Shown here in pieces: positions 1 through 64,000 of a stretch of DNA of 64,000 nucleotides. The DNA comes from Gemmatimonas groenlandica (GTDB taxonomy: Bacteria > Gemmatimonadota > Gemmatimonadetes > Gemmatimonadales > Gemmatimonadaceae). The position numbers and the translations under genes are program-made. Position 1 is the first letter of the stretch. Every line of letters begins with the position of its first letter. The notes under the pieces were generated by a model that searched no databases, was not told where the DNA came from, and saw only the letters and a program-made list of their open reading frames with translations. Location: positions 5,022,001 to 5,086,000 of the forward strand of contig NZ_CP053085.1 of assembly GCF_013004105.1 (NCBI RefSeq). The letters are read 5' to 3'.

Positions 1-913
1 GCCGCTTCGCACGCTTCATCGCGCTGCCCTTGAAGCGCGCGCTGAACTCGGCCTGACCCATCGTGAGAAACTCGCGAGCGAGCGCGCGTGCGTCACGCGA
101 GTCGAGTCCCTCGCGCGATGCGAACGAGGGTTCGGCAACCTCGCCCGCAAACTTATGGTTCCACGGACACACCTCCTGGCAGATGTCGCACCCGTACAAC
201 AACCCACCGATCGCCTCGCGCAGGCCTTCCGGAATCGCCCCGCGCAGCTCGATCGTGAGGTAGCTGATGCACTTCGTGGCATCGAGCACGCGCGGGCCAG
301 CAAATGCCTGGGTTGGACACGCATCGAGGCACCGCGTACAACTCCCGCACCGATCCGCCTCGAACGGATCGTCCACCTCAAGGCGGACATCGGGCCCCAG
401 CTCGACGAACAGCGACGACAGAAAGAAGAACGACCCCGCCTTCGGATTGATCAGCATGGTGTTCTTGCCGAACCACCCCAGTCCCGCGCGCTGCGCCAGG
501 TCGCGCTCCAGCACCGGTCCGCTGTCCACGTAGGGCCGCGCGTTCACCGATCGTCCAAGCTCGGCTTCCAGCCAGTCGTGCAAGGACCGCGTGCGTTCGC
601 GCAGCAGCTCGTGGTAGTCGTCGCCGCGTGCATAGCGTGCCACGGGTCCGCTCGGCTCGCGGCCGCCGTACTGCGTGGCCAGCACAATCGCGTGCGTGGC
701 CCCGGCGTGCGGCCGGCGGCTGTCGCGACGTAACTCGCCCCCGTCGCCGTCGAGATACCCCATCTCGCCGTGATACCCGGCGTCCAGCCACGCATCGAAA
801 CGCTCCCGCGTAGCCGGCGGGCCAAGGGTGGTGATCCCCACCAGGTCGAAGCCCAATCCAAAGGCCTGCGCCTTCAGGCGCCGCGTAAGGTCCGCTGCGC
901 CATCGGTGTCCAT
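1..913 (-). CDS. queG: Epoxyqueuosine reductase QueG, C-terminus cut by window edge
   Basis: Reduces epoxyqueuosine to queuosine in tRNA, the last step of queuosine synthesis; cobalamin-dependent and cytoplasmic. The reading frame runs from ATG at 913 to the window edge without a stop, so about 304 residues are visible. Seen in order: an N-terminal region with DSGPVLERDLAQRAGLGWFG, typical of the QueG active site, then the ferredoxin-like part with CGSCTRCLDACP and, further on, CDICQEVCPWN, the two [4Fe-4S] cysteine clusters. The start overlaps the stop of the upstream small gene (TAATG), which suggests translational coupling. The family is usually 310-390 residues, so only a short tail is missing. 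Confidence 0.95.
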   Translation of the reverse strand, partial: MDTDGAADLTRRLKAQAFGLGFDLVGITTLGPPATRERFDAWLDAGYHGEMGYLDGDGGELRRDSRRPHAGATHAIVLATQYGGREPSGPVARYARGDDYHELLRERTRSLHDWLEAELGRSVNARPYVDSGPVLERDLAQRAGLGWFGKNTMLINPKAGSFFFLSSLFVELGPDVRLEVDDPFEADRCGSCTRCLDACPTQAFAGPRVLDATKCISYLTIELRGAIPEGLREAIGGLLYGCDICQEVCPWNHKFAGEVAEPSFASREGLDSRDARALAREFLTMGQAEFSARFKGSAMKRAKR

Positions 914-1161
914 TACGGCTGGCGGCCGACCCAGCGGGCGAAGGCGATCACGTCATCGGCCGGCGGAATCGCCTCTTCCTCACCGTAGGCCGTGTACATG
1001 CGCCACTTCACATAGCTGGTGGCCGGGAGCGGAAGAAACGGAAATCGCCGGAACCAATGCCGGTGCCGAAACCGCCAGGCGACACGAAGTAAGTCAATGG
1101 CCAGCAACGGGTTGACGATCGCGCGCAGCGATAAGGCCAGAGAGAGGCGGAGCCAAGGCAT
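913..1161 (-). CDS. Small conserved-looking hypothetical protein upstream of queG
   Basis: I do not recognise this 82-residue protein (start MPWLRLSLALSLRAIVNPLL). It has a hydrophobic N-terminal half, then a strongly basic stretch rich in Arg, His and Trp (RFRHRHWFRRFPFLP), a YVKWRMYTAYGEEE segment and an acidic C-terminus, and could be membrane-associated. Its TAA shares a base with the queG ATG, so the two are probably co-translated. An in-frame ATG seven residues upstream (1182) is possible. Coding is supported by the tight coupling and by codon use like the neighbours; function unknown. Confidence 0.7.
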   Translation of the reverse strand: MPWLRLSLALSLRAIVNPLLAIDLLRVAWRFRHRHWFRRFPFLPLPATSYVKWRMYTAYGEEEAIPPADDVIAFARWVGRQP

Positions 1162-1331
1162 AAGAGGAATATAGACGGGTTCGATCCCCATTGGATGGCG
1201 GTAGGCCCTCAGCCGCTCAGGTGAATGCCGCGCAAGTTGTGCAGCCGAACGTCCCATCGGTCGACACTTGTTGCGGGCGCCGACGCTGGTGCCACGCTCA
1301 CTGAGATTCCTTCCCTTCGCACCGCATCGGC

Positions 1332-4300
1332 ATGTCGCACCACCCCGCGAGCACGTCCACCGCCGATCAGCCGCCACGACAACGCCCGTGGTGGGCCGAC
1401 ACCTTGTTCCTGCTCGGATGCATCGTGGTCGCTGAAATTCTGCTCCACTTCGTGATCGAAGAGGCGGATCTTGCGGTGGCGCACTGGTTCCACGGTATCA
1501 TCAATGCCCTCTGTCTCGCGTTGCTGATTGGACCGCTGTTCGCGTGGATCATGTATCGGCGGAATGTCGATGCCCGTATCGCGCAGGCTCGATTCAGTCC
1601 CTCCGGTCGCGCACCGAACAGTCCGCACAAGCGCGTCCGGATCGCGGTCCTCGGATCGCTGGGCGTGATTTCGGCATTGATGGCAGCGTCGATCTGGGGG
1701 CACGTCGTCGCCACGGACCGCATGGCGCACAGTGCCGAGATCATGAACCTCGCGGGACGCCAGCGCATGCTCACGCAGCGGATCGCACGTTTTGCAAATG
1801 GGGCCATCGACAGTCCGGTGAAAGCCGATTCCTTGCGCGTCATGACGCGCCGGCTGCAGGCCGAAGCCGACCAACTCGATACGCTGACCACCGCGTTCGA
1901 GGTGGCAGCCTTCGCCGCGGCGAGTGACGCCCGCACCGCCGTCGTGAATTCGCAGACGCTTCGCGACTCACTCGTCACCGCGGCCGAGCAGATGACGCCG
2001 TTCGCGCCGGGGAGCGAGGGGCGGAGGCTGAAAGCGGCCGACGTGGAACGCGTCGCCGATGGCCTGTTGGTCGCCGCCGAGTCGACGGTCGCAGCCCTGC
2101 AGCGCTACTCCGAGGAGCGGGTGCGTCGCAGCATCCAGTCGTCGTGGGTCATCGCCCTGCTGTTGCAGATCGTGATCGCGATCATCGGGCTGTTCGTGAT
2201 CGAGCCCGTGGTTCGCCTGCTGCGAAAGCAGCACGAGATCGCGTCGGCGCGTAGCGTGGAGTTTCAGCGGTTGGCCATGGTGGCTGAACGCACGAGCAAC
2301 GCCGTGGTGATCACCGATGCCGACCGCCTCATAACGTGGGTAAACGAAGGGTTTGTGCGGCTCACGGGCTATTCGGTCGAGGAATCGCTCGGGCGGAGTC
2401 CAGGCGAACTGTTACAGTGTGAGGGCACCAACAGCGCGACCGTGCACGCGTTGCATACAGCGCTTGACGCGGGCACCTCCACGCGCTGCGAAATCCTGAA
2501 CCGGCACAAGGACGGCACCGAGTACTGGCTCGATCTCTCGATCGAACCGCTGCATGAGGGCGATCGGCTCACCGGGTTTATCGCGATCGAAGCCGAAATC
2601 ACCGAGCAGGTCCGCACGCGTGAGGCGCTGGAGGCACAACGCTTCCTCGCCGAAACCTCGTACGGCGAGCTGCAGCGCACGTCGGGCATGCTGGAAGACG
2701 CCCAGTCGGTGGCCAGGATGGGAAGCTGGTCGTTTGACTTCGCCTCTGGTCAGATCGAATGGTCACGTGAGATCTTCCGGCTGTTCGGGCGGAATCCGCA
2801 GGATGGCGTGCCGGGATACGAGCACGTGATGGCCGATTATTTCCCGGCCGACGCTCTGCGGCTTCATGAGGCGGTCCAACGGACATCGGCCGAGGGTACC
2901 CCGTACTCACTGGTCCTGCGCACGGCGCGCGGCGCCAACGATGTGCGCTACGTCCGGGCTGACGGCCGCACGCGCCGCGACGAGCATGGGCACGTGTCGG
3001 GAGTCTTCGGCACCGTCATGGATGTGACGGCCGCCGTCGAGCGCGAGGAAGCGTTACAGCTGGCGCAGGAACGCGCCGAGGCCGCCAGCCGGAGCAAGAG
3101 CGAATTCCTCGCTAACATGAGCCACGAAATCCGAACGCCGCTCACTGCCATTCTCGGCTACACCGATCTCCTGCGTGATGAGGCCATTCGTCAGGGAGCG
3201 CCCGACGAGCAGCTCCAATCGATGGGGACGATTCGTCGCGCCGGTGAGCACCTGCTTTCCGTCATCAACGACATTCTCGACCTCTCCAAGATCGAGGCTG
3301 GTCGAATGGCCATCGAGCAGGTCGAAATGGATTTGCCGCGGGTGCTGTACGATGTCGATAGTCTGATGCGATCGCGCGCGGCGCAGAAAGGCGTGCAACT
3401 GCAGACGCGTCTGCTGACGCCGATGCCCGAGCGCGTGCTGTCGGATCCAACGCGTGTGCGCCAGATCCTCATGAATCTGATCGGCAATGCGGCCAAGTTC
3501 ACGTCGCACGGATACGTCGACATTCAAGTCGACCAAACGACGCTTGACGGGGCGCCGGCCGTGCGTATCGCCATCGTTGATACCGGTCCGGGTATGACAC
3601 CGGAGCAGGCGGCGATGCTGTTTCAGCCGTTCGTACAGGCCGACACCTCCGTCACGCGGAGGCATGGCGGAACGGGCCTGGGGCTGACCATCAGTCGTCG
3701 CCTCGCGAGCCTGATGGGAGGTGACGTGCAGCTGGTGCAGTCGACGCCTGGCGAAGGTTCTACGTTCGCCGTCGTGCTGCCGCTGCTGGCCGTGGAAGGC
3801 ACGCGGCAGGTCGAAGATCTGCGCGCATGCATCAGCACGTCCCCCGCGCCGACAGACACAGCGGCGCATGCGGTTGCGCTGCAAGGGAGAATTCTGCTCG
3901 CCGAAGACGGTGAAGACAACCAGTTGCTGATCTCGCACCATCTCCGCAAGGCCGGTGCCGAGGTCGTGGTAGCCGAGCACGGACAACGGGCGCTCGACTT
4001 GATCATCGAGGCCGATGCCGCCGGAGCTCCCTTCAGGTTGCTCGTCAGCGACATGCAAATGCCGGAGATGGACGGGTATACGTTGGCGCGAACGCTTCGC
4101 GCGCAGCACAACACCATCCCCATTATTGCGCTCACGGCGCACGCAATGGCCGAGGATCGCCAGAAGTGTCTTGATGCCGGCTGCGACGACTACGCGAGCA
4201 AGCCGATCGACCGTGGGGCCTTGATCGCGACCTGCGCGCACTGGATGCAGAGGACGGTCGGCAATCCCGTCACCGCGGCCACCATCGAGATCTTCCCGCC

Positions 4301-4637
4301 ACCCACGCTGTACAGCGAGATGCGTGACGATCCGGACTTCACCGAGCTCGTCGACGCGTTCATCGCCGGATTGCCAGCGAAAATCGCGCGCCTCGAGCAG
4401 GCCTATCGCGATGGGGCGCTGCTCGATCTCGCCAGGTTCGCGCATCAGCTGAAGGGGGCGGCGGGTGGCTATGGCTACCCGTCCATCAGCCTCGCGGCCC
4501 GCGACGTCGAAGAGCACTCGAAGGCGCGGGTGACGGTGGAGGGGACCTTCGACCCGGGGGTCGATCTCGCCGAGGCCGTGTCGCTGCTGCTCGCGCAGTG
4601 TCACTTGGCGGTACGCACCATGGAGCAGGTATCATGA
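1332..4637 (+). CDS. Hybrid sensor histidine kinase with PilJ-type sensor, PAS, REC and HPt domains
   Basis: A 1101-residue membrane-bound phosphorelay kinase. Two hydrophobic segments lie near residues 24-75, a third near 104-125 and a fourth near 272-293. Between the last two sits a type IV pili methyl-accepting-like sensor ([15 protein letters not shown]). Two PAS-type modules follow, then HisKA with [13 protein letters not shown] (phospho-acceptor His about 598), an ATPase domain with [13 protein letters not shown], a receiver domain with Asp about 907 in [11 protein letters not shown], and a C-terminal HPt domain with His about 1038 in [11 protein letters not shown]. All four relay residues are present. 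The stop overlaps the next start (ATGA), so it is probably the head of a three-gene signalling operon. No clear Shine-Dalgarno is seen before the start. Confidence 0.93.
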
Positions 4638-6421
4638 CCAGCCTGGAAACGGATCGTGCCCTCGCTCCGGAGCGCGAGTTCATCGCTGATGCGAGGATCC
4701 TCGTGATCGATGACGACCCGGATATCCATGCGCTGATGGTGGCTATGCTGCGGCCGCTACAGGCCGACATCGTCGGGGCAGCGACTGGTGCCGATGGCCT
4801 CGCGGCGGCGCGCACGGCACTTCCCGACGTGATCTTGCTCGACCACGAGCTGCCTGATGCCACCGGTCTCGACATCTTGCACCAGCTCCGGGGCGAACCC
4901 GCGTTAGCGGGTATCCCGGTCATCGTCGTCACCGGTAGCGAGAGCCGGCAGGTGCTCACGGCCTGCTTCGCGGCGGGGGCTGCCGACTACATTCGCAAGC
5001 CCTTCTTCGGCGCTGAGCTCCGCGCGCGTGTCTGCTCCGTCATCGAACGACAGCGTATGCTCGCACAACTTGGGCGCGCCGCGCATCTCGACAAACTGAC
5101 CGGTCTGCCAAACCGCGCATTGCTGAACGCCCGGCTGCAATCCGCGCTCGAGCGGACGGCGTTGGAGCCCAGCTATTCGTTCGCGGTGATGTTCATCGAT
5201 TTCGATCGCTTCAAGCTGATTAACGACAGCCTCGGGCACGATGTCGGTGATCTATTGCTCACCGAGATTGCCGAGCGCCTCCGCTCGAATCTCCGCGTGA
5301 ATGACTGTATTACGCGCGACACGATCGGGTCCACCGTGGCGCGGCTGGGCGGTGACGAGTTCGTGATCGTGCTCGACGACGTCGCGTCGGCGGAGGTGGC
5401 CGCTGCTGTCGCTGCACGTATGCTGGCCGTCCTCGAGCAACCGTATCTCTTGAAGTCGCATGTCGTCCGATCCAGCGCCAGTGTCGGCATCGTGCACAGC
5501 AGCGAGGGCTACACGCAGGCTGATGACATGCTCCGCGACGCGGACATCGCCATGTATGAGGCGAAGCGGCGCGGCAAGGCGTGCTACGCCCTGTTCACCA
5601 CGACGATGCGTGATGCCGTGCTCCACCGGATCGATATCGAGAACTCCCTGCGCGATGCGATCGATCGCCATGAGCTCTTCGTGGTGTATCAGCCTATCAT
5701 CTCTCTCGAAGACCGATCGATCGAGAGCGTGGAGGCGCTGGTGCGATGGCGCCATCCCGTGCACGGGATGATTGCCCCGTCCGAGTTCATCCCGGTGGCC
5801 GAAGAGACCCGGCTGATTCTTCCACTGTCCGATCAAGTGCTGCGCGAGTCGTGCCGGCAATTCATGGTCTGGCAACGCGAAGCGCCGGATTTCGCGCCGT
5901 CCTATATCAGCGTGAATCTATCGCGCATCCAGTTGGCTGATCCGGATCTGGTACCCCGCACCATGGAGATTCTGCGGGAGACCGGTATCGCACCGCATCA
6001 GGTGCAACTCGAGGTCACCGAGTCGCAGCTCATGCAGCATCGTGTGATGGCGGGTGAACTGCTCGCGGCGTTCAAGGCGGAGGGCATCCGGCTCGCGATG
6101 GATGATTTCGGCTCGGGCTACTCGTCGCTCTCCTGTCTGCAGGAGTATCCGTTCGACGTGCTCAAGGTGGACCGCGCGCTCACGGAGAACGTGAGCCGCG
6201 GTCGCGGCTACTCCGCGCTGCTGCACGCGGTGATATCGCTGGCGGAGAACCTCGGGTTGCATGTCGTGGCGGAAGGCATCGAGACCATCGAGCAGCTGGC
6301 ATTGTTGCAGGCCCTTGGCTGTCCGGCCGGGCAAGGTTTCTTACTCGCCAGACCCATGGAGCCGTCGAAGCTCGAGGCGTGGTGGTCAACATTTGTAGGC
6401 GAAGCATTCGAGGCCGCATGA
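4634..6421 (+). CDS. Response regulator with GGDEF and EAL domains (c-di-GMP turnover)
   Basis: A 595-residue cytoplasmic protein. The N-terminal receiver domain has Asp about 70 in [12 protein letters not shown]. The GGDEF domain keeps the intact signature at about 239-243, so it may make c-di-GMP. The EAL domain keeps EALVRW (from about 367), DDFGSGYSS and VAEGIE, so it may degrade c-di-GMP. Which activity dominates cannot be read from the sequence. The ATG overlaps the kinase stop by 4 bases, and its own stop overlaps the HDOD gene, so kinase, regulator and HDOD protein look like one pathway; the kinase HPt domain is a natural phosphate donor (inference). Confidence 0.94.
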
Positions 6422-7287
6422 CCACGATGAACATCAACGAGCAATTCGTACGCACCGCGCTGAAGCGGGTGACCACCGTCGCGACGCTCCCGACGAGTGC
6501 CATGCGTATCATGCAGATCGCCGAAGATCCGACGTCGACCGAAAACGAGCTGCTCGAGGTGCTCGAGGGCGATCCGCCGCTCGCCGCGCGCGTGCTGAAG
6601 GTGGTGAATTCGGCGTTCTACGGACGCCCGCGTCAGGTTGGGTCGACGGCGGCCGCGATGCGTCTGCTTGGGGTCAACGCCGTCCGCAACGTCGCGTTGG
6701 CGGCCAGCCTCAACCGGCTGTTTCGCGGTGGTATGGTCCCGGGGTTCGACGCCAGCGCGTTGTGGACGCATTCCGTGGCCGTTGGGACGGCTGCGCGCCG
6801 GATCGCCGAACGCTGTCGCGGCATTCCGCCCGAAGAAGCGATGCTCGCCGGGCTGCTCCACGACATTGGCCTGCTGGTGGCGATTCAGGCCTCGTACATC
6901 GAATTCACCGGGCTGATTGCGGCCACGCTGAAAGATGCATCCATTTCATTCGCCGACGCGGAGACCCACTGGTTGGGCGCGACTCACGAGGTGTTTGGAA
7001 AGGCGTTGTGCGAGCAGTGGCGCTTCCCGCATGCGCTCACGATGGCCTGCGGACATCACCACGATCCGATGGCGCTGGCGGAGCACGATCGGCGTCTGCC
7101 GGCCGTCATTCACGTGGCCGATGTCCTGGCCGGACGGGTGGGCGGCGGGTTCACCCGTATGGTCGGGCGTGAGGCGCCGGCGGACGGGGTCTGTGAACTG
7201 CTCGGGCTCCATGCGAGCGATCTCGCCGCGATCGAAGCTCAACTGAGCAGTGATATTGAACAATCGTTGGGACTACTCGCGGCATAA
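6418..7287 (+). CDS. HDOD domain protein
   Basis: A 289-residue protein of the HDOD family, a non-catalytic relative of HD phosphohydrolases found in signalling proteins. Seen: LPTSAMRIMQIAEDP, then a long helical domain with RVLKVVNSAFYG near the start, and LLHDIGLL and CGHHHDP later. These HD and H-rich patches resemble HD-domain motifs, so weak hydrolase activity cannot be excluded. The start ATG overlaps the preceding stop by 4 bases. Context points to an output or scaffold role downstream of the c-di-GMP regulator. No gene follows for 83 bases. Confidence 0.88.
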   Translation: MTTMNINEQFVRTALKRVTTVATLPTSAMRIMQIAEDPTSTENELLEVLEGDPPLAARVLKVVNSAFYGRPRQVGSTAAAMRLLGVNAVRNVALAASLNRLFRGGMVPGFDASALWTHSVAVGTAARRIAERCRGIPPEEAMLAGLLHDIGLLVAIQASYIEFTGLIAATLKDASISFADAETHWLGATHEVFGKALCEQWRFPHALTMACGHHHDPMALAEHDRRLPAVIHVADVLAGRVGGGFTRMVGREAPADGVCELLGLHASDLAAIEAQLSSDIEQSLGLLAA

Positions 7288-7370
7288 TCGCAAATTCCGC
7301 TTGACAGTTCGGAGGACGGGTCGCACCGTCGCAGGGCTTGTTCATCCCTCGTGATAAGGAGCGCACCAGT

Positions 7371-8765
7371 ATGAAGTTCCGTTCATTTACGCCGAAGTTC
7401 TCGTTGGCCGTTGCCGCGATGGTAGTCGCCGCTTGTTCGCCGGAGCAGACCTCGCTCACGTCGCCGGCTGACGCGTCGTTGGCGGCGGCACCGCAGGCCT
7501 CAGTAGCTCGCGCGCCGGAGTTCGTGCCCGGTGAAGTCATTGTGCGATTCCGCGCGGGTGCGTCGAATGCGTCTCGTGGCGAGATCATGCGATCGGCGAA
7601 TGCGCAGGTCGGCGAGAAGATCGTCACGGCGGCGATGCGTGGCCGTGGCGACAACGAGGGGATCTCGGTGCTGCGTACATCGATGAACGTGCCGGATGCG
7701 ATCGCGGCGCTGAAAGCGCGCGCCGATGTGGAGTACGCGGAACCGAATTGGATTTACACGACGGATGCGACCGTTTCGGATACGTATTACTCCAACGGGT
7801 CGCTCTGGGGCATGTACGGTTCCCTGACTGATCCCGCCAATCAATACGGCATCGGCGGCAACTCAGGGTGGGCTGCGGGTGCCAATTGCGGCGACGTGGT
7901 GATCGGCATCATCGACGAAGGCTACATGTACACGCATCCGGAGCTCGCCGGCAACGCGTTCACGAATCCGGGGGAGACCGCTGGCAACGGAGTAGACGAT
8001 GACGGCAACGGTTACGTGGATGACGTCTACGGCTGGGACTTTGCCGGCAATAACAACTCCGTGTTCGACGGCGCCGGAGACGATCACGGCACGCACGTCG
8101 CGGGGACGATCGGCGCGGCCGGGAACGGCACCGGCGTCGTCGGGGTGTGCAGCAAAGTGAAGTTGATGAGCGGCAAGTTCCTCGGCAGCCAGGGCGGGAC
8201 CACGGCGAACGCGGTCAAGGCGGTGGATTATTTCACGGCGTTGAAGAACAAGGGCGTGAACATCGTGGCCACCAGCAATTCATGGGGCGGTGGTGGCGCG
8301 TCCACGGCTTTGGAGGCGGCGATCGAGCGTGCCAATGCTGCGGGAGTGTTGTTCATCGCCGCCGCTGGCAACAGTACGTACAATTGCGAAACGACCGCAT
8401 GCTTTCCGGCCAACTACGCAAACGCCAACGTAATTTCCGTGGCGTCGATCACGAGCGCTGGGGCACTGAGCTCCTTCTCCAATTACGGTGCAACCAAGAT
8501 CGATATCGGCGCACCGGGCAGCGGGATCTGGTCCACGGTGCCGGTTGCCTCGCGCGGCAAGAACGTCGTCGCCGGCTACGCGAGCTACAGCGGAACGTCA
8601 ATGGCCACGCCGCACGTGAGTGGCGCCGCGGCGTATTATGCGTTTCGTCATCCCGGTTCATCTGCCAGTGACATTAAAGCCGCCATCATCGGATCGGCTA
8701 TTCCCACCGCTTCACTGAGTGGTAAGGTCGTCAGCAACGGTCGCCTGAACGTCGCCGGCTTCTAG
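7371..8765 (+). CDS. Secreted subtilisin-like serine protease (S8), lipoprotein
   Basis: A 464-residue S8-family protease. It starts MKFRSFTPKFSLAVAAMVV followed by a lipobox-like AAC, so it is probably exported and lipid-anchored. An inhibitor-like prodomain begins at FVPGEVIVRFRAG. The catalytic triad is visible: Asp about 182 in GIIDEGY, His about 239 in DDHGTHVAGT and Ser about 410 in GTSMATPHVSGAAA. Glu replaces the usual Ser/Thr after the catalytic Asp. The start at 7371 is chosen for its AAGGAG about 9 bases upstream; an upstream in-frame TTG would put charged residues before the signal peptide. Confidence 0.94.
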   Translation: MKFRSFTPKFSLAVAAMVVAACSPEQTSLTSPADASLAAAPQASVARAPEFVPGEVIVRFRAGASNASRGEIMRSANAQVGEKIVTAAMRGRGDNEGISVLRTSMNVPDAIAALKARADVEYAEPNWIYTTDATVSDTYYSNGSLWGMYGSLTDPANQYGIGGNSGWAAGANCGDVVIGIIDEGYMYTHPELAGNAFTNPGETAGNGVDDDGNGYVDDVYGWDFAGNNNSVFDGAGDDHGTHVAGTIGAAGNGTGVVGVCSKVKLMSGKFLGSQGGTTANAVKAVDYFTALKNKGVNIVATSNSWGGGGASTALEAAIERANAAGVLFIAAAGNSTYNCETTACFPANYANANVISVASITSAGALSSFSNYGATKIDIGAPGSGIWSTVPVASRGKNVVAGYASYSGTSMATPHVSGAAAYYAFRHPGSSASDIKAAIIGSAIPTASLSGKVVSNGRLNVAGF

Positions 8766-8780
8766 CCCCTTCCGGCGGGA

Positions 8781-8840
8781 TCGTCGAGGGTCATTAGCTT
8801 TCGCGGGTCCTCAACCCACGATCGCGATGACCCTCGACGA
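8781..8840 (+). promoter_or_regulatory. 14-bp perfect inverted repeat enclosing the start codon of the MazG-like gene
   Basis: The arm TCGTCGAGGGTCAT (8781-8794) is the exact reverse complement of ATGACCCTCGACGA (8827-8840), which begins with the start codon of the next gene. Folded, the mRNA would bury the ATG and the first codons; the 32-base loop has its own small GGGT/ACCC stem. Read as a possible translational control element or an mRNA-end structure. Confidence 0.45.
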
Positions 8841-9153
8841 GTATCAGGAACTCGCCGCCCGCACGCTCGGGCGCGACCGCACGCACGAACAGCAGCTGGC
8901 CAATGCCGCGCTCGGACTCACCGGTGAAGCCGGCGAAGTCGCTGAAGTGATCAAGAAGCATCTGTTTCACGCCACGCCGCTCGATCAGGATGCGCTGGCC
9001 AAAGAGCTCGGCGATTGCCTGTGGTATATCGGCGCCTTCGCGACGGTGCTCGGCCTCAGCATGGGCGACATTGCGCAGCGCAACATCGACAAGCTGCGAA
9101 AGCGCTACCCCGAAGGTTTCGACACCGAACGCAGTCGCAACCGCACCGAGTAG
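8827..9153 (+). CDS. MazG-like nucleotide pyrophosphohydrolase
   Basis: A 108-residue all-helical protein of the MazG/NTP-PPase superfamily, which hydrolyses (d)NTPs or related nucleotides to monophosphates. The metal-binding pattern is visible: GLTGEAGEVAEVIKK followed by KELGDCLWYI. Length fits single-domain members. It ends 20 bases from the convergent phosphatase gene. The exact substrate is not readable from sequence. Confidence 0.9.
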   Translation: MTLDEYQELAARTLGRDRTHEQQLANAALGLTGEAGEVAEVIKKHLFHATPLDQDALAKELGDCLWYIGAFATVLGLSMGDIAQRNIDKLRKRYPEGFDTERSRNRTE

Positions 9154-9173
9154 ACGCGAAGCCGCACGGCCGG

Positions 9174-10613
9174 TCATCGCAGGAACGACCGCCCGTCGAA
9201 GGGAATGTCCGACGTTACGCCGAGCAGGTCCAACGCGCTCGGCACCACGTCGGTGGTGCGCTGAGGCAGTCGCGTCACGGGCCCATCGAGGATGAGCGGC
9301 ACCAGCATCTGCTCGCGCAGCAGCGCGCCATGTGTGGACACGTGCGGTGTCGGTTCGTAGCGCGACCGCAGGTCCCAGCCATGGGCCGCTGAGACCACGA
9401 TGTCGCCGGCGCGTGGAGACGGCACCAGCGTGGAGAGTTGCACCAGTGCATCGGCGTACGGTGACGCCGCACCAGCCAGCCACGCGTCGTTCGCATCGAG
9501 ATCGGGCAGGGAGCCACCAAGCTGCAACGGGTCACCGTCGATCGGCGCGTAGCTCCAACGCGCGTCGTGCCCTGCATGCGAGCGAACGATGTCGGCGACG
9601 CCGTCGCGCTGGTGAAACACGCGCACGGTGTCCGCACCCATCGCTACAGCGAGTAAGCCAGTGGACGGCCGCTGCAGCATCGCCTCGAGCGTCGATTGCC
9701 AACGCGTCGTCAGCGAAGGCCACCAGGCGCGTGATCGGCGCGCCGGCTCGAGATACACGTGTCCCATCGCGTTGCCGCCGACCATGAGCGCGACATCCGC
9801 CCCCCGCGTGCCGAGCTTGGGGTGGGCGAGCACTTGATGCCCACGCCCGGAGAGCCATCCGTGCAGGTCGTCATGCTCGGACACCGGGGCGTGGCCATGA
9901 TCGCCCACCACCCAGATCCGCAGCCCCTCGGCCCATCCGTCGGCCGTTGCGACGGCCTGCGCCCGTGCGATTGCCGCATCGACGTCACCGATGGCCGTGC
10001 GGACCACCGCGGAGTCACTGCCGAACGCGTGCGACAGCTTGTCCGGACTCAGGATGCCGAGCATGGACAAGATCGGGCGCGTACGCGTGAATCGACGGAA
10101 GAATTCGCGCACCGCGGCCTGCTCCACGTGACGCCACGCGCGTGCATCACCGCGAAAGTGCGCCCAGCCGGCGCGGAGGGACCAGCCGATGCCGCGCCCC
10201 ACGCGGCCGTGCGTCGCCCCGCGCGCGATCATCATCAGTCCGGCGAGCGAGGGCTGAACCAGATCGTACAGCGTGGGACTCCGCGGATCGAGATCGCCGT
10301 CCACGTGCCAGATGTCGATGCCAGAATAGCTGCGCGCCTGGGCGTACGACCAGGGCAACGAGCGCGCGCGATCGAACCATCGGAGCCCAGGCATGCCGAC
10401 CGAGGCCGGATGCCGGCCCATCACGAACGGGGCATACGCCGGTCCCGTGACGGAGGGAAACGACGTGCTGATGGTGTGCAGCCCTCCCCGCTCGCGAAGA
10501 CGCGCCATCGCCGGGAGATTGCCGCGGTCCAATTCCTCGGTGAGCACGTCGGGGCGCACACCATCGGCGACGACCAACAGCAGTCGCGTGGTCACCGTGG
10601 TATCATCCGACAT
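9174..10613 (-). CDS. Alkaline-phosphatase-superfamily phosphodiesterase/phosphatase
   Basis: A 479-residue member of the type I phosphodiesterase/nucleotide pyrophosphatase group. Seen: VVADGVRPDVL (first metal Asp), the nucleophile region TSFPSVTGPAY (Thr), WVVGDHGHAPVSEHDDL (metal Asp and His) and VVSAAHGWDLRSRY (late His). No clear signal peptide at the chosen start MSDDTTVTTRLLLVV; upstream codons in frame add a less plausible N-terminus. It is divergent from the LOG-family gene with only 28 bases between starts, so the promoters must overlap. Substrate unknown. Confidence 0.88.
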   Translation of the reverse strand: MSDDTTVTTRLLLVVADGVRPDVLTEELDRGNLPAMARLRERGGLHTISTSFPSVTGPAYAPFVMGRHPASVGMPGLRWFDRARSLPWSYAQARSYSGIDIWHVDGDLDPRSPTLYDLVQPSLAGLMMIARGATHGRVGRGIGWSLRAGWAHFRGDARAWRHVEQAAVREFFRRFTRTRPILSMLGILSPDKLSHAFGSDSAVVRTAIGDVDAAIARAQAVATADGWAEGLRIWVVGDHGHAPVSEHDDLHGWLSGRGHQVLAHPKLGTRGADVALMVGGNAMGHVYLEPARRSRAWWPSLTTRWQSTLEAMLQRPSTGLLAVAMGADTVRVFHQRDGVADIVRSHAGHDARWSYAPIDGDPLQLGGSLPDLDANDAWLAGAASPYADALVQLSTLVPSPRAGDIVVSAAHGWDLRSRYEPTPHVSTHGALLREQMLVPLILDGPVTRLPQRTTDVVPSALDLLGVTSDIPFDGRSFLR

Positions 10614-10641
10614 CAGTCCTGCCAACTTCCACGTGCTCCTC

Positions 10642-11580
10642 ATGGCAAAAAAGCAACCGTCACAACCTCGTACCGCAACCGGCAAGAAGGCCTCAGCCGT
10701 CACCCGCGCGCAAGCCGAACAGGAATCGCGCGACGGACTGGTGGAACGTACCGAGGAAGGGCATCGAAAGGCGGGTCGCGAGCCGAGTGCTGAAGCACCG
10801 CTCGTGTCGAGCGGCGCGCGCGCGGTGCGCCGCCCCGAGCCGCGCCTGATCGATCAGGACATCCGTGACCGACCAATGCTCACGGAAGACGAGAAGTTGC
10901 TGCAGAGTCCCAAGGGCGACATGGGGGCATTTACGCGCTCGGATCCGTGGCGCGTCATGCGGATTACGTCCGAGTTCGTGGAAGGGTTCGACGCCCTCTC
11001 CGAGATCCACAAAGGGGTGACGATCTTCGGGTCGGCACGCACTGGCCCGGATGATCCGCAGTACGTCGCGGCGCAGGAAACGGCACGTCTGCTCGCCCTG
11101 AAGGGCTTCTCGATTATTACGGGGGCGGGCCCCGGCATCATGGAGGCCGCCAATAAGGGCGCCAAAGAAGGCGGCGGTCACTCCGTCGGGTGCAATATCG
11201 AGTTGCCCTTCGAACAAGGGGCCAATCCCTACGTCGATACGTTGGTCAACTTCCGCTACTTCTTCGTGCGGAAGACCATGTTCATCAAATACTCGAATGC
11301 GTTCATCATTTTCCCCGGTGGCTTCGGCACGCTCGACGAATTGTTCGAAGCGCTGACGCTGATTCAGACTGGCAAGATCTATCAGTTCCCGGTCATCCTC
11401 TTCGGCCGGCACTACTGGGCCGGACTGGTCCGGTGGATCACCTCGCGCTTGGTGGGCGAAGGGAAGATCTCCCCGGGTGACCTCGACCTGTTGCTGCTCA
11501 CCGACGATCCCGCCGAAGCGGCGCAGGCCGTCATCGACGCCCATGAGGCGCAAACGGCTGCCCAAAACGCCGAAAATTAA
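10642..11580 (+). CDS. LOG-family protein (TIGR00730 type nucleotide-binding Rossmann protein)
   Basis: A 312-residue member of the LOG family; characterised members release free bases from nucleoside 5'-monophosphates. Seen: GAGPGIMEAANKGA and the signature PGGFGTLDELFEA starting about residue 225, both intact. An N-terminal extension of about 75 charged, probably disordered residues (MAKKQPSQPRTATGKKAS...) precedes the fold. The start at 10642 avoids reading through the divergent neighbour's 5' end. Followed by the iron-receptor gene after 76 bases. Confidence 0.9.
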   Translation: MAKKQPSQPRTATGKKASAVTRAQAEQESRDGLVERTEEGHRKAGREPSAEAPLVSSGARAVRRPEPRLIDQDIRDRPMLTEDEKLLQSPKGDMGAFTRSDPWRVMRITSEFVEGFDALSEIHKGVTIFGSARTGPDDPQYVAAQETARLLALKGFSIITGAGPGIMEAANKGAKEGGGHSVGCNIELPFEQGANPYVDTLVNFRYFFVRKTMFIKYSNAFIIFPGGFGTLDELFEALTLIQTGKIYQFPVILFGRHYWAGLVRWITSRLVGEGKISPGDLDLLLLTDDPAEAAQAVIDAHEAQTAAQNAEN

Positions 11581-11586
11581 AGCCGA

Positions 11587-11616
11587 TTGACTTTATCGGG
11601 ATTGACGTATTAGTCT
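11587..11616 (+). promoter_or_regulatory. Candidate sigma70-type promoter of the siderophore receptor gene
   Basis: TTGACT at 11587-11592 and TAGTCT at 11611-11616 are separated by 18 bases. The predicted start of transcription would fall just before the palindrome at 11631-11645. Weak -10 match, so tentative. Confidence 0.35.
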
Positions 11617-11630
11617 GAGTTGACGCTTCA

Positions 11631-11645
11631 TGAGAAACGTTCTCA
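11631..11645 (+). promoter_or_regulatory. Candidate Fur-type operator
   Basis: TGAGAA-ACG-TTCTCA is a perfect 6-3-6 inverted repeat ending 11 bases before the start codon of a siderophore-receptor gene. Iron-receptor genes are commonly repressed by Fur through AT-rich palindromes at this place. A Fur-family gene lies at 35549-35923. The exact operator sequence for this organism is not known to me. Confidence 0.45.
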
Positions 11646-11656
11646 ACTAATATATC

Positions 11657-13768
11657 ATGCCCATCGCTCTCCTGCTAGCCGCGGTCGTCGCCACCGCACC
11701 CCTCGTTCAGGATTCGACCCGCACGCCGCGCACCGCGGCGGACTCGGCCGCCGCCCAATCCCTGTCGGCCGTGCGCGTGTCGGCCGAGCGGGCCTCGCGC
11801 ACCGCGTACCGGGTCACCCGAACGCGTTCCTCCACCCGCACCCTCACCCCGCTCCGTGAGGTGCCGCAGGCCATCACCGTGCTCGGTCCCCAGGTGCTGC
11901 GAGACCTCGGCCTGCAAACGATGGCCCGCGCCATGGAATACGTGCCGGGCGTAACGATGGGGCAGGGCGAAGGGCATCGTGATGCCCCGACGATCCGCGG
12001 CCAAAGCACGACCGCCGATTTCTTCGTCGACGGCGTCCGCGATGACGCGCAGTACTTCCGCGACAGCTACAACGTGTCGCAGATCGAAGCGCTCAAGGGC
12101 GCCAACGCGCTCGCCTTCGGTCGTGGCGGTGGTGGCGGCGTGATCAACCGTGTCATGAAGCAGGCCGAGTGGACACCCACGCGGGGTGGTCGCCTGCAGT
12201 CCGGTTCGTACGACGAGCGTCGGTTCACGCTCGATGTCGGGCAAGGCCTCACGTCGCAAGTCGCGGCGCGCGTGAATGCCTTGCACGAGAAAAGTGGCTC
12301 CTATCGCGACTTCGTCTCGAATGAGAAGAGCGGTGTCAGTCCAACGGTCGCGCTGCTCGCCGGCAAGACCATGCTACGCGCGGGCGTGGAGCACTTCGTC
12401 GATTCGCGCACCGTCGACCGCGGCATCCCATCGGCCAACGGTCGCCCGTCTGCACTTGACTGGCGCACCTTCGTCGGCGATCCGGATCGCAGTCGCTCGT
12501 CCATGACCGTAGACGGCGCGCATGTGGTCGCCGAATACGACAACACTCGTGGTTTCACCCTGCGCACGCATACCCGTGCCATGCGGTACGACAAGTTCTA
12601 TCAGAACGTGTTCGCGTCGAGCGCGGTGAATGCCGCCGGTACGCAGGTCAACCTTGGCGCCTACAGTACCGCCACGGACCGTCGCAGCCTGTTCAATCAG
12701 AGCGATCTCGTCTACACGTCGCGCCATGGCGGTATTCGGCAGACTCTCATGACCGGCACCGAGTTCAGTCGCCAAGCCACCGAGAACGTGCGACTCACCG
12801 GCTACTTCGACAACACGTCGACCTCACGCACGGTGCCGTTGAACGCGACGACGGTGGCGTCGCCGGTGACCTTCCGAGCCAGCGCGACCGACGCCGACAA
12901 CGACGCCGTGGCCAACGTGGCGGCCGTGTTCGCGCAGGAGCAGTTGCACGTGGGCGATCATGTGCAGGTCGTGCTCGGCGCGCGATACGATCGATTCGCC
13001 GTGCGCGTGCGTGACCATCGCACCGATGCGGTCACGCAGCGCACGGACTATCTGCTCTCACCACGTGGTGGGGTTGTCTTCACGCCAAGTCGCACGGTAT
13101 CGCTGTACGGCTCGGTTGGAATTTCGTCTCTGCCGAGTGCGGGCGATCAGTTCTCGTCACTCTCGGCGAGCGCGTCCACGCTCAAGCCCGAGCAGTTCCG
13201 CAACCGCGAAGTGGGCGTGAAGTGGACGCCGACTGAGGCGCTGGAGCTCAACACCGCTTTGTATCGCGTCGACCGAACCAACAGCGCGGCGCCGGACCCG
13301 AGCAATGCGGCATTGCTGGTGCAGACCGGTGCGCAGCGCACCAACGGCGTCGAGGTCGGCGTCACGGGTGCGGTGACGTCGCGATGGAACGTGGTGGGTG
13401 GATTGGCCGTGCAGGACGCGCGGATCCTGAATCGCACCTCGGCGGCGCGCGCCGGTGCCTCGGTGCCGCTGGTGCCCCGCACGACTGTCTCACTCTGGAA
13501 TAAGGTGAGAGTGTCGTCCCGCGCGTCGCTGGGCGCTGGCGTGGTGCACCAGGGTGACCGGTATGCCGCCGTCGACAATAGCGTGCGCCTGCCGGCCTTT
13601 ACGCGCGTCGATGGCGGACTCTTCGTGTCGCTCCCGCTCTCACTCACCATGCAGGCCAACGTCGAAAACGTGCTCGGCACGCGCTACTCGGCGACGTCCC
13701 ATGGCAACAACAACATCATGCCGGGAGCACCGCGCACCGTTCGGCTGTCACTGTTCGTGATGCCGTGA
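11657..13768 (+). CDS. TonB-dependent siderophore receptor, catecholate type
   Basis: A 703-residue outer-membrane receptor. After a signal peptide (MPIALLLAAVVATAP...) comes a short linker and the plug domain with REVPQAITVLGPQVLRD and the receptor hallmark APTIRGQSTTADFFVDGVRD, then a beta-barrel with many alternating strands, ending in a typical aromatic/hydrophobic last strand (TVRLSLFVMP). It most resembles Fiu/CatA-like catecholate receptors. No Shine-Dalgarno is obvious before ATG 11657. A TonB gene lies far away at 59621. Expected to be iron-repressed given the palindrome upstream. Confidence 0.92.
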   Translation: MPIALLLAAVVATAPLVQDSTRTPRTAADSAAAQSLSAVRVSAERASRTAYRVTRTRSSTRTLTPLREVPQAITVLGPQVLRDLGLQTMARAMEYVPGVTMGQGEGHRDAPTIRGQSTTADFFVDGVRDDAQYFRDSYNVSQIEALKGANALAFGRGGGGGVINRVMKQAEWTPTRGGRLQSGSYDERRFTLDVGQGLTSQVAARVNALHEKSGSYRDFVSNEKSGVSPTVALLAGKTMLRAGVEHFVDSRTVDRGIPSANGRPSALDWRTFVGDPDRSRSSMTVDGAHVVAEYDNTRGFTLRTHTRAMRYDKFYQNVFASSAVNAAGTQVNLGAYSTATDRRSLFNQSDLVYTSRHGGIRQTLMTGTEFSRQATENVRLTGYFDNTSTSRTVPLNATTVASPVTFRASATDADNDAVANVAAVFAQEQLHVGDHVQVVLGARYDRFAVRVRDHRTDAVTQRTDYLLSPRGGVVFTPSRTVSLYGSVGISSLPSAGDQFSSLSASASTLKPEQFRNREVGVKWTPTEALELNTALYRVDRTNSAAPDPSNAALLVQTGAQRTNGVEVGVTGAVTSRWNVVGGLAVQDARILNRTSAARAGASVPLVPRTTVSLWNKVRVSSRASLGAGVVHQGDRYAAVDNSVRLPAFTRVDGGLFVSLPLSLTMQANVENVLGTRYSATSHGNNNIMPGAPRTVRLSLFVMP

Positions 13769-13816
13769 GGTGAGGGAACGACCGTGCCGCCAAGGGTGTG
13801 ATTCCTTGCGCACGTC

Positions 13817-13846
13817 TTGAACCCTCACCAAACCGTGCCATATTTC
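13817..13846 (+). promoter_or_regulatory. Candidate promoter in front of the greA leader
   Basis: TTGAAC at 13817-13822 and TATTTC at 13841-13846 (18-base spacer; ATATTT with 17) would start transcription near 13853, directly before a terminator-like hairpin. Confidence 0.4.
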
Positions 13847-13858
13847 CAGATTGCACAC

Positions 13859-13890
13859 GCGCCCGGCCGGAAACGGCCGGGCGCGCGCCT
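13859..13890 (+). terminator. Strong hairpin with T-run between receptor gene and greA
   Basis: An 11-bp perfect GC stem (GCGCCCGGCCG, loop GAAA, CGGCCGGGCGC) at 13859-13884 is followed within five bases by TTTT. It looks like a rho-independent terminator for the receptor gene, but it also lies just downstream of a candidate promoter, so it could be an attenuator in the greA leader. Confidence 0.75.
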
Positions 13891-13918
13891 TTTCTGTCCC
13901 GCTTCAGTGGACCCGCGC

Positions 13919-14404
13919 ATGTTTCAGGAACTCATCGCCAAGATGGCGCGTGAAGTCGAAAAGCTCTCCTACGAGCTCAACGTCACGCTTCCCTTTGAAA
14001 TCCGGAAGGCCGTCGAACTCGGCGACCTGAAGGAGAACAGCGAGTACAAGGCGGCACTGGAGCGTCAGCAGTTCGTGCAGGCGCGGCTTGGACAGCTCAC
14101 GCAGCGCGTGACCAAGCTTGCGAACATCGATATTGCGCAGATCTCGGCCGATCGCGTGGGCCTCGGAAGCCAGGTCATCGTCGAAGACGAAGAGACGAAG
14201 GCACGCGAGTCGTACGAGTTGGTGTTCGGCGACGCGGGCGAGCTGCAGGACGGACATGTCACGATGGCGTCGCCGATCGGGCTGGCGCTGCAGGGCAAGG
14301 CCGTCGGCGAGCAGACCATCTTCAAGCTGCCCAAGAAAATCCGTCGGCTGGTGATCGTGGAGCTCAAGACGATTCACGAACGCAGCGCTGACGAACTCGC
14401 CTGA
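13919..14404 (+). CDS. greA: Transcription elongation factor GreA
   Basis: A 161-residue Gre factor; it enters the RNA polymerase secondary channel and stimulates cleavage of backtracked RNA. The N-terminal coiled coil carries GDLKENSEYKAALERQ, with the conserved Asp and Glu at the tip. The C-terminal FKBP-like domain follows (about residues 85-155). Length fits. Start chosen at MFQELIAKM; a longer in-frame start at 13817 would include the leader hairpin and is unlikely. The hairpin leader suggests attenuation control. Confidence 0.93.
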   Translation: MFQELIAKMAREVEKLSYELNVTLPFEIRKAVELGDLKENSEYKAALERQQFVQARLGQLTQRVTKLANIDIAQISADRVGLGSQVIVEDEETKARESYELVFGDAGELQDGHVTMASPIGLALQGKAVGEQTIFKLPKKIRRLVIVELKTIHERSADELA

Positions 14405-14444
14405 TTCGCCTGAACCCGATTTCCCCCGTCGCTGGAGCCCTGTG

Positions 14445-15425
14445 ATGCAGCGTGCCGAATACACCGCTCGCGGCCCCGTGCCGCAGGACGTCATCGAGTG
14501 CGTCGACCGTGAAACGCCGACGCCCAAGGCGGGTGAAGTCCTGATCGAGATGCTGGCGGCACCGATCAATCCGTCGGACGTGCTCACGCTGACGGGCCAA
14601 TACGGGCTGCTGCCGCCGCTGCCCGCCATCGGCGGCAACGAAGGGATCGGCCGCGTAGCGGCGCTCGGCGATGGGGTCACGTCTGTGAGCGTGGGCCAAC
14701 GCGTCTTGTTGCCGGTCGGTGCCGGCACGTGGGCATCGCATCTCGTCGCGCAAGCCGCGGGACTCATTCCGTTGCCGCCGGTCGGCGACCCGCTGCAGCT
14801 GGCGATGATGACGGTGAATCCGCCCACCGCTTCGCTGCTGCTCTCTGAGTTCATCGCGCTGGCGCCAGGCGACTGGGTCATTCAGAACGCGGCGAACAGC
14901 GGCGTGGGCGAGTATGTCATTCAGCTCGCCAAACGTCGTGGCTTTCGCACGGTGAACGTGGTGCGGCGCCAGGATGCGATCGCCCCGTTGCAAGCCTTGG
15001 GTGGCGACGTGGTGTTGGTAGACGGTCCCGATCTCGCGACGCGTGTGGCGGAAGCCACCGGTAATGCGAAGATCCGCCTCGGCTTCGATTGCGTGGGCGG
15101 CAGCGCCACCGATCGCATCGCTCGCAGTCTGGCCATCGGTGGCACCGTGGTGAACTACGGTGCGCTCAGCGGCGAGGCGTGCAAGATCGCGCCGGGCTCC
15201 TTCGTGTTTCGCGACGTCACGCTGCGCGGGTTCTGGCTGGCGTTCTGGTTCCGGAATGCCACGGTCGAGCAGCAACGCACGCTGTTCACTGACATTGCGA
15301 CGTTGGTTGCCACAGGCGCCTTGGCCGCGAGTGTTCAGGAAACGTTTCCGCTGTCGCGCATCAAGGACGCTGTGGCGGCTGCTGCGAGCGGCGGTCGGCG
15401 CGGCAAAATTCTGCTGGTCCCGTAG
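14445..15425 (+). CDS. Zinc-free medium-chain reductase, enoyl-thioester reductase (MECR/ETR)-like
   Basis: A 326-residue MDR-superfamily oxidoreductase. Seen: [28 protein letters not shown] near the N-terminus, a pattern typical of 2-enoyl-thioester reductases, and the NADP-binding segment [19 protein letters not shown]. Catalytic zinc cysteines of alcohol dehydrogenases are absent. Likely NADPH-dependent reduction of an enoyl-CoA/ACP or a quinone-like substrate. GTG at 14442 is an alternative start one codon earlier. It lies 40 bases after greA, possibly on the same transcript. Confidence 0.85.
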   Translation: [326 protein letters not shown]

Positions 15426-15464
15426 GCGCCTGGCGATCGGCACTGGTTTCGTTGGCACCGCAAA

Positions 15465-15890
15465 CCAACGGCCTTACCGCGAATTGACACGAATCGTCGC
15501 TGATGAACGGCAACTACATCGGCTGGCGGCGTCGCGGGGCATAGAATCCGTGTGTTGTTCGCGGAGATTCGCGGTGACGCGGCTTGTTTAAATAGAAAAC
15601 AAACTGCCTGACCGCGAAGTGACACGAATCGTCACTGATGAACAGCAATCACATCGGCTGGCGGCGTCGCGGCGAATAGAATCCGTGTATTGTTCACGGA
15701 GATCCGCGGTAAAGCGGTTTGTTTTAATCGAAAACAAACTACCTTACCGCGAATTGACACGAATCGTCGCTGATGAACAGCAACGACATCGGCTGGCGGC
15801 GTCGCGGCGAATAGAATCCGTGTGTTGTTCGCGGAGATCCGCGGTAAAGCGGTTTGTTCGAATCGCCGACCAACGGCCGTACCGCGGTAC
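15465..15890 (+). repeat. Tandem array of three 135-bp units plus a fragment, each junction a long hairpin
   Basis: Units start ACCGCG at 15476, 15611 and 15746 with an exact 135-base period, and a fourth begins at 15881 and breaks off. The units differ by scattered substitutions. The array is framed by CCAACGGCC-T just before the first unit and CCAACGGCC-T again before the fragment. Each junction folds: arm 15705-15725 pairs with 15731-15751 (18 of 21 positions, loop AATCG), both rich in CGCGGTAA and GTTTGTTTT. Inside each unit, ACACGAATC and GAATCCGTGT pair again. It fills most of the 482-base gap between two convergent genes; I see no real gene in it. Confidence 0.93.
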
Positions 15891-15907
15891 TGTCTCTCGC
15901 ACCTGAG

Positions 15908-16648
15908 CTACCCCGCCGACAATCCGCCGTCGACCGCCAACGCGTGTCCGACCATGAACGAGCTGGCTGAGCTGCACAGGTAGAGCACGGTGTCCGCCAT
16001 CTCTTCGGCGGTGCCGAGCCGGCCGAGTGGCACGCGCGCCGTAAGCTCACTTTCGGGGAGCCCGGCATCGAGCATGCCTTGCACCATCGGCGTGAGCGTG
16101 AAGCCGGGGCAGAGTGCGTTGATCCGGATACCTTTGCGCCCGTATTCCAAGGCGGCGGTGCGCGTGAGCCCCACGACACCGTGCTTGCTGGCGGCGTAGG
16201 CGGAGTGCCGAGGAAATCCGCCAAGCCCGGCCACCGACGACACGTTCACGATCGTCCCGCGGCCGGCGGCGAGCATCACGGGAATCTGATGTCGCATGCA
16301 CCGCCAGACGCCGGTGAGATTGATATCGATCACGGCGTCCCAGACGTCGGTGGGATACTCGGCCGTGCGCACCTCGGCGCCGCCGACACCAGCGGCGTTG
16401 ATGGCAATGTCGAGCGCACCGAACTTCGCGACGGTACGCGCGATGGCGGCCGCGATCATCGCGTCGTCGCGTACGTCGCAGGGTACCGCAAGTCCACCGA
16501 CCTCGCGTGCGACCTGCTCGGCGCGTTCGAGCTGCACGTCGCCCACCACGACATGCGCGCCCTGCGCGGCGAAGGCACGCGCCGAGGATGCCCCGATACC
16601 AGAGGCTCCGCCGGTGATGAATACGACGCGATCGGTGAATTCAGACAT
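15908..16648 (-). CDS. SDR-family oxidoreductase
   Basis: A 246-residue classical short-chain dehydrogenase, probably a soluble NAD(P)-dependent 3-keto/3-hydroxy oxidoreductase. Seen: cofactor motif TGGASGIG, NAAGVGG, catalytic Ser in NVSSVAG and YAASK, and a C-terminal DGGLSAG. The acidic residue after the second strand (VVVGDVQ) suggests NAD(H). Start taken at MSEFTDR (16648); an ATG at 16675 is possible but would overlap the upstream gene region more tightly. It follows glpD by 30 bases on the same strand. Confidence 0.9.
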   Translation of the reverse strand: MSEFTDRVVFITGGASGIGASSARAFAAQGAHVVVGDVQLERAEQVAREVGGLAVPCDVRDDAMIAAAIARTVAKFGALDIAINAAGVGGAEVRTAEYPTDVWDAVIDINLTGVWRCMRHQIPVMLAAGRGTIVNVSSVAGLGGFPRHSAYAASKHGVVGLTRTAALEYGRKGIRINALCPGFTLTPMVQGMLDAGLPESELTARVPLGRLGTAEEMADTVLYLCSSASSFMVGHALAVDGGLSAG

Positions 16649-16678
16649 CGGTTGCACGGGAAAGGGTGAAGGCACCGT

Positions 16679-18346
16679 TCACACGTCGTCGATCGTGAAC
16701 AACCGCGCGACGTCGCGATCGTACGCCTCGAGATGCTGCGCCGTATCCTGTTCCGACCACTGCAGCAACGTGGCCATCAGCGGCGCGATGCGCCGGGCCG
16801 CCGCCCGGCCGTTGTCGCGAGTTTCGAAGGCGACATGTGTGCGCCGCACCAGCACGTCGGACAACGTACTCGCCATTTCGCGCTCGACCGCGTGCGCGAC
16901 TTCGGCCAACAGGTAGGGCAGGTCGTCGGAGAGTCGATGCCCGAGCGAGGCATCGCGCTGCACATAGCTCCACACATTCCGCCAGCGACTGCCGTACGCC
17001 AGCGCCAATCGCTCGCCCACCGCCGCGTCGTGCACCGTGTTGCGCGCGTCGGCCATGGTCGCCTCTCGTGACACGATATCGCCACCGGGCAACGGTGTGG
17101 ACTCACTCGGCTGCGGCGCGTGCGCGAGCACCGGTGCGGCACCCGATTTCGGCAGTTCGTTGCGCGCGTGCGCCAACACATCGGCGGCCATGGCGCGATA
17201 GGTGGTGAGCTTGCCGCCGGTGATGCTCACGAGGCCGTCCGCGCGATGGGTGATGGCGTGTTCGCGCGACGCGGCATTGGCGCTGTGTTCACCGGCGCGC
17301 ACAGCGGCCAGCGGGCGGATGCCGCACCACGCCGAGACCACGTCGTCCAACGTGAGCTGTGCGAACGGGAAACAGCGATTCACCGATTGCAGCAGGTACG
17401 TGACCTCGGCGCGCGTGGCGCGAATGTCGTCGGGCCCGGCGTGCGCCGGACGCTCGGTCGTGCCGATGATGGTGTGCACGCCAGCGGGCAGCACGAACAT
17501 CACGCGGCCGTCGAGCGGCGACACGATGGTGACCGCGTCGTTGTTGCCCACCCGGTTGCGAGGCACCGCGATGTGCGCGCCGGCCGACCCGAAGACCTGC
17601 GAACCCTGCGGCGAGCCAGTGAGCGCGGCGGTGGCATCGCTCCATGGGCCGGTGGCATTCACGACCACCCGCGCCTGAACGGGAAACGCCGTGCCGGTGA
17701 GTCGATCCTCGACCACCACGCCCGTGAGCCTTCGCGCGCTGTCGTCGGCATGAAGCCCGGACACCACGGCCACATGGTTGGCGACCGCCGCCCCGACCTC
17801 ACGGGCCGCCAGGGCACTGGCCAGGGTCAGTCGGGAATCGTCGGTCGCGGCATCCCAGTAGCGCGCGCCACCCACCATGCCATCGGGCGCCAGCGCCGGT
17901 TCGGCCGCCAGCACGGTACCGCGGTTCAGGGCGTGGTGTCGTGCGTTGCGAAACAGCGACAGCGCGTCGTACAGCGTGAGCCCGGCGCGCACCTTCCACA
18001 GTGGCACACGGGCGCCCCGATACACCGGCCACGTGAAGGCGAGCGGGCGCACGAGATGCGGGGCGAGTCCCAGCAGCAGCCGACGCTCGCGGCTCGACTC
18101 GAACACGAGCCCGATGTGCCCATGCTCGAGATAGCGAACACCGCCGTGCACAAGGCGGGACGACCGGCTGGATGTGCCACTCGCGAAGTCGTCGCGCTCC
18201 AGGAGCGCCGTGCGAAAGCCCGCCAGCGCTGCCTCGCGCGCCACCCCCGCTCCTGTGATGCCCCCGCCTACGATCAGCATGTCGAAAGGTTCAGCGGCCA
18301 GAGCCGCCAGCGCCGCCTGTCGCGTTGCCAGTGCGGCTGAGCTCAT
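16679..18346 (-). CDS. glpD: Aerobic glycerol-3-phosphate dehydrogenase GlpD
   Basis: A 555-residue FAD-dependent enzyme oxidising glycerol-3-phosphate to dihydroxyacetone phosphate at the inner membrane, passing electrons to quinone. Seen: FAD motif IVGGGITGAGVAREAA, the GlpD signature SSRSSRLVHGGVRYLEHG, WCGIRPLA in the middle and SITGGKLTTYRAMA near the C-terminal part. Length fits the family. It is divergent from fadI; with the beta-oxidation genes it suits breakdown of glycerolipids. Start at MSSAAL rather than 14 residues upstream because that is where the family normally begins. Confidence 0.94.
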   Translation of the reverse strand: MSSAALATRQAALAALAAEPFDMLIVGGGITGAGVAREAALAGFRTALLERDDFASGTSSRSSRLVHGGVRYLEHGHIGLVFESSRERRLLLGLAPHLVRPLAFTWPVYRGARVPLWKVRAGLTLYDALSLFRNARHHALNRGTVLAAEPALAPDGMVGGARYWDAATDDSRLTLASALAAREVGAAVANHVAVVSGLHADDSARRLTGVVVEDRLTGTAFPVQARVVVNATGPWSDATAALTGSPQGSQVFGSAGAHIAVPRNRVGNNDAVTIVSPLDGRVMFVLPAGVHTIIGTTERPAHAGPDDIRATRAEVTYLLQSVNRCFPFAQLTLDDVVSAWCGIRPLAAVRAGEHSANAASREHAITHRADGLVSITGGKLTTYRAMAADVLAHARNELPKSGAAPVLAHAPQPSESTPLPGGDIVSREATMADARNTVHDAAVGERLALAYGSRWRNVWSYVQRDASLGHRLSDDLPYLLAEVAHAVEREMASTLSDVLVRRTHVAFETRDNGRAAARRIAPLMATLLQWSEQDTAQHLEAYDRDVARLFTIDDV

Positions 18347-18449
18347 GGCCGGGCTTACGGAATGGGGAGTTCCCGTCGGTTCATGCATTCCTCGAGAGAT
18401 GCCGCGAGAACCCTCGCCGCGCTAGGGGATCGACCGTTACCTTCGGCGT

Positions 18450-19745
18450 ATGCCCACCTCTGGAACTGGCCGTCGTGTGGCCATTGTCGCCGGCGTTCGC
18501 ACGCCGTTCGCGCGCTCGGGAACACTCCTCAAGGACTACACGGCAATCGACCTCGGCAAGCTGGCCGTCGCCGAACTCGTGCAACGCACCGCTCTCGACG
18601 GCGCGCTGGTCGACCTGCTCGTGTTCGGCACGGTGGTGCAGGCGGTCACCGCGCCGAATATCGCCCGCGAAGTCTCGCTGCTGCCGCACTTTCCGAAAAC
18701 GCTGCAGGCCTACACCGTGTCGCGCGCCTGCGCGTCGGCGAATCAGGCGATCACCGATGCCGCCGATCAGATCACGTTGGGACACGCCCACGTCGCCATC
18801 GCCGGCGGTGCCGAGTCGCTCACGCAGGTGCCGATCCTGCACTCGCGTGGGATGAGCGATGTGCTGGTTGCTGCATCAAAAGCGAAATCATTGCCGCAAC
18901 GCCTCGGTATCCTGGCGCAATTGCGTCCTAAAGATTTCATCCCGATCACGCCGGCCATCGCCGAGCCGAGTACGGGCGAGTCGATGGGACAGTCGGCCGA
19001 CAAGATGGCGAAGCTGAACGGCATCACGCGTGAATCGCAGGACCGTTTCGCGTTGCGTTCACACATGAGCGCGGCGCTCGGCACCGATGACGGTCGCTTG
19101 ACGGCCGAGATCGTGCCGGTTCCGGCGCCGCCGAAGTTCGACAGTATGATCGCCACCGACAACGGGGTGCGACGCGATTCCACCTATGAACAATTGGCGG
19201 CGCTCAAGCCGGTGTTCGATCGCCTGTACGGTACGGTGACGGCAGGCAATGCGTCACCGCTCACCGACGGTGGCGCCGCGGTATTGCTCATGTCGGAGGA
19301 GCGGGCGAAGGAATTGGGGTACACGCCACTGGCCTACATCAGGTCGTACGCGTACGCGGCGGTGGACCCTGCCGGGCAGTTGTTGCAGGCACCCGTGCTG
19401 GCGGCGCCGATCGCGTTGGCGCGCGCCGGACTTACGCTGGGCGACATCGACCTGATCGAGATGCACGAGGCGTTCGCCGCGCAGGTGCTGAGCAACATTC
19501 AGGGACTGGCGTCGACGACATGGGCGGCACGCGCCGGACTCAGTACACCGGTCGGTGAGGTCGACTTCGACAAGCTGAACGTGATGGGCGGCTCGCTCTC
19601 GATCGGCCATCCGTTCGGGGCTACGGGAGCGCGCGTACTCACTACGCTGTGCAACGAACTGGCGCGTCGTGGCCAGCAGTTCGGGATGCTCACCGTATGC
19701 GCCGCGGGCGGGATGGGTCACGCCATGATCGTGGAGCGCGCATGA
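18450..19745 (+). CDS. fadI: Acetyl-CoA C-acyltransferase (FadI-like thiolase)
   Basis: A 431-residue thiolase that cleaves 3-ketoacyl-CoA to acetyl-CoA and a shortened acyl-CoA. Nucleophile Cys in SRACASANQA, His in EMHEAFAAQ, GHPFGATGAR and the second Cys in CAAGGMGHAMI are present. Length and insertions fit the trifunctional-enzyme beta-subunit (FadI) type rather than FadA. The stop overlaps the next start by 4 bases; with fadJ it forms a beta-oxidation pair. Confidence 0.92.
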   Translation: MPTSGTGRRVAIVAGVRTPFARSGTLLKDYTAIDLGKLAVAELVQRTALDGALVDLLVFGTVVQAVTAPNIAREVSLLPHFPKTLQAYTVSRACASANQAITDAADQITLGHAHVAIAGGAESLTQVPILHSRGMSDVLVAASKAKSLPQRLGILAQLRPKDFIPITPAIAEPSTGESMGQSADKMAKLNGITRESQDRFALRSHMSAALGTDDGRLTAEIVPVPAPPKFDSMIATDNGVRRDSTYEQLAALKPVFDRLYGTVTAGNASPLTDGGAAVLLMSEERAKELGYTPLAYIRSYAYAAVDPAGQLLQAPVLAAPIALARAGLTLGDIDLIEMHEAFAAQVLSNIQGLASTTWAARAGLSTPVGEVDFDKLNVMGGSLSIGHPFGATGARVLTTLCNELARRGQQFGMLTVCAAGGMGHAMIVERA

Positions 19746-21925
19746 GCACGGTTACGAGCACGCTCACGGGCACGGTGCTGATGGAAGACGCCACCACCGG
19801 CATCTCGCTCTCGGTACACGACGGCGTGGCGACGGTGCGCTACGATCAGCCGAATTCGCCGGTCAACACGCTGAACACGCGCGTCGGGCCGGTATTCGAG
19901 CAGATCTTCGCGCGTATCGAGCAGGATGCGTCGATTGTCGGCGCGATGTTGGTGAGTGGCAAAGCCGATACCTGGATTGCCGGCGCTGACATCGACGAAC
20001 TGCGGCGTGTGACCACACCGATGGAAGGCGAGGCGCTGTCGCGCGGTGGACAGCAGTTGTTGAATCGACTCGCGGCGATGAGCAAGCCGTTCATTGCGGC
20101 GATTCACGGCGCGGCGTTGGGCGGTGGTCTCGAGATCGCGTTGGCCTGTCGTTATCGCATCGCGACCGATCATCCGAAAACGATACTGGCGCTGCCCGAA
20201 GTGCAGCTCGGATTGCTTCCCGGGGCCGGTGGAACGCAGCGCTTGCCGCGCACGGTCGGGCTGCAAGCGGCACTCGACATGATTCTGACCGGCAAGAACA
20301 TCCGTGCGAAGAAGGCGTGGCAGATGGGAATCGTGCACGAATTGGTGCATCCGTCCATTCTGCTCGAGGTCGTCGCGAAGCGCGTGCATGCGTTGGCGCG
20401 CGGTGAATCCACGCCGGTGCGTGCGCGGGCGCATGGCGCGAGCGCAGTGCTGCTGGAAGACAACGCGATCGGTCGGAAAATCGTGTTCCGGCAGGCACGG
20501 GAAACGGTGCTCAAGAAGACGCGCGGACAGTATCCCGCGCCGCTAGCGGCGATCGAGGCGATCCAGGCTGGCTATCTCCACGGGCAGGAGGCGGGATTGC
20601 TCGAGGAAGCGCGCAGCTTCGGCGACCTGGCGGTGAGCGAGGTGAGCCGGGAGTTGGTGTCGATCTTCTTTGCCACGACCGCGCTCAAGAAGGACAACGG
20701 GCTGCCTGAGGGCGAGCACGCGGATCCCGTGCGCGTGCGAAAGATCGGGGTGCTTGGTGCGGGCTTCATGGGCGCCGGCATCGCCACGGTGGCCGTGCAG
20801 GCAGGCACGATCGTTCGTATGAAGGATGCCTCGCTCGAGCGCGTGGCGGCCGGATCGTGCGCGGTGCGCGATGTGCTGCGGGAACGCGTGAAGCGTCGTC
20901 AGCTCACACGGCTGCAGATGGATGACACGCTGGCGCTGGTGGGCAGCACCATCGACTACAGCGGCTTTGCGAATGTCGATCTGGTGATCGAAGCCGTGTT
21001 CGAGGATCTCGCGGTGAAGCACGAGGTCCTCCGCGAGGTAGAGGCCGTCGCGCCGAGAGCCATCTTTGCGTCGAACACGAGTACGATCCCGATTCGCGAC
21101 ATCGCGACGGCGGCGGGGCGTCCGGATCAGGTGGTGGGCATGCACTTCTTCTCGCCGGTCCACAAGATGCCGCTGCTCGAAGTCATCGTGACGCCCGAGA
21201 CGAGCGCGCAGACCACCGCCACGGTGGTCGCCTACGGCAAGCAGATCGGCAAGACGGTGATCGTGGTGCGCGATGGACCGGGGTTCTACGTGAACCGCAT
21301 TCTTGCGCCGTACATCAACGAAAGCGGCAAGCTGCTCGACGAAGGCGCGTCCATCGATGCCGTCGACGAGGCCTTGGTCGCCTTCGGCTTTCCGGTGGGC
21401 CCGATCACTCTGCTCGATGAAGTCGGCCTTGATATCGCCGGCAAGTCCGGACCCATCATGGCGGCGGCGTTCGGCGAGCGCATGCGCCCGTCGGCCACGC
21501 TGCAGCGCGTGATCGAGAGCGGCCGACTCGGGCGGAAGGCGAAGCGCGGCTTCTATCGCTACGACGAGCAGGGCAAACGACAGGGCGTGGACCAGGGTGT
21601 CTATGCCCTGACGCCGGCGTCCGGATCACGCATTACGGTGGCGGTCGAAGAGATGCAGCGCCGCACGGTACTGCCGATGCTGAATGAGGCGGTGCGGTGC
21701 CTGGAGGACGGCATTATCCGTTCACCGCGCGATGGCGATATCGGCGCGGTGTTCGGCATTGGCTTCCCGCCCTTCCGTGGCGGTCCGTTCCGATTCCTCG
21801 ACGCGCTCGGTGCGGCGACGGTCGTGGCTCAGCTCGACGCGCTCAACGCCCGCTACCCGGGACGGTACGAGCCCGCCGCGCTGCTGCGAGCCATGGCGGC
21901 CTCCGGAGCGCGATTCCATCCCTGA
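19742..21925 (+). CDS. fadJ: Bifunctional enoyl-CoA hydratase / 3-hydroxyacyl-CoA dehydrogenase (FadJ-like)
   Basis: A 727-residue alpha subunit of the fatty-acid oxidation complex. The N-terminal crotonase domain has GADIDELRR and HGAALGGGLEIALAC and GLLPGAGGTQRLPR. The NAD-binding domain starts near residue 335 with GVLGAGFMGAGIA, and HFFSPVHKMPLLEVI carries the dehydrogenase signature. ATG overlaps the fadI stop by 4 bases. Regulated presumably with fadI; no operator recognised in the 103-base divergent region upstream of fadI. Confidence 0.94.
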   Translation: MSTVTSTLTGTVLMEDATTGISLSVHDGVATVRYDQPNSPVNTLNTRVGPVFEQIFARIEQDASIVGAMLVSGKADTWIAGADIDELRRVTTPMEGEALSRGGQQLLNRLAAMSKPFIAAIHGAALGGGLEIALACRYRIATDHPKTILALPEVQLGLLPGAGGTQRLPRTVGLQAALDMILTGKNIRAKKAWQMGIVHELVHPSILLEVVAKRVHALARGESTPVRARAHGASAVLLEDNAIGRKIVFRQARETVLKKTRGQYPAPLAAIEAIQAGYLHGQEAGLLEEARSFGDLAVSEVSRELVSIFFATTALKKDNGLPEGEHADPVRVRKIGVLGAGFMGAGIATVAVQAGTIVRMKDASLERVAAGSCAVRDVLRERVKRRQLTRLQMDDTLALVGSTIDYSGFANVDLVIEAVFEDLAVKHEVLREVEAVAPRAIFASNTSTIPIRDIATAAGRPDQVVGMHFFSPVHKMPLLEVIVTPETSAQTTATVVAYGKQIGKTVIVVRDGPGFYVNRILAPYINESGKLLDEGASIDAVDEALVAFGFPVGPITLLDEVGLDIAGKSGPIMAAAFGERMRPSATLQRVIESGRLGRKAKRGFYRYDEQGKRQGVDQGVYALTPASGSRITVAVEEMQRRTVLPMLNEAVRCLEDGIIRSPRDGDIGAVFGIGFPPFRGGPFRFLDALGAATVVAQLDALNARYPGRYEPAALLRAMAASGARFHP

Positions 21926-21951
21926 CCGGTCTGGACCGCGCGTCTTACTCA

Positions 21952-22087
21952 CCACCCACCACCCACCACCCCAAACCCCAAGCCAACAGCCCAGAGCTGT
22001 GGGTCGCTACGGGCTGCTGTGGGCTATTGGCTTGAAGCCGTGGGTTTTGGGTAATGGGTTCTGGGTTCAACCACTTGGAGCGGTGGG
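21952..22087 (+). repeat. Long imperfect palindrome, C-rich arm then G-rich arm
   Basis: AAGCCAACAGCCCA (21980-21993) pairs with TGGGCTATTGGCTT (22020-22033) at 13 of 14 positions. Outside this a CCACCC-rich strand (21952-21979) faces a GTGGGTTTTGGG-rich strand (22040-22087), so the stem extends. It fills the fadJ to proline-dehydrogenase gap. Similar in plan to the palindromes at 43.4, 47.6 and 49.1 kb but not the same sequence. The remaining 100 bases up to 22188 show nothing recognisable. Confidence 0.75.
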
Positions 22088-22187
22088 TCGCCGGGTATAT
22101 TCCACTCGCCATTCCGCGCCGTCCCGTTAGTTGTACCGGTGACGCGCGATTCCCCCCCTCCGCTGAACTCCGCGTCTCCGCGCCGCA

Positions 22188-23117
22188 ATGCTTCGTTCGT
22201 CCCTGCTGTACCTCTCGCGCCAACAGCGCATTTTTGATTTCGTCAAGAACGTCGGCTTCGCGCGCAAGATGGCGTCGCGGTTCGTCGCGGGCGAAACGAT
22301 CGCGACGGCCCTCGCGGCCGTCGAACAGCTCAATGCCAAAGGCATCACGGCCTCGCTCGATCTGCTTGGTGAATCCGTCTCCAGTGAAGCGGAAGCTCGC
22401 GACACCGGTCGACAGTATCTCGAGATCCTCGATCGCATCGAGCAGAAGAAGCTGCAGGCGAACGTGTCGGTGAAGCTCACCGCGCTGGGCCAGGACATCT
22501 CCGACGAACTGGGCCTGGAAGTCGTTCGCCAGGTCCTCGATCGCGCGAAGCAGTACAACAGCTTCGCACGGCTCGATATGGAGTCGAGTGCCTACACCGA
22601 TCGCACGCTCGACACCTTCGAGCACAAGCTCTACCCTGACTATCCCGCGAATGTCGGCGTGGTGCTGCAAAGTTCGTTGCGTCGCACGCTCGACGACGTG
22701 GAACGCGCTAACCGACTCAAGTGCCGCGTGCGTATCTGCAAGGGCGCCTACCTCGAGCCGGCCACCGTCGCGTTTCCCGACAAGGCCGACGTCGATCGCA
22801 ATTATGTCGAAGCGATGCATCGGCTGATGGAGCACGGCAACTATCCCGGGATCGCAACGCACGACGAACTGATCATCAACGAAGCCAAGCGCTTCGCCAA
22901 GGAACGCGGCATCGCCTCCGATCGCTTCGAGTTCCAGATGCTCTACGGTGTACGACGCGACTTGCAGGAGCAGATCGTGAAGGAAGGCTACCGCATGCGC
23001 GTGTACGTGCCGTTCGGCAGCCAGTGGTACCCGTATCTCATGCGGCGTCTGGCCGAGCGTCCGGCCAACATCGCGTTCATGGCGGGCAACATCGTGAAAG
23101 AGTCATTCTCCCGCTGA
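22188..23117 (+). CDS. Proline dehydrogenase
   Basis: A 309-residue monofunctional, FAD-dependent enzyme oxidising proline to pyrroline-5-carboxylate. Seen: barrel motifs SVKLTALG, RLDMESSAYTD, RICKGAYLEP, FEFQMLYGVRRDLQ and the C-terminal VPFGSQWYPYLMRRLAERPA, which bind FAD and substrate. No pyrroline-5-carboxylate dehydrogenase gene is in the window. The next gene begins 68 bases on. Confidence 0.94.
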   Translation: MLRSSLLYLSRQQRIFDFVKNVGFARKMASRFVAGETIATALAAVEQLNAKGITASLDLLGESVSSEAEARDTGRQYLEILDRIEQKKLQANVSVKLTALGQDISDELGLEVVRQVLDRAKQYNSFARLDMESSAYTDRTLDTFEHKLYPDYPANVGVVLQSSLRRTLDDVERANRLKCRVRICKGAYLEPATVAFPDKADVDRNYVEAMHRLMEHGNYPGIATHDELIINEAKRFAKERGIASDRFEFQMLYGVRRDLQEQIVKEGYRMRVYVPFGSQWYPYLMRRLAERPANIAFMAGNIVKESFSR

Positions 23118-23185
23118 CCGAACATCACGGACACCACCTTCCCGCCGATCATGACGCGGGAGATGAGCGCACGCTGGGCGGCTAC

Positions 23186-23463
23186 ATGGCCGTCCACAAG
23201 CGTCCTGCTGCCTTCGAAGGCGTGGATGGGCACGCGTACTCCGCGGACATCCTTACCGATACCACCGGCGACCGCTCGGCGCCTTGGGGTGCGTACCTGA
23301 TGTTCGTCAAATGGGGGTTCGGTGAACCGGAAGTGCAGGGACATCTCGAGACCGGCTTTCTGCTCACCGGCGCGAGCGAGGCGGTCGTCCGCCATCAGCT
23401 GGGCGGCATGGCGCTCGGCACGGTGAAGGCGACGCTCGATGGACTGATCCGAGGGCAGACACC

Positions 23464-23467
<4 letters not shown>
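23186..23467 (+). CDS. Hypothetical protein between proline dehydrogenase and rsgA
   Basis: A 93-residue soluble protein I do not recognise. It begins MAVHKRPAAFEGVDGHAYSA, contains WGAYLMFVKWGFGEPEVQGHLE and an alpha-helical C-terminus. The frame is open upstream to 23118, so a longer form with a non-ATG start is possible. Its stop overlaps the GTG of rsgA (GTGA), which supports coding. Composition suggests a small alpha/beta domain; function unknown. Confidence 0.7.
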
Positions 23468-24411
<944 letters not shown>

Positions 24412-24471
24412 CCGCCAGATTCGATCAGGCGCAGCAATCCGGCGGCAGGTGAGGCGCGTAGTACTCGTGAC

Positions 24472-25230
24472 ATGACATACGCCGTCCCGAGAACGCTCGC
24501 CTTTCCGACCTACACACCCGGTCTATCCAGCAACCTGGATACCGAATACGTTGCTCGTGGGTTTGTTGCCCGCGGTCACCACCGTGCGGAACAACACGGG
24601 CGCTCGTTTTACACCAGTTCCTCTCTTTCTTACGTGCCTCTCGCTGACGCTGCCGAGCCGCTGGACGTCCAACTGATCGCCGAAATGGCGGCGGGGGATG
24701 AACGCGCGGCGTCGATGCTGTACGATCGCCACGGGGCCGTCATGTACGGTCTGGCGTTACGCGTCGTTGGCGAACCGGCCGATGCGGAAGAAGTGGTGCT
24801 CGACGCGTTTGCCCAGGCGTGGCGCGATGCCGCCCGCTACGACACGTCGCGCGGTTCCGTGGCCGGATGGCTCACCACGATCACGCGGACGCGGGCGCTC
24901 GATCTGATTCGGGCGCGCGGACGTCGGTCCAAAATGACCGACACGGCCACGGCCACGCTCGACGAGCCGGCGGCGATGGGCAGCGGCTTCGCGGCGCCCG
25001 ACGTTCAGGTGCAGGAAACCGAGCGCGCGGTGGCCGTGAAGTCGGCACTCGACCAACTGCCCCTGCCGCAACGACAGGCGATCGAACTGGCCTTTTTCGA
25101 AGGACTGACGCACCACGAGGTGGCGGACCGACTCCGCGAACCACTGGGCACGGTAAAAACGCGAATTCGACTCGGGATGCAGAAGCTGCGCGATACGTTG
25201 GTCGGCCTGGCGCCGGAGAGCGTATCATGA
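24472..25230 (+). CDS. ECF RNA polymerase sigma factor (SigK-like)
   Basis: A sigma-70 family ECF factor, 252 residues from ATG 24472. Region 2 lies in GDERAASMLYDRHGAVMYGLALRVV and DAEEVVLDAFAQAWRDAARYD; region 4 in LPLPQRQAIELAFFEGLTHHEVA. The first 65 residues have no match to the fold, so the true start may be later, for example GTG at 24634. It overlaps the anti-sigma gene by 4 bases. It probably controls its own operon; I could not identify its target promoter. Confidence 0.88.
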   Translation: MTYAVPRTLAFPTYTPGLSSNLDTEYVARGFVARGHHRAEQHGRSFYTSSSLSYVPLADAAEPLDVQLIAEMAAGDERAASMLYDRHGAVMYGLALRVVGEPADAEEVVLDAFAQAWRDAARYDTSRGSVAGWLTTITRTRALDLIRARGRRSKMTDTATATLDEPAAMGSGFAAPDVQVQETERAVAVKSALDQLPLPQRQAIELAFFEGLTHHEVADRLREPLGTVKTRIRLGMQKLRDTLVGLAPESVS

Positions 25231-26264
25231 ACCCCATGACGCCACTCACCCTCGAGCAGTTGCGCGACCTCGCGCCGTTGTACGCGCTCGGCATGCTGGA
25301 TGCCGATGAACGTGCGGTGTTTGATCGTGGGCTGCAGACCCCGGAGTTCCGGGATGCACTCGAGCGCGAGCTCGTCACGCATCGCGCGGCTGCTGAATTG
25401 ATGGCAACCGCGCAGCCGGTCGCGCCACCGCCGGGACTCAAGGGTCGCCTGATGGAGCGCATCGCCGCCGAGAAGCGGGCGACGGTGGTCGCACCCGTCG
25501 AGGTCGAACTCGTGATCGCTCCGGTGGTTGCCCCTATCGAGACGCCGCGTGAGCCGGTTACGGACAACGTCCGTGAGTTGGCGATGGCGCGACGTGCCGA
25601 GGCGGCTGACGTGGCGCCCAAGCGGGCCGACGCCGTTCGGCAGACGCCCGAGAGCCGGGCCACGCGTGCCGTGACGCCACCCACGCCAACGGCGATCATC
25701 GAACTCTCTGCGCGACGTACAGCACGCACCGCGTGGTGGACGGCGGGAGCACTGGGCACGGCACTCGCCGCGTCGATCGTGATCGCCGTCGATTTCCGGA
25801 ATCAGGCGGCGGCGCTCGAGGATCGCGCGACACAGGACGATGCACGGATCGCCCGTACTGAAGCGAAGCTGGCCGAACGCGAAAAGACACTGCAAACGTT
25901 GCTGGAAGGTCGCGGCAACGTAGTGCTGGTGAATCTCAATCCCGCGCAGCCGGCCGGTCCCGGCATGCAGGTGTTCTGGAACGTGCGTGAAGGAAAGGCC
26001 GTGGTGAACGCCTATGGTCTTGCGCCCGTGGCAAGCAATCGCGCCTACATGCTGTGGATGATTCGCGACGGTAAGCCGGTGCCGCTCAAGCTCTTTACGC
26101 CTGGGGACGACGGACGGGCCATCGTCGCGTCGGTCGAGCTGCCGACCACGACCAGCGGTATCACGCTGCTCGCGGTCACCGAGGAATCGTCGGCGGGTGC
26201 GGAGGCGCCCACCATGACGCCATTCCTTGTGGGATCCGTGCCCACCAAGGGCGCCACGCAGTAA
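25227..26264 (+). CDS. Anti-sigma factor, RskA-type
   Basis: A 345-residue single-pass membrane protein that would hold the preceding sigma factor. The N-terminal helical domain (LEQLRDLAPLYALGMLDADE...) resembles the sigma-binding part of RskA; it lacks the zinc HxxxCxxC motif. A long Ala/Pro-rich linker is followed by a membrane segment (about 170-190, GALGTALAASIVIAVDF) and a coiled-coil stretch. The C-terminal outside domain (WNVREGKAVVNAYGLAPV... ) is the RskA sensor domain. Start is the ATG overlapping the sigma stop. Confidence 0.88.
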   Translation: MNPMTPLTLEQLRDLAPLYALGMLDADERAVFDRGLQTPEFRDALERELVTHRAAAELMATAQPVAPPPGLKGRLMERIAAEKRATVVAPVEVELVIAPVVAPIETPREPVTDNVRELAMARRAEAADVAPKRADAVRQTPESRATRAVTPPTPTAIIELSARRTARTAWWTAGALGTALAASIVIAVDFRNQAAALEDRATQDDARIARTEAKLAEREKTLQTLLEGRGNVVLVNLNPAQPAGPGMQVFWNVREGKAVVNAYGLAPVASNRAYMLWMIRDGKPVPLKLFTPGDDGRAIVASVELPTTTSGITLLAVTEESSAGAEAPTMTPFLVGSVPTKGATQ

Positions 26265-26277
26265 GCGCGTGGCGCCC
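26249..26277 (+). terminator. Hairpin spanning the anti-sigma stop codon
   Basis: GGGCGCCACGC (26249-26259) pairs perfectly with GCGTGGCGCCC (26267-26277); the loop contains the TAA stop. It lies between convergent genes and could end transcripts from both sides, but has no T-run. Confidence 0.5.
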
Positions 26278-26287
26278 CTGCGCCCTG

Positions 26288-27025
26288 TTACTTCGAGCGC
26301 ACCGTACCGAGTCCACCGTCAACGCCGTACAGCTGACCCGTCACCCAGGTCGCGTCGGGGCCGAGGAGCCACGCCATCAGGCTGGCCACATCGTCGGGCT
26401 GGCCAATACGACCGAGCGCGTGCATCGCTTGTGAAGCCTGGACGGCCGGTGCCGAGGCGGTAATGCGCGCGGTAAGGGGTGTTTCCACCAGCCCGGGGGC
26501 GACGGCGTTGACCCTGAGGCCGCGCGACGCGTAGGTGGCGGCGGCGGAGAGTACCAATCCGTTCACGCCGCCTTTCGCCGCCGCAATGGCCTCGTGATTC
26601 GAGAGCCCGATGCGGGACGCCGCGGTGCTGCAGAGCACGACGGCACCCCCCTCGGGCATCACGCGGGCCGCGGCGCGCACGACGCCGAACGCACTCGTGA
26701 GATTCTGCGCGATCGTCTGCTGAAACTCTTCGAACTTGGTGAGATGCGCCGGCTTGAGGATCAGCGAACCCACGCAGTTCGCCATGCCGCCGATGGTGCC
26801 GAAGCGTTCACGCGCGAGGTCGGTCACCCGATCGATGTCGCTCCAGTCGGTCGCGTCGCTGGTGGCGTAGGCCGCACCCAGTTCTGCCGCGAGCGCGGCG
26901 AGGGGCTCCTCACGACGCGACGTGAGAAACAGGGGTGTGCCGGAATGGGCAAGACGACGGGCGAGGGCGGCGCCAATGCCGCCGGTTGCCCCGAAAATGA
27001 GAACCGCGTGCGATGTCTGTGACAT
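26288..27025 (-). CDS. SDR-family protein lacking the catalytic tyrosine
   Basis: A 245-residue Rossmann protein. The cofactor motif FGATGGIGAALA and the Ser in VVLCSTAAS are present, and the lysine in AIAAAK is in place, but the tyrosine four residues before it is replaced by isoleucine (EAIAAAKGG). The C-terminus (VTGQLYGVDGGLG) is normal for the family. Either an atypical enzyme using another acid or a non-catalytic NAD(P)-binding protein. It converges on the anti-sigma gene, so context gives no substrate. Confidence 0.85.
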   Translation of the reverse strand: MSQTSHAVLIFGATGGIGAALARRLAHSGTPLFLTSRREEPLAALAAELGAAYATSDATDWSDIDRVTDLARERFGTIGGMANCVGSLILKPAHLTKFEEFQQTIAQNLTSAFGVVRAAARVMPEGGAVVLCSTAASRIGLSNHEAIAAAKGGVNGLVLSAAATYASRGLRVNAVAPGLVETPLTARITASAPAVQASQAMHALGRIGQPDDVASLMAWLLGPDATWVTGQLYGVDGGLGTVRSK

Positions 27026-27084
27026 GCACGCGGAACCCGTAATTCAGCCTAACAGTTCCCGCGGCCATCGCCGGCGGCGGGATG

Positions 27085-28029
27085 TCACCACGAGGAGAGA
27101 TCGTCCGTACCCTTCCACCCCATCGTGCCATTCCTGAAGTAGGGTAGCAGTTTGACGATCTCGGGCATGCGTGCGGTCAGCGCGGCGCGCTCCTCGTCGG
27201 TGAATACGCCTTGCTTGCCGGCCTTGATGGACGGGTCGGCGCTGAGCATCGCGAACAGTGCGATGCGTTCGCGCAGCAACGCGAATTGATACTTGGTGAA
27301 GGTGGCGCGCGCGTCGGCGGGAACCGACGACTGTCCGACAGGCAGGTCGCCTGACATGCCGTACGTTCCGTATTCCCGTTCCATCACCGCGGGCGGCGTG
27401 ATCGCGAAGTCGCACTTGAAACCCAGTTCGAGCATGGTGCTCTGCATCTGCATCGAGCTGGCACTGTCCTGAGCAAAGGCCCACGCGCGCCTATTTCCAT
27501 CGGTCAGCGCCGCGCTGGCCACTTGTTGCAGCCGTTCGGCATCCTTGCTCAGCTGCTTCGCCCGTGCCTTGCCGGCAGCGGTCGGGGTCGGCATGCGGCC
27601 AGCGCTCATGGCCACCTGGCCGTCCTGCATGCACTTCTCGGCGACTTTGCGTTTTGCGATGTGCTCCGACTTCATCCGATTCGCCTGCGTGGCCTTCTCC
27701 GCGTCGGCGGCCATCGGCGCCAGTGCCGCCAGCATCAGATCAAGCTGCGACGCGTTGATGGTCATGTTCACCGGCTTCGAATCCGCCGACGTGGACTTGC
27801 CTGCCTCCGCGGAGACACCGTCTTTGCTCGTCGCTGCCTCCTTGCCGCCGATCTTCTCCTTCGCTTTGTCCTTGATCGCGTCGGCGCCGATCTTCTTCAA
27901 CTTGCCGAACTGCGCCTGCGCAGTCGACGTCGGTGTCGCGAGCAACACGGCAATCGCAGGCACGAGCGCGAAGCGCGACCACGTGAAACGCCACGACACG
28001 GCACGATGTCCGACCGGAGAGGCATGCAT
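27085..28029 (-). CDS. Secreted hypothetical protein
   Basis: A 314-residue protein with an N-terminal signal peptide (hydrophobic core FALVPAIAVLLATP, likely cleavage at AQAQ). After it comes a Lys/Ala-rich, low-complexity stretch, a long helical region with many Lys/Ala (KQLSKDAERLQQVASAA), and a C-terminal region with FAMLSADPSIKAGKQ. No known domain recognised. Upstream, 134 bases separate it from the next gene; I see no clear promoter there. Confidence 0.8.
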   Translation of the reverse strand: MHASPVGHRAVSWRFTWSRFALVPAIAVLLATPTSTAQAQFGKLKKIGADAIKDKAKEKIGGKEAATSKDGVSAEAGKSTSADSKPVNMTINASQLDLMLAALAPMAADAEKATQANRMKSEHIAKRKVAEKCMQDGQVAMSAGRMPTPTAAGKARAKQLSKDAERLQQVASAALTDGNRRAWAFAQDSASSMQMQSTMLELGFKCDFAITPPAVMEREYGTYGMSGDLPVGQSSVPADARATFTKYQFALLRERIALFAMLSADPSIKAGKQGVFTDEERAALTARMPEIVKLLPYFRNGTMGWKGTDDLSSW

Positions 28030-28163
28030 GACAGGCTCCTGATGTTCAATGAGAAATTGGCCTTACCCAGTTAATCAATCGGTGCGCGCGGTTGGCGCAA
28101 GTTCTTCTCGTGGCTGGGTCTGCCACGTCGTGTCTGGTGCAGTCCGGCGCGCGTGAACCCGCG

Positions 28164-29051
28164 TTATGGAATGCGGTGTCCCACCAGCGCGAGCGGAACG
28201 CTCCGCAACCCATCCCACCGCTGCGTGATCGTACCGTGACGAAGGAGGAGCTGGGCAGAGAGTCCGCCGTCCAGCATGAGCGCGTCGACGGCGCCAAGGC
28301 GACGCATGATCGCCGACATTTCCATCGTCGTTGGGCCGATCGGTAGGCGCTCGGCGAAGCGGCCCGCGCCATCATAACGCGAAAGCGCGATCAACAGATG
28401 GCCATCGGCCCGAACTCCGAGCGCCAGGCGGATATCGCGATGTTCGCGATCAAGGGTCGCGGTGGGGTCGCACAAGACGCGTGAAGGGCGTCCCTGTTCG
28501 AGCAGCAGCGGGAACGACTGTAATGCCTCACGAACGCGGCCCGCCGCCTGCACACTGTCGATGGCGCGCGCAGCCACGATCCGCACGCCGCCCGCGCTGT
28601 CCACCACGAATGCACCGGACAGCGGACCGACGCCCGGTTGTTGCCACTCCCGTCCTCGGTGTACCACCCATCCCCACGGCCCCTCATCGGTAAACTGGCC
28701 GGCGTTCATCGCCAGCAGCACCGTGTCCGGCGCGGCGTTCAGCGTCCACGGCATGAGCACACCGCCGTTGCGTGCGAGATCGAGGCTGAGCGCGACGCGC
28801 GCCGGGTCGACGTCGACCACCACGATTCGCGCTGACACGCGTCGTGGGCCAAGCGCGACCTTCCACGTGGCCGACTTGAGCGATGCATCACCCTGCCACC
28901 GTAGCGCGGGAACGTCGGCCACGGCACCCGCAGCGCACGTCATGGCCGACACTGCCGTCGCCGGCGTACCCTGAGCCATCGCCGCACGCGCCCCTGTGGC
29001 GCTTGGGAGTGTCACGGCCGCGAACAGCACCGCGCACAGCGGGAGATGCAT
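28164..29051 (-). CDS. Secreted phosphodiester glycosidase-like protein (NAGPA family)
   Basis: A 295-residue exported protein. Signal sequence at MHLPLCAVLFAAVTLPSATG. The middle has VLLAMNAGQFTDEGPWGWVVHRG and the C-terminal half DALMLDGGLSAQLLL, matching the Asn-Ala-Gly and Leu-Asp-Gly-Gly patterns of the NAGPA/phosphodiester glycosidase fold. Family members remove sugar or phosphodiester caps; the substrate here is unknown. It lies 15 bases downstream of pdxH and may share its transcript. Confidence 0.78.
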   Translation of the reverse strand: MHLPLCAVLFAAVTLPSATGARAAMAQGTPATAVSAMTCAAGAVADVPALRWQGDASLKSATWKVALGPRRVSARIVVVDVDPARVALSLDLARNGGVLMPWTLNAAPDTVLLAMNAGQFTDEGPWGWVVHRGREWQQPGVGPLSGAFVVDSAGGVRIVAARAIDSVQAAGRVREALQSFPLLLEQGRPSRVLCDPTATLDREHRDIRLALGVRADGHLLIALSRYDGAGRFAERLPIGPTTMEMSAIMRRLGAVDALMLDGGLSAQLLLRHGTITQRWDGLRSVPLALVGHRIP

Positions 29052-29066
29052 GTGTGGCTCGCGTCG

Positions 29067-29702
29067 CTACGGCGACAGTCGCCGTTTCACCCACGCCCCC
29101 GCCTCACGACGAAACTGAATACGGTCGTGCAGACGACTCTCGCGACCCTGCCAGAACTCGAGCTCTTCGGGAATGATCCGGAGTCCGCCCCAGTGCTCGG
29201 GTAAGGGCACCTGACCGCTCGCGAATCGCGTTTCGTTGGCCGCGAGTTGCTGCTCGAGCACCGACCGATCGGTGAGCACCATGCTCTGGTGAGACGTCCA
29301 CGCGCCCACGCGGCTGGGCAACGGACGCGATTGGAAGTACGCGTCCGACTCGGCGCGGCTCACCCGCTGCACCGCGCCGTTGATGCGCACTTGCCGTTCG
29401 AGCTCGGCCCAGAAAAAACAGAGAGACGCATGCGGGTTGTCGGCCAGCTCCTGTCCTTTCCGACTGCGATAGTCGGTGTAGAACACGAAGCCCCGCGCGT
29501 CGAACCCCTTCAGCAGAACCATGCGCGCCGACGGATACGCATCCGGCGTCGCCGTCGCGAGACACATCGCGTTCGGCTCGAGCACGGCCGCGTTGACGGC
29601 CTCCTCGAACCACCGCGTGAACTGCGCGATGGGATCGGCGGCCACGTCCTGCTCGGAGAGCGACTGGCGACGGTAGTCGGTGCGGATGTCGGCGATGCTC
29701 AT
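29067..29702 (-). CDS. pdxH: Pyridoxine/pyridoxamine 5'-phosphate oxidase
   Basis: A 211-residue FMN enzyme that oxidises PNP or PMP to PLP, cytoplasmic. Seen: FMN-binding ARMVLLKGFDARGFVFYTDY, then SRKGQELADNP, FWAELERQVRI and the C-terminal WGGLRIIPEELEFWQGRESRLHDR. All are the classic PdxH motifs. It starts 4 bases after bioB. PLP is the cofactor of BioF and BioA in the same operon, which may be why it travels with them. Confidence 0.95.
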   Translation of the reverse strand: MSIADIRTDYRRQSLSEQDVAADPIAQFTRWFEEAVNAAVLEPNAMCLATATPDAYPSARMVLLKGFDARGFVFYTDYRSRKGQELADNPHASLCFFWAELERQVRINGAVQRVSRAESDAYFQSRPLPSRVGAWTSHQSMVLTDRSVLEQQLAANETRFASGQVPLPEHWGGLRIIPEELEFWQGRESRLHDRIQFRREAGAWVKRRLSP

Positions 29703-29706
29703 GAGA

Positions 29707-30783
29707 TCAGACTTCCACCATCGGCAGCGCCGCCCGCGGATACGAGTCCGGCACACCGGCAAACGGATCGCCCACCAGCGGCTCACCATCGGGTGTCTCC
29801 AGCACGAAGCCGGCGTCTTCGATCATGCGCAGGTCGTCGCGCGCCGTCTGGCCCTGCGTGGTGAGATAGTCACCCACGAAGATCGAGTTGGCGGGATAGA
29901 GGCCCATCACCTGCATGCTGCGGAGGTGTACTTCGCGTCCGCCCGACACGCGAATCTCCTGCGTGGGCAGCAGGAAGCGGTACAACGACAGGATACGCAG
30001 GCAGCGACGCGGATCGAGTTCGCGAATGCCGGCGAACGACGTGCCGGGCACCGGGATCAGGAAGTTCACGGGGACACTCTTCACGTCGAGTTCGCGCAAC
30101 GACAGCGCGAGATCGATGACATCGTCGTCGCTCTCGCCCATGCCGAGAATGCCGCCACTGCACGTCTTCATACCGGCGGCCTTCACCGCTTCCACGGTGT
30201 TGACGCGGTCTTCGAAGGTGTGCGTGCCGACCACTTCCGGCGTGAAGTTCGCCGACGTGTTGAGATTGTGATTCACCGTCTCGACCCCGGCTTCCTTCAG
30301 GCGGAGCACCTGTTCCTCGTTGAGCAGACCGAGGCAGGCGCACACCTTGAGATCGTGCTTCGCGCGCACGGCGCGCACGGCGTCGAGCACCTTGTTGAAG
30401 ACGGTCTCGCCGGGCGCGCGGCCGGAGATCACCATGCACAGCGTGCCGGCCTTGAGCTGCGCGGCACGATCGGCCGCTTCCATAATCTTCTCCTGCGCCA
30501 TCATCGGATACTTCTCGATTTCGGCGGTCGAGATCTTCGACTGCGAGCAATAGCCGCAGTCTTCCGGGCAGAGGCCGCTCTGCGCGTTCAGCAGGAAGTG
30601 CAACCGTACGCGATTGCCCCACGTGGCGCGTCGCACGCGATATGCCGCGGCCAGCTGGTCGAGCAGCTGATCATCAGGAGCCGACAGCACGGCATGGGCC
30701 TGCTCACGCGTGATGACCTCACCGGCCAACGCACGGTCGGCGAGGAGTTGCCAGTCAGAGAATCCGGACGACATGGTGATCAT
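29707..30783 (-). CDS. bioB: Biotin synthase BioB
   Basis: A 358-residue radical-SAM enzyme inserting sulfur into dethiobiotin. Seen: [11 protein letters not shown] (radical-SAM [4Fe-4S] cysteines), later conserved Cys in KVCACLGLL and [12 protein letters not shown], and an Arg/Asn-rich cluster around [2Fe-2S] ligands near the C-terminal half (NFLIPVPGT). The ATG overlaps the bioD stop by 4 bases. Length is at the upper end of the family. Confidence 0.96.
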
Positions 30784-31514
30784 GGAGAAAGAGGGGCAAG
30801 CAGCACGTCGAGACCACCGCCTTCGGCAGCCGCCGCGAGTGCATCGAGATCATCGGGTCGATCAACCCACGGAAAACGCAGAATCGTGTAATGCGGGAGC
30901 AGCGCCACGAGTGCATCGAAATTCGTGGCTTCCGCCACGGAGGCATCACGGTCGGACAACGCCGTCAGCACAATGGCGCGAATCGGAACGCCCGCCGCTT
31001 CTGCCGCGCGCACCGTGAGGAGAACATGGTTCAACACGCCTAATCTATTCCCCGCCACGATCAGCAGCGGCGTCTGCCAGCGTGCGAACAGATCGAGATA
31101 CGACACGCGGAGGTCGATCGGCACCAGCAACCCCCCGGCGCCCTCCACCAGGACCAGCTCGACCTCCCGCTCGACCTGCGCCAGCGCCCGGTCGAGCACA
31201 CCGAAGTCGATCTCGACGTTGGCGCGCGCCGCGGCAATCATGGGCGCGAGCGGTTCTTCGAGGACGTACGGCCGCACCACCGATAGCGGCAGCATCGACC
31301 CGCACGCGGCACGCAGACGCTCGGCGTCCGACGCGAGCCCGCCGTCGGACACCGGGCGTTCCACGACGCCGCTTTCGATCGGCTTCATTGCCGCCACGCG
31401 CAAACCGAGCACGCGCGCGCGCGCGGCGAGAGCGCACGACACGACGGTCTTGCCGATGCCGGTGTCGGTACCGGTCACGCCGAAGCGCATTGGACTCGAC
31501 GCGAGCCTAGTCAT
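30780..31514 (-). CDS. bioD: Dethiobiotin synthetase BioD
   Basis: A 244-residue ATP-dependent enzyme closing the ureido ring of dethiobiotin. Seen: [14 protein letters not shown] (P-loop), [19 protein letters not shown] and [13 protein letters not shown]. The chosen ATG overlaps bioA by 8 bases; MRFGVTG at 31490 is an alternative, 8 residues shorter. It sits between bioA and bioB in the expected order. Confidence 0.94.
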
Positions 31515-32925
31515 CGACCGGTCCGCCTGAACTGAGCGCATCGGCGCGCGCGCCGCCAAGAAAGCGGTGCATCACCCCGTACACGAGGTCGAGCTCGGCG
31601 TCCGTGATGCAATACGGCGGCAGGCAATAGGCCACGTTACCGAGTGGACGCAGCAGGACGCCTTCCTGCAGCGCATAGGCCGCGAGCTCCCGGCCGATGT
31701 CGCTGAGATAGCCGCTGGGCGCCTCCAGCTCCACGGCGGCAATGGTGCCGATCTGACGCACCGCGCGCACGCCCTTCACGCCGCGCAGCGCCTCGAGATG
31801 ACGCGCGTGTGCGACTTCGACACGCACCCGGTCATCTTCGCTCTCCTCGTCGAACAGTTCGAGCGACGCCAGGGCGGCTGTGCAGGCAATCGGGTTCGCC
31901 GTGTACGAGTGGCCGTGGAAGAACGTCTTGGCCCGGTCGGCACTGCGAAACGCGTCGAAGATGTCCTCCGTCGCAGCGGTCGCACCCAGCGGCAGCACAC
32001 CACCGGTGAGCCCCTTCGACATGCACAGCAGATCGGGACGCACGTCGGCGCGCTCGCAGGCGAACAGCGGGCCGGTGCGCCCGAAGCCGGTAAGCACTTC
32101 GTCGGCGATCAGATGCACACCGGCGGCCGCCGTGCGCTCGCGAATGTCCTGCAGCACCTGCTCATCCCACACCCGCATGCCACTCGCGCCAAGCACGAGC
32201 GGCTCCACGATCACTGCCGCCAACTCCGTGCCGCGTTCGGCGATCAGTGCATCGAGCGCGGCGATCGTATCGCCCACCGACGGGTCGGGAAGTCGCGCCA
32301 CTTCGAACAGCAGCGGCTCGTACATCTGCGTGAATACCCCGCGCCCACTCGCCGCCATCGCTCCGAACGTGTCGCCGTGATACGCGTTGTCCAGCGCGGC
32401 GATCAGTCGGCGGGGCGCGCCGCGATTGGCGAACGATTGCAACGACATCTTGATGGCGACTTCCACTGCCGTGGAGCCGTCGTCTGAGAAGAAGATCTTC
32501 GATAATCCGCGCGGCAACCGCTGCACGAGTTCCGCCGCGAGGGCCGCGGCCGGTTCGTGCGTGAATCCCGCGAAGATGACCTGATCGAGTCGCTTCGCCT
32601 GCTCGGTGACCGCGCTGATGATGTGGTCGTGACAATGCCCGTGCGTGGTCACCCACCACGACGAAATCGCGTCCAGAATCGGCCGCTCGTTGGCGTCGTA
32701 CAACCAGGCCCCCTTCGCGCGCACGATCGGCACCGGCAGCGGCGCCTGATGATGCTGCGTGTACGGGTGCCACACGTGCGCGGCGTCGTGCAACAACACG
32801 AGGTCGGCGACCGGATGCACGGACGCATCGTCGTCATCACGATCGATACCGTCGCTGAAGCCTTCGAGATCGTCGACGGAATTCTCGTCGAGATCGAAAT
32901 CGTCTTCGTCATACTGCGAACTCAT
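31507..32925 (-). CDS. bioA: Adenosylmethionine-8-amino-7-oxononanoate aminotransferase BioA
   Basis: A 472-residue PLP enzyme converting KAPA to DAPA. Seen: HVWHPYTQH, FFSDDGSTAVEVAIKM, LIADEVLTGFGRTG, the PLP lysine in CMSKGLTGG and HGHSYTANPIAC. The first 50 residues are an unusual acidic extension (runs of Asp/Glu such as DDFDLDENSVDDLEGFSDG); most BioA proteins begin near HVWHPYTQ. The ATG overlaps the bioF stop by 4 bases, so the extension is real in this reading. Its role is unknown. Confidence 0.94.
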   Translation of the reverse strand: MSSQYDEDDFDLDENSVDDLEGFSDGIDRDDDDASVHPVADLVLLHDAAHVWHPYTQHHQAPLPVPIVRAKGAWLYDANERPILDAISSWWVTTHGHCHDHIISAVTEQAKRLDQVIFAGFTHEPAAALAAELVQRLPRGLSKIFFSDDGSTAVEVAIKMSLQSFANRGAPRRLIAALDNAYHGDTFGAMAASGRGVFTQMYEPLLFEVARLPDPSVGDTIAALDALIAERGTELAAVIVEPLVLGASGMRVWDEQVLQDIRERTAAAGVHLIADEVLTGFGRTGPLFACERADVRPDLLCMSKGLTGGVLPLGATAATEDIFDAFRSADRAKTFFHGHSYTANPIACTAALASLELFDEESEDDRVRVEVAHARHLEALRGVKGVRAVRQIGTIAAVELEAPSGYLSDIGRELAAYALQEGVLLRPLGNVAYCLPPYCITDAELDLVYGVMHRFLGGARADALSSGGPVDD

Positions 32926-34151
32926 ACGGGCATCCCGCGCATGGCGTCGATCAGGTTGGCGGCGAGGTTGTCCACGAGTTCCATCGGGTGCACGGCCGAT
33001 ACGGAGATTCGCAGCCGTGAGGTACCGGCCGGCACCGTCGGCGGACGTACGCCACCCACCAGGAATCCCCGACGCCTCAGGTCGGCCACGAAACGCATCG
33101 TGAGCATCGGGTCGCCGATCATAATTGGCACGATGTGGCCGTCCGGCATGCCCGGCGCTTCCCGGCCGGCAGCGCGCAGGCGATCGCGCAGGCGTGTGGC
33201 CCGCGCGCGCACGGCGTCCCGACGCCACGACTCCACCTGTACGATGCGCAGCGACTCGAGCGTCGCGGCGGCGATCGCCGCGGGAGCGCCCGTGGTGAAG
33301 ATGAACGAACGGGCGCGGCTCGTGAGGTAATCCACCAGGACTTGCGACCCGGCCACGTAGGCGCCCGACGTGCCCAGCGCCTTACCCAGCGTGCCCACCA
33401 CGACGTCGATCTGTCCGGTCATGCCAAAGTGTTCGACGGACCCCGCACCCGTCGCGCCAAGCACGCCGGTGCCATGGGCATCGTCCACGTAGGTCCACGC
33501 ATCGTATCGACGGGCCAACGGCACGAGCTGGTCGAGCGGGAAGAGATCGCCGTCCATCGAGAAGATCCCTTCCACCACGATCAGCGCGCGACGGAACGTG
33601 TGACGATCGGCTGCCAGCATGGCGGCCAGTGTGTCGATGTCGGCGTGCGGAAACACGCGGATGGTCGCCTTCGACAGTCGGCAGCCGTCGATCAGCGAGG
33701 CGTGACTCAGCGCGTCGGAATAAATCACATCGCCCGCGCCGACGAGCGCCGGGATGGCGCCGATATTCGCCATGTACCCTGATGGAAACAGCAGCGCGTG
33801 CTCGGAGCCCTTGAAGCGGGCGAGCGAACGCTCGAGCACCTCGTGAATCGGATGATTGCCCGAGATCAGCCGCGCGGCGCCTGCGCCCATGCCCTCGGCT
33901 TGCAACACGGCGGTCGCCGCGCGCGCGAGGCGCGGATCGGCCGCCAGTCCGAGATAGTCATTCGATGCAAAGTCGGCGACGCGCTCGCCATTGAGCAGCA
34001 CCGTGCCGGCACGTCGCTGGTGCACCTGACGCAGCGTGCGACGCAAGCCGGCGCGCTGCAGTGCCTGGAGTTCCTCGTCGAGCGCGGCATCCATCCCGCG
34101 CGTTTCGGCGGCGTCGGGAAACGCCGTGGGGTCGACCATGAGGCTGCTCAC
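32922..34151 (-). CDS. bioF: 8-amino-7-oxononanoate synthase BioF
   Basis: A PLP enzyme condensing pimeloyl-thioester with alanine; 409 residues from GTG 34151, which overlaps the upstream stop (GTGA); ATG at 34139 would give 405. Seen: FASNDYLGLAADPR, LFPSGYMANIGA, DALSHASLIDGC, YVDDAHGTGVLG and the PLP Lys in VGTLGKALG. No bioC, bioH or bioW is nearby, so pimeloyl supply is coded elsewhere. Confidence 0.95.
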   Translation of the reverse strand: MSSLMVDPTAFPDAAETRGMDAALDEELQALQRAGLRRTLRQVHQRRAGTVLLNGERVADFASNDYLGLAADPRLARAATAVLQAEGMGAGAARLISGNHPIHEVLERSLARFKGSEHALLFPSGYMANIGAIPALVGAGDVIYSDALSHASLIDGCRLSKATIRVFPHADIDTLAAMLAADRHTFRRALIVVEGIFSMDGDLFPLDQLVPLARRYDAWTYVDDAHGTGVLGATGAGSVEHFGMTGQIDVVVGTLGKALGTSGAYVAGSQVLVDYLTSRARSFIFTTGAPAAIAAATLESLRIVQVESWRRDAVRARATRLRDRLRAAGREAPGMPDGHIVPIMIGDPMLTMRFVADLRRRGFLVGGVRPPTVPAGTSRLRISVSAVHPMELVDNLAANLIDAMRGMPV

Positions 34152-34510
34152 CGGATAACGAACGTGAGGTGCTTATTGGTGGGATGCGCCGTGCAGGCGC
34201 CACCAAACGTACCGGGTGGCACGGTGTATTCGGTCTGCTCGCCGGCCGGGATGTTGAACATCGCCAGCTGATGCTTGACCGTGTCCTCGTTGACTACCCG
34301 AATCGTACGGCGCGCGCCACCACCGCGCACGTAGACCGTGTCGCCCAGCGGTGCCGTCCGGCCATAGGCATCGGTGACCATCGCCACGCCGCCGCGCGTC
34401 ACCCGGATCAGCGTATCCGGCCGCGGCCAGCTGAACCAGGCCAGCGCCACGCTCAGCGCAACGACGGCCAGCAGCACCGCGAGACGCGGCGGGGTGACGG
34501 CGCCGGTCAT
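34148..34510 (-). CDS. Membrane-anchored cupredoxin-like protein
   Basis: A 120-residue protein with one N-terminal membrane segment (LAVLLAVVALSVALAWF). The outside part looks like a small beta-sandwich. His about 80 in DTVKHQLAM and Cys about 106 and His about 109 in GACTAHP are spaced like a type-1 copper site, although the fourth ligand is not obvious. Overlaps both neighbours by 4 bases, between the PCu(A)C gene and bioF. Copper binding is inference from motif and neighbours. Confidence 0.7.
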   Translation of the reverse strand: MTGAVTPPRLAVLLAVVALSVALAWFSWPRPDTLIRVTRGGVAMVTDAYGRTAPLGDTVYVRGGGARRTIRVVNEDTVKHQLAMFNIPAGEQTEYTVPPGTFGGACTAHPTNKHLTFVIR

Positions 34511-34971
34511 GGCGCCCTCACCGGCACGGGCACCACCACGCTGGTGCTGTCGCTGAAGCGCAGGGTGATCCGCAGGCTGTCGCCCACCGCGAGCGTACGG
34601 CGTACGTCGACCAGCATCACGTGCAGTCCGCCGGGGGCCAGCGTTACGACATCGCCGGCCGGAATACGCAGTTCGGTGCGCGGCATCATGTGCGCCATAC
34701 CGTCCTGCTGCATCGTTTCATGCACCTCGGCAGCCCCGGCGTCCGGCGATGACGCGCCGACGAGCGTGATCGGCACGGTGTCGTTGTTGTCGATCTCCAT
34801 GTACGCGCCGCTCGTCGCGCCGGAATCGGCAATTCGCGCCCAGCTGTGCCGGATCGCCACCCGCGGCACGGGCGGCACGGAGCGGGTCGTGCAGGCGCCC
34901 AGCAGGGAGGCCGCAACGATGGTGACGGCAACGAGAATGGAGCGCCGCGCGGGAACTGCTGACGACATCAT
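34507..34971 (-). CDS. PCu(A)C periplasmic copper chaperone
   Basis: A 154-residue lipoprotein (lipobox LLGAC, Cys about 27). The copper(I) motif of the family, H-x(n)-M ... HxM, is visible: VHETMQQDGMAHMMP followed by GGLHVMLV. PCu(A)C delivers copper to the CuA site of cytochrome oxidase, usually with SCO1, which is the next gene upstream and overlaps by 4 bases. Confidence 0.9.
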   Translation of the reverse strand: MMSSAVPARRSILVAVTIVAASLLGACTTRSVPPVPRVAIRHSWARIADSGATSGAYMEIDNNDTVPITLVGASSPDAGAAEVHETMQQDGMAHMMPRTELRIPAGDVVTLAPGGLHVMLVDVRRTLAVGDSLRITLRFSDSTSVVVPVPVRAP

Positions 34972-35564
34972 TGCAACCGCTCGAGGTCGGCCGCCAAAGC
35001 GTCCCACCCCGTTCCGAAAGGGTACAGCGCCACCAGCTTGCCGTGCGAATCCACGAGAAAGACCTGTGACGAATGACTGACCAGATAACCGGTCGCGTCG
35101 GTGCCGGCCTCGCGGGCAGCGGCGACACCGAACGCGTCCATCATGCGAGAGGTGGTGATCGCATCGCCGGAGACACCTTCGAACGCCGCGTCATACATCC
35201 GCGCATACCGTTCAGCGAGCGCCGGCGTGTCGCGCTCAGGATCGACCGTGACAAACACGAAGCGCACTGCCTTTGCCTTGTCGCCCAGCGAGGCGCGCAC
35301 GCGTTTCCAGTCGGCGAGCGTCGTGGGGCAGACATCGGGACAATGCGTATACCCGAAGAACAGCACCATCGGCCGGCCGGGTTCCGGCGACGTGCTGAAG
35401 CGGGAGCCGTCGGCGCGCGTGAAGACGAACGTCGGCATCTCGCGGGGCGGATCGACGGCCATGCCCTTGAAGCTGCCGCCCAGCTCGCACGACGCCAGCA
35501 ACACGCAACCAAGCAGCAATGCGATGGGGCGCACGAAAGAACGGCGCGCTACGAAACGGCGCAT
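34968..35564 (-). CDS. SCO1/SenC copper chaperone for cytochrome oxidase
   Basis: A 198-residue lipoprotein with a thioredoxin-like fold (lipobox LLASC). The copper ligands are there: Cys about 75 and 79 in THCPDVCP and His about 164 in LVSHSSQ. Acts in the periplasm on the CuA centre. The start overlaps the end of the Fur-family gene by 16 bases and its stop overlaps the PCu(A)C start, so the three are one transcript. Confidence 0.93.
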   Translation of the reverse strand: MRRFVARRSFVRPIALLLGCVLLASCELGGSFKGMAVDPPREMPTFVFTRADGSRFSTSPEPGRPMVLFFGYTHCPDVCPTTLADWKRVRASLGDKAKAVRFVFVTVDPERDTPALAERYARMYDAAFEGVSGDAITTSRMMDAFGVAAAREAGTDATGYLVSHSSQVFLVDSHGKLVALYPFGTGWDALAADLERLQ

Positions 35565-35923
35565 CGCGCACACTGTCCGTACAACGTGACGTCGTGCGAT
35601 TCCAGCCGGAATCCCGCCGGCGTAAGCTCGCGCAGATCGCCAGGGCAGCCATGAATCTCGAAGACGCGCGCGCAACTGCGGCAGCGGAAGTGGTGATGAT
35701 GCTCGATGCCGGCGCGCTCGTAGCGGGGCGCCTCGCCAGGGAGTTCCACCGGTACCAGCCAGCCAGTTTCCACCAGCGCATTGATCGTGCGGTACACGGT
35801 AGCGATACCGAGGGTCGCCATCTGCTCCCGACCGGCTTCGAGCACCTCGGTGGGCCCCAGCGGTCGGGGTGTCACCTCGAAAACCTGCCGGATCGCATCG
35901 CGCTGTTTCGTGTTGCGTTCCAT
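35549..35923 (-). CDS. Fur-family metalloregulator (Fur, Zur or PerR type)
   Basis: A 124-residue DNA-binding repressor. Winged-helix recognition region GIATVYRTINALVETGWL; metal region EHHHHFRCRSCARVFEIHGC; structural zinc pairs CRSC (81, 84) and CARC (118, 121). The metal it senses cannot be read directly. Neighbours are copper genes on its own transcript and zinc-type genes next door (permease fusion, COG0523 GTPase, type B L31), so Zur is as likely as Fur. It begins a nine-gene run. Confidence 0.9.
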   Translation of the reverse strand: MERNTKQRDAIRQVFEVTPRPLGPTEVLEAGREQMATLGIATVYRTINALVETGWLVPVELPGEAPRYERAGIEHHHHFRCRSCARVFEIHGCPGDLRELTPAGFRLESHDVTLYGQCARCAVS

Positions 35924-35985
35924 CCGTCAAATATGCCTGGGGACCGAGTGGCGTGCAGGGCTGGCGCGGCGTTGATTTCGCGCTC

Positions 35986-36612
35986 ATGACCTCCGCCACG
36001 TCCGAGCGATCCCGATGGATTCGGCTCCTGATCCTCACTGTTGTCGCCATCGTCGTGGCCCACGCGCTCGATGCCACGGCGTGGCGTTCCGCTCGATTGC
36101 TCACGGTCAATGACAAGGACTGGGGACGCTTGCTGCGGTCGATGGGATACCTGCCGACATGGGGCGTCATCGCGCTGGGATTCTGGTTGCAGCAACGTGA
36201 CCACCCGCGTCGTGCTGCCTACGCGTGGGCACTGGTTCTCGGCCCAGCCCTCGGTGGTGGCATGGCCGAAGTCCTGAAGCTTTCGATCCGTCGGCTCCGT
36301 CCGAATCCTGACGTGTTCGAGTACCTGTTTCGCCCGTTCGCCGACGGGCCGCTGTCCAATCGCGGCATGGGTATGCCGAGCAGTCACGTGCTGGTCGCGT
36401 TCACCGGGGCGGCCGTACTCGCTCATCTCTTTCCGCGGGCCCGTTGGCTGTGGTACACGCTGGCTACGGGATGTGCCGTGACCCGAGTGCTGGCGATGGG
36501 GCATTTTCTGAGCGACACCGTGGTCGCCGCGATCCTGGGGATCGGGGTTGGCGGCTGGGTGTGGGACAGGGCGAATCGCGCGCTCCCTCAGGCATCCATC
36601 CCTTCCACTTGA
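35986..36612 (+). CDS. PAP2-family membrane phosphatase
   Basis: A 208-residue integral membrane protein. The three phosphatase signatures are intact: KLSIRRLRP, GMPSSH and RVLAMGHFLSD. About five hydrophobic segments. Probably dephosphorylates a lipid phosphate such as phosphatidic acid or undecaprenyl diphosphate. Divergent from the Fur-family gene with 62 bases between starts. Start chosen at MTSATSERSR, just before the first membrane segment. Confidence 0.9.
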   Translation: MTSATSERSRWIRLLILTVVAIVVAHALDATAWRSARLLTVNDKDWGRLLRSMGYLPTWGVIALGFWLQQRDHPRRAAYAWALVLGPALGGGMAEVLKLSIRRLRPNPDVFEYLFRPFADGPLSNRGMGMPSSHVLVAFTGAAVLAHLFPRARWLWYTLATGCAVTRVLAMGHFLSDTVVAAILGIGVGGWVWDRANRALPQASIPST

Positions 36613-36637
36613 TAGTGACTTCGCAATAAGACTATCA
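36610..36637 (+). promoter_or_regulatory. Candidate operator before the permease fusion gene
   Basis: TGATAGT (36610-36616) and ACTATCA (36631-36637) form a perfect 7-bp inverted repeat with a 14-base spacer; the half-sites are 21 bases (two helix turns) apart. It lies 75 bases before the permease start and overlaps the PAP2 stop codon. A Zur/Fur-type or other dimeric regulator could bind; unproven. Confidence 0.35.
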
Positions 36638-36711
36638 TTCGGGATGTCGCTTTTACGGTCGATGGTCGGGTCACACGGCCGCTACGCGCACTCGGGCTAC
36701 GCGCTCTCGTC

Positions 36712-38556
36712 ATGAACCACGCCTTGCTGTTCGCCAGCATGGCGGGACTGGGCACCGGGCCTCTCGTCGCCCGGGCAGCCAAGGCCCGCCCCCAGATGCT
36801 GGCCTTCATCGACGGCTTCGTGCTGGTCACCATCGGTGGCTTGGTGCTGCTCGATGTGATCCCGCATGCGCTCGAGCACCGCGATCTGTGGGCCGGGCTG
36901 TTCATGCTGGTCGGCTTCACGCTGCCGAATCTGGCCGAGCGGTTGTTCCGCTTCGGTGTGCAGCAAACGCACACCGCCGTGCTGCTGCTCGCGCTGGTCG
37001 GCGTCGCCATTCACTCGGCACTCGACGGCAGCGCGCTGGCCCAGTCGGACGCCAATCCGTCCAGCCTGATCGGCTATGGCGTCGTGCTGCACCAGCTCCC
37101 CGTGAGTCTCATGGTGTGGTGGGTGCTCAGCGATCGCCCGCGTTCGGTCACCTGGTTCGTGCTCTCGTTGATGGCGCTGACGACGGTGGTGGGCTATTTC
37201 GCCGAGCCGACGATCTTCGCGGTGCTGCCCGATCGCGCCGGCGTCTGGTTTGAAGCGGTGGTCGGTGGTTCGTTGCTGCATGTGATCGCGCACCCCGCGC
37301 ATTCGCACGCGCACGATGACGAGCACGGCCACGGCCACGCTCACGACCACGAGCACGGGCACGCTCACGCTCACGATCACGACCATGCGCACGGCGCCCC
37401 GGACCCGGTGGATGCGGAGCACGACGAAATTCGTCTCGACGCCCACACGCGTGTCCCGAACGGCATCGGCGCGCTGCTCGGCATCTCCCTGCTGGTCGTA
37501 CTGCACATCAGCCAGAGCGGTCACGGCGATGCCTCGCTGCGCGCGATGTGGACGACGTTTGAGGGGTTGGCCATGGAAAGCGCGCCGGCCCTGCTGGTGG
37601 CGTACCTGATGGCGGGATTGGTACACGCCTTCGTGGCGCCGGGAAAACTCGCGTGGTTGAATCGCGGCTCGACGCTACGCCAGGGGCTGTCCGGCATGGC
37701 CCTTGGGCTCCCGCTGCCGATCTGCTCCTGCGGCGTCGTACCGCTGTATGAGGGGCTGGTGAAGCAAGGGGTTTCCACGGCCGCCGCCGTGGCGTTTCTC
37801 ATTGCCACGCCGGAACTCGGCATTGATGCGGTGCTGATGTCGGTGCCGTTGTTGGGGGCGCCGTTCACAATCGTCCGTGTGGCGGCTGCGGCGACCGTCG
37901 CGTTGGTCGTCGCGCTCGTCATGGCTCGACTCGCGGCTCCTCGTACGGCGACACGCTCGCTGCCGATGGCGGAGGCGGTGGTGTCGCTCTCTCTGCGCAC
38001 CCGCCTGCAGACCGCGATGCGCACGGGTTTCGCCGACATGGTCGATCACACGGCGCCGTGGATTCTCGTGGGTCTCATCATCGCCGCGTTGCTCGGGCCG
38101 TTGATGCAGGGCTCGTGGATGACGCGACTGCCCGGCGGTGTCGATGTGTTGCTCTTCGCGGCGATCGGCCTGCCGTTGTATGTGTGCGCATCGGCCTCGA
38201 CGCCGCTGGTGGCGGTGCTCGTCGCGGCTGGCGTGTCGCCCGGTGCCGGACTCGCGCTGTTGATCACCGGACCGGCCACCAACATGGCGACGATCGGGAT
38301 TCTCTCGCGTTTGCATGGCCAGCGGTTTGCCTACGCGTTTGCCGCCGCCATGATTGTCGCCGCCGTCGCGATCGGTCTGCTGGTGAACGTGGTGCTGCCC
38401 GCCGCTTCGCTGCCAACGCTGTCTCAGGCCTCGCTGGACACCACCACGTCACTCGAGCTGTTCTCGGTGCTCGCCTTGGCGGCACTGTACGCCGCTTCGG
38501 TGCTGCGACGCGGCGCCCGTGGGTTCCTGGGCGAGCTCCGGATGTCGCACGCATGA
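36712..38556 (+). CDS. Fusion of ZIP-like transporter, His-rich loop and ArsP_1-type permease
   Basis: A 614-residue inner-membrane protein. N-terminal part (about 1-195): ZIP-like helices with VIPHALEH, VGVAIHSALDGSAL and GYGVVLHQLPVSLM, resembling ZIP helices 4 and 5 but with the second motif lacking its glutamates. Then a loop of about 33 residues (197-229) that is almost only His, Asp, Ala, Gly. Then, from about 285, a permease of the ArsP_1 (old DUF318) type with LPLPICSCGVVPLYEGL, Cys 338 and 340. The frame is continuous, so the fusion is real as sequenced. It overlaps the COG0523 GTPase by 4 bases. Zinc is the likely metal, from the His loop and neighbours. Confidence 0.82.
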   Translation: MNHALLFASMAGLGTGPLVARAAKARPQMLAFIDGFVLVTIGGLVLLDVIPHALEHRDLWAGLFMLVGFTLPNLAERLFRFGVQQTHTAVLLLALVGVAIHSALDGSALAQSDANPSSLIGYGVVLHQLPVSLMVWWVLSDRPRSVTWFVLSLMALTTVVGYFAEPTIFAVLPDRAGVWFEAVVGGSLLHVIAHPAHSHAHDDEHGHGHAHDHEHGHAHAHDHDHAHGAPDPVDAEHDEIRLDAHTRVPNGIGALLGISLLVVLHISQSGHGDASLRAMWTTFEGLAMESAPALLVAYLMAGLVHAFVAPGKLAWLNRGSTLRQGLSGMALGLPLPICSCGVVPLYEGLVKQGVSTAAAVAFLIATPELGIDAVLMSVPLLGAPFTIVRVAAAATVALVVALVMARLAAPRTATRSLPMAEAVVSLSLRTRLQTAMRTGFADMVDHTAPWILVGLIIAALLGPLMQGSWMTRLPGGVDVLLFAAIGLPLYVCASASTPLVAVLVAAGVSPGAGLALLITGPATNMATIGILSRLHGQRFAYAFAAAMIVAAVAIGLLVNVVLPAASLPTLSQASLDTTTSLELFSVLALAALYAASVLRRGARGFLGELRMSHA

Positions 38557-39482
38557 TTCCGCTCGTGCTGATGGCCGGCTTCCTCGGCGCCGGCAAGACG
38601 CGCTTTCTCACCACGCTCATTCCGCAGCTGCTCGAGCGGGGCGTGCGTGTACGCATCGTGCTGAATGATTTCGAGAACGCGAAGATCGACGCCGCGCGAC
38701 TCGGCGAGCTTGATGCGCTGGTCACGCCGCTGAATGGCGAGTGCGTGTGCTGCGGTTCACTGCGTGAGCTGCTCGATACGCTGCAGGCGGTGCCGAATGA
38801 TCCGGGCAGTGTGATGCTGATCGAAGCCAACGGGGCTACGGAAACGGACGAGCTGCTGGGCTATCTCACCACCGACACCACGCTCACGCATTTCACGCTG
38901 CCGTTGCAACTCACCGTGATCGACGCGGCGCGCTGGCAGAAGCGCTGGTGGAATAACGGCCTTGAAGCGGCACAGACCACCACCGCAACGCACGTGCATC
39001 TCAATTGGACCGACAAGCTTACGCCCACGCGACGCGATGCGGTCCAGCAGGGTGTCGCCGCCGTGAACGCCCGCGCGGCGTTCACCACGCCGGGGGAATT
39101 CGCCGCCACACTGCAGTCACTGGCAGATTCGGTACGTGAGACGCCGCGACGCGATCCGCAGGGCGTTGCCACGGCGCACCGGCATCGCCACGGGCACACG
39201 CATCCCTTTGGCAGCGTCGCCCTGCCGCTCCCTCGCGTCGTCGAGCGGGCGCGTTTCCTGGCCTTCGTGCAGGCCCTGCCGGCGGCCGTCGTGCGCGCCA
39301 AGGGGCTCGTACGCTTCGTCGATCAGCCGGCCGACATGTTCGTCTGGAATCGGGTGCCGGGGCGGAAGAAGGTACAGCTCGACGAGTCGTCGCCGCACGC
39401 CGACGCCGAGGCGACGGCGCTGTTCATCGGGGTAGGGATGTCACTCGACGACCTCGAATTGCGGATCGCGGCGCTGACCTAG
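38553..39482 (+). CDS. COG0523 (CobW/ZNG1-like) metallochaperone GTPase
   Basis: A 309-residue G3E GTPase. Seen: Walker A GFLGAGKT near the start, the CxCC metal motif (Cys 64, 66, 67 in GECVCCGSL), a His-rich loop HRHRHGHTHP, and a C-terminal CobW_C domain (VRFVDQPADMFVWNRVPG). The NKxD motif reads NWTD, so guanine specificity may be altered. Family members hand zinc to client proteins under shortage. ATG overlaps the permease stop by 4 bases. Confidence 0.88.
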   Translation: MIPLVLMAGFLGAGKTRFLTTLIPQLLERGVRVRIVLNDFENAKIDAARLGELDALVTPLNGECVCCGSLRELLDTLQAVPNDPGSVMLIEANGATETDELLGYLTTDTTLTHFTLPLQLTVIDAARWQKRWWNNGLEAAQTTTATHVHLNWTDKLTPTRRDAVQQGVAAVNARAAFTTPGEFAATLQSLADSVRETPRRDPQGVATAHRHRHGHTHPFGSVALPLPRVVERARFLAFVQALPAAVVRAKGLVRFVDQPADMFVWNRVPGRKKVQLDESSPHADAEATALFIGVGMSLDDLELRIAALT

Positions 39483-39578
39483 TCGGGGCAAAAGCCAGAG
39501 GTGATGGCATTTCTTCGCGAGCTGTGGTGTAGCAGATTTATCGGTCCCGTCCTTCCTGCTTCCGGAGCTCCCGTCGTG

Positions 39579-39971
39579 ATGTCTCGCTCACTCGTTCGAT
39601 CGACCGTCCTCGTCGCCGTCATTGCGTTCAGCGCTCCCGTTCTCGCATCGGGTGCGGTGATGCGACATCTCAAACTCGTCCGCTCGTTCCCGGCCGCCGA
39701 TACGGTGCTGGTGGCGTCGCCCGAGAAGATCACGATCGAGCTGAGTGAGGCCGTCGAACTCACCGGCGCCAAGCTCACGCTGTCGAAAGAGGGCGGGGCA
39801 CCCGTCGCACTTGGCTCGCTGCGTCGTGAGCCGAGCGCGCCGAAAGTGATGCGCGCCGATGTCCCGACCACGCTCGCCGGCGGCAGCTACAGCGTGTCGT
39901 GGCGCACGATGTCGAAGGACGGGCATGTGGTGAAGGGGACGTTCGGCTTTCGTGTAGGCGCCGCGAAGTAA
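39579..39971 (+). CDS. copC: CopC-domain copper-binding periplasmic protein
   Basis: A 130-residue secreted beta-sandwich protein with signal peptide (STVLVAVIAFSAPVLASG). The mature start HLKLVRSFPAADTVLVASP has the CopC pattern of an N-terminal His near the cleavage site and the SxPA motif, and the C-terminal SKDGHVVKGTFGFRV carries the second His, so a Cu(II) site is plausible. Start at 39579 gives a normal signal peptide. Followed by copD after 11 bases. Confidence 0.88.
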   Translation: MSRSLVRSTVLVAVIAFSAPVLASGAVMRHLKLVRSFPAADTVLVASPEKITIELSEAVELTGAKLTLSKEGGAPVALGSLRREPSAPKVMRADVPTTLAGGSYSVSWRTMSKDGHVVKGTFGFRVGAAK

Positions 39972-39982
39972 GCGGTACACGC

Positions 39983-40816
39983 GTGGAGTTCGCCGCACCG
40001 CTCGTCCGCTTGCTGCTGTACGGTGGCGCCACCGTGGCGATCGGGCGCGCCTCGCTCACGTTTGTCGAAAGCGACACCGGGCAGGAGCGGCGCGCGGTGC
40101 GTTTGTCGCTGTGGGTGAGCGCGATTGCCCTCGTCATCGCGCCACTCGCGTTGTTGCTGCTGCAGCAACAGGCCCTCGAATTGACGTTCACCGAGCTGCC
40201 AGGCCTGTTGCGCGATACCACTTGGGGGCGGGGGTGGATGCAGCTGGCGATTCCCTGTGTGCTCTCGGCGATTCTCCTGCCCCTGCGGAGCACACGTACG
40301 ACGTCGTTGTTCCTGCTGCTCGCTGTGCTCGGCGTGGCGGCCGCCATGGGCGGGCTTGGGCATGCCGCCGCCGATGAACAGTGGCCGTTGACCTCGCGCC
40401 TGTTCGATGCCATGCACGTGGCGGGTGTGGGCGCGTGGATTGGCGGCCTCGCGCTGCTGATGCTGGCAGGGGCGGGGAGTGTGGGAGGCGCGGCGCCAAC
40501 CGCGAGTGAGTGGCGCACCTTCAGCCGGACGGCCACCGTGATGGCGCCGGTGGTCCTGTTGTCGGGCGTCGGCAGCGGGTGGCGGCGCGTTGGTGCGAGC
40601 ACGATCACCGCCGTACTGGCGAGTGCCTACGGGCGCGTGTTGTTCCTCAAGGTCGCGCTCGTCCTGGTCGTGCTGGCGTTGGGGTACGCACAGCGGCGAC
40701 GGATCGCGGCGGGACAGGTGCCGGCGAGAAAGGCGGTGCGGTCGGAGCTGCTCGTCGCCGCGGTGGTCTTCTGCGCGACGGCCTGGATGACCGGCATGGA
40801 GCCGCCTGGCGAGTGA
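39983..40816 (+). CDS. copD: CopD-family copper import membrane protein
   Basis: A 277-residue protein with about eight membrane segments. The CopD core is visible in MHVAGVGAWIGGLALL, with conserved His. Works with CopC to move copper into the cytoplasm. GTG start at 39983; earlier in-frame codons would overlap copC. Its transcript ends before the shared hairpin at 40846-40874. Confidence 0.85.
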   Translation: MEFAAPLVRLLLYGGATVAIGRASLTFVESDTGQERRAVRLSLWVSAIALVIAPLALLLLQQQALELTFTELPGLLRDTTWGRGWMQLAIPCVLSAILLPLRSTRTTSLFLLLAVLGVAAAMGGLGHAAADEQWPLTSRLFDAMHVAGVGAWIGGLALLMLAGAGSVGGAAPTASEWRTFSRTATVMAPVVLLSGVGSGWRRVGASTITAVLASAYGRVLFLKVALVLVVLALGYAQRRRIAAGQVPARKAVRSELLVAAVVFCATAWMTGMEPPGE

Positions 40817-40845
40817 GCCAGCGGCCATGCCGTCGGTGACATACG

Positions 40846-40874
40846 AAAAAAGCCCGCAAGCAGTGCTCGCGGGC
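40846..40874 (-). terminator. Rho-independent terminator of the L31 gene
   Basis: Read on the minus strand, GCCCGCGAGCA-CTGC-TTGCGGGC style stem (40852-40874) is followed by six T (40846-40851). On the plus strand the same stem may end the copD transcript. Confidence 0.85.
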
Positions 40875-40897
40875 TTCTCCGTACCACATCGCAGGAC

Positions 40898-41140
40898 TTA
40901 GCGGTTGTAGCGCTTCTTGAACTTGTCGACGCGACCCTGCGTGTCGATGAGGCGCTGCGTGCCGGTGTAGAACGGGTGCGAATCGGCGGTGATTTCGAGC
41001 AGGATGAGGGGATACTCGTTCCCGTCTTCCATCTTGATCTTCTGCTCGCTGGTCATCGTCGAGCGCGTGATGATCGTCGCGCCCGTGGACGAATCCTTGA
41101 ACACCACCGAATGGTACGGCGGATGAATGCCTTCCTTCAT
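40898..41140 (-). CDS. rpmE: Ribosomal protein L31, type B (zinc-free)
   Basis: An 80-residue L31. It starts [19 protein letters not shown] and ends [12 protein letters not shown], with [10 protein letters not shown] in the middle. The CxxC zinc pair of type A L31 is missing, so this is the type B (C-minus) form, which in many bacteria is made under zinc shortage and replaces the zinc form. A good Shine-Dalgarno (GGAG) lies about 6 bases before the ATG. The 202-base leader above it holds a weak promoter-like TTGACC and no recognised riboswitch. Confidence 0.95.
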
Positions 41141-41342
41141 GGTAACTCCAGCATGCGCCACCATTTCCGGCGGGAGCGCGTTTCTAAATGGGGGTCCGAT
41201 CGACAGGGCAAAGCCCATGCGATGCGGTCGCCTGTTTCGGCGAGCCTGAATGAATCGCCGTTTCGGGCGGCAAGGTCAAGCGGTCCGGCCCGTTTAGGAC
41301 GGGTTTTCGGTCTAATGATACCCCGATATCGATAACAAAGGC

Positions 41343-42551
41343 CTACTTCGACCGTCCGATCACGTCACCGTAGCCGAACAGGATGCCGTTGGCCGCGTCC
41401 CGGACCAGCGACACGATCGGACTGGTCAGCTGCCCCATCATGAAGCCCGAGGGCTGCCCACCGAATCGGTTGTTGGTGACCGATCGGATGAACGAGGCCG
41501 CCGTATCGAGCGGCAGGCCGGACACGTTGGCGTAGAAGCGGCTCCACTCGTCGCCCTGCTGAAACAGGTATTGCTCGACGTTGCTCGTGTAGAAGGTGTT
41601 CACTCGCGCGTCGCGCTCGCGAAGCCAGCCGCCCACGTTGGCCAGCGCACGGGGGCCGGCGAAGTTGCCCACCAGCGGCACGATCAGGTTCCGTCGCTGC
41701 ATGTCGCGGACGATCTGATACGACGCGTCTGTGCCCAGAAATCCAAGGTTCGCGCCACCGGGATCGGTGGCCGTCGCAATCATGGCGAAGGTGGGCATGC
41801 CGCGGAAGCCGCGCCCCCCGCCGAAGCCGCCGGTACTTCCGCTCGAGTAGTTCAGCGACGGGCCCGTACTGTAGAACACGCTGTCCACGTAGCGCAGTGT
41901 CGCAAGATCGGACGAGTCGAGCGTAAAGCCGTGCGTGCGGACGAGGTGATCGCGCACCTCGGCGAACGTGCGACGAAAGAACGCCGAGTCGGCCGCACGC
42001 CGATCGAGTCGGGCAATGAGCGTGTCGGCGCTTTCCGCGACATCGGACAACGTCGTACCCGCGATCGGCCGCGCGAACAGGCGCGCCAGAAACGTCGACC
42101 GGGTCGGTGAGAGTTCGAACACCGCCTTGTACCACAAATGCTGCAGCAGATTCTGACGGCGGATGTCCACGATAAACGCCACGCGCGGTTGCAGGGCCGC
42201 GATGTACGTGAAGTTCTGCTCGGGTCCGACGCCCACGTACACGCCGCCTGGCGGACTGGTCACGCGCAAGCGGGCGATGACATGCTGCAGCCCCATCTCA
42301 TTCGACACGAAGTTCTCGGAGCGGAAGTAGCCTCCGGGCTCGGACATGTCGCGCACCATGCGCCACCACGTGCTGTCGGCGAGGCGCTCGGGAAGCATCG
42401 CCGATTGCGAGGCTGGGAGCGCACGAAACGGCTCGACATTCGCGCCGCCGGTCGGCGCCATCGGGGATGTGCCGTGGCGGCAGGCGACGAGGCCGACGAG
42501 GGTAGCTCCGGCAACGGCAGCGAGCTTCAGAAGGGGCGCGTGGCGACTCAT
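41343..42551 (-). CDS. Lipoprotein resembling the LIC_10091-type methyltransferase-like family
   Basis: A 402-residue secreted lipoprotein (lipobox LVGLVAC). The centre reads VYVGVGPEQNFTYIAALQP followed by AFIVDIRRQNLLQH, an unusual acidic-loop pattern that resembles methyltransferase-like proteins annotated as LIC_10091 family in my recollection. There is a Gly-rich patch GGFGGGRGFRG near 240. Being outside the membrane makes SAM use doubtful; a non-catalytic or sensor role is possible. Family assignment unverified. Confidence 0.7.
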   Translation of the reverse strand: MSRHAPLLKLAAVAGATLVGLVACRHGTSPMAPTGGANVEPFRALPASQSAMLPERLADSTWWRMVRDMSEPGGYFRSENFVSNEMGLQHVIARLRVTSPPGGVYVGVGPEQNFTYIAALQPRVAFIVDIRRQNLLQHLWYKAVFELSPTRSTFLARLFARPIAGTTLSDVAESADTLIARLDRRAADSAFFRRTFAEVRDHLVRTHGFTLDSSDLATLRYVDSVFYSTGPSLNYSSGSTGGFGGGRGFRGMPTFAMIATATDPGGANLGFLGTDASYQIVRDMQRRNLIVPLVGNFAGPRALANVGGWLRERDARVNTFYTSNVEQYLFQQGDEWSRFYANVSGLPLDTAASFIRSVTNNRFGGQPSGFMMGQLTSPIVSLVRDAANGILFGYGDVIGRSK

Positions 42552-42649
42552 CCCTTGACCTTACGCACGGTGCGGGGAGAGGCAAGGTTGCAGGTTGCTG
42601 AAACCGGAGCGCAATCGCGTCGTACGACCGACGGGGAGTCAGATCCCAT

Positions 42650-43387
42650 GTGGAACGTTCCGCACGCACCTCAATCGCCGATCTCATGCAGGAAATTCCC
42701 GCCGTACCCGCGCCGCCCACGGTTCCCACGCCGCCGCCCGTGCCGTTCGTGGTGCAGACGGGAACGGGTCAGATCACGGGGGCGCCGACTGAGGTGTACC
42801 AGGCGGCGCAGGCCCAGCGTCGTGAGCTGCGAAATCAGCTGGAGCGACTAGAGTCGCAGCGTCAGGACCTCCGCAACGAACTCCGCAGCGATGGGAACGT
42901 GGACAACGCGGTGGATCGAGCCGGCGTCGAATCGCGCATCAAGGAACTGGACGGGCGCATCTCGGCAGTTGACCAGCAGTTGGCGAAGGCCGACGCGGCG
43001 GTGGCGCAGGCGGCCGCGATTCCCGGGGCCACGACGGAGCCGCCTCGGCCTGCGCGGAGTGGGCCACCCGACGAGATCATCGCAATACCCATCGTCTTTA
43101 CGCTGGCCGTGCTGATGCCGCTCGCGATCGCATATTCCCGCCGCATCTGGAAGAAGGGGGCCACGGTGGTCGCCCCGATTCCGAAGGACGTGACCGATCG
43201 CCTCGACGCGATGGGCCAAGCGGTGGAGTCGATCGCCATCGAAGTCGAGCGTATCGGTGAGGGGCAGCGCTTCCTCACTCGCGTGATGTCCGACAAGGGC
43301 AAGAGCCTAGGTGTCGGGGCCGCCGAGCCGATCCCGGTGCCGCAGGTGCATGGAGAGCAGGTCGCCGTCCCGCGCTACGAGCGGTAA
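42650..43387 (+). CDS. Hypothetical coiled-coil membrane protein
   Basis: A 245-residue protein. A Pro-rich N-terminus (EIPAVPAPPTVPTPPPVP) is followed by a charged coiled coil (about 55-125, RRELRNQLERLESQRQDLRN), one membrane segment near 140-165 (IPIVFTLAVLMPLAIAYS) and a cytoplasmic helical tail with VTDRLDAMGQAVESIAIEVE. The GTG at 42650 follows a GGGGAG at 11 bases. Function unknown; not clearly tied to the operon downstream. Confidence 0.72.
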   Translation: MERSARTSIADLMQEIPAVPAPPTVPTPPPVPFVVQTGTGQITGAPTEVYQAAQAQRRELRNQLERLESQRQDLRNELRSDGNVDNAVDRAGVESRIKELDGRISAVDQQLAKADAAVAQAAAIPGATTEPPRPARSGPPDEIIAIPIVFTLAVLMPLAIAYSRRIWKKGATVVAPIPKDVTDRLDAMGQAVESIAIEVERIGEGQRFLTRVMSDKGKSLGVGAAEPIPVPQVHGEQVAVPRYER

Positions 43388-43394
43388 CTGCAAG

Positions 43395-43520
43395 AACTGC
43401 CAACGGCTTAGGGGGCAGGGAGGAGGATATCAGGGTGGAGAAAGCAGGAAACACGCGCGGTTCACCTGCCTCCTCCACCCTGAAACCCTCCTTCCTGCCC
43501 CCTAAGCCGTTGGCCGTTCC
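43395..43520 (+). repeat. Long intergenic inverted repeat, copy A of the 130-bp family
   Basis: CCAACGGCTTAGGGGGCAGG (43400-43419) pairs perfectly with its reverse complement at 43494-43513, then CAGGGTGGAG (43431-43440) pairs with CTCCACCCTG (43473-43482). The middle contains CACGCGCGG. Lies between the coiled-coil gene and the sigma operon. The 90 bases after it show nothing else. Confidence 0.93.
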
Positions 43521-43610
43521 ATTCCAATGCAACCCTTTCGGCAATCCCTCTGTCTTTCACGCGCACATGCATGCGCATCGAAACGACGACAGTGAGCGAC
43601 GGCAGTGTCC

Positions 43611-44165
43611 ATGACTGACACGGAACTGCTTGATCGGCTCAGGACGGGGGACCACGCGGCGGAACGGGATTTCTACGACCGCCACGTGGACCGCGTGTAC
43701 CGACTCATTCTCCGAATGAGCGGACGTCCTGAACTGGCCCAGGAGTGGACGCAGGACACCTTCATCCGGGCCTTCAGCCGGATCGAACAGTTCCGTGGCG
43801 ACTCCGCCTTGTCGAGCTGGCTGCACACGATCGCCGTTTCGATCACGTTGAACGGTCTGCGTACCCAGAAGCGCCGCGATGCCTTCGCGGCGCCCCTCGA
43901 GGAAGCGACGACCGTGGCGCATGCGTCGGTGGAGAGCGAACCGGATCTCAAGGTTCGCCTGAAGGCCGCGATCGAGGCCCTTCCCGCCGGCACACGCGCC
44001 GTGTTCGTGATGCACGACGTGGAAGGGTTCACGCACGAGGAGATCGGTGAAGCGCTTGGTGTCGCGATCGGCACCAGCAAATCACAGCTCTTCCGTGCCA
44101 GAGAAAAGCTGCGGGTGGCGTTGGCCGCCTTCGCTCCCCGGCAGCTCGGCAAGGAGTTGGCATGA
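43611..44165 (+). CDS. ECF RNA polymerase sigma factor, head of the HEAT-repeat operon
   Basis: A 184-residue sigma factor. Region 2: AERDFYDRHVDRVYRLILRM and QDTFIRAFSRIEQFRG; region 4: LPAGTRAVFVMHDVEGFTHEEIGEALGV. Start ATG 43611, preceded by a weak GACGGCAG; a GTG two codons earlier is possible. The next gene overlaps by 4 bases. Its targets probably include its own operon. Confidence 0.92.
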   Translation: MTDTELLDRLRTGDHAAERDFYDRHVDRVYRLILRMSGRPELAQEWTQDTFIRAFSRIEQFRGDSALSSWLHTIAVSITLNGLRTQKRRDAFAAPLEEATTVAHASVESEPDLKVRLKAAIEALPAGTRAVFVMHDVEGFTHEEIGEALGVAIGTSKSQLFRAREKLRVALAAFAPRQLGKELA

Positions 44166-44944
44166 CCGATCGACCTTCGAAGCACGAACCACACCACATC
44201 CCAAGCGACGACGAGCACGATGTGCCGCTCGAGCCCTGGATGCTCGAACTGGCACGCGAGGCGGCCGACGAACTCGACGCCGACGTGGTCGTACCGCGCG
44301 AGATGATGTGGGCGCGAATCAATCGTGAACGTCGCGCTGCGGCAGGTGGGGCGACGACACCGCCGGTGAGGCGCGCGCTTCCCTCGCCACGCCTGTGGAC
44401 GCGGGTGGCCGCCGTCGCGGCGGTGCTGGTCGGCGGCGTGGCGATCGGTCGGTATGTCGTACCGGCAGCGCCAACAATCGTGGCCGTGTCCGACAGCGCC
44501 CGAGTGCCGAACGATCGGGCCCGCAGCGGCGCGGGTCTCGGGCCGGACGCACTCGCCGAGCTGCCGCAGTCGAGCGACCCAGTGCGCGTGGCCATGGGCG
44601 AGCATCTCGCCCGGACGGTCGCGTTGCTCACCACGGTGCGCGATCAGGACCCGTCAATGGGACCGGGTGCCGATGTCACCGCGTGGGCACGTGATCTGCT
44701 CAGCACCACGCGACTGCTGATCGACGAACCACAACTGCGCGACGAACGGACGCGCCGCTTGCTGCAGGACCTTGAGTTGGTGCTCGTGCAGATCATCCAG
44801 GCGCGTGGATCCGCGCCGGAGACGCAGCGCGCACCGAAGGAAACCATTCGCGAAACGAATCTCCTCCCGCGGGTGCGCGCCATTGTCACAGCGTCGCGTC
44901 CGATCGAGGAAACGATCAACAGCCTGACCTACGGAGGAGACTGA
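44162..44944 (+). CDS. Putative membrane-anchored anti-sigma factor
   Basis: A 260-residue protein overlapping the sigma gene by 4 bases. The N-terminal cytoplasmic part is His/Asp-rich (SKHEPHHIPSDDEHD) with a helix LEPWMLELAREAADELDAD, then one membrane segment near 80-95 (VAAVAAVLVGGVAIGRYVV), and an outside part of about 150 residues, mostly helices (EHLARTVALLTTVRDQDP; RRLLQDLELVLVQIIQARG). No zinc anti-sigma motif. The role as anti-sigma is inferred from position and topology. Confidence 0.8.
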   Translation: MTDRPSKHEPHHIPSDDEHDVPLEPWMLELAREAADELDADVVVPREMMWARINRERRAAAGGATTPPVRRALPSPRLWTRVAAVAAVLVGGVAIGRYVVPAAPTIVAVSDSARVPNDRARSGAGLGPDALAELPQSSDPVRVAMGEHLARTVALLTTVRDQDPSMGPGADVTAWARDLLSTTRLLIDEPQLRDERTRRLLQDLELVLVQIIQARGSAPETQRAPKETIRETNLLPRVRAIVTASRPIEETINSLTYGGD

Positions 44945-46734
44945 TGTCTCGCATTGTCCGCTTTACCGCCGCGCTCTCGATCTGTGCCGGCACGCTGACG
45001 GCGCAGGAACCGCCCCGCGCGCCGCGCCCGGCCCGCACGCCCGTTGCACCGGCACCCGCGCCGACGCCGCGAACGGCACCGACACCCGCCACGGCGCCGA
45101 CACCGTCGGTGTGGTCGATGGATGGCGCCTTCATGGATCCCATGTGGCGTGCTGACATCGAACGCGAAGCCTCGCGTGCGGCCCGGGCTGGCGCGGAAGC
45201 GGCACGCGCCGGCATGGACGCGGCGCGCATGTCAATGAATATCGATCGCGACGCGATTCGCGCTGACGTCCGCTCCAGCATGGCGGCGATCGCACCGATG
45301 GTCGAGATGAGTGCGCTCGCCGCGGTGGACGGCGTGGTAAATCTGACTGGGCTCGCTGGTCTGTCCGCATCACGGTCGCGCAGCTATCGCACCGAGGCCC
45401 CAGAAGCATGGGCGCAGGCCGATCCCGCCGACTCGCTCTATCGTGAAGCGCGCAAGGCGCTCTCGAGCGATGCGTATCGCAAAGCGGCCGACATGTTCAA
45501 TCAGATCTGGCGCCGGTATCCGAATAGCGCCTACACGCCGGACGCCTACTACTGGCAGGCGTTCGCGCTGCAGCGCCTCGGCGGCGACCAGAACATCGCG
45601 GAGGCACTTTCTACACTTGACACGCAGGCGCAGAAGTTCCCGAAGGCCGCTACTCGCGGCGATGCCGCCGCTCTCCGCGCGCGCATGCAAGGCGTGCTGG
45701 CGCGTCGTGGTGATCAGGCGATGGCCTCCACGCTGATGGGCCGCGCTGACAGTGCCACGCGGGATGGCTGCCCGCGCGCCAACGACGACGAACGCATCGA
45801 TGCGCTGAATGCGGTGACACAGATGGACGCCGACAAGGCGATGCCGATCCTCAAGAAGGTGCTGGCGCGTCGTGAAGCGTGCACGCAGCAGCTGCGTCGC
45901 ACGGCGGTGTGGCTGGTTGCCTCGCGCAAGCAGCCGGAAGCCGCCGAGATCCTGATGAACGTGGCGAAGTCGGATCCGGACAAGGAAGTGCGCGAACAGG
46001 CGGTGTTCTGGATGGCCAACGTGCCCACTGACGAAGCTACCGGCATGCTGATCGACCTCGCGCGCCGCGGCGACGATCTCGACCTGCGCAAGCGTGCGGT
46101 GTATGCGCTGTCGAGGTCGAAGCAGCCGCGGGCCGCGACGACGTTGCGTGAGATCGCGCTCGATGGCAGCTCGCCCATGGAACTGCGTGGCGATGCGATG
46201 CAGTGGTACATGTCCGGCGCCGGTCGTAGCGCCGATGAGAACATGTCGTTCCTGAAGGACATGTACGGCAAATCCGACGAGCAGCAACTCAAGATGCGCG
46301 TGTTGTCGCAGATCGCGTCGCGCCGCACCGAAGAGTCGCGGGATTTCCTGGTGGCGCTGGCGACGAATCAGCGCGAGTCGTTGGACGCGCGTCGGACCGC
46401 GGTGTCGATGCTCAGCAGCGTGGGCTTCAGCTCGGTGCGGTACACCACGAGCGCGCAGGGCACGCCCAACGTCGTCAGCAGCAACACCGGTGCCTCGGCC
46501 GCCAACATCGTGGCGCAGCTCACCACGATCTACGACAAGAGCCCCGATCTCGAGATTCGTCGCCAGGTATTGAGCTCACTCGGCTCCATGCGCGACAACG
46601 CCGGCATCGACAAGCTGATCGACGTGGCGCGTAACGAAAAGAATCTCGAGCTGCGCAAGGCCGCCGTCAGCATGCTCACGCGCACCAAGGATCCGCGCGC
46701 GCTGGCGTTGCTGCAGGAGATCATCGACCGATGA
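44944..46734 (+). CDS. Secreted TPR/HEAT-repeat protein of the sigma operon
   Basis: A 596-residue exported protein. Signal peptide (TAALSICAGTLTAQ), a Pro/Ala/Thr linker, a helical segment rich in Ala/Arg, a TPR-like part (DSLYREARKALSSDAYRKAA) and then a long run of HEAT-like helical pairs (KSDPDKEVREQAVFWMANV; GDDLDLRKRAVYALSRSK; KNLELRKAAVSMLTRTKD). Its ATG shares the last A of the anti-sigma stop (TGATG). Likely a periplasmic protein-binding scaffold for the sensing side of the sigma system. Confidence 0.85.
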   Translation: MSRIVRFTAALSICAGTLTAQEPPRAPRPARTPVAPAPAPTPRTAPTPATAPTPSVWSMDGAFMDPMWRADIEREASRAARAGAEAARAGMDAARMSMNIDRDAIRADVRSSMAAIAPMVEMSALAAVDGVVNLTGLAGLSASRSRSYRTEAPEAWAQADPADSLYREARKALSSDAYRKAADMFNQIWRRYPNSAYTPDAYYWQAFALQRLGGDQNIAEALSTLDTQAQKFPKAATRGDAAALRARMQGVLARRGDQAMASTLMGRADSATRDGCPRANDDERIDALNAVTQMDADKAMPILKKVLARREACTQQLRRTAVWLVASRKQPEAAEILMNVAKSDPDKEVREQAVFWMANVPTDEATGMLIDLARRGDDLDLRKRAVYALSRSKQPRAATTLREIALDGSSPMELRGDAMQWYMSGAGRSADENMSFLKDMYGKSDEQQLKMRVLSQIASRRTEESRDFLVALATNQRESLDARRTAVSMLSSVGFSSVRYTTSAQGTPNVVSSNTGASAANIVAQLTTIYDKSPDLEIRRQVLSSLGSMRDNAGIDKLIDVARNEKNLELRKAAVSMLTRTKDPRALALLQEIIDR

Positions 46735-47537
46735 ACGCCACGACGAAGGGCATCGCGCTCGCGATCACGCTCGTGCTCTCGTCGTCGCTCGCCGGTTCAC
46801 CCGCACGGTCTCAGTCACTCGGCTCGCGCATCGACGCGGTGCGCGATGGCCGGGTGCGCCTGACCTTCGCGGCACGGAGCGGGGTGTGCGGCAACGGCAA
46901 CAGCTGGTATCGCTCACGCGACGGCGGACGGTCGGGGCAGTTCAACGGCATGTGGAACGGCGGCAACGACGTCGAGAACAACTGTGAGCAGGGGCCGGTG
47001 CGCGTGGTCGTCGTGCGCGAGGCGGGCGACACGAAGGAGATCCGCACGTACGTCGGTGGCCGCTGGCGCGCCGACACCGGGATCACCGACCTCGGGGCCG
47101 TATCGGCGGTCGCCGCCGGCACCTGGCTTCTGAGGCAAGCCGAGCGCGGTGCTGACCGGCCGTCGCGTGGCGCACTCACCGCTGCCACGCTCGCCGATTC
47201 GGTGGATGCAGCCGCCACCCTGCTGCGTATCGCCAAGGATGACTCACGCAGTCAGGATGTGAAGTCGAGCGCCGTGAACTGGCTCGGCGAAGTGGTCGGC
47301 GAGCGCGTGTCGAGCACGCTCGATTCGATTGCGTACGAACCCGGTGATCGCGAACTGCGTCGCACCGCGATCAACACGATCAGCCGGCGCCCCGCCGACG
47401 AAGCGGTACCGGCGTTGATCAAGATGGCCGAGTCGCTGCCCGACAAGGAACTGCGCCGCACGGCGGTGCAGGCGCTGGCCAGGAACAAGGATCCACGGGC
47501 GATGGCGTGGATCGCGGGGAAGGTGGGGAGCCGGTAG
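46731..47537 (+). CDS. Secreted HEAT-repeat protein, last gene of the sigma operon
   Basis: A 268-residue exported protein overlapping the previous gene by 4 bases. After the signal peptide (LAITLVLSSSLAGSPARS) comes an N-terminal domain with two cysteines (SGVCGNGNSWY; ENNCEQG) that could form a disulfide, a central VGGRWRADTGITDLG, and C-terminal HEAT-like repeats (GDRELRRTAINTISR; PDKELRRTAVQALAR). Probably the partner of the larger HEAT protein. Confidence 0.82.
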   Translation: MNATTKGIALAITLVLSSSLAGSPARSQSLGSRIDAVRDGRVRLTFAARSGVCGNGNSWYRSRDGGRSGQFNGMWNGGNDVENNCEQGPVRVVVVREAGDTKEIRTYVGGRWRADTGITDLGAVSAVAAGTWLLRQAERGADRPSRGALTAATLADSVDAAATLLRIAKDDSRSQDVKSSAVNWLGEVVGERVSSTLDSIAYEPGDRELRRTAINTISRRPADEAVPALIKMAESLPDKELRRTAVQALARNKDPRAMAWIAGKVGSR

Positions 47538-47543
47538 GCGGTA

Positions 47544-47669
47544 AACTGCCAACTGCCGAGGAAGCAGGAGGGAGGGTATCAGGGTGGAGAAAGCAGGACC
47601 CACGCGCGGTGATCCTGCACCCTCCTTCCTGACACCCTCCCTCCTGCTTCCTAAGCAGTTGGCAGTTTC
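47544..47669 (+). repeat. Long intergenic inverted repeat, copy B of the 130-bp family
   Basis: AAACTGCCAACTGC (47544-47557) and GGAAGCAGGAGGGAGGGT (47561-47578) pair perfectly with 47656-47669 and 47635-47652. Compared with copies A and C the arms differ on both sides in a matched way (CTGC/GCAG here, CGGC/GCCG there). Centre contains CACGCGCGG. Lies between the HEAT operon and the M24 peptidase gene. Confidence 0.93.
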
Positions 47670-47708
47670 CAAATCCGGCGGCATACTACCGCACCCCAAC
47701 CCGCCCCC

Positions 47709-49025
47709 ATGTCCCGTTGCCGCCTCATCGCCGCGGCGCTGTTCCTCAGCGCCTCCGCCGCTTCCGCCCAAGCCCCGGCCGAGCCGGCGCGTGTGCGCTG
47801 GGAACGCCAGTGTCAGATCCGCAAAGACAAGTTCGACAAGATCCTGCCGCGGGCGATGCGCGAGAATGGCGTCGACATGTGGATCGTGATGCAGAAGGAG
47901 AATCAGTTCGATCCCATGTACGAGGATCTCGGTCGCGGATACGTGGGCAGTGTGGGCTACTACATCTTCACCGATCGCGGCGGCGATCGCATCGAGCGCG
48001 CGGCGATCGGTGTGAGCGGCTATCTGCTGGAGCAGTGCAAGGTGTACGACATCGTGCGCGGCTTCGCTCCGCTCAAGGCGTTCATCGCCGAGCGGAATCC
48101 GAAGAAAATTGCGCTCAACATGTCGGAAGAAGTCGGGGCGGCCGACGGGCTCTCCAAGACATCGTACGATCGACTCGTGAAGGAGATCGGTCCCGAGTTC
48201 GCGTCGCGGGTGGTGTCGGCCGAGAAGGTGGTGAGTGACTATCGCTCTGGCTTTACCGCATCGCAGATGGTGGCGCTTGGCGAAGCGGGGGAGATCTCGC
48301 GTCGCATCGCCGAACGGGCGTTGAGCAACGAGGTGATCACGCCGGGTGTAACGACGCTGGAAGATGTGGCGTGGTGGATGATGGATCAGCTGCAGCAGCG
48401 CGCACTGGGTTCATCGTTCGATATGCCGTCCGTGTACATCACCGGCCCGAAAGGCATCGAGGCGACGAGCACCGATCGCATCATTCAGCGCGGCGATCTG
48501 CTCATCATCGACTGGGGTGTGGGCTATCTGAACGTGTGGACCGACGTGAAGCGTATGGCCTACGTGCTGAAACCCGGCGAGACGGCGGTGCCCAAGGGTA
48601 TTCAGACGGCGTTCGATAACGCGCTCAAGGTGCGCGATGTCATTCGACGCACGATCCGCCCGGGACCGACGGCTGGTGACATGGTCGAGCAGCTGAAAAC
48701 GGAGATCGTGAAGTCCGGCTTTCGCATGCAGGGCGCGTTCAACGAAGTGACCAACGACAACCAGGTCGAGGTCATGTTCGGTTGCCACTCCGTGGGCGAT
48801 CGCGGCCACGGCGCCGGCCCGTCGATCGCGTGGTTCAATCCGCGGCAGATGACGTTCGCGATCAAACCGTACAACCCGTTCTCCATCGAGCTGTTCGCGT
48901 GGACGCCGAACCCCGACTGGGGAGGCGCGAAGGTGCGCATCCCGCTCGAAGACGATGCCATCGTGACCGAGCGCGGTGTGGAGTGGCTATATCCGGTGAA
49001 TCAGAGAGTGTGGCTCATTAAGTAG
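47709..49025 (+). CDS. Secreted M24-family metallopeptidase (Xaa-Pro aminopeptidase-like)
   Basis: A 438-residue pita-bread-fold protein with signal peptide (LIAAALFLSASAASAQ). The N-terminal domain (to about 180) is creatinase-like; the catalytic half has the five metal ligands in order: Asp in LLIIDWG, Asp in NVWTDVK, His in GCHSVGD, Glu in SIELFAW and Glu in VTERGVEWL. Probably removes N-terminal residues next to proline in the periplasm; substrate unknown. Confidence 0.9.
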   Translation: MSRCRLIAAALFLSASAASAQAPAEPARVRWERQCQIRKDKFDKILPRAMRENGVDMWIVMQKENQFDPMYEDLGRGYVGSVGYYIFTDRGGDRIERAAIGVSGYLLEQCKVYDIVRGFAPLKAFIAERNPKKIALNMSEEVGAADGLSKTSYDRLVKEIGPEFASRVVSAEKVVSDYRSGFTASQMVALGEAGEISRRIAERALSNEVITPGVTTLEDVAWWMMDQLQQRALGSSFDMPSVYITGPKGIEATSTDRIIQRGDLLIIDWGVGYLNVWTDVKRMAYVLKPGETAVPKGIQTAFDNALKVRDVIRRTIRPGPTAGDMVEQLKTEIVKSGFRMQGAFNEVTNDNQVEVMFGCHSVGDRGHGAGPSIAWFNPRQMTFAIKPYNPFSIELFAWTPNPDWGGAKVRIPLEDDAIVTERGVEWLYPVNQRVWLIK

Positions 49026-49031
49026 ATCGTT

Positions 49032-49159
49032 AACGGCCAACGGCTTAGGGGGCAGGAGGGAGGGTGTCAGGGGGGAGAACGCAGGAAACGACGCGCGTGC
49101 GCCGTCCTGCGTCCTCCTTCTTGATTCCCTCCTCACTGCCCCCTAAGCCGATGGCCGTT
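49032..49159 (+). repeat. Long intergenic inverted repeat, copy C of the 130-bp family
   Basis: The arm 49032-49055 (starts AACGGCCAACGGCTTAGGG) pairs with 49136-49159 at 23 of 24 positions; inside, ACGCAGGA (49079-49086) pairs with TCCTGCGT (49105-49112). Lies between convergent genes. Same plan as copies A and B. Confidence 0.93.
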
Positions 49160-49178
49160 TCGGTCCAGCGTTTTCGCA

Positions 49179-49649
49179 CTACTCGCTGTACGACCCGTTC
49201 AACTCCAGCGCCCACGTAATCGGCATGTTCGGGTCGAGCGAGTCACGCACCGAGCAGTACTTGGTGACCGCCAGCTCGATGGCCCGTTCGGCGTGCACGC
49301 GCTCCACGCCCGCGCCGATGATACGGTAGACCAGATGGATCTTCGTGATGCGGCTCGGCGTGCCGGCGAAGCGCTCACCGACGACCTCGACCGACAGCGC
49401 GCTCATGGGCGTGCGGCGCTTGGTCAGAATGTCGACCACGTCGACGCCGGTGCAGCCGGCCAGCGCACAGAGCAGCGTATCGACCGGTGACGGGCCCTGT
49501 TTGCCACTCGAATCCATCGTGATGGCGGGACCACCCGATGAGCGGACGCCTTCGAACACGTGATCGCCCGACCAGGTGACCTGTACTGTGGCCGGTGGCT
49601 TGCCGGCGACCGGCATCGCGGTGGTGTCCTTCAGCTGCTCTTCGCTCAT
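49179..49649 (-). CDS. OsmC-family peroxiredoxin-like protein
   Basis: A 156-residue OsmC/Ohr-fold protein that reduces organic hydroperoxides with cysteine thiols. The first active Cys lies in CALAGCTGVDV and the second in VTKYCSVRDSL. Length fits. It starts with the last A of the sulfurtransferase stop (TAATG), so the two are co-translated; both handle reactive sulfur or peroxide chemistry. Confidence 0.9.
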   Translation of the reverse strand: MSEEQLKDTTAMPVAGKPPATVQVTWSGDHVFEGVRSSGGPAITMDSSGKQGPSPVDTLLCALAGCTGVDVVDILTKRRTPMSALSVEVVGERFAGTPSRITKIHLVYRIIGAGVERVHAERAIELAVTKYCSVRDSLDPNMPITWALELNGSYSE

Positions 49650-50554
49650 TATGGCTTCTCCCCTTGGCGAATAGGTGCGCGCACGGCGTTGCCCCACTCC
49701 GTCCACGACCCGTCATAGTTGCGAACCTTCTCGAAGCCCAGCAGGTACGTCAGCACGAACCAGGTGTGCGAGGAACGCTCGCCGATCCGACAGTACGTGA
49801 CCACGTCATCGCCCGGAGCGAGTCCGAGTTCGCCCTCGTAGATGGCCCGCAGTTCGGCGGCCGTTTTGAAGGATCCGTCGGCCGCCGCGGCGCGCGCCCA
49901 CGGCATGCTGCGGGCGCCGGGAATGTGGCCGCCGCGCAATGTGCCTTCCTGCGGATAATCGGGCATGTGCAGCTTCTCGCCCGTGTACTCCTGCGGAGAA
50001 CGCACGTCCACCATCGGCTTGCCGGACTGCATGTGCACCCGCGTCTCGTCGATGAACGCGCGGATGGAACCATCGTTGCGTTCGCGCGCCGCGTACGCGG
50101 TGGCCGGAAATGACGGTACATCGGTGGTGGTCGGACGGTCTTCCGCCAGCCATTTGGCGCGACCGCCATCCAGCACCACCGCGTTGTCGAACCCGAACAG
50201 CTGGAAGACCCAGAACGCGTACGTGGCCCACCAGTTGTTCTTGTCGCCATAGAAGACAACGGTCGTCGTCTCGTCGATGCCCTTGGCGCGCAGCAACGAT
50301 TGGAAGGCGTCTCGAGCGAGATAATCGCGCTCGACCTGATCGTTCAGGTCGATGTGCCAGTCCAGCTTCTGCGCGCCGGGGATGTGCTCCACGCTGTACA
50401 GCAGTACGTCTTCGTTGCACTCGAGCAGGCGCAGCGACGGGTGGTCGAGGTGCGCCGCCAGCCAGTCGGTGCTGACAAGGCGCTCCGGGTGCGCGTAGCC
50501 TTTGGCGGCGATGCGCGGATCCGGCGTATCGGGCAGTGCGGAAATTGGGGACAT
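49649..50554 (-). CDS. Thiosulfate/3-mercaptopyruvate sulfurtransferase, two rhodanese domains
   Basis: A 301-residue protein with an inactive N-terminal rhodanese domain and an active C-terminal one. The active loop is [12 protein letters not shown] with the persulfide Cys, a form common in SseA/CysA-type enzymes. Start at MSPISALP (50554); it is divergent from the RMD1-like gene by 74 bases. Makes persulfide for sulfur transfer or detoxification. Confidence 0.93.
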
Positions 50555-50628
50555 GTATGGACGCTAGCGACTTGCGCGTTGGGTGGCGAGGGGCGGTGCC
50601 CGCCAGTCGCGACGCGCTAGATTGCAGA

Positions 50629-51732
50629 ATGCTCACCGTACTCGGATCCGCCATCGCGTATCGATTGTTCGATGTGGGATACGCCATTGATCTTGAGGGC
50701 GCGCTCGCCCTGCTGGCGGCCAGCGCGCCCGATCGTGTCCGTCCCGTTCGTGGCGAGGGGCAGGCGCTCCAGATCAGCAATCCGCCCGTCACGGTATCGC
50801 TCGGCAGCGACGTGCTCGTGGTCGACGAGACGGCCCATGACGTAGAGCTCTCGGCGCGAGTCTTCGACTTCGGTGTCGTCTCGCTGCGCGTGCGGATCCG
50901 CCCGCCGGCGGCCTGTTCCTGGGAGCAGTTCACGGCGTTCGGACAGCGGCTCGAGCACCACCCCGGGATCAACACCCTGGTGCAGACTCAGCTGCAGCTG
51001 ATCTGTGAGCGCATGCGGCCGGCCATCGAGCGGCCGGCGGTGGCCGCCGTGCACGAGGATTACACGGTCTTCCGCATTACGCACATCACCGACGACCAGG
51101 GCACGCCGCTGTCGGCGGCGGCGCTGGCCTCACTGGACGTCGTGCCGCTGCTGCTCAATGAAACGCGCCCGCTCAGCGCCGAGGCCCGACGCGAGTTGCT
51201 GCCGCACCGGTTCACGTACTACGGTGACGACCTCGCCTTGCTGACCTGGGAGAACGCCCTCGTCGTTGAGCCGCGCGAGGAGGATACCGACCTCCAGTAC
51301 ATCCTCGAGTTCGCGAATGCGCAGCTGCTCGAACTGCGCTACTACGACGCGCAGCTCGATGCCGAGCTCCCCAGACTCTATGACGCCATCGAAGCGGCAC
51401 GCGCGCGCCGATCGGTCTTTCCCGGCCGGCGGTTCGCCGCCCTGCTGTCACGCCTGCAGGCGCAGGTGGCGGATTCCACCGAGCTGGTGGAACGGGTAGA
51501 GAACGCCCTCAAGGTCACCGACGATGTGTATCTGGCCCGCGTGTATTCCGCCGCACTCGAACTGTTCCGTGGCCGCGCGTGGCGGGCTGGGATCGATCGC
51601 AAACTGGCCATTCTGCGGGAGACTTACGCGATGTTGAACAGCGAGGCGCAGGCGCACCGGAGCGAAACGCTGGAAATCGCCATCGTGGTGCTGATCGTCG
51701 GCGAGCTGGTCATGGCGGTCCTGCGAGGCTGA
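50629..51732 (+). CDS. RMD1/DUF155-family protein
   Basis: A 367-residue protein matching the RMD1/YagE (DUF155) plan: an N-terminal alpha/beta part, a long helical middle (VEPREEDTDLQYILEFANAQ; LKVTDDVYLARVYSAALELF) and a C-terminal membrane anchor HRSETLEIAIVVLIVGELV. Yeast members act in mitochondrial and sporulation functions; bacterial roles are poorly known. Start at MLTVLGSA by comparison with the family's N-terminus. Confidence 0.82.
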   Translation: MLTVLGSAIAYRLFDVGYAIDLEGALALLAASAPDRVRPVRGEGQALQISNPPVTVSLGSDVLVVDETAHDVELSARVFDFGVVSLRVRIRPPAACSWEQFTAFGQRLEHHPGINTLVQTQLQLICERMRPAIERPAVAAVHEDYTVFRITHITDDQGTPLSAAALASLDVVPLLLNETRPLSAEARRELLPHRFTYYGDDLALLTWENALVVEPREEDTDLQYILEFANAQLLELRYYDAQLDAELPRLYDAIEAARARRSVFPGRRFAALLSRLQAQVADSTELVERVENALKVTDDVYLARVYSAALELFRGRAWRAGIDRKLAILRETYAMLNSEAQAHRSETLEIAIVVLIVGELVMAVLRG

Positions 51733-51756
51733 AGCGCAGCGCGATAGTTTAGTTCG

Positions 51757-52095
51757 ATGCAAAGCAGCCGATTACCCGAGATGGAGCGGTACACCCGGCA
51801 CGTGCTGGTCTGTACTGGGAACTTTTGCGGCGAGAATCGCGCCGGCCGCGCGATCTACGCGCGACTGGCATCGCTGCTGCAACGCGAAGGACTGCTGTTC
51901 GGCGCCACGCGCGTGAAGCGCAGTGAAGCGCCCTGCCTTGGCGTCTGCACCGGCGGTCCCATTGTCGCGGTGTACCCGGAGGGCGTCTGGTATGCCGGTG
52001 TCACGTTCGAGCTGCTCGAGCGCATCGTACTCGAGCATTTGAAAGACGGACGCGTTATCGAGGAAGCCGTATTTCATCGAATGACGGCCGAGTAA
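51757..52095 (+). CDS. Thioredoxin-like [2Fe-2S] ferredoxin
   Basis: A 112-residue protein with the four cysteines of the thioredoxin-fold [2Fe-2S] type: VCTGNFCGENRAG and CLGVCTGGP. Such proteins carry electrons or act in Fe-S handling. Start ATG 51757; MERYTRHVLVC 24 bases later is an alternative. It ends just before a hairpin shared with htpX. Confidence 0.88.
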   Translation: MQSSRLPEMERYTRHVLVCTGNFCGENRAGRAIYARLASLLQREGLLFGATRVKRSEAPCLGVCTGGPIVAVYPEGVWYAGVTFELLERIVLEHLKDGRVIEEAVFHRMTAE

Positions 52096-52103
52096 GGCGT
52101 ATG

Positions 52104-52153
52104 AAGTACGGGGTAGGGAGTACTCCTGACCCCGTACTCCCTACTTCGTACTT
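52104..52153 (+). repeat. Palindrome between convergent genes, overlapping the htpX stop
   Basis: AAGTACGGGGTAGGGAGTAC (52104-52123) pairs with 52134-52153 at 18 of 20 positions, loop of 10. The right arm encodes the last residues and stop of htpX. It may end both transcripts. Confidence 0.8.
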
Positions 52154-52980
52154 AGCATTTGTAACGCCGCGACGCGCTCTTCCGTCGGCGGGTGCGTGCT
52201 GAACAGCTTGCTCGCGCCTCGCATGCTGAACGCCGCCAACGGGTTCACGATCGCCAGCGGCGCCGCGCTCGGCGACACCTGCATCGGAATACGACGCGCA
52301 CCGTTCTCCAGCTTTACCAACGCACTGGCCAGCGACAGCGGACGGCCGCTGATCTCGGCGCCCACCGCGTCGGCCTTGAACTCGCGCTGACGACTGATCG
52401 CGAACTGGATCAGCATCGCCGCGATCGGCGCCACGATCAACATCGCGATGCCAGCGATCGGATTGCTGTCCTCGTCGTCGCTGCGTCCACCGAAGAAGAA
52501 GGCGAACTGCGCGAGGTTGCTAATGGCGCCGGCCATGGTGGCCGCGATCGTCTGCAGCAGCATGTCGCGATTCTTGATGTGTGCGAGCTCGTGCGCGAGC
52601 ACCCCTTCGAGTTCGTCCTTCGACAGCGTGCGCACGATGCCTTGGGTCACGCACACGACGGCATTCTCCGGATTGCGGCCGGTCGCGAACGCGTTGGCCT
52701 GTTCCTGGGGCGCAATGGCGACGGTCGGCATGGGCAGCCCGGCGCGCTGACGCAGCCGATCCACCATCTCGTACAGCTCCGGCGCCTCGGTGGCCGTGAC
52801 GACCTGCGCGCCATAGGAGCGCAGGACCATCGTCGACGAGCCCCAGTACATGAAGAGGTTCATCGCGGCCGACATCAGCAAGGCGATGATCGCACCCGTG
52901 CCGCCGCCGAGCGATTGCCCGATAGCGACCACCAGCGCGGTCAGTCCAGCCATAAGCACGAACACCTTGACGTTATTCAT
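52141..52980 (-). CDS. htpX: Protease HtpX (M48)
   Basis: A 279-residue membrane metalloprotease that degrades misfolded inner-membrane proteins. Two N-terminal membrane segments, zinc motif LAHELAHIKNRD, a further pair of membrane segments near 155-200, and the Glu ligand in FKADAVGAEIS. Typical length. The AT-rich region above the start contains TTGTGGTACAA, a small palindrome that might bind a regulator. Confidence 0.95.
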   Translation of the reverse strand: MNNVKVFVLMAGLTALVVAIGQSLGGGTGAIIALLMSAAMNLFMYWGSSTMVLRSYGAQVVTATEAPELYEMVDRLRQRAGLPMPTVAIAPQEQANAFATGRNPENAVVCVTQGIVRTLSKDELEGVLAHELAHIKNRDMLLQTIAATMAGAISNLAQFAFFFGGRSDDEDSNPIAGIAMLIVAPIAAMLIQFAISRQREFKADAVGAEISGRPLSLASALVKLENGARRIPMQVSPSAAPLAIVNPLAAFSMRGASKLFSTHPPTEERVAALQMLSTK

Positions 52981-53024
52981 CTATCGTTCTCTTGGGTCGG
53001 TTCTGAAATTGTGGTACAACAAAA

Positions 53025-53104
53025 AGGCGAGTCCTCGCGCACGACGCGCACCAGATGCGCCGATGAGGGCGAAGTGATGTGTTCCGTGTACGACGGTCTC
53101 GCCT
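53025..53104 (-). ncRNA. Possible structured RNA or terminator region downstream of the HNH gene
   Basis: On the minus strand AGGCGAG (53104-53098) pairs with CTCGCCT (53031-53025), enclosing an inner hairpin (GCGCATCTGGTGCGC), and is followed by TTTT. It lies between the HNH gene and htpX. It could be the HNH terminator with a long loop or a small RNA; no known RNA family was recognised. Confidence 0.3.
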
Positions 53105-53124
53105 GACGACTGCATCCGGCGTGG

Positions 53125-53556
53125 CTACTCCCCTTCGGTGTCCTGCGCTCCGTCCGTTCTTGGCTGGCACGGAGGGTCCTGCTGCTGTAAAAGTTCAGCG
53201 ATGGCCTCGGAGCTGCGCAGCCCCCGGATCCCCTCCACGAGCTCCGTTGAGGCAACCACCACGCCCCGGCGCTCAAGCTCCTCGGCCACCGCTTTCAAGT
53301 GTCTCGCATGTACATACCGCGCGAACTTGAAGAAGTTCCGTCGGGCCTCCGGCGACTCCGCAAGGAAACGGGGGAGGGAATGGCTTCCCTTGCGCGTGTT
53401 GCAGCCCCTACAGGCGGTCACTACGTTGCCGTATGACCCGTCGCCGCCGCGCATCCGCGGCTGGACGTGGTCTACGCTGAGAGCGTCCGGTTCGTGCACG
53501 AGCCCGCAGTACACACAGCGGAACTCGTCTCGCGCGAAAATCTCGAAGCGGTTCAC
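53125..53556 (-). CDS. HNH endonuclease domain protein
   Basis: A 143-residue HNH nuclease. Core: RDEFRCVYCGL, ALSVDHVQPRMRGG and ACRGCNTRKGS, with two zinc CxxC pairs and the DH and N residues of the active site. The C-terminal helical tail has LKAVAEELERRG. The GTG start at 53556 is the first sensible one; upstream codons run into the divergent gene. No mobile-element or toxin partner is visible except the small divergent gene. Confidence 0.85.
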   Translation of the reverse strand: MNRFEIFARDEFRCVYCGLVHEPDALSVDHVQPRMRGGDGSYGNVVTACRGCNTRKGSHSLPRFLAESPEARRNFFKFARYVHARHLKAVAEELERRGVVVASTELVEGIRGLRSSEAIAELLQQQDPPCQPRTDGAQDTEGE

Positions 53557-53610
53557 CCGGTTCTGCCTGTCATCACCACTCCTGTGAATCTCCCGGATCG
53601 CGGTCGTCGC

Positions 53611-53895
53611 ATGATCTTTGATCAGCTGACCAGGTTCCTCGACACCGAGGAAGCCACGGCGACCCCCGATGACGTCCCGCCCCGCCTTACCCACAAAGCC
53701 CTCGAGGGCCTGCGTATGTCGCGTTCCCGTGAACGGATCCTGAACAATCTCGAAGAGATGTACCGCGAAGCGTTCGATCGTGCCAAGGAAACGGCCGATC
53801 CCGCCGCGATGGCGTCGCTCGATTTCGCCTATCGTCGTGAACAGTTGTACTTCGAGATTCTGCTCGACGTACGGGATGCGATCGAGAAGAAATAG
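53611..53895 (+). CDS. Small helical hypothetical protein divergent from the HNH gene
   Basis: A 94-residue soluble protein: MIFDQLTRFLDTEEATATPD, then RLTHKALEGLRMSRSRERIL and a helix NNLEEMYREAFDRAKE. Mostly alpha-helix. It overlaps the next gene's N-terminus by 20 bases. Function unknown; divergent position 54 bases from the nuclease start suggests shared control. Confidence 0.72.
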   Translation: MIFDQLTRFLDTEEATATPDDVPPRLTHKALEGLRMSRSRERILNNLEEMYREAFDRAKETADPAAMASLDFAYRREQLYFEILLDVRDAIEKK

Positions 53896-56263
53896 CGTGT
53901 TGCTCGCACTGGCGGGGGCGCTGCTCCCGCTGGTGACGTTCGCGCAGGGCGCCCCCACGCGAACGGTAGTTCCGCCCGTCCCCCGGCCGTTCGCCATCGT
54001 ACGCGTGCAGGGGGCCGTGGTCCGCGCTCCCGACGCGAAGCGGGCCGCGCATATCCCCACAGGATATCGCGAGCAGTTCACCTGGAGCCTGCGTGTTGAT
54101 TCGGCGGCGGGGGGCGTACTTCACTCATCGGCAGCGCTCTACGAACCGTTGGGCGCCAACGCGGTGGCTGCGGTTCGTATTCCCGTGGAGCGGGGAGTAC
54201 TCGGTTTACCCAGCGTCAGTACTCGCCCGCGACCCACGCGGGCCATGTCCAACGGGGGGAGATACGGCGCCGAACTGCCGCGCGCGCAGGCTGAGCAAGT
54301 CGCCGTGCACGCGTATCTGCGCACGCTGATCGAGAGCGGTGCGCTGTTCGAGGCAGGGCCCTCAATGGGAGCCGGGGTGCGGCGCACGCACTTCGCCGAC
54401 GGCACCGGTGATGTCGCGCTCACGATCGACGCGGTGCGCTCCAGCCGAGTCATGCGTGACACGAGCGTCTCGGGGCGACGGGCGCGTGTCGTGCGCGACA
54501 GTACGGCCATCACGATTGTGCACGCGCTCCTGCGCCCCTCTCGTTTTCACAAAACGGTCGAACGTGTGCGCGAGTCGGTACGCGGCACCATTGTCGGCAT
54601 CAGGCTGGTGGATGCGGAAACCCATCGGGCGTTCCTGATGCGGGACACGCTAACGATGAAGGGGACGATCGTGTTGGACGATGGCTTGGGCGGTGCCTTC
54701 CGCAGCCCACTGTTCATTTCGTCGGCGCGCACGTCCACCCTACACGATGCGTTCTGGCAGTCGGCCACCCCGCGCGAGCCGTTCGATATCGTGCGTTATG
54801 ATGCCGTGCGGCCGCAACCGCTCACGCGTGCCGGCCGCGATTCGCTATTTTCACGGCTCGAGAGCGCACGCACGCTCGGCGCTCGGGACTCGATCCGGGG
54901 AGCGCTGCTCGCCCGCACATCAGACGATGCCACGCCTGACACCACCACCTGGAGCCGTGTTCGCGCGCGCGCGCTGGCCATTGGCGATACGGCGTCGATC
55001 CTCGCTCGCCTAACCGAAGGCATACAGTATCGCGATCTGTCGATCTCTGTGGCGGACTATCACATGCTTCGTCCGTCGCTCGCCGATGCGGCGACCGCAT
55101 TCCGAAACGGTGTGGATCGCGAGCTGCTCGCTCTCAACCTGCTGGATGCGTTGATGCGAAAGCCTCCCGTGCTGGCGCCCGATGGGGAGCCACCAGTGTG
55201 CCGGCCAGACGCGTGCGCAGCCATGCGTGCCGATGTGCAAACCGGCCAGCCCGGACTGCAGGCCGTTGGCCTCGTCGCGGCCATGGTGTCCGATCCACGT
55301 GTCTGGACGGATTCCGTGATCGCGTACGCGGCCACGAACCCCTTCCTGGCCACGCGGGCACTGTGGTTTGCGCAAGGCGTTGCCTCGAGTGCCGTGGCGG
55401 GTGCGAAGGCACCGATGCCCGAGCCCAATGCGCCGTACGACGCGTGGCGGCACTGGCTGGTAGGTCGTGACAGTAGCTACGAGCGTTCGCTGCGCGCCGA
55501 CACGGCGATGCTGCGCATCAGCCGTAGTATCAACCGGCGCGGTTCGCTGCACGTATCGCCGGAGGCGGTTTCGGCGATTCGCTTCGCGGCAGTGCGCACC
55601 GGTCATGACTACGCCGCCGCGTTCCGACGATATCGCGACAGCACGACCTCGGATTCGGCGCGGGCGCTATTCAACACGCTGCTGATCGCGATCGGCGACC
55701 GTGTGTTCACGGACGCGGAGATGGCGCGAATTCTGGCAAATCCACAAGGAGCGGATCGACTGGCGGCGAAAGCGCAGCTGAGTGGACCGGGCCTCGGCGG
55801 CATGGGCGCCGCTGGATTGGGTCGCATGCCTCCCGCCAGCGATTCAATCGCGGCCATCATCGGGCGTCACATCGTCAACATGGTGTTCGCCGACAGTGTG
55901 CTGGCGCGCAGTGATTCTCCGGCGGGCGGGGACAGGTGGTACCGGGTGCCGGCCAGGGAGGACAGCCTGCCGCGCTATGTGCTCATGCACGAGTACCCAG
56001 ACGCGGTGCGCGCCCGCGCGACCGAGCTCGGTTTTGCGCCCGTGGAGCGCGGTTGGACGTTGCGGCCGGGCGACAGCGCCTACCTGATCGAGTTCGGTCC
56101 CGTGCTACAACGTGGACCATTCGTGCAGGTCGCGGTGACGCACTCCACCCTCTTCTCTCGCGGGACGACACGGTCAGGCGGCTACGCGAGCGGGTTCACG
56201 CTCACTCTCGTTGAAGGGCCCGCCGGTTGGGTCGTGGTCGACGCGACGGCGTGGGTGACCTGA
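53876..56263 (+). CDS. Large secreted hypothetical protein
   Basis: A 795-residue exported protein with signal peptide (VLLALAGALLPLVTFAQG). I recognise no domain. Segments: a beta-rich N-terminal 300 residues (LRVDSAAGGVLHSSAALYEP; ...LALTIDAVRSSRVMRDTS...), a helical middle with RDSLFSRLESARTLGARDSI, a Cys pair in PVCRPDACAAMRADV and a C-terminal region ending GPAGWVVVDATAWVT. A GTG at 53897 is an alternative start that would begin right at the signal core. Confidence 0.75.
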   Translation: MRSRRNSVLLALAGALLPLVTFAQGAPTRTVVPPVPRPFAIVRVQGAVVRAPDAKRAAHIPTGYREQFTWSLRVDSAAGGVLHSSAALYEPLGANAVAAVRIPVERGVLGLPSVSTRPRPTRAMSNGGRYGAELPRAQAEQVAVHAYLRTLIESGALFEAGPSMGAGVRRTHFADGTGDVALTIDAVRSSRVMRDTSVSGRRARVVRDSTAITIVHALLRPSRFHKTVERVRESVRGTIVGIRLVDAETHRAFLMRDTLTMKGTIVLDDGLGGAFRSPLFISSARTSTLHDAFWQSATPREPFDIVRYDAVRPQPLTRAGRDSLFSRLESARTLGARDSIRGALLARTSDDATPDTTTWSRVRARALAIGDTASILARLTEGIQYRDLSISVADYHMLRPSLADAATAFRNGVDRELLALNLLDALMRKPPVLAPDGEPPVCRPDACAAMRADVQTGQPGLQAVGLVAAMVSDPRVWTDSVIAYAATNPFLATRALWFAQGVASSAVAGAKAPMPEPNAPYDAWRHWLVGRDSSYERSLRADTAMLRISRSINRRGSLHVSPEAVSAIRFAAVRTGHDYAAAFRRYRDSTTSDSARALFNTLLIAIGDRVFTDAEMARILANPQGADRLAAKAQLSGPGLGGMGAAGLGRMPPASDSIAAIIGRHIVNMVFADSVLARSDSPAGGDRWYRVPAREDSLPRYVLMHEYPDAVRARATELGFAPVERGWTLRPGDSAYLIEFGPVLQRGPFVQVAVTHSTLFSRGTTRSGGYASGFTLTLVEGPAGWVVVDATAWVT

Positions 56264-56378
56264 GCGAAGAGCACACGGTCCGGAAGAAGTAGCGGTGCGT
56301 TCCCCTGCGTCGCACGACGTATGGCTGGCTCATACCGGTAATCGGTACCCTCGGGATGACCCTCACCGAGGTGCGCCC

Positions 56379-57050
56379 ATGGTTCATGTCGTGCTTGTGC
56401 TTGTCATCGTGCTGAAAGTCGTGGCCGTCGTGCTCGTGACCGATTTCGTGTCTGGCCTCTTCCACTGGTGGGAGGACACGTACGGCCATCCGTTCTGGCC
56501 CATCGTGGGCACGCATGTGACGCGCCCCAACATTCTGCATCACTATGCGCCGCGCGCGATTCTGGCGAAATCGTGGATCATGAGCTCGCGGACGCTGCTC
56601 GCAATCGGTGTCGTCATCGCGCTGGCGGCCTGGCTGGCAGGAATGCTCACCTGGATGCTGGTGCTCGGGTTGTGTCTCGCGGTGAACATGAACCAGATAC
56701 ACAAGTGGAGTCACCAGCGGCCGCGAGATAACCCACCGCTCGTGCGTCGACTGCAGCAGCTGGGCGTACTGCAATCACCAGCACATCACCGCGCGCATCA
56801 CATTCACGAGCGCAACACGAACTACTGTATCCTCACCAACTTCGTGAATCCACTGCTCGAACGCATACATTGCTGGGCCGCGGCGGAGTGGATCATCGCC
56901 CGCGTCTTCGGCGTGCATCGCCGGGGCGATGCGCAGCGGGCCGCCCTTGTGTTGGCGCGAGAGCCGGAGTTCTTCGGCGAACATCTCCCCTTCGTGCAGC
57001 GCCGGGTCGCCATGGAATTGGCGCGGGAAGCGGCACCTAACGGAGCGTGA
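56379..57050 (+). CDS. TMEM189/CarF-like lipid desaturase (plasmanylethanolamine desaturase type)
   Basis: A 223-residue membrane protein. The His motifs of the lipid-desaturase family (PF10520) are visible: DFVSGLFHWWEDTYG, GTHVTRPNILHHYAP, NQIHKWSHQ and QSPAHHRAHHI. Two or three membrane segments precede and lie between them. Characterised relatives introduce the vinyl-ether double bond of plasmalogens in animals and in myxobacteria (CarF). The substrate here is inferred. It overlaps the convergent cytochrome gene by 14 bases at the 3' end. The 115 bases before it have only a CCTCGG/CCGAGG repeat. Confidence 0.85.
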   Translation: MVHVVLVLVIVLKVVAVVLVTDFVSGLFHWWEDTYGHPFWPIVGTHVTRPNILHHYAPRAILAKSWIMSSRTLLAIGVVIALAAWLAGMLTWMLVLGLCLAVNMNQIHKWSHQRPRDNPPLVRRLQQLGVLQSPAHHRAHHIHERNTNYCILTNFVNPLLERIHCWAAAEWIIARVFGVHRRGDAQRAALVLAREPEFFGEHLPFVQRRVAMELAREAAPNGA

Positions 57051-58044
57051 CCCTTGCACGGGTGCGTGGGTTCGGCGCGCGCGAACCGACATACGCCGCC
57101 AGTGCGACCATGTCGCCCACCGTCAGCTTCTCCACCACGGGTGTCATGGTAATGCTTGCGGAGTCATGTCGGGCCCCGGTGCGGAAGTTGATGAGCTGTC
57201 GCAGAATATTCGACGGTGCGCGCCCGGCAATCGGCGGCACCGCGTCTTTCCCCAGCAGGTCCACCCCGTGGCACGTCACGCACGACGTCGCCGGACCGGC
57301 GGGGCCGCGAGTGGCGATCCGCCGTCCGCGGGTGATGCTGCCGACGGGCACATACGTGATGTACTGGACGCCTGGATCGCGCAGCTCATGACGTGCGAAC
57401 GTTTCGGGCACTTCGATCAGGCGACCGTCGATCGGTTCGGTGCCCGTGTCGCCGTACGCGTACAGCATGATCTCGATGCGCGTCTTCGGTACGCGGGCGA
57501 CTTCGACGACGCGGTTGCGACGGGTCAGGGTGAGCTTCTCGAAGTAGCGCGCCGCCGAAACGACGTCGGAGTCGGCGACCCACTTCGCCAGCGTGTGCAT
57601 GCTGTTCGTGCTCAGCACCGGGTTGGCCGAGAGTCGTGTGCCGTTCTTGAACGCCGCCACCTGTCGGATGATGTAGTCGGCCGGCAATCCGGCCAGCGTG
57701 CCATTCTCCGGGCGACCCTGTCCATCGGGCAGATGGCAGTATCCACAGGCACGGGCGTTCGGGGCGACACCGTACTGCACCGATGACGGCATCGGCGGAT
57801 GCGATGCCGGAAACCAGTCCGGGATGTCGAATCCGTTCCCGACCTGCCGCATGGTGTAGCTCCGCGACGAGTTCGGTACGCGATGCGGGACCACGCTGTC
57901 GGGCTTTGGCGCCGGATTCGGCGCCGGTGACGTCGGAAAGGCCCACGCGGGCACGTCGAACGATGCGCGAGCGCTTTGCGCCCCGACGGACACGCTGGCG
58001 AAAAGCGCCGTCACGCTCGCGACGATCGTCGCACGACTCGTCAT
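57037..58044 (-). CDS. Diheme cytochrome c
   Basis: A 335-residue secreted protein with two CxxCH heme sites: Cys 100/103-His 104 (ACGYCHLPDG) and Cys 255/258-His 259 (SCVTCHGVD). Signal peptide at the N-terminus, a long Pro-rich linker to about 60. The C-terminal half resembles cytochrome c with LIGLxxxY-like loops. Electron partner unknown. Its stop overlaps the next gene's start, so it is in one unit with the S51 gene. Confidence 0.88.
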   Translation of the reverse strand: MTSRATIVASVTALFASVSVGAQSARASFDVPAWAFPTSPAPNPAPKPDSVVPHRVPNSSRSYTMRQVGNGFDIPDWFPASHPPMPSSVQYGVAPNARACGYCHLPDGQGRPENGTLAGLPADYIIRQVAAFKNGTRLSANPVLSTNSMHTLAKWVADSDVVSAARYFEKLTLTRRNRVVEVARVPKTRIEIMLYAYGDTGTEPIDGRLIEVPETFARHELRDPGVQYITYVPVGSITRGRRIATRGPAGPATSCVTCHGVDLLGKDAVPPIAGRAPSNILRQLINFRTGARHDSASITMTPVVEKLTVGDMVALAAYVGSRAPNPRTRARVTLR

Positions 58045-59501
58045 CGAGCCAGCAACCGTTCTGCAATCCGATCAGCTGCCGCCTTCGCGTCGAAACGATC
58101 ATCGTTGGTGAGAATGATGATCGTCGTCTTGCGTCCGGGATATCGCACCCACGCCAAGCGCCGTCCTTCGCCGCTGCCGTACACGACCTGCGTGACGTCG
58201 CCACGCTGCGTATCGAGCCCGAAGCCCTTCGGCTCCGTGCTTTGTGCCAACCGCGCCTGATCGAAGCGATACAGATCGTCGACTGTGCCGCTCCACAGCT
58301 TCGTGGTGCTGTCGTAGGCCAGTCGTTGCGTGCCGCCCATACCCGTGACGCGACGTACCGACGCGGCGGATATGCGACCCGTGCTATCGGGTGCGAGAAC
58401 CGCGTTCAACACGGCAGACAGTCCCTGGAGCGCAAAGTTTGGCGCGCCCGTTTCCGGCGTGAAACGACGCTGCACGGCGATGCCATAGGCGCGGCTCACC
58501 AACACCTTGCCGCCCTGTGCCACGAGTACCGTGGCACCACCGCTGGCCGCGTCCCCAAACGAGGCGAACACGTTGTCCACGAACTTCTGCGTGAGCGGCG
58601 TGGCATCGATCGCCCGTGAGACGACCCGTCGCGTGGCGAGGTTGTAGCGGTCACCGGGACGCAGCGTGAGAAACGGCCTGCCGGCGTCGTTGGCATCGCG
58701 ACCGTTGTACACGAACGCCTTGTTGCGCCCGATGATCTCGGCGCTGTCGCCGCGCACCACCCACACCGTGCCTTCGTCTTCGGAAATCCCGAGCAGGTCA
58801 GGTCGCCGCGAGGTGAGCGAGTCGTGCATGTCGGGCAGTCGTTCGCGCGCAACCACATGCTGGTCGATCGCCACGCCGCGCAGATACGCGAAGCCTTTCA
58901 GATACTGCGGATGGTTGAACAGGCGATTGTCGTTCGACGGCGCGCCGCGTACGAGATAGTCGCCGAGAATCGACGCGCCGGCCGACGATCCGCCCATCAC
59001 CCCGCCGCGATCGAGCACCGCCTGAAAGGCACGCTCCGACTTCGTGCCGGCGTAGGAATTCACGAGGCGATAGTGACGACCGCCGCCGAACCACACGCCG
59101 CGCGCATTCGCGATCTTCGCGACGAAGCTGTCGGCGTCGGCCACCGTGCGACTCGTCGTGTGATACACCACGACGTTGCGCGCGCCGGCGTTCTTCAGAC
59201 CACGTCCGCCATCGGAGGTGTCGATGGAATCGCCACCGGCGGTCGGCACGTCGACGATGAGGGCATCGGGTCCGCCGGCGAGTTCAATGAACTTGGCGAA
59301 GACCTCGGGCCCCTGTTGTCCGCCGCCCACCACCATCACGGAACCGGTTCGTGGACCGACCGAGGGCGTGCCTCGCGAGCTCGCGGTGGGGGCGCTGCCG
59401 CCGGTCGCGCCGCTCGTGCCAGCGCAGCCGAAGGCGATCGACGAGACCAGCAGCGTCGCCATTACTTCACGACCACGCACGGCGAACGATGGAGTGGACA
59501 T
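58041..59501 (-). CDS. S51 peptidase (cyanophycinase-like) fused to a serine-hydrolase-like domain
   Basis: A 486-residue secreted protein. The first 300 residues look like peptidase family S51: VMVVGGGQQGPEVFAKFIELA, VWFGGGRHYRLVNSY and the nucleophile motif GGSSAGASILGD (Ser about 173). From about 320 a second domain follows (TVLVAQGGKVLVSRAYGI, FALQGLSAVLNAVLAPD, ...IIILTNDDRF) resembling the tail of beta-lactamase-type serine hydrolases but without an SxxK motif that I can see. It overlaps the cytochrome gene by 4 bases. Substrate probably an aspartate- or dipeptide-type material; unproven. Confidence 0.82.
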   Translation of the reverse strand: MSTPSFAVRGREVMATLLVSSIAFGCAGTSGATGGSAPTASSRGTPSVGPRTGSVMVVGGGQQGPEVFAKFIELAGGPDALIVDVPTAGGDSIDTSDGGRGLKNAGARNVVVYHTTSRTVADADSFVAKIANARGVWFGGGRHYRLVNSYAGTKSERAFQAVLDRGGVMGGSSAGASILGDYLVRGAPSNDNRLFNHPQYLKGFAYLRGVAIDQHVVARERLPDMHDSLTSRRPDLLGISEDEGTVWVVRGDSAEIIGRNKAFVYNGRDANDAGRPFLTLRPGDRYNLATRRVVSRAIDATPLTQKFVDNVFASFGDAASGGATVLVAQGGKVLVSRAYGIAVQRRFTPETGAPNFALQGLSAVLNAVLAPDSTGRISAASVRRVTGMGGTQRLAYDSTTKLWSGTVDDLYRFDQARLAQSTEPKGFGLDTQRGDVTQVVYGSGEGRRLAWVRYPGRKTTIIILTNDDRFDAKAAADRIAERLLAR

Positions 59502-59620
59502 AGGTGGCGTCCTGAAAAGGGCAAACGGGAAAGCGTGCGGAGCAACCTCAGCTTACGCTCCGAACACCAAACCCGCTGGCCCGCACGGGCGCGATCGCGA
59601 CCGGCTCAGTCGCGATGGGC

Positions 59621-60328
59621 TCAGTCGCGACGGACGGTAAAGTGAAACGACTGCTGCACCAGCTGCGCGACGCGGGCGCCGCGCGCCTCGGCTGGGAGAT
59701 AGCGGATCCGTGACAGCGCGCTGCGCACCGCTGCGACAAAGAGCGGATGTTGGCTGTCGAGCACCTTGAAACTGGCCAGCTCCACGCGCCCGGCCGAATC
59801 GACCACGAACTGGGCGAGGACCTGCCCCTCGATGCCCGCCGCGCGCAACGTCTCGGGATAGACCGGCCCTGCGGTCCCTGGAAGCACCGCTACGGGCCTT
59901 TCGACCTCACTTTCAAGGAAGACGTCGTTGAGTGCCCGTGCGACGCCTGTGGCGCCTTCCACGCCATCGGCGCGGCCGCCGGGCTTTCCGATGCCCGTGA
60001 AGTTGTCGAGGTTCGTGGGAGGTGCGCTCAAGTCGATCGGCGGCAACGACGTGGGGATATCGATCGGCGTCTGCAGCACGGTGAACCCCTTCGCTACCGG
60101 AGTCGCGGTAAAGACCTCGCGCGTGGCGGCGGGCGGGGGCGGGGGCGGTGGTGTGGTGTTGGTGAACTTGATCTTTGTCTCGCGTTCGTCCGCCACGTGC
60201 GCGACCGTGGCCTGCGCTGTGGCGACCACTAGCGCCCCCACGATACCCGCGTGCACCACGACCGAGACCATCGAACCACCGACCGACCGGGTACGCGTGG
60301 CCCGCGATTCAATCAATGTCTGAAACAT
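59621..60328 (-). CDS. tonB: Energy transducer TonB
   Basis: A 235-residue TonB: an N-terminal membrane anchor (about 18-38, MVSVVVHAGIVGALVVATAQ), a run of seven Pro at TPPPPPPPAATR, a periplasmic linker, and the C-terminal TonB domain ending PAEARGARVAQLVQQSFHFTV with the typical EGQVLAQFVVDSAGRVELAS. Perfect Shine-Dalgarno AAGGAGG before ATG 60328. It powers outer-membrane receptors such as the one at 11657. No ExbB/ExbD gene is next to it in the window. Confidence 0.9.
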   Translation of the reverse strand: MFQTLIESRATRTRSVGGSMVSVVVHAGIVGALVVATAQATVAHVADERETKIKFTNTTPPPPPPPAATREVFTATPVAKGFTVLQTPIDIPTSLPPIDLSAPPTNLDNFTGIGKPGGRADGVEGATGVARALNDVFLESEVERPVAVLPGTAGPVYPETLRAAGIEGQVLAQFVVDSAGRVELASFKVLDSQHPLFVAAVRSALSRIRYLPAEARGARVAQLVQQSFHFTVRRD

Positions 60329-60558
60329 GCCTGCCTCCTTGAGGTGGACTGGGACAGCCGCTCTGCCCGATTCCACAGTGGGATGCCCGCATGAGGCCAT
60401 CATGACGGCGACATGATGGATTGCTAATGCGATCATGACGTGTCGATGTCCCTCGCATGACTTGACGGTTACGCCGTGGGCCCCGATTGTCACGGCAAGG
60501 TGTGCACGTGAGTGCGGCCGCCGCGACGTCCGGACTTCCTGACCAATCCAATTCCGAT

Positions 60559-61668
60559 ATGCGATCTTCTTTCGTTTCGAATGCCCGCTGGACGGCGACG
60601 ATGGCCGTTCTGATGCTCGCTGCCTGCGGCGACGCCACCACCGCTCGTGTCACGGCGCCGTCCGAGCCCGATGCGTTGCAGTTTGCCCGCTCCGAACAGG
60701 CGCAGGCCCGCTTGGCCTCGCTGTACGACGGCGCGTCAGCCGAGGTGCTGGCGGTCGACGGCAGCGTGTTTGCCGATCACGACGAGCGCCTGGGGAAGCT
60801 GGTTTTCGGTGTGGAGCGGCTGTCGGCCGCCGCCGCGGTGCAAGCGGCGGCGGCACGCGCGGGCGTGGCCGCGTCGGATTTCGTGATCGTGCTCTCGGCG
60901 CCGATCAAGCTCCTCGGCGGACACGTGGCCGCGGGCGCGCCGGTCCACTCGACGTCGAGCACCTCGGCGCCGGTGGTGGCCGGTGTGGCGATCGGCACGG
61001 CAAAGTATCACTGCACGCTTGGTTTCAACGTGGCGCACGCGGCCGGGCGATCGTTCATTACCAACTCGCATTGCACCGATCGCCAAGGCGTCCCGGACAA
61101 GACGCAGTTCTGGCAGCCGCAGGTCGGCGCGGGGAGGTTGATCGGCGTCGAGGACGATGACCCCACGTACACGGCGAACAAGGCGTGTCCGAAAGACCGT
61201 CGATGCCGGTACAGCGATGCCGCCCGCATCGCCTATCTGCCGGACGTGCCCTCGCGGCAGGGCGAGGTGGCAACCTCGGCGACCGTCACCGAATTGTTCA
61301 CGCGACAAGATGACTTGAACAACCTGTTCCTGTCCGGCAATCTGATCTACAAGACCGGCATGACCACCGGCACCACGACTGGCAGCGTTTCCAACTCCTG
61401 TGCGAACGCGAATGTCGAGGGCACGAATCTCACGCTCATCTGCCAGACGTTCGTGACCGGTGCAGCCGGCGTCGTAGGGTTCGGCGACTCTGGAGCGCCC
61501 GCGTATCGCAAAGCGATCGAGGGCAACGTGCTGCTCGGCATTGTCTGGGGGGGCGTCGGCTCAAACACCTTCGTCTTTAGCCCACTCGAAGGGATCGTGC
61601 GCGATCTTGGACGCATGAGCGCGGTCGTCGGTGGCACGGTCAGCACCACCAACGGCAACGGGAAGTAG
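60559..61668 (+). CDS. Secreted trypsin-like (S1) serine protease, lipoprotein
   Basis: A 369-residue lipoprotein (lipobox MLAAC, Cys about 23). Catalytic triad readable: His about 171 in FITNSHCTD, Asp about 220 in RYSDAARIA and Ser about 311 in GFGDSGAPAYRK. A prodomain-like region lies between about 40 and 125. Divergent from tonB by 230 bases; that gap shows a repeated GCGATCATGACG-like motif but no defined promoter. Confidence 0.85.
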   Translation: MRSSFVSNARWTATMAVLMLAACGDATTARVTAPSEPDALQFARSEQAQARLASLYDGASAEVLAVDGSVFADHDERLGKLVFGVERLSAAAAVQAAAARAGVAASDFVIVLSAPIKLLGGHVAAGAPVHSTSSTSAPVVAGVAIGTAKYHCTLGFNVAHAAGRSFITNSHCTDRQGVPDKTQFWQPQVGAGRLIGVEDDDPTYTANKACPKDRRCRYSDAARIAYLPDVPSRQGEVATSATVTELFTRQDDLNNLFLSGNLIYKTGMTTGTTTGSVSNSCANANVEGTNLTLICQTFVTGAAGVVGFGDSGAPAYRKAIEGNVLLGIVWGGVGSNTFVFSPLEGIVRDLGRMSAVVGGTVSTTNGNGK

Positions 61669-62361
61669 CTACCGCGCCTTCGACTCGGCGTCGCGAATCG
61701 CTTTCTGTGTCATCCGCGCGAAGAGCAGACCCAACACCACGGTGGCCACGACGCCGAGCACCAGCACGGGCATCGGCAGCGCGCCTTTGCCATTGGCTGC
61801 TTTCGCGCCCGCCGCACCGAATGCCGCGTACGAGGCGATGATGGGCAACATACCCAGCATCGCCAGCACGAAATCTCGTGTGCGCACGCGCGTCACGCCA
61901 AGCGCATAGTTTGACAGCACGAACGGAATCGCCGGCGACAAGCGCAGCAGGAACATGAGGCGCAGTCCGTCATCGCCGATCACGCGATCGATCGCCGAGA
62001 GCGTGGGATGCGTCGCCACGCGCCGCGCCACGCTGGCGCGAAGCACCGTGCGCCCCAGCAGGAACGCCAGCGTGCCGCCGATCGTGGCACCGGCCAGCAC
62101 CAGCGCGCTCCCCTTCACGACGCCGAACACGGCGCCACCTGCCATCGTGAGCAGAAACGCCGGCAGCATGAAGAGCACCACGCCGATGTAGGCCGCGACG
62201 AACGCCAGCGGCGCCCAGACGCCGAGGGTTTGCACCCACTCCGAAAAGCCGGGCAGGTAGGGCGTGGCGAGTTGTCCAAGCGCGATGCCGGCGACCAGCG
62301 GCACGGCGATTCCGGCGGCACGCATCAGACCGGTCGCGGCGCTCTTGAGGTCGAGGGGCAT
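61669..62361 (-). CDS. VTT-domain (TVP38/TMEM64 family) membrane protein
   Basis: A 230-residue multi-pass inner-membrane protein. The VTT/SNARE-associated signature is seen in FLLTMAGGAVFGVVKGSALVLAGATIGG and the loop LRLSPAIPFVLSNYALGVT, with the Gly/Pro pattern needed for the re-entrant loops. Likely a lipid scramblase or transporter. Starts at MPLDLKSAA after the hairpin that separates it from the peptidase gene. Confidence 0.85.
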   Translation of the reverse strand: MPLDLKSAATGLMRAAGIAVPLVAGIALGQLATPYLPGFSEWVQTLGVWAPLAFVAAYIGVVLFMLPAFLLTMAGGAVFGVVKGSALVLAGATIGGTLAFLLGRTVLRASVARRVATHPTLSAIDRVIGDDGLRLMFLLRLSPAIPFVLSNYALGVTRVRTRDFVLAMLGMLPIIASYAAFGAAGAKAANGKGALPMPVLVLGVVATVVLGLLFARMTQKAIRDAESKAR

Positions 62362-62381
62362 CCGGAAATATACCCCGTAAG

Positions 62382-62420
62382 AGCACAACGGCCCCGGCGA
62401 GACGCCGGGGCCGTTGTGCT
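62382..62420 (-). terminator. Perfect 18-bp hairpin between two co-directed genes
   Basis: AGCACAACGGCCCCGGCG (62382-62399), loop AGA, then its exact complement to 62420. No long T-run, but its position downstream of the M14-type peptidase stop and before the VTT gene fits a terminator. Confidence 0.7.
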
Positions 62421-62443
62421 ACATCACGCTACCAAAGACGAGC

Positions 62444-64000
62444 TTACTGCAACGGCTTCGTGGGACGCTGGAATCCGCCGTCGAGCGCGTTGAGGAACAG
62501 CTTGTAGGTGCCGTGCGGCTGCGAACGGAACAGGATTTCCGGTCCGAAGAGCCAAATCGTGCCCTGACCCATCTTGGCTTCTGCCATCGCCACGCCGCCC
62601 TTCAGCAGTTCCTGTCCCCACGCCCAGCCGCTGGTGAGCGGCTTGTCGGTGTCGAACGTCGCCAGCACGCGCACACCCTTCGCCGCCGCATCGGGGCCGA
62701 GCTTCATGACGGGGCTGTTGTCGAACATCACGCTGGGGCGCGGATTCATGCCCGTGGCGATGGTAGCCGACGTGTCGATGGCGACCTCGAGCAGCGAGCC
62801 GGGGATGTAGTACTTCTCGCCCGCGTACGGACGGCCGTTGGCTTCGGCCATGTAGTTGTCGATGGGCAATCCCATCGCCTTGCCGAGTCCGATCGACGAA
62901 CCGATCGCGACGATGCGACCACCCGCTTCGACGAACGTCTTCAGCGCCGGCACCGACTTCTCGGGGCTGATGCGGCCGATCGTCCGACGGAACTCTGCCG
63001 GAATCAGCGTGGTGTCGGGCGAGCCGCCGAAGCCGCGGCCTGCGCCCGCCTCCGAGAACATGCCGTCGGTTACGACGATTACGTCGTACTTGGCCTTGAG
63101 GTTACCCGCGTCGACATCCTGCGGATAAATCGTGGTGAACGGGAACTCGAACTTCTCCAGGATCAAACGCGTCCAACCACTAGGCATGCTGCCGCCGTAG
63201 CGATCGATGAGCGCAATACGCAGCGGCTGCACCGGCTGCGACGAGCCCGGCTTGCTGTTGGCTGCGGCGAAGTTCACGCCGAGATCCTTCGCGGCCTGCA
63301 TCACGACCTTGTCGGACGCACCGCCAGCGGGAACGAACCACGTACCGGCGGGCCACGTCGTGCCACCGTCGGTGAATGCCGTGGGAATGCGCGACGCCTT
63401 CACCTTCACCGCCGCGAGACGATTGGCGACCGTGGACGCGTCGTTCACTTCCGGACGGATGAAGTATCCAGCCTTGCCCTTCGCGACTACGCCCATCGGC
63501 ATCGTCGTGACGCCGTTCACCTTTTCGAACGGGCCCGTGAGACCGTCGAGCACGCGCTCGAACTGAATGCCCATCTGGAATGCGAGCGTCCAGCCGGCGT
63601 TGTCGTACGGCGGGATCGGGGGGCCACCCGGGTAGCGGAAGTCGTTCGGGTGATCCTGCGGCTCGAACATGTCGAGCACGTGCGAGCGGAACGCCTGGTT
63701 GGTCATCACGACCCACGAGCCGGCCGGGAACGACTTGCCGTTGGCGCTGAACGAACCAGTCGCGCGATGCACCTGAATGCCCGAGTACTGCAGCGCCTTG
63801 ATGAACTTGGTCGCCGTCGGGAAATCGTTCTGCGCGCTGCTCAACACGTACGCGCGAGGATCGCGATTTTCCGGCTTCTTGAGTTCCGCCATGTAGCGAT
63901 CGTTCGTGACCGCGCTGCCGATGTTCGGCGCCGTGCCAGTGCCACGCGGGCCGCCAGCGCGATTCGCTTCCGGGCTCGCCGTGGCGCGGTCCTTCGTGAT
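62444..64000 (-). CDS. M14-type zinc carboxypeptidase-like protein, C-terminal part (5' end outside)
   Basis: The frame is open from the window edge to the stop at 62444, 518 residues seen. No metal motif (HxxE) is in this part, so it lies before the window. What is seen is the C-terminal region with IPPYDNAGWTLAFQMGIQF, TWFVPAGGASDKVVMQAAKDL and the glutamine-amidotransferase-like YDVIVVTDGMF, VEAGGRIVAIGSSIGLG and IWLFGPEILFRSQPHGTY, typical of the C-terminal half of long secreted M14 proteins of about 850-950 residues. First-in-frame Met at 63892 is internal. Truncated by the window. Confidence 0.8.
   Translation of the reverse strand: MTKDRATASPEANRAGGPRGTGTAPNIGSAVTNDRYMAELKKPENRDPRAYVLSSAQNDFPTATKFIKALQYSGIQVHRATGSFSANGKSFPAGSWVVMTNQAFRSHVLDMFEPQDHPNDFRYPGGPPIPPYDNAGWTLAFQMGIQFERVLDGLTGPFEKVNGVTTMPMGVVAKGKAGYFIRPEVNDASTVANRLAAVKVKASRIPTAFTDGGTTWPAGTWFVPAGGASDKVVMQAAKDLGVNFAAANSKPGSSQPVQPLRIALIDRYGGSMPSGWTRLILEKFEFPFTTIYPQDVDAGNLKAKYDVIVVTDGMFSEAGAGRGFGGSPDTTLIPAEFRRTIGRISPEKSVPALKTFVEAGGRIVAIGSSIGLGKAMGLPIDNYMAEANGRPYAGEKYYIPGSLLEVAIDTSATIATGMNPRPSVMFDNSPVMKLGPDAAAKGVRVLATFDTDKPLTSGWAWGQELLKGGVAMAEAKMGQGTIWLFGPEILFRSQPHGTYKLFLNALDGGFQRPTKPLQ

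Follow-up and report, generated by a model that had tools for sequence, protein, structure and literature searches.

In the ZIP transporter BbZIP, metal site M1 is the transport site; the second site, M2, is non-essential, and its loss lowers transport modestly (PMC11549095; PMC10256678). SO_0444, which is annotated as an efflux protein, is required for the survival of Zn and Cu excess (PMC3219624). In B. anthracis, Zur-bound sites lie upstream of the COG0523 gene yciC and of an operon for an ArsP_1 permease (BAS1632); the authors took the site at the permease operon to mean positive regulation and named no substrate (PMC6336718). Genes for COG0523 proteins, L31/L33 and Zrg components are typical of zinc limitation (PMC6103462; PMC9820375).

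We analysed a 64,000-nucleotide stretch of the Gemmatimonas groenlandica genome (the window), in which ZIP importers and SO_0444/ArsP_1 permeases, named for opposite jobs, are represented in one protein that is kept in parts of two phyla. With a probability of about 0.5, we read this fusion as an inner-membrane zinc importer made under zinc limitation. If so, it would give Gemmatimonas a route for zinc in a genome with no detectable ZnuB, ZrgA or ordinary ZIP, would be a natural ZIP with an M1-type site only, and would raise the question of what ArsP_1 permeases, which are poorly understood, do in zinc regulons. The design is built from known families, and no report of such a fusion was found in the papers searched. 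Searches for the fusion or for COG0523 together with COG0701 returned nothing, and a wider search gave the B. anthracis Zur paper as the only match, both mostly covering literature outside subscription journals. For Zur regulation of ycgR/ycgQ in B. subtilis, no confirmation was found in the papers searched.

Two predicted transporter folds in one reading frame

The features of the locus are listed in the table below. The genome carrying the fusion is a single contig of 5.18 Mb. Intact frames of the same design (21 others aligned at first pass, 48 in all) ruled out an origin by sequencing error or frame joining, and the joining of a ZIP-type to an ArsP_1-type half, as proposed in an earlier note on this DNA, is real and conserved in two phyla. 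We also rejected the possibility that both halves belong to one family, as predicted models of the two gave different solved-fold matches, BbZIP for the first and ArsB/AbgT/DASS for the second.

Features of the fusion locus (positions in the window; residue numbers refer to the fusion)
Feature	Position	Strand	Details
PCuAC copper chaperone and SCO1-like protein (putative name, from sequence)	34507..35564	-	syntenic in genus
Fur-family regulator, candidate Zur	35549..35923	-	PF01475 E 2.3e-19
PAP2 phosphatase-like gene	35953..36612	+	between regulator and fusion
Fur-family (Zur-like) box	36609..36629	+	TTGATAGTGACTTCGCAATAA; overlaps TTGATA-18-TATCAT promoter-like pair before fusion
ZIP-fold / ArsP_1 fusion permease	36712..38556	+	614 aa; single uninterrupted ORF
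ZIP-fold module, residues 1-268	36712..37515	+	8 TM helices; model residues 1-267 vs BbZIP
H101 = BbZIP H177 (M1 ligand)	37012..37014	+	His in 60/60 relatives
D105 = BbZIP E181	37024-37026	+	acidic (Asp/Glu) in 60/60 relatives
H127 = BbZIP Q207 (M1 ligand)	37090..37092	+	His in 60/60 relatives
TM7 motif HxxxH, H190 and H194	37279..37293	+	alignment with BbZIP
His-rich loop, residues 197-229	37300..37398	+	ZIP TM7-TM8; 15 His in 33 residues
ArsP_1 / SO_0444-like permease half, residues 274-614	37531..38553	+	PF03773
CSCG, residues 338-341	37723..37734	+	first hairpin break; CSC invariant in 37 sequences
YVCA	38179..38190	+	second hairpin break
COG0523 GTPase	38553..39482	+	309 aa; cobW domain E 6.9e-24; CVCC at 38742-38753
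CopC	39579-39971	+	
CopD	39983-40816	+	
Ribosomal protein L31, type-B-like	40898..41218	-	without Zn-finger cysteines; genome's sole L31

The AlphaFold model of the fusion was built from 22 fusions (pLDDT 78, pTM 0.76). In this predicted model, residues 1-267 superposed on residues 57-307 of BbZIP (reference structures 7z6n/5tsa; SLC39, PF02535) with Z 15.8 over 207 residues and an rmsd of 3.7, the best match among solved structures; the similarity came via VIA-align, and Foldseek gave no match at E <= 0.001. In a Pfam scan the first half had no family above the cut-off: PF02535 scored 16-17 bits in pieces (20.8 bits for L013), the gathering cut-off of 35.1 not being reached. These pieces lie in order along the frame, and the sole other place in the genome matching the ZIP profile was weaker (E 0.27). 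In a phmmer search the ZIP half was linked to an ordinary ZIP (L091; 6.6e-12) that itself matches PF02535 at 1.2e-20. Matches of the fusion to Pfam 'ZrgA' and to PDB PA4063 were discarded, being due to the His-rich stretch alone. As modelled, residues 1-268 are a complete eight-helix ZIP fold, and this fold (by its Z value) together with the sequence homology to bona fide ZIPs argues for zinc import.

The His-rich loop described in the earlier note is present; however, its proposed place at the joint between the halves was not borne out. In the model it is flanked by helices 176-192 and 244-267 and so lies within the ZIP module, which rules it out as an inter-domain linker. If ZIP topology holds, the loop would face the cytosol, as the Arg/Lys-bearing TM1-2, TM3-4 and TM5-6 loops also suggest. 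A cytosolic His-rich loop would then be common to the fusion and the ZIP family, although in the latter it connects TM3 and TM4. In place of the TM7-TM8 His loop, several Planctomycetota fusions (L107-L110, L114, L115, L042) carry both a His-rich TM4-TM5 loop, periplasmic by ZIP topology, and C-terminal tails rich in Cys and His. Stand-alone ZIP-like proteins of 200-240 aa in Gemmatimonadota (L074-L085, e.g., L075:2909-3544 on the minus strand) lack TM8, the chain stopping behind TM7 in a tail of HQGRHDHxH type; for the three that were scanned, neither Pfam nor NCBIfam offered a zinc-transporter family or any other credible match.

The second half matched PF03773 (ArsP_1) over residues 276-559 with E 1e-38 and 133.6 bits, above the gathering cut-off of 32.3. 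Its best named family was that of SO_0444 (NF033936), at 205 bits against an equivalog cut-off of 300. A separate model of residues 251-614, built from 37 sequences (pLDDT 88, pTM 0.86), contains two hairpins with the CSCG reported earlier at the break of the first and YVCA at that of the second; the segment around the latter, GLPLYVCASASTPL, visibly repeats GLPLPICSCGVVPL. The invariant CSC would provide thiol residues for a soft metal, which counts in favour of the overall reading proposed below. The nearest solved structures were YdaH (Z 13.9), ArsB (Z 13.6) and DASS carriers (Z up to 12.9); for this predicted model about 47 mostly IT/CNT matches ran from Z 13.9 to about 7, followed by unrelated ones from 4.3. 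This likeness was again found by VIA-align, Foldseek giving no match at E <= 0.001. The predicted two-hairpin fold resembles that of IT-superfamily carriers (ArsB 10tp, YdaH 4r0c, VcINDY, SiaQM; Z 11-14); no sequence relation to them was detected here, and their substrates are anions, drugs or organic compounds. The C-half would then be a permease of ArsP_1/SO_0444-like type whose fold recalls the IT superfamily. Since the IT-superfamily neighbours include both exporters and importers, the fold gives no direction. The pairing of an import half with an export half, as the earlier note had it, is possible, but its export direction derives solely from the SO_0444 family name.

The COG0523 gene starts at an ATG inside the end of the fusion (CGCATGATTC), overlapping it by four bases. 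Its product belongs to the COG0523/G3E GTPases by its cobW domain, GxxGAGKT (Walker A) and CVCC, and it also carries a HRHRHGHTH stretch. According to the models, one chain is composed of two different transporter folds and is translationally coupled to a CxCC COG0523 GTPase. The overlap bears out the coupling claimed in the earlier note, but this is largely a Gemmatimonas feature, with no COG0523 gene seen beside the Planctomycetota fusions.

An altered metal site in the ZIP-fold half

Metal sites were compared in an alignment of BbZIP and two ordinary ZIPs with 48 fusions and 12 relatives of the stand-alone kind. As in BbZIP, TM4 carries a His and an acidic residue and TM5 a ligand, and D34 (BbZIP D89) is invariant in the alignment. 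The M2 residues of BbZIP (N178, D208 and E240) are replaced, mostly by S/A, Q/R and T, respectively. At the position of the bridging Glu and M1 ligand E211, most members have Val and seven have Glu. In addition, TM7 carries an extra His: H190 is invariant, in place of Phe271 in BbZIP and Tyr in the two ordinary Gemmatimonadota ZIPs. H194 corresponds to BbZIP H275 in the exit-site region. Thus, besides its score below the Pfam gathering threshold and its union with a second carrier, the fusion differs from the ZIP family in its metal site. The statement that the metal-site glutamates are missing held for the bridging Glu in most members and for the M2 set, but two His and one Asp are kept. Because these three residues are retained, M2 is lost and M1 carries transport in BbZIP, the alignment suggests a site that is altered rather than empty, M1-like and possibly mononuclear. 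The invariance of the M1-equivalent His/Asp/His in the 60 relatives favours the zinc-import reading, whereas the Val at E211 in most members speaks against it.

The loss of M2 and of the bridging Glu would also suit a Cu/Zn exporter resembling SO_0444. In such a protein a ZIP-like half that no longer transports would serve as a built-in metal sensor or gate, and metal binding at H101/D105/H127 and in the His-rich loop would cause the ArsP_1 half to open for efflux. The C-half is nearest to a Cu/Zn efflux family whose founder is required under Zn/Cu stress, and copper genes flank the locus; the function of this named relative in Zn/Cu excess (PMC3219624) equally counts against zinc import. However, genome G021 (a single contig) has a fusion in which CSCG and adjacent segments are gone from the ArsP half, whereas the promoter box, the ZIP half and its His loop persist. 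This speaks for the ZIP half as the portion retained to serve the regulated function; an exporter with an accessory domain would be expected to show the opposite pattern. Moreover, the box is shared with zinc-limitation genes and overlaps the promoter as a repressor site would, and no other zinc importer was found in the genome of the window. We therefore consider such an exporter unlikely.

Losses in the C-half were noted at individual loci. In L024:709-2409 (minus strand; the same gene occurs in L131) CSCG and YxCA have disappeared from the ArsP half, with no damage to the ZIP half, the His loop or the Fur-type box. A Planctomycetota fusion (L113:2127-5099) keeps CSCG and has neither the second-hairpin YxCA nor GPATN, possibly reflecting another degenerate C-half.

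Promoter box, putative regulon and neighbouring genes

The box TTGATAGTGnnTTYGCAATAA, or a near form of it, precedes most Gemmatimonas fusions. A matrix trained on ten fusion-type sites, the fusion's own box included (a point against the zinc-import reading), was used to scan 297 kb of 19 loci. It found 35 sites, all of them intergenic (intergenic DNA making up 12% of the sequence), compared with 0.9 on average for column-permuted matrices. Twelve sites were at fusions and partly belonged to the training set. Of the 23 elsewhere, 19 precede COG0523, DUF3299-ZrgA, L33, L31, MerC-like or ABC genes, the stretches upstream of which make up 5.4% of the sequence; this enrichment is somewhat optimistic, as the gene list was drawn up after the neighbourhoods had been seen, which leaves the absence of intragenic sites unaffected. 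The box is common to the fusion and known zinc-limitation genes in Gemmatimonas only. When the consensus was searched in the 5.18 Mb genome with up to 3 mismatches, the fusion's box was the sole site, and the case for a wider regulon therefore comes from sister species. Judged by these sites, the fusion looks like a member of a zinc-starvation regulon.

The genome has two Fur-family genes, one of which adjoins the fusion; such a gene adjoins it in another family of the order too (L088). The neighbouring Fur-like protein is probably the regulator (Zur), although by profile it is as near Fur/PerR as Zur; this resemblance weighs against zinc import.

The sharing of the box with zinc-limitation genes and the neighbours of the fusions, among them COG0523, L33 beside a second COG0523, ZrgA and DUF3299, argue for zinc import. 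So does the finding that no ABC-3 (ZnuB) permease, ZrgA or other ZIP was detectable in the window's genome by searches for these three types. The ABC-3 and ZIP searches worked in control genomes, and the ZrgA search was positive in three sister genomes. The B. anthracis precedent, an ArsP_1 permease together with COG0523 (yciC) in a zinc regulon, is a further argument, although the BAS1632 operon has no described ZIP module and encodes separate proteins. Relative to the SO_0444 family, with which it shares the CSCG and YxCA motifs, the fusion is likewise set apart by the preceding ZIP module and, in Gemmatimonas, by its zinc-limitation type of promoter context. The 'new transport plan' suggested in the earlier note is unproven, and the regulatory setting of the fusion speaks for zinc limitation.

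The same context could mean that both halves import, in a two-lane importer of zinc (or of zinc and copper) with a Zur-controlled ArsP_1 half. An importer role may be suspected for ArsP_1 permeases beside yciC, given Zur binding at the B. anthracis operon, and IT-superfamily folds include importers (DASS, TRAP). We find this rather improbable, as the B. anthracis site was taken for positive regulation of an operon with no assigned substrate and those SO_0444 relatives that have been characterised either confer protection from excess metal or are induced by it.

The flanking copper genes also oppose the zinc-import reading. The PCuAC-SCO1 and CopC-CopD pairs are syntenic with the fusion across the genus, and with the thiol motif they would fit a unit that handles copper rather than zinc and serves a respiratory oxidase. 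However, in several species the fusion stands instead beside L33, ZrgA and DUF3299, the box joins it to zinc genes, and these copper neighbours are absent near the Planctomycetota fusions examined, which makes a copper unit very unlikely. Two further observations go against zinc import: both the box and COG0523 are missing from the surroundings of the Planctomycetota fusions, and the L31 gene, near which a weak box lies (around position 41315), is the only one of the genome and hence was rejected as a zinc-free second copy.

On the zinc-import reading, the promoter box would be occupied by a repressor of the Fur family that senses zinc and leaves when zinc is scarce; the Fur-like protein encoded next to the fusion is the probable Zur. 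The ZIP half would then carry Zn2+ from the periplasm to the cytosol by the ZIP elevator mechanism, through a mononuclear M1-type site of H101, D105 and H127, perhaps with H190. The metal would exit past H194 into the cytosolic His-rich loop, acting as a buffer or sensor, and could be accepted by the co-translated COG0523 GTPase through its CVCC and His stretch. The ArsP_1 half would act as another carrier, probably of the elevator type, with its thiol site where the two hairpins break; its favoured role, which we put forward tentatively, is to expel soft metals that enter with zinc, such as Cu+ and Cd2+, as a selectivity check in the same chain. The full arrangement, in which one polypeptide holds two opposite elevator carriers (a single-metal-site ZIP importer and a thiol-site exporter) and physically couples zinc entry to the ejection of wrong metals, with COG0523 as acceptor, is an equally tentative proposal.

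In some Gemmatimonadota (L142, L128) the fusion is adjoined by genes of ZrgABCDE, a zinc ABC importer of unrelated transporter type. Near one fusion (L142:9419-13273) we found genes for an ArsR-type regulator, an FtsX/MacB-like permease, an ABC ATPase, DUF3299 and ZrgA, a cluster that may encode a Zrg-like zinc importer. An ABC transporter operon at L128:1258-4881, which also occurs in L035, encodes an ATPase and two large membrane proteins; a box of the zinc type lies at 4938.

Distribution and descent

A search with the ZIP half matched 113 of 395 Gemmatimonadota genomes. About 44 of the 395 had fusion-length open frames, both halves being verified in the distinct fusions that were aligned or scanned; other matching genomes had ZIPs of the ordinary kind or the stand-alone ZIP-like protein. 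Among 294 Planctomycetota genomes 42 matched, 36 with fusion-length frames, and both halves were verified in 20 loci besides L042. Three weak matches, none a clear relative, came from 388 genomes around a Verrucomicrobia genome, and a plasmid search yielded no fusion and one C-half only. The distances of the two halves over 48 fusions were correlated (r 0.86, and 0.91 within Gemmatimonadota), which fits joint descent; between the phyla r was 0.12, both distances being large and nearly constant. In two loci (L140:9099-17000 and L143:9097-17001), a fusion of another lineage adjoins a very large ketosynthase-type (polyketide) gene.
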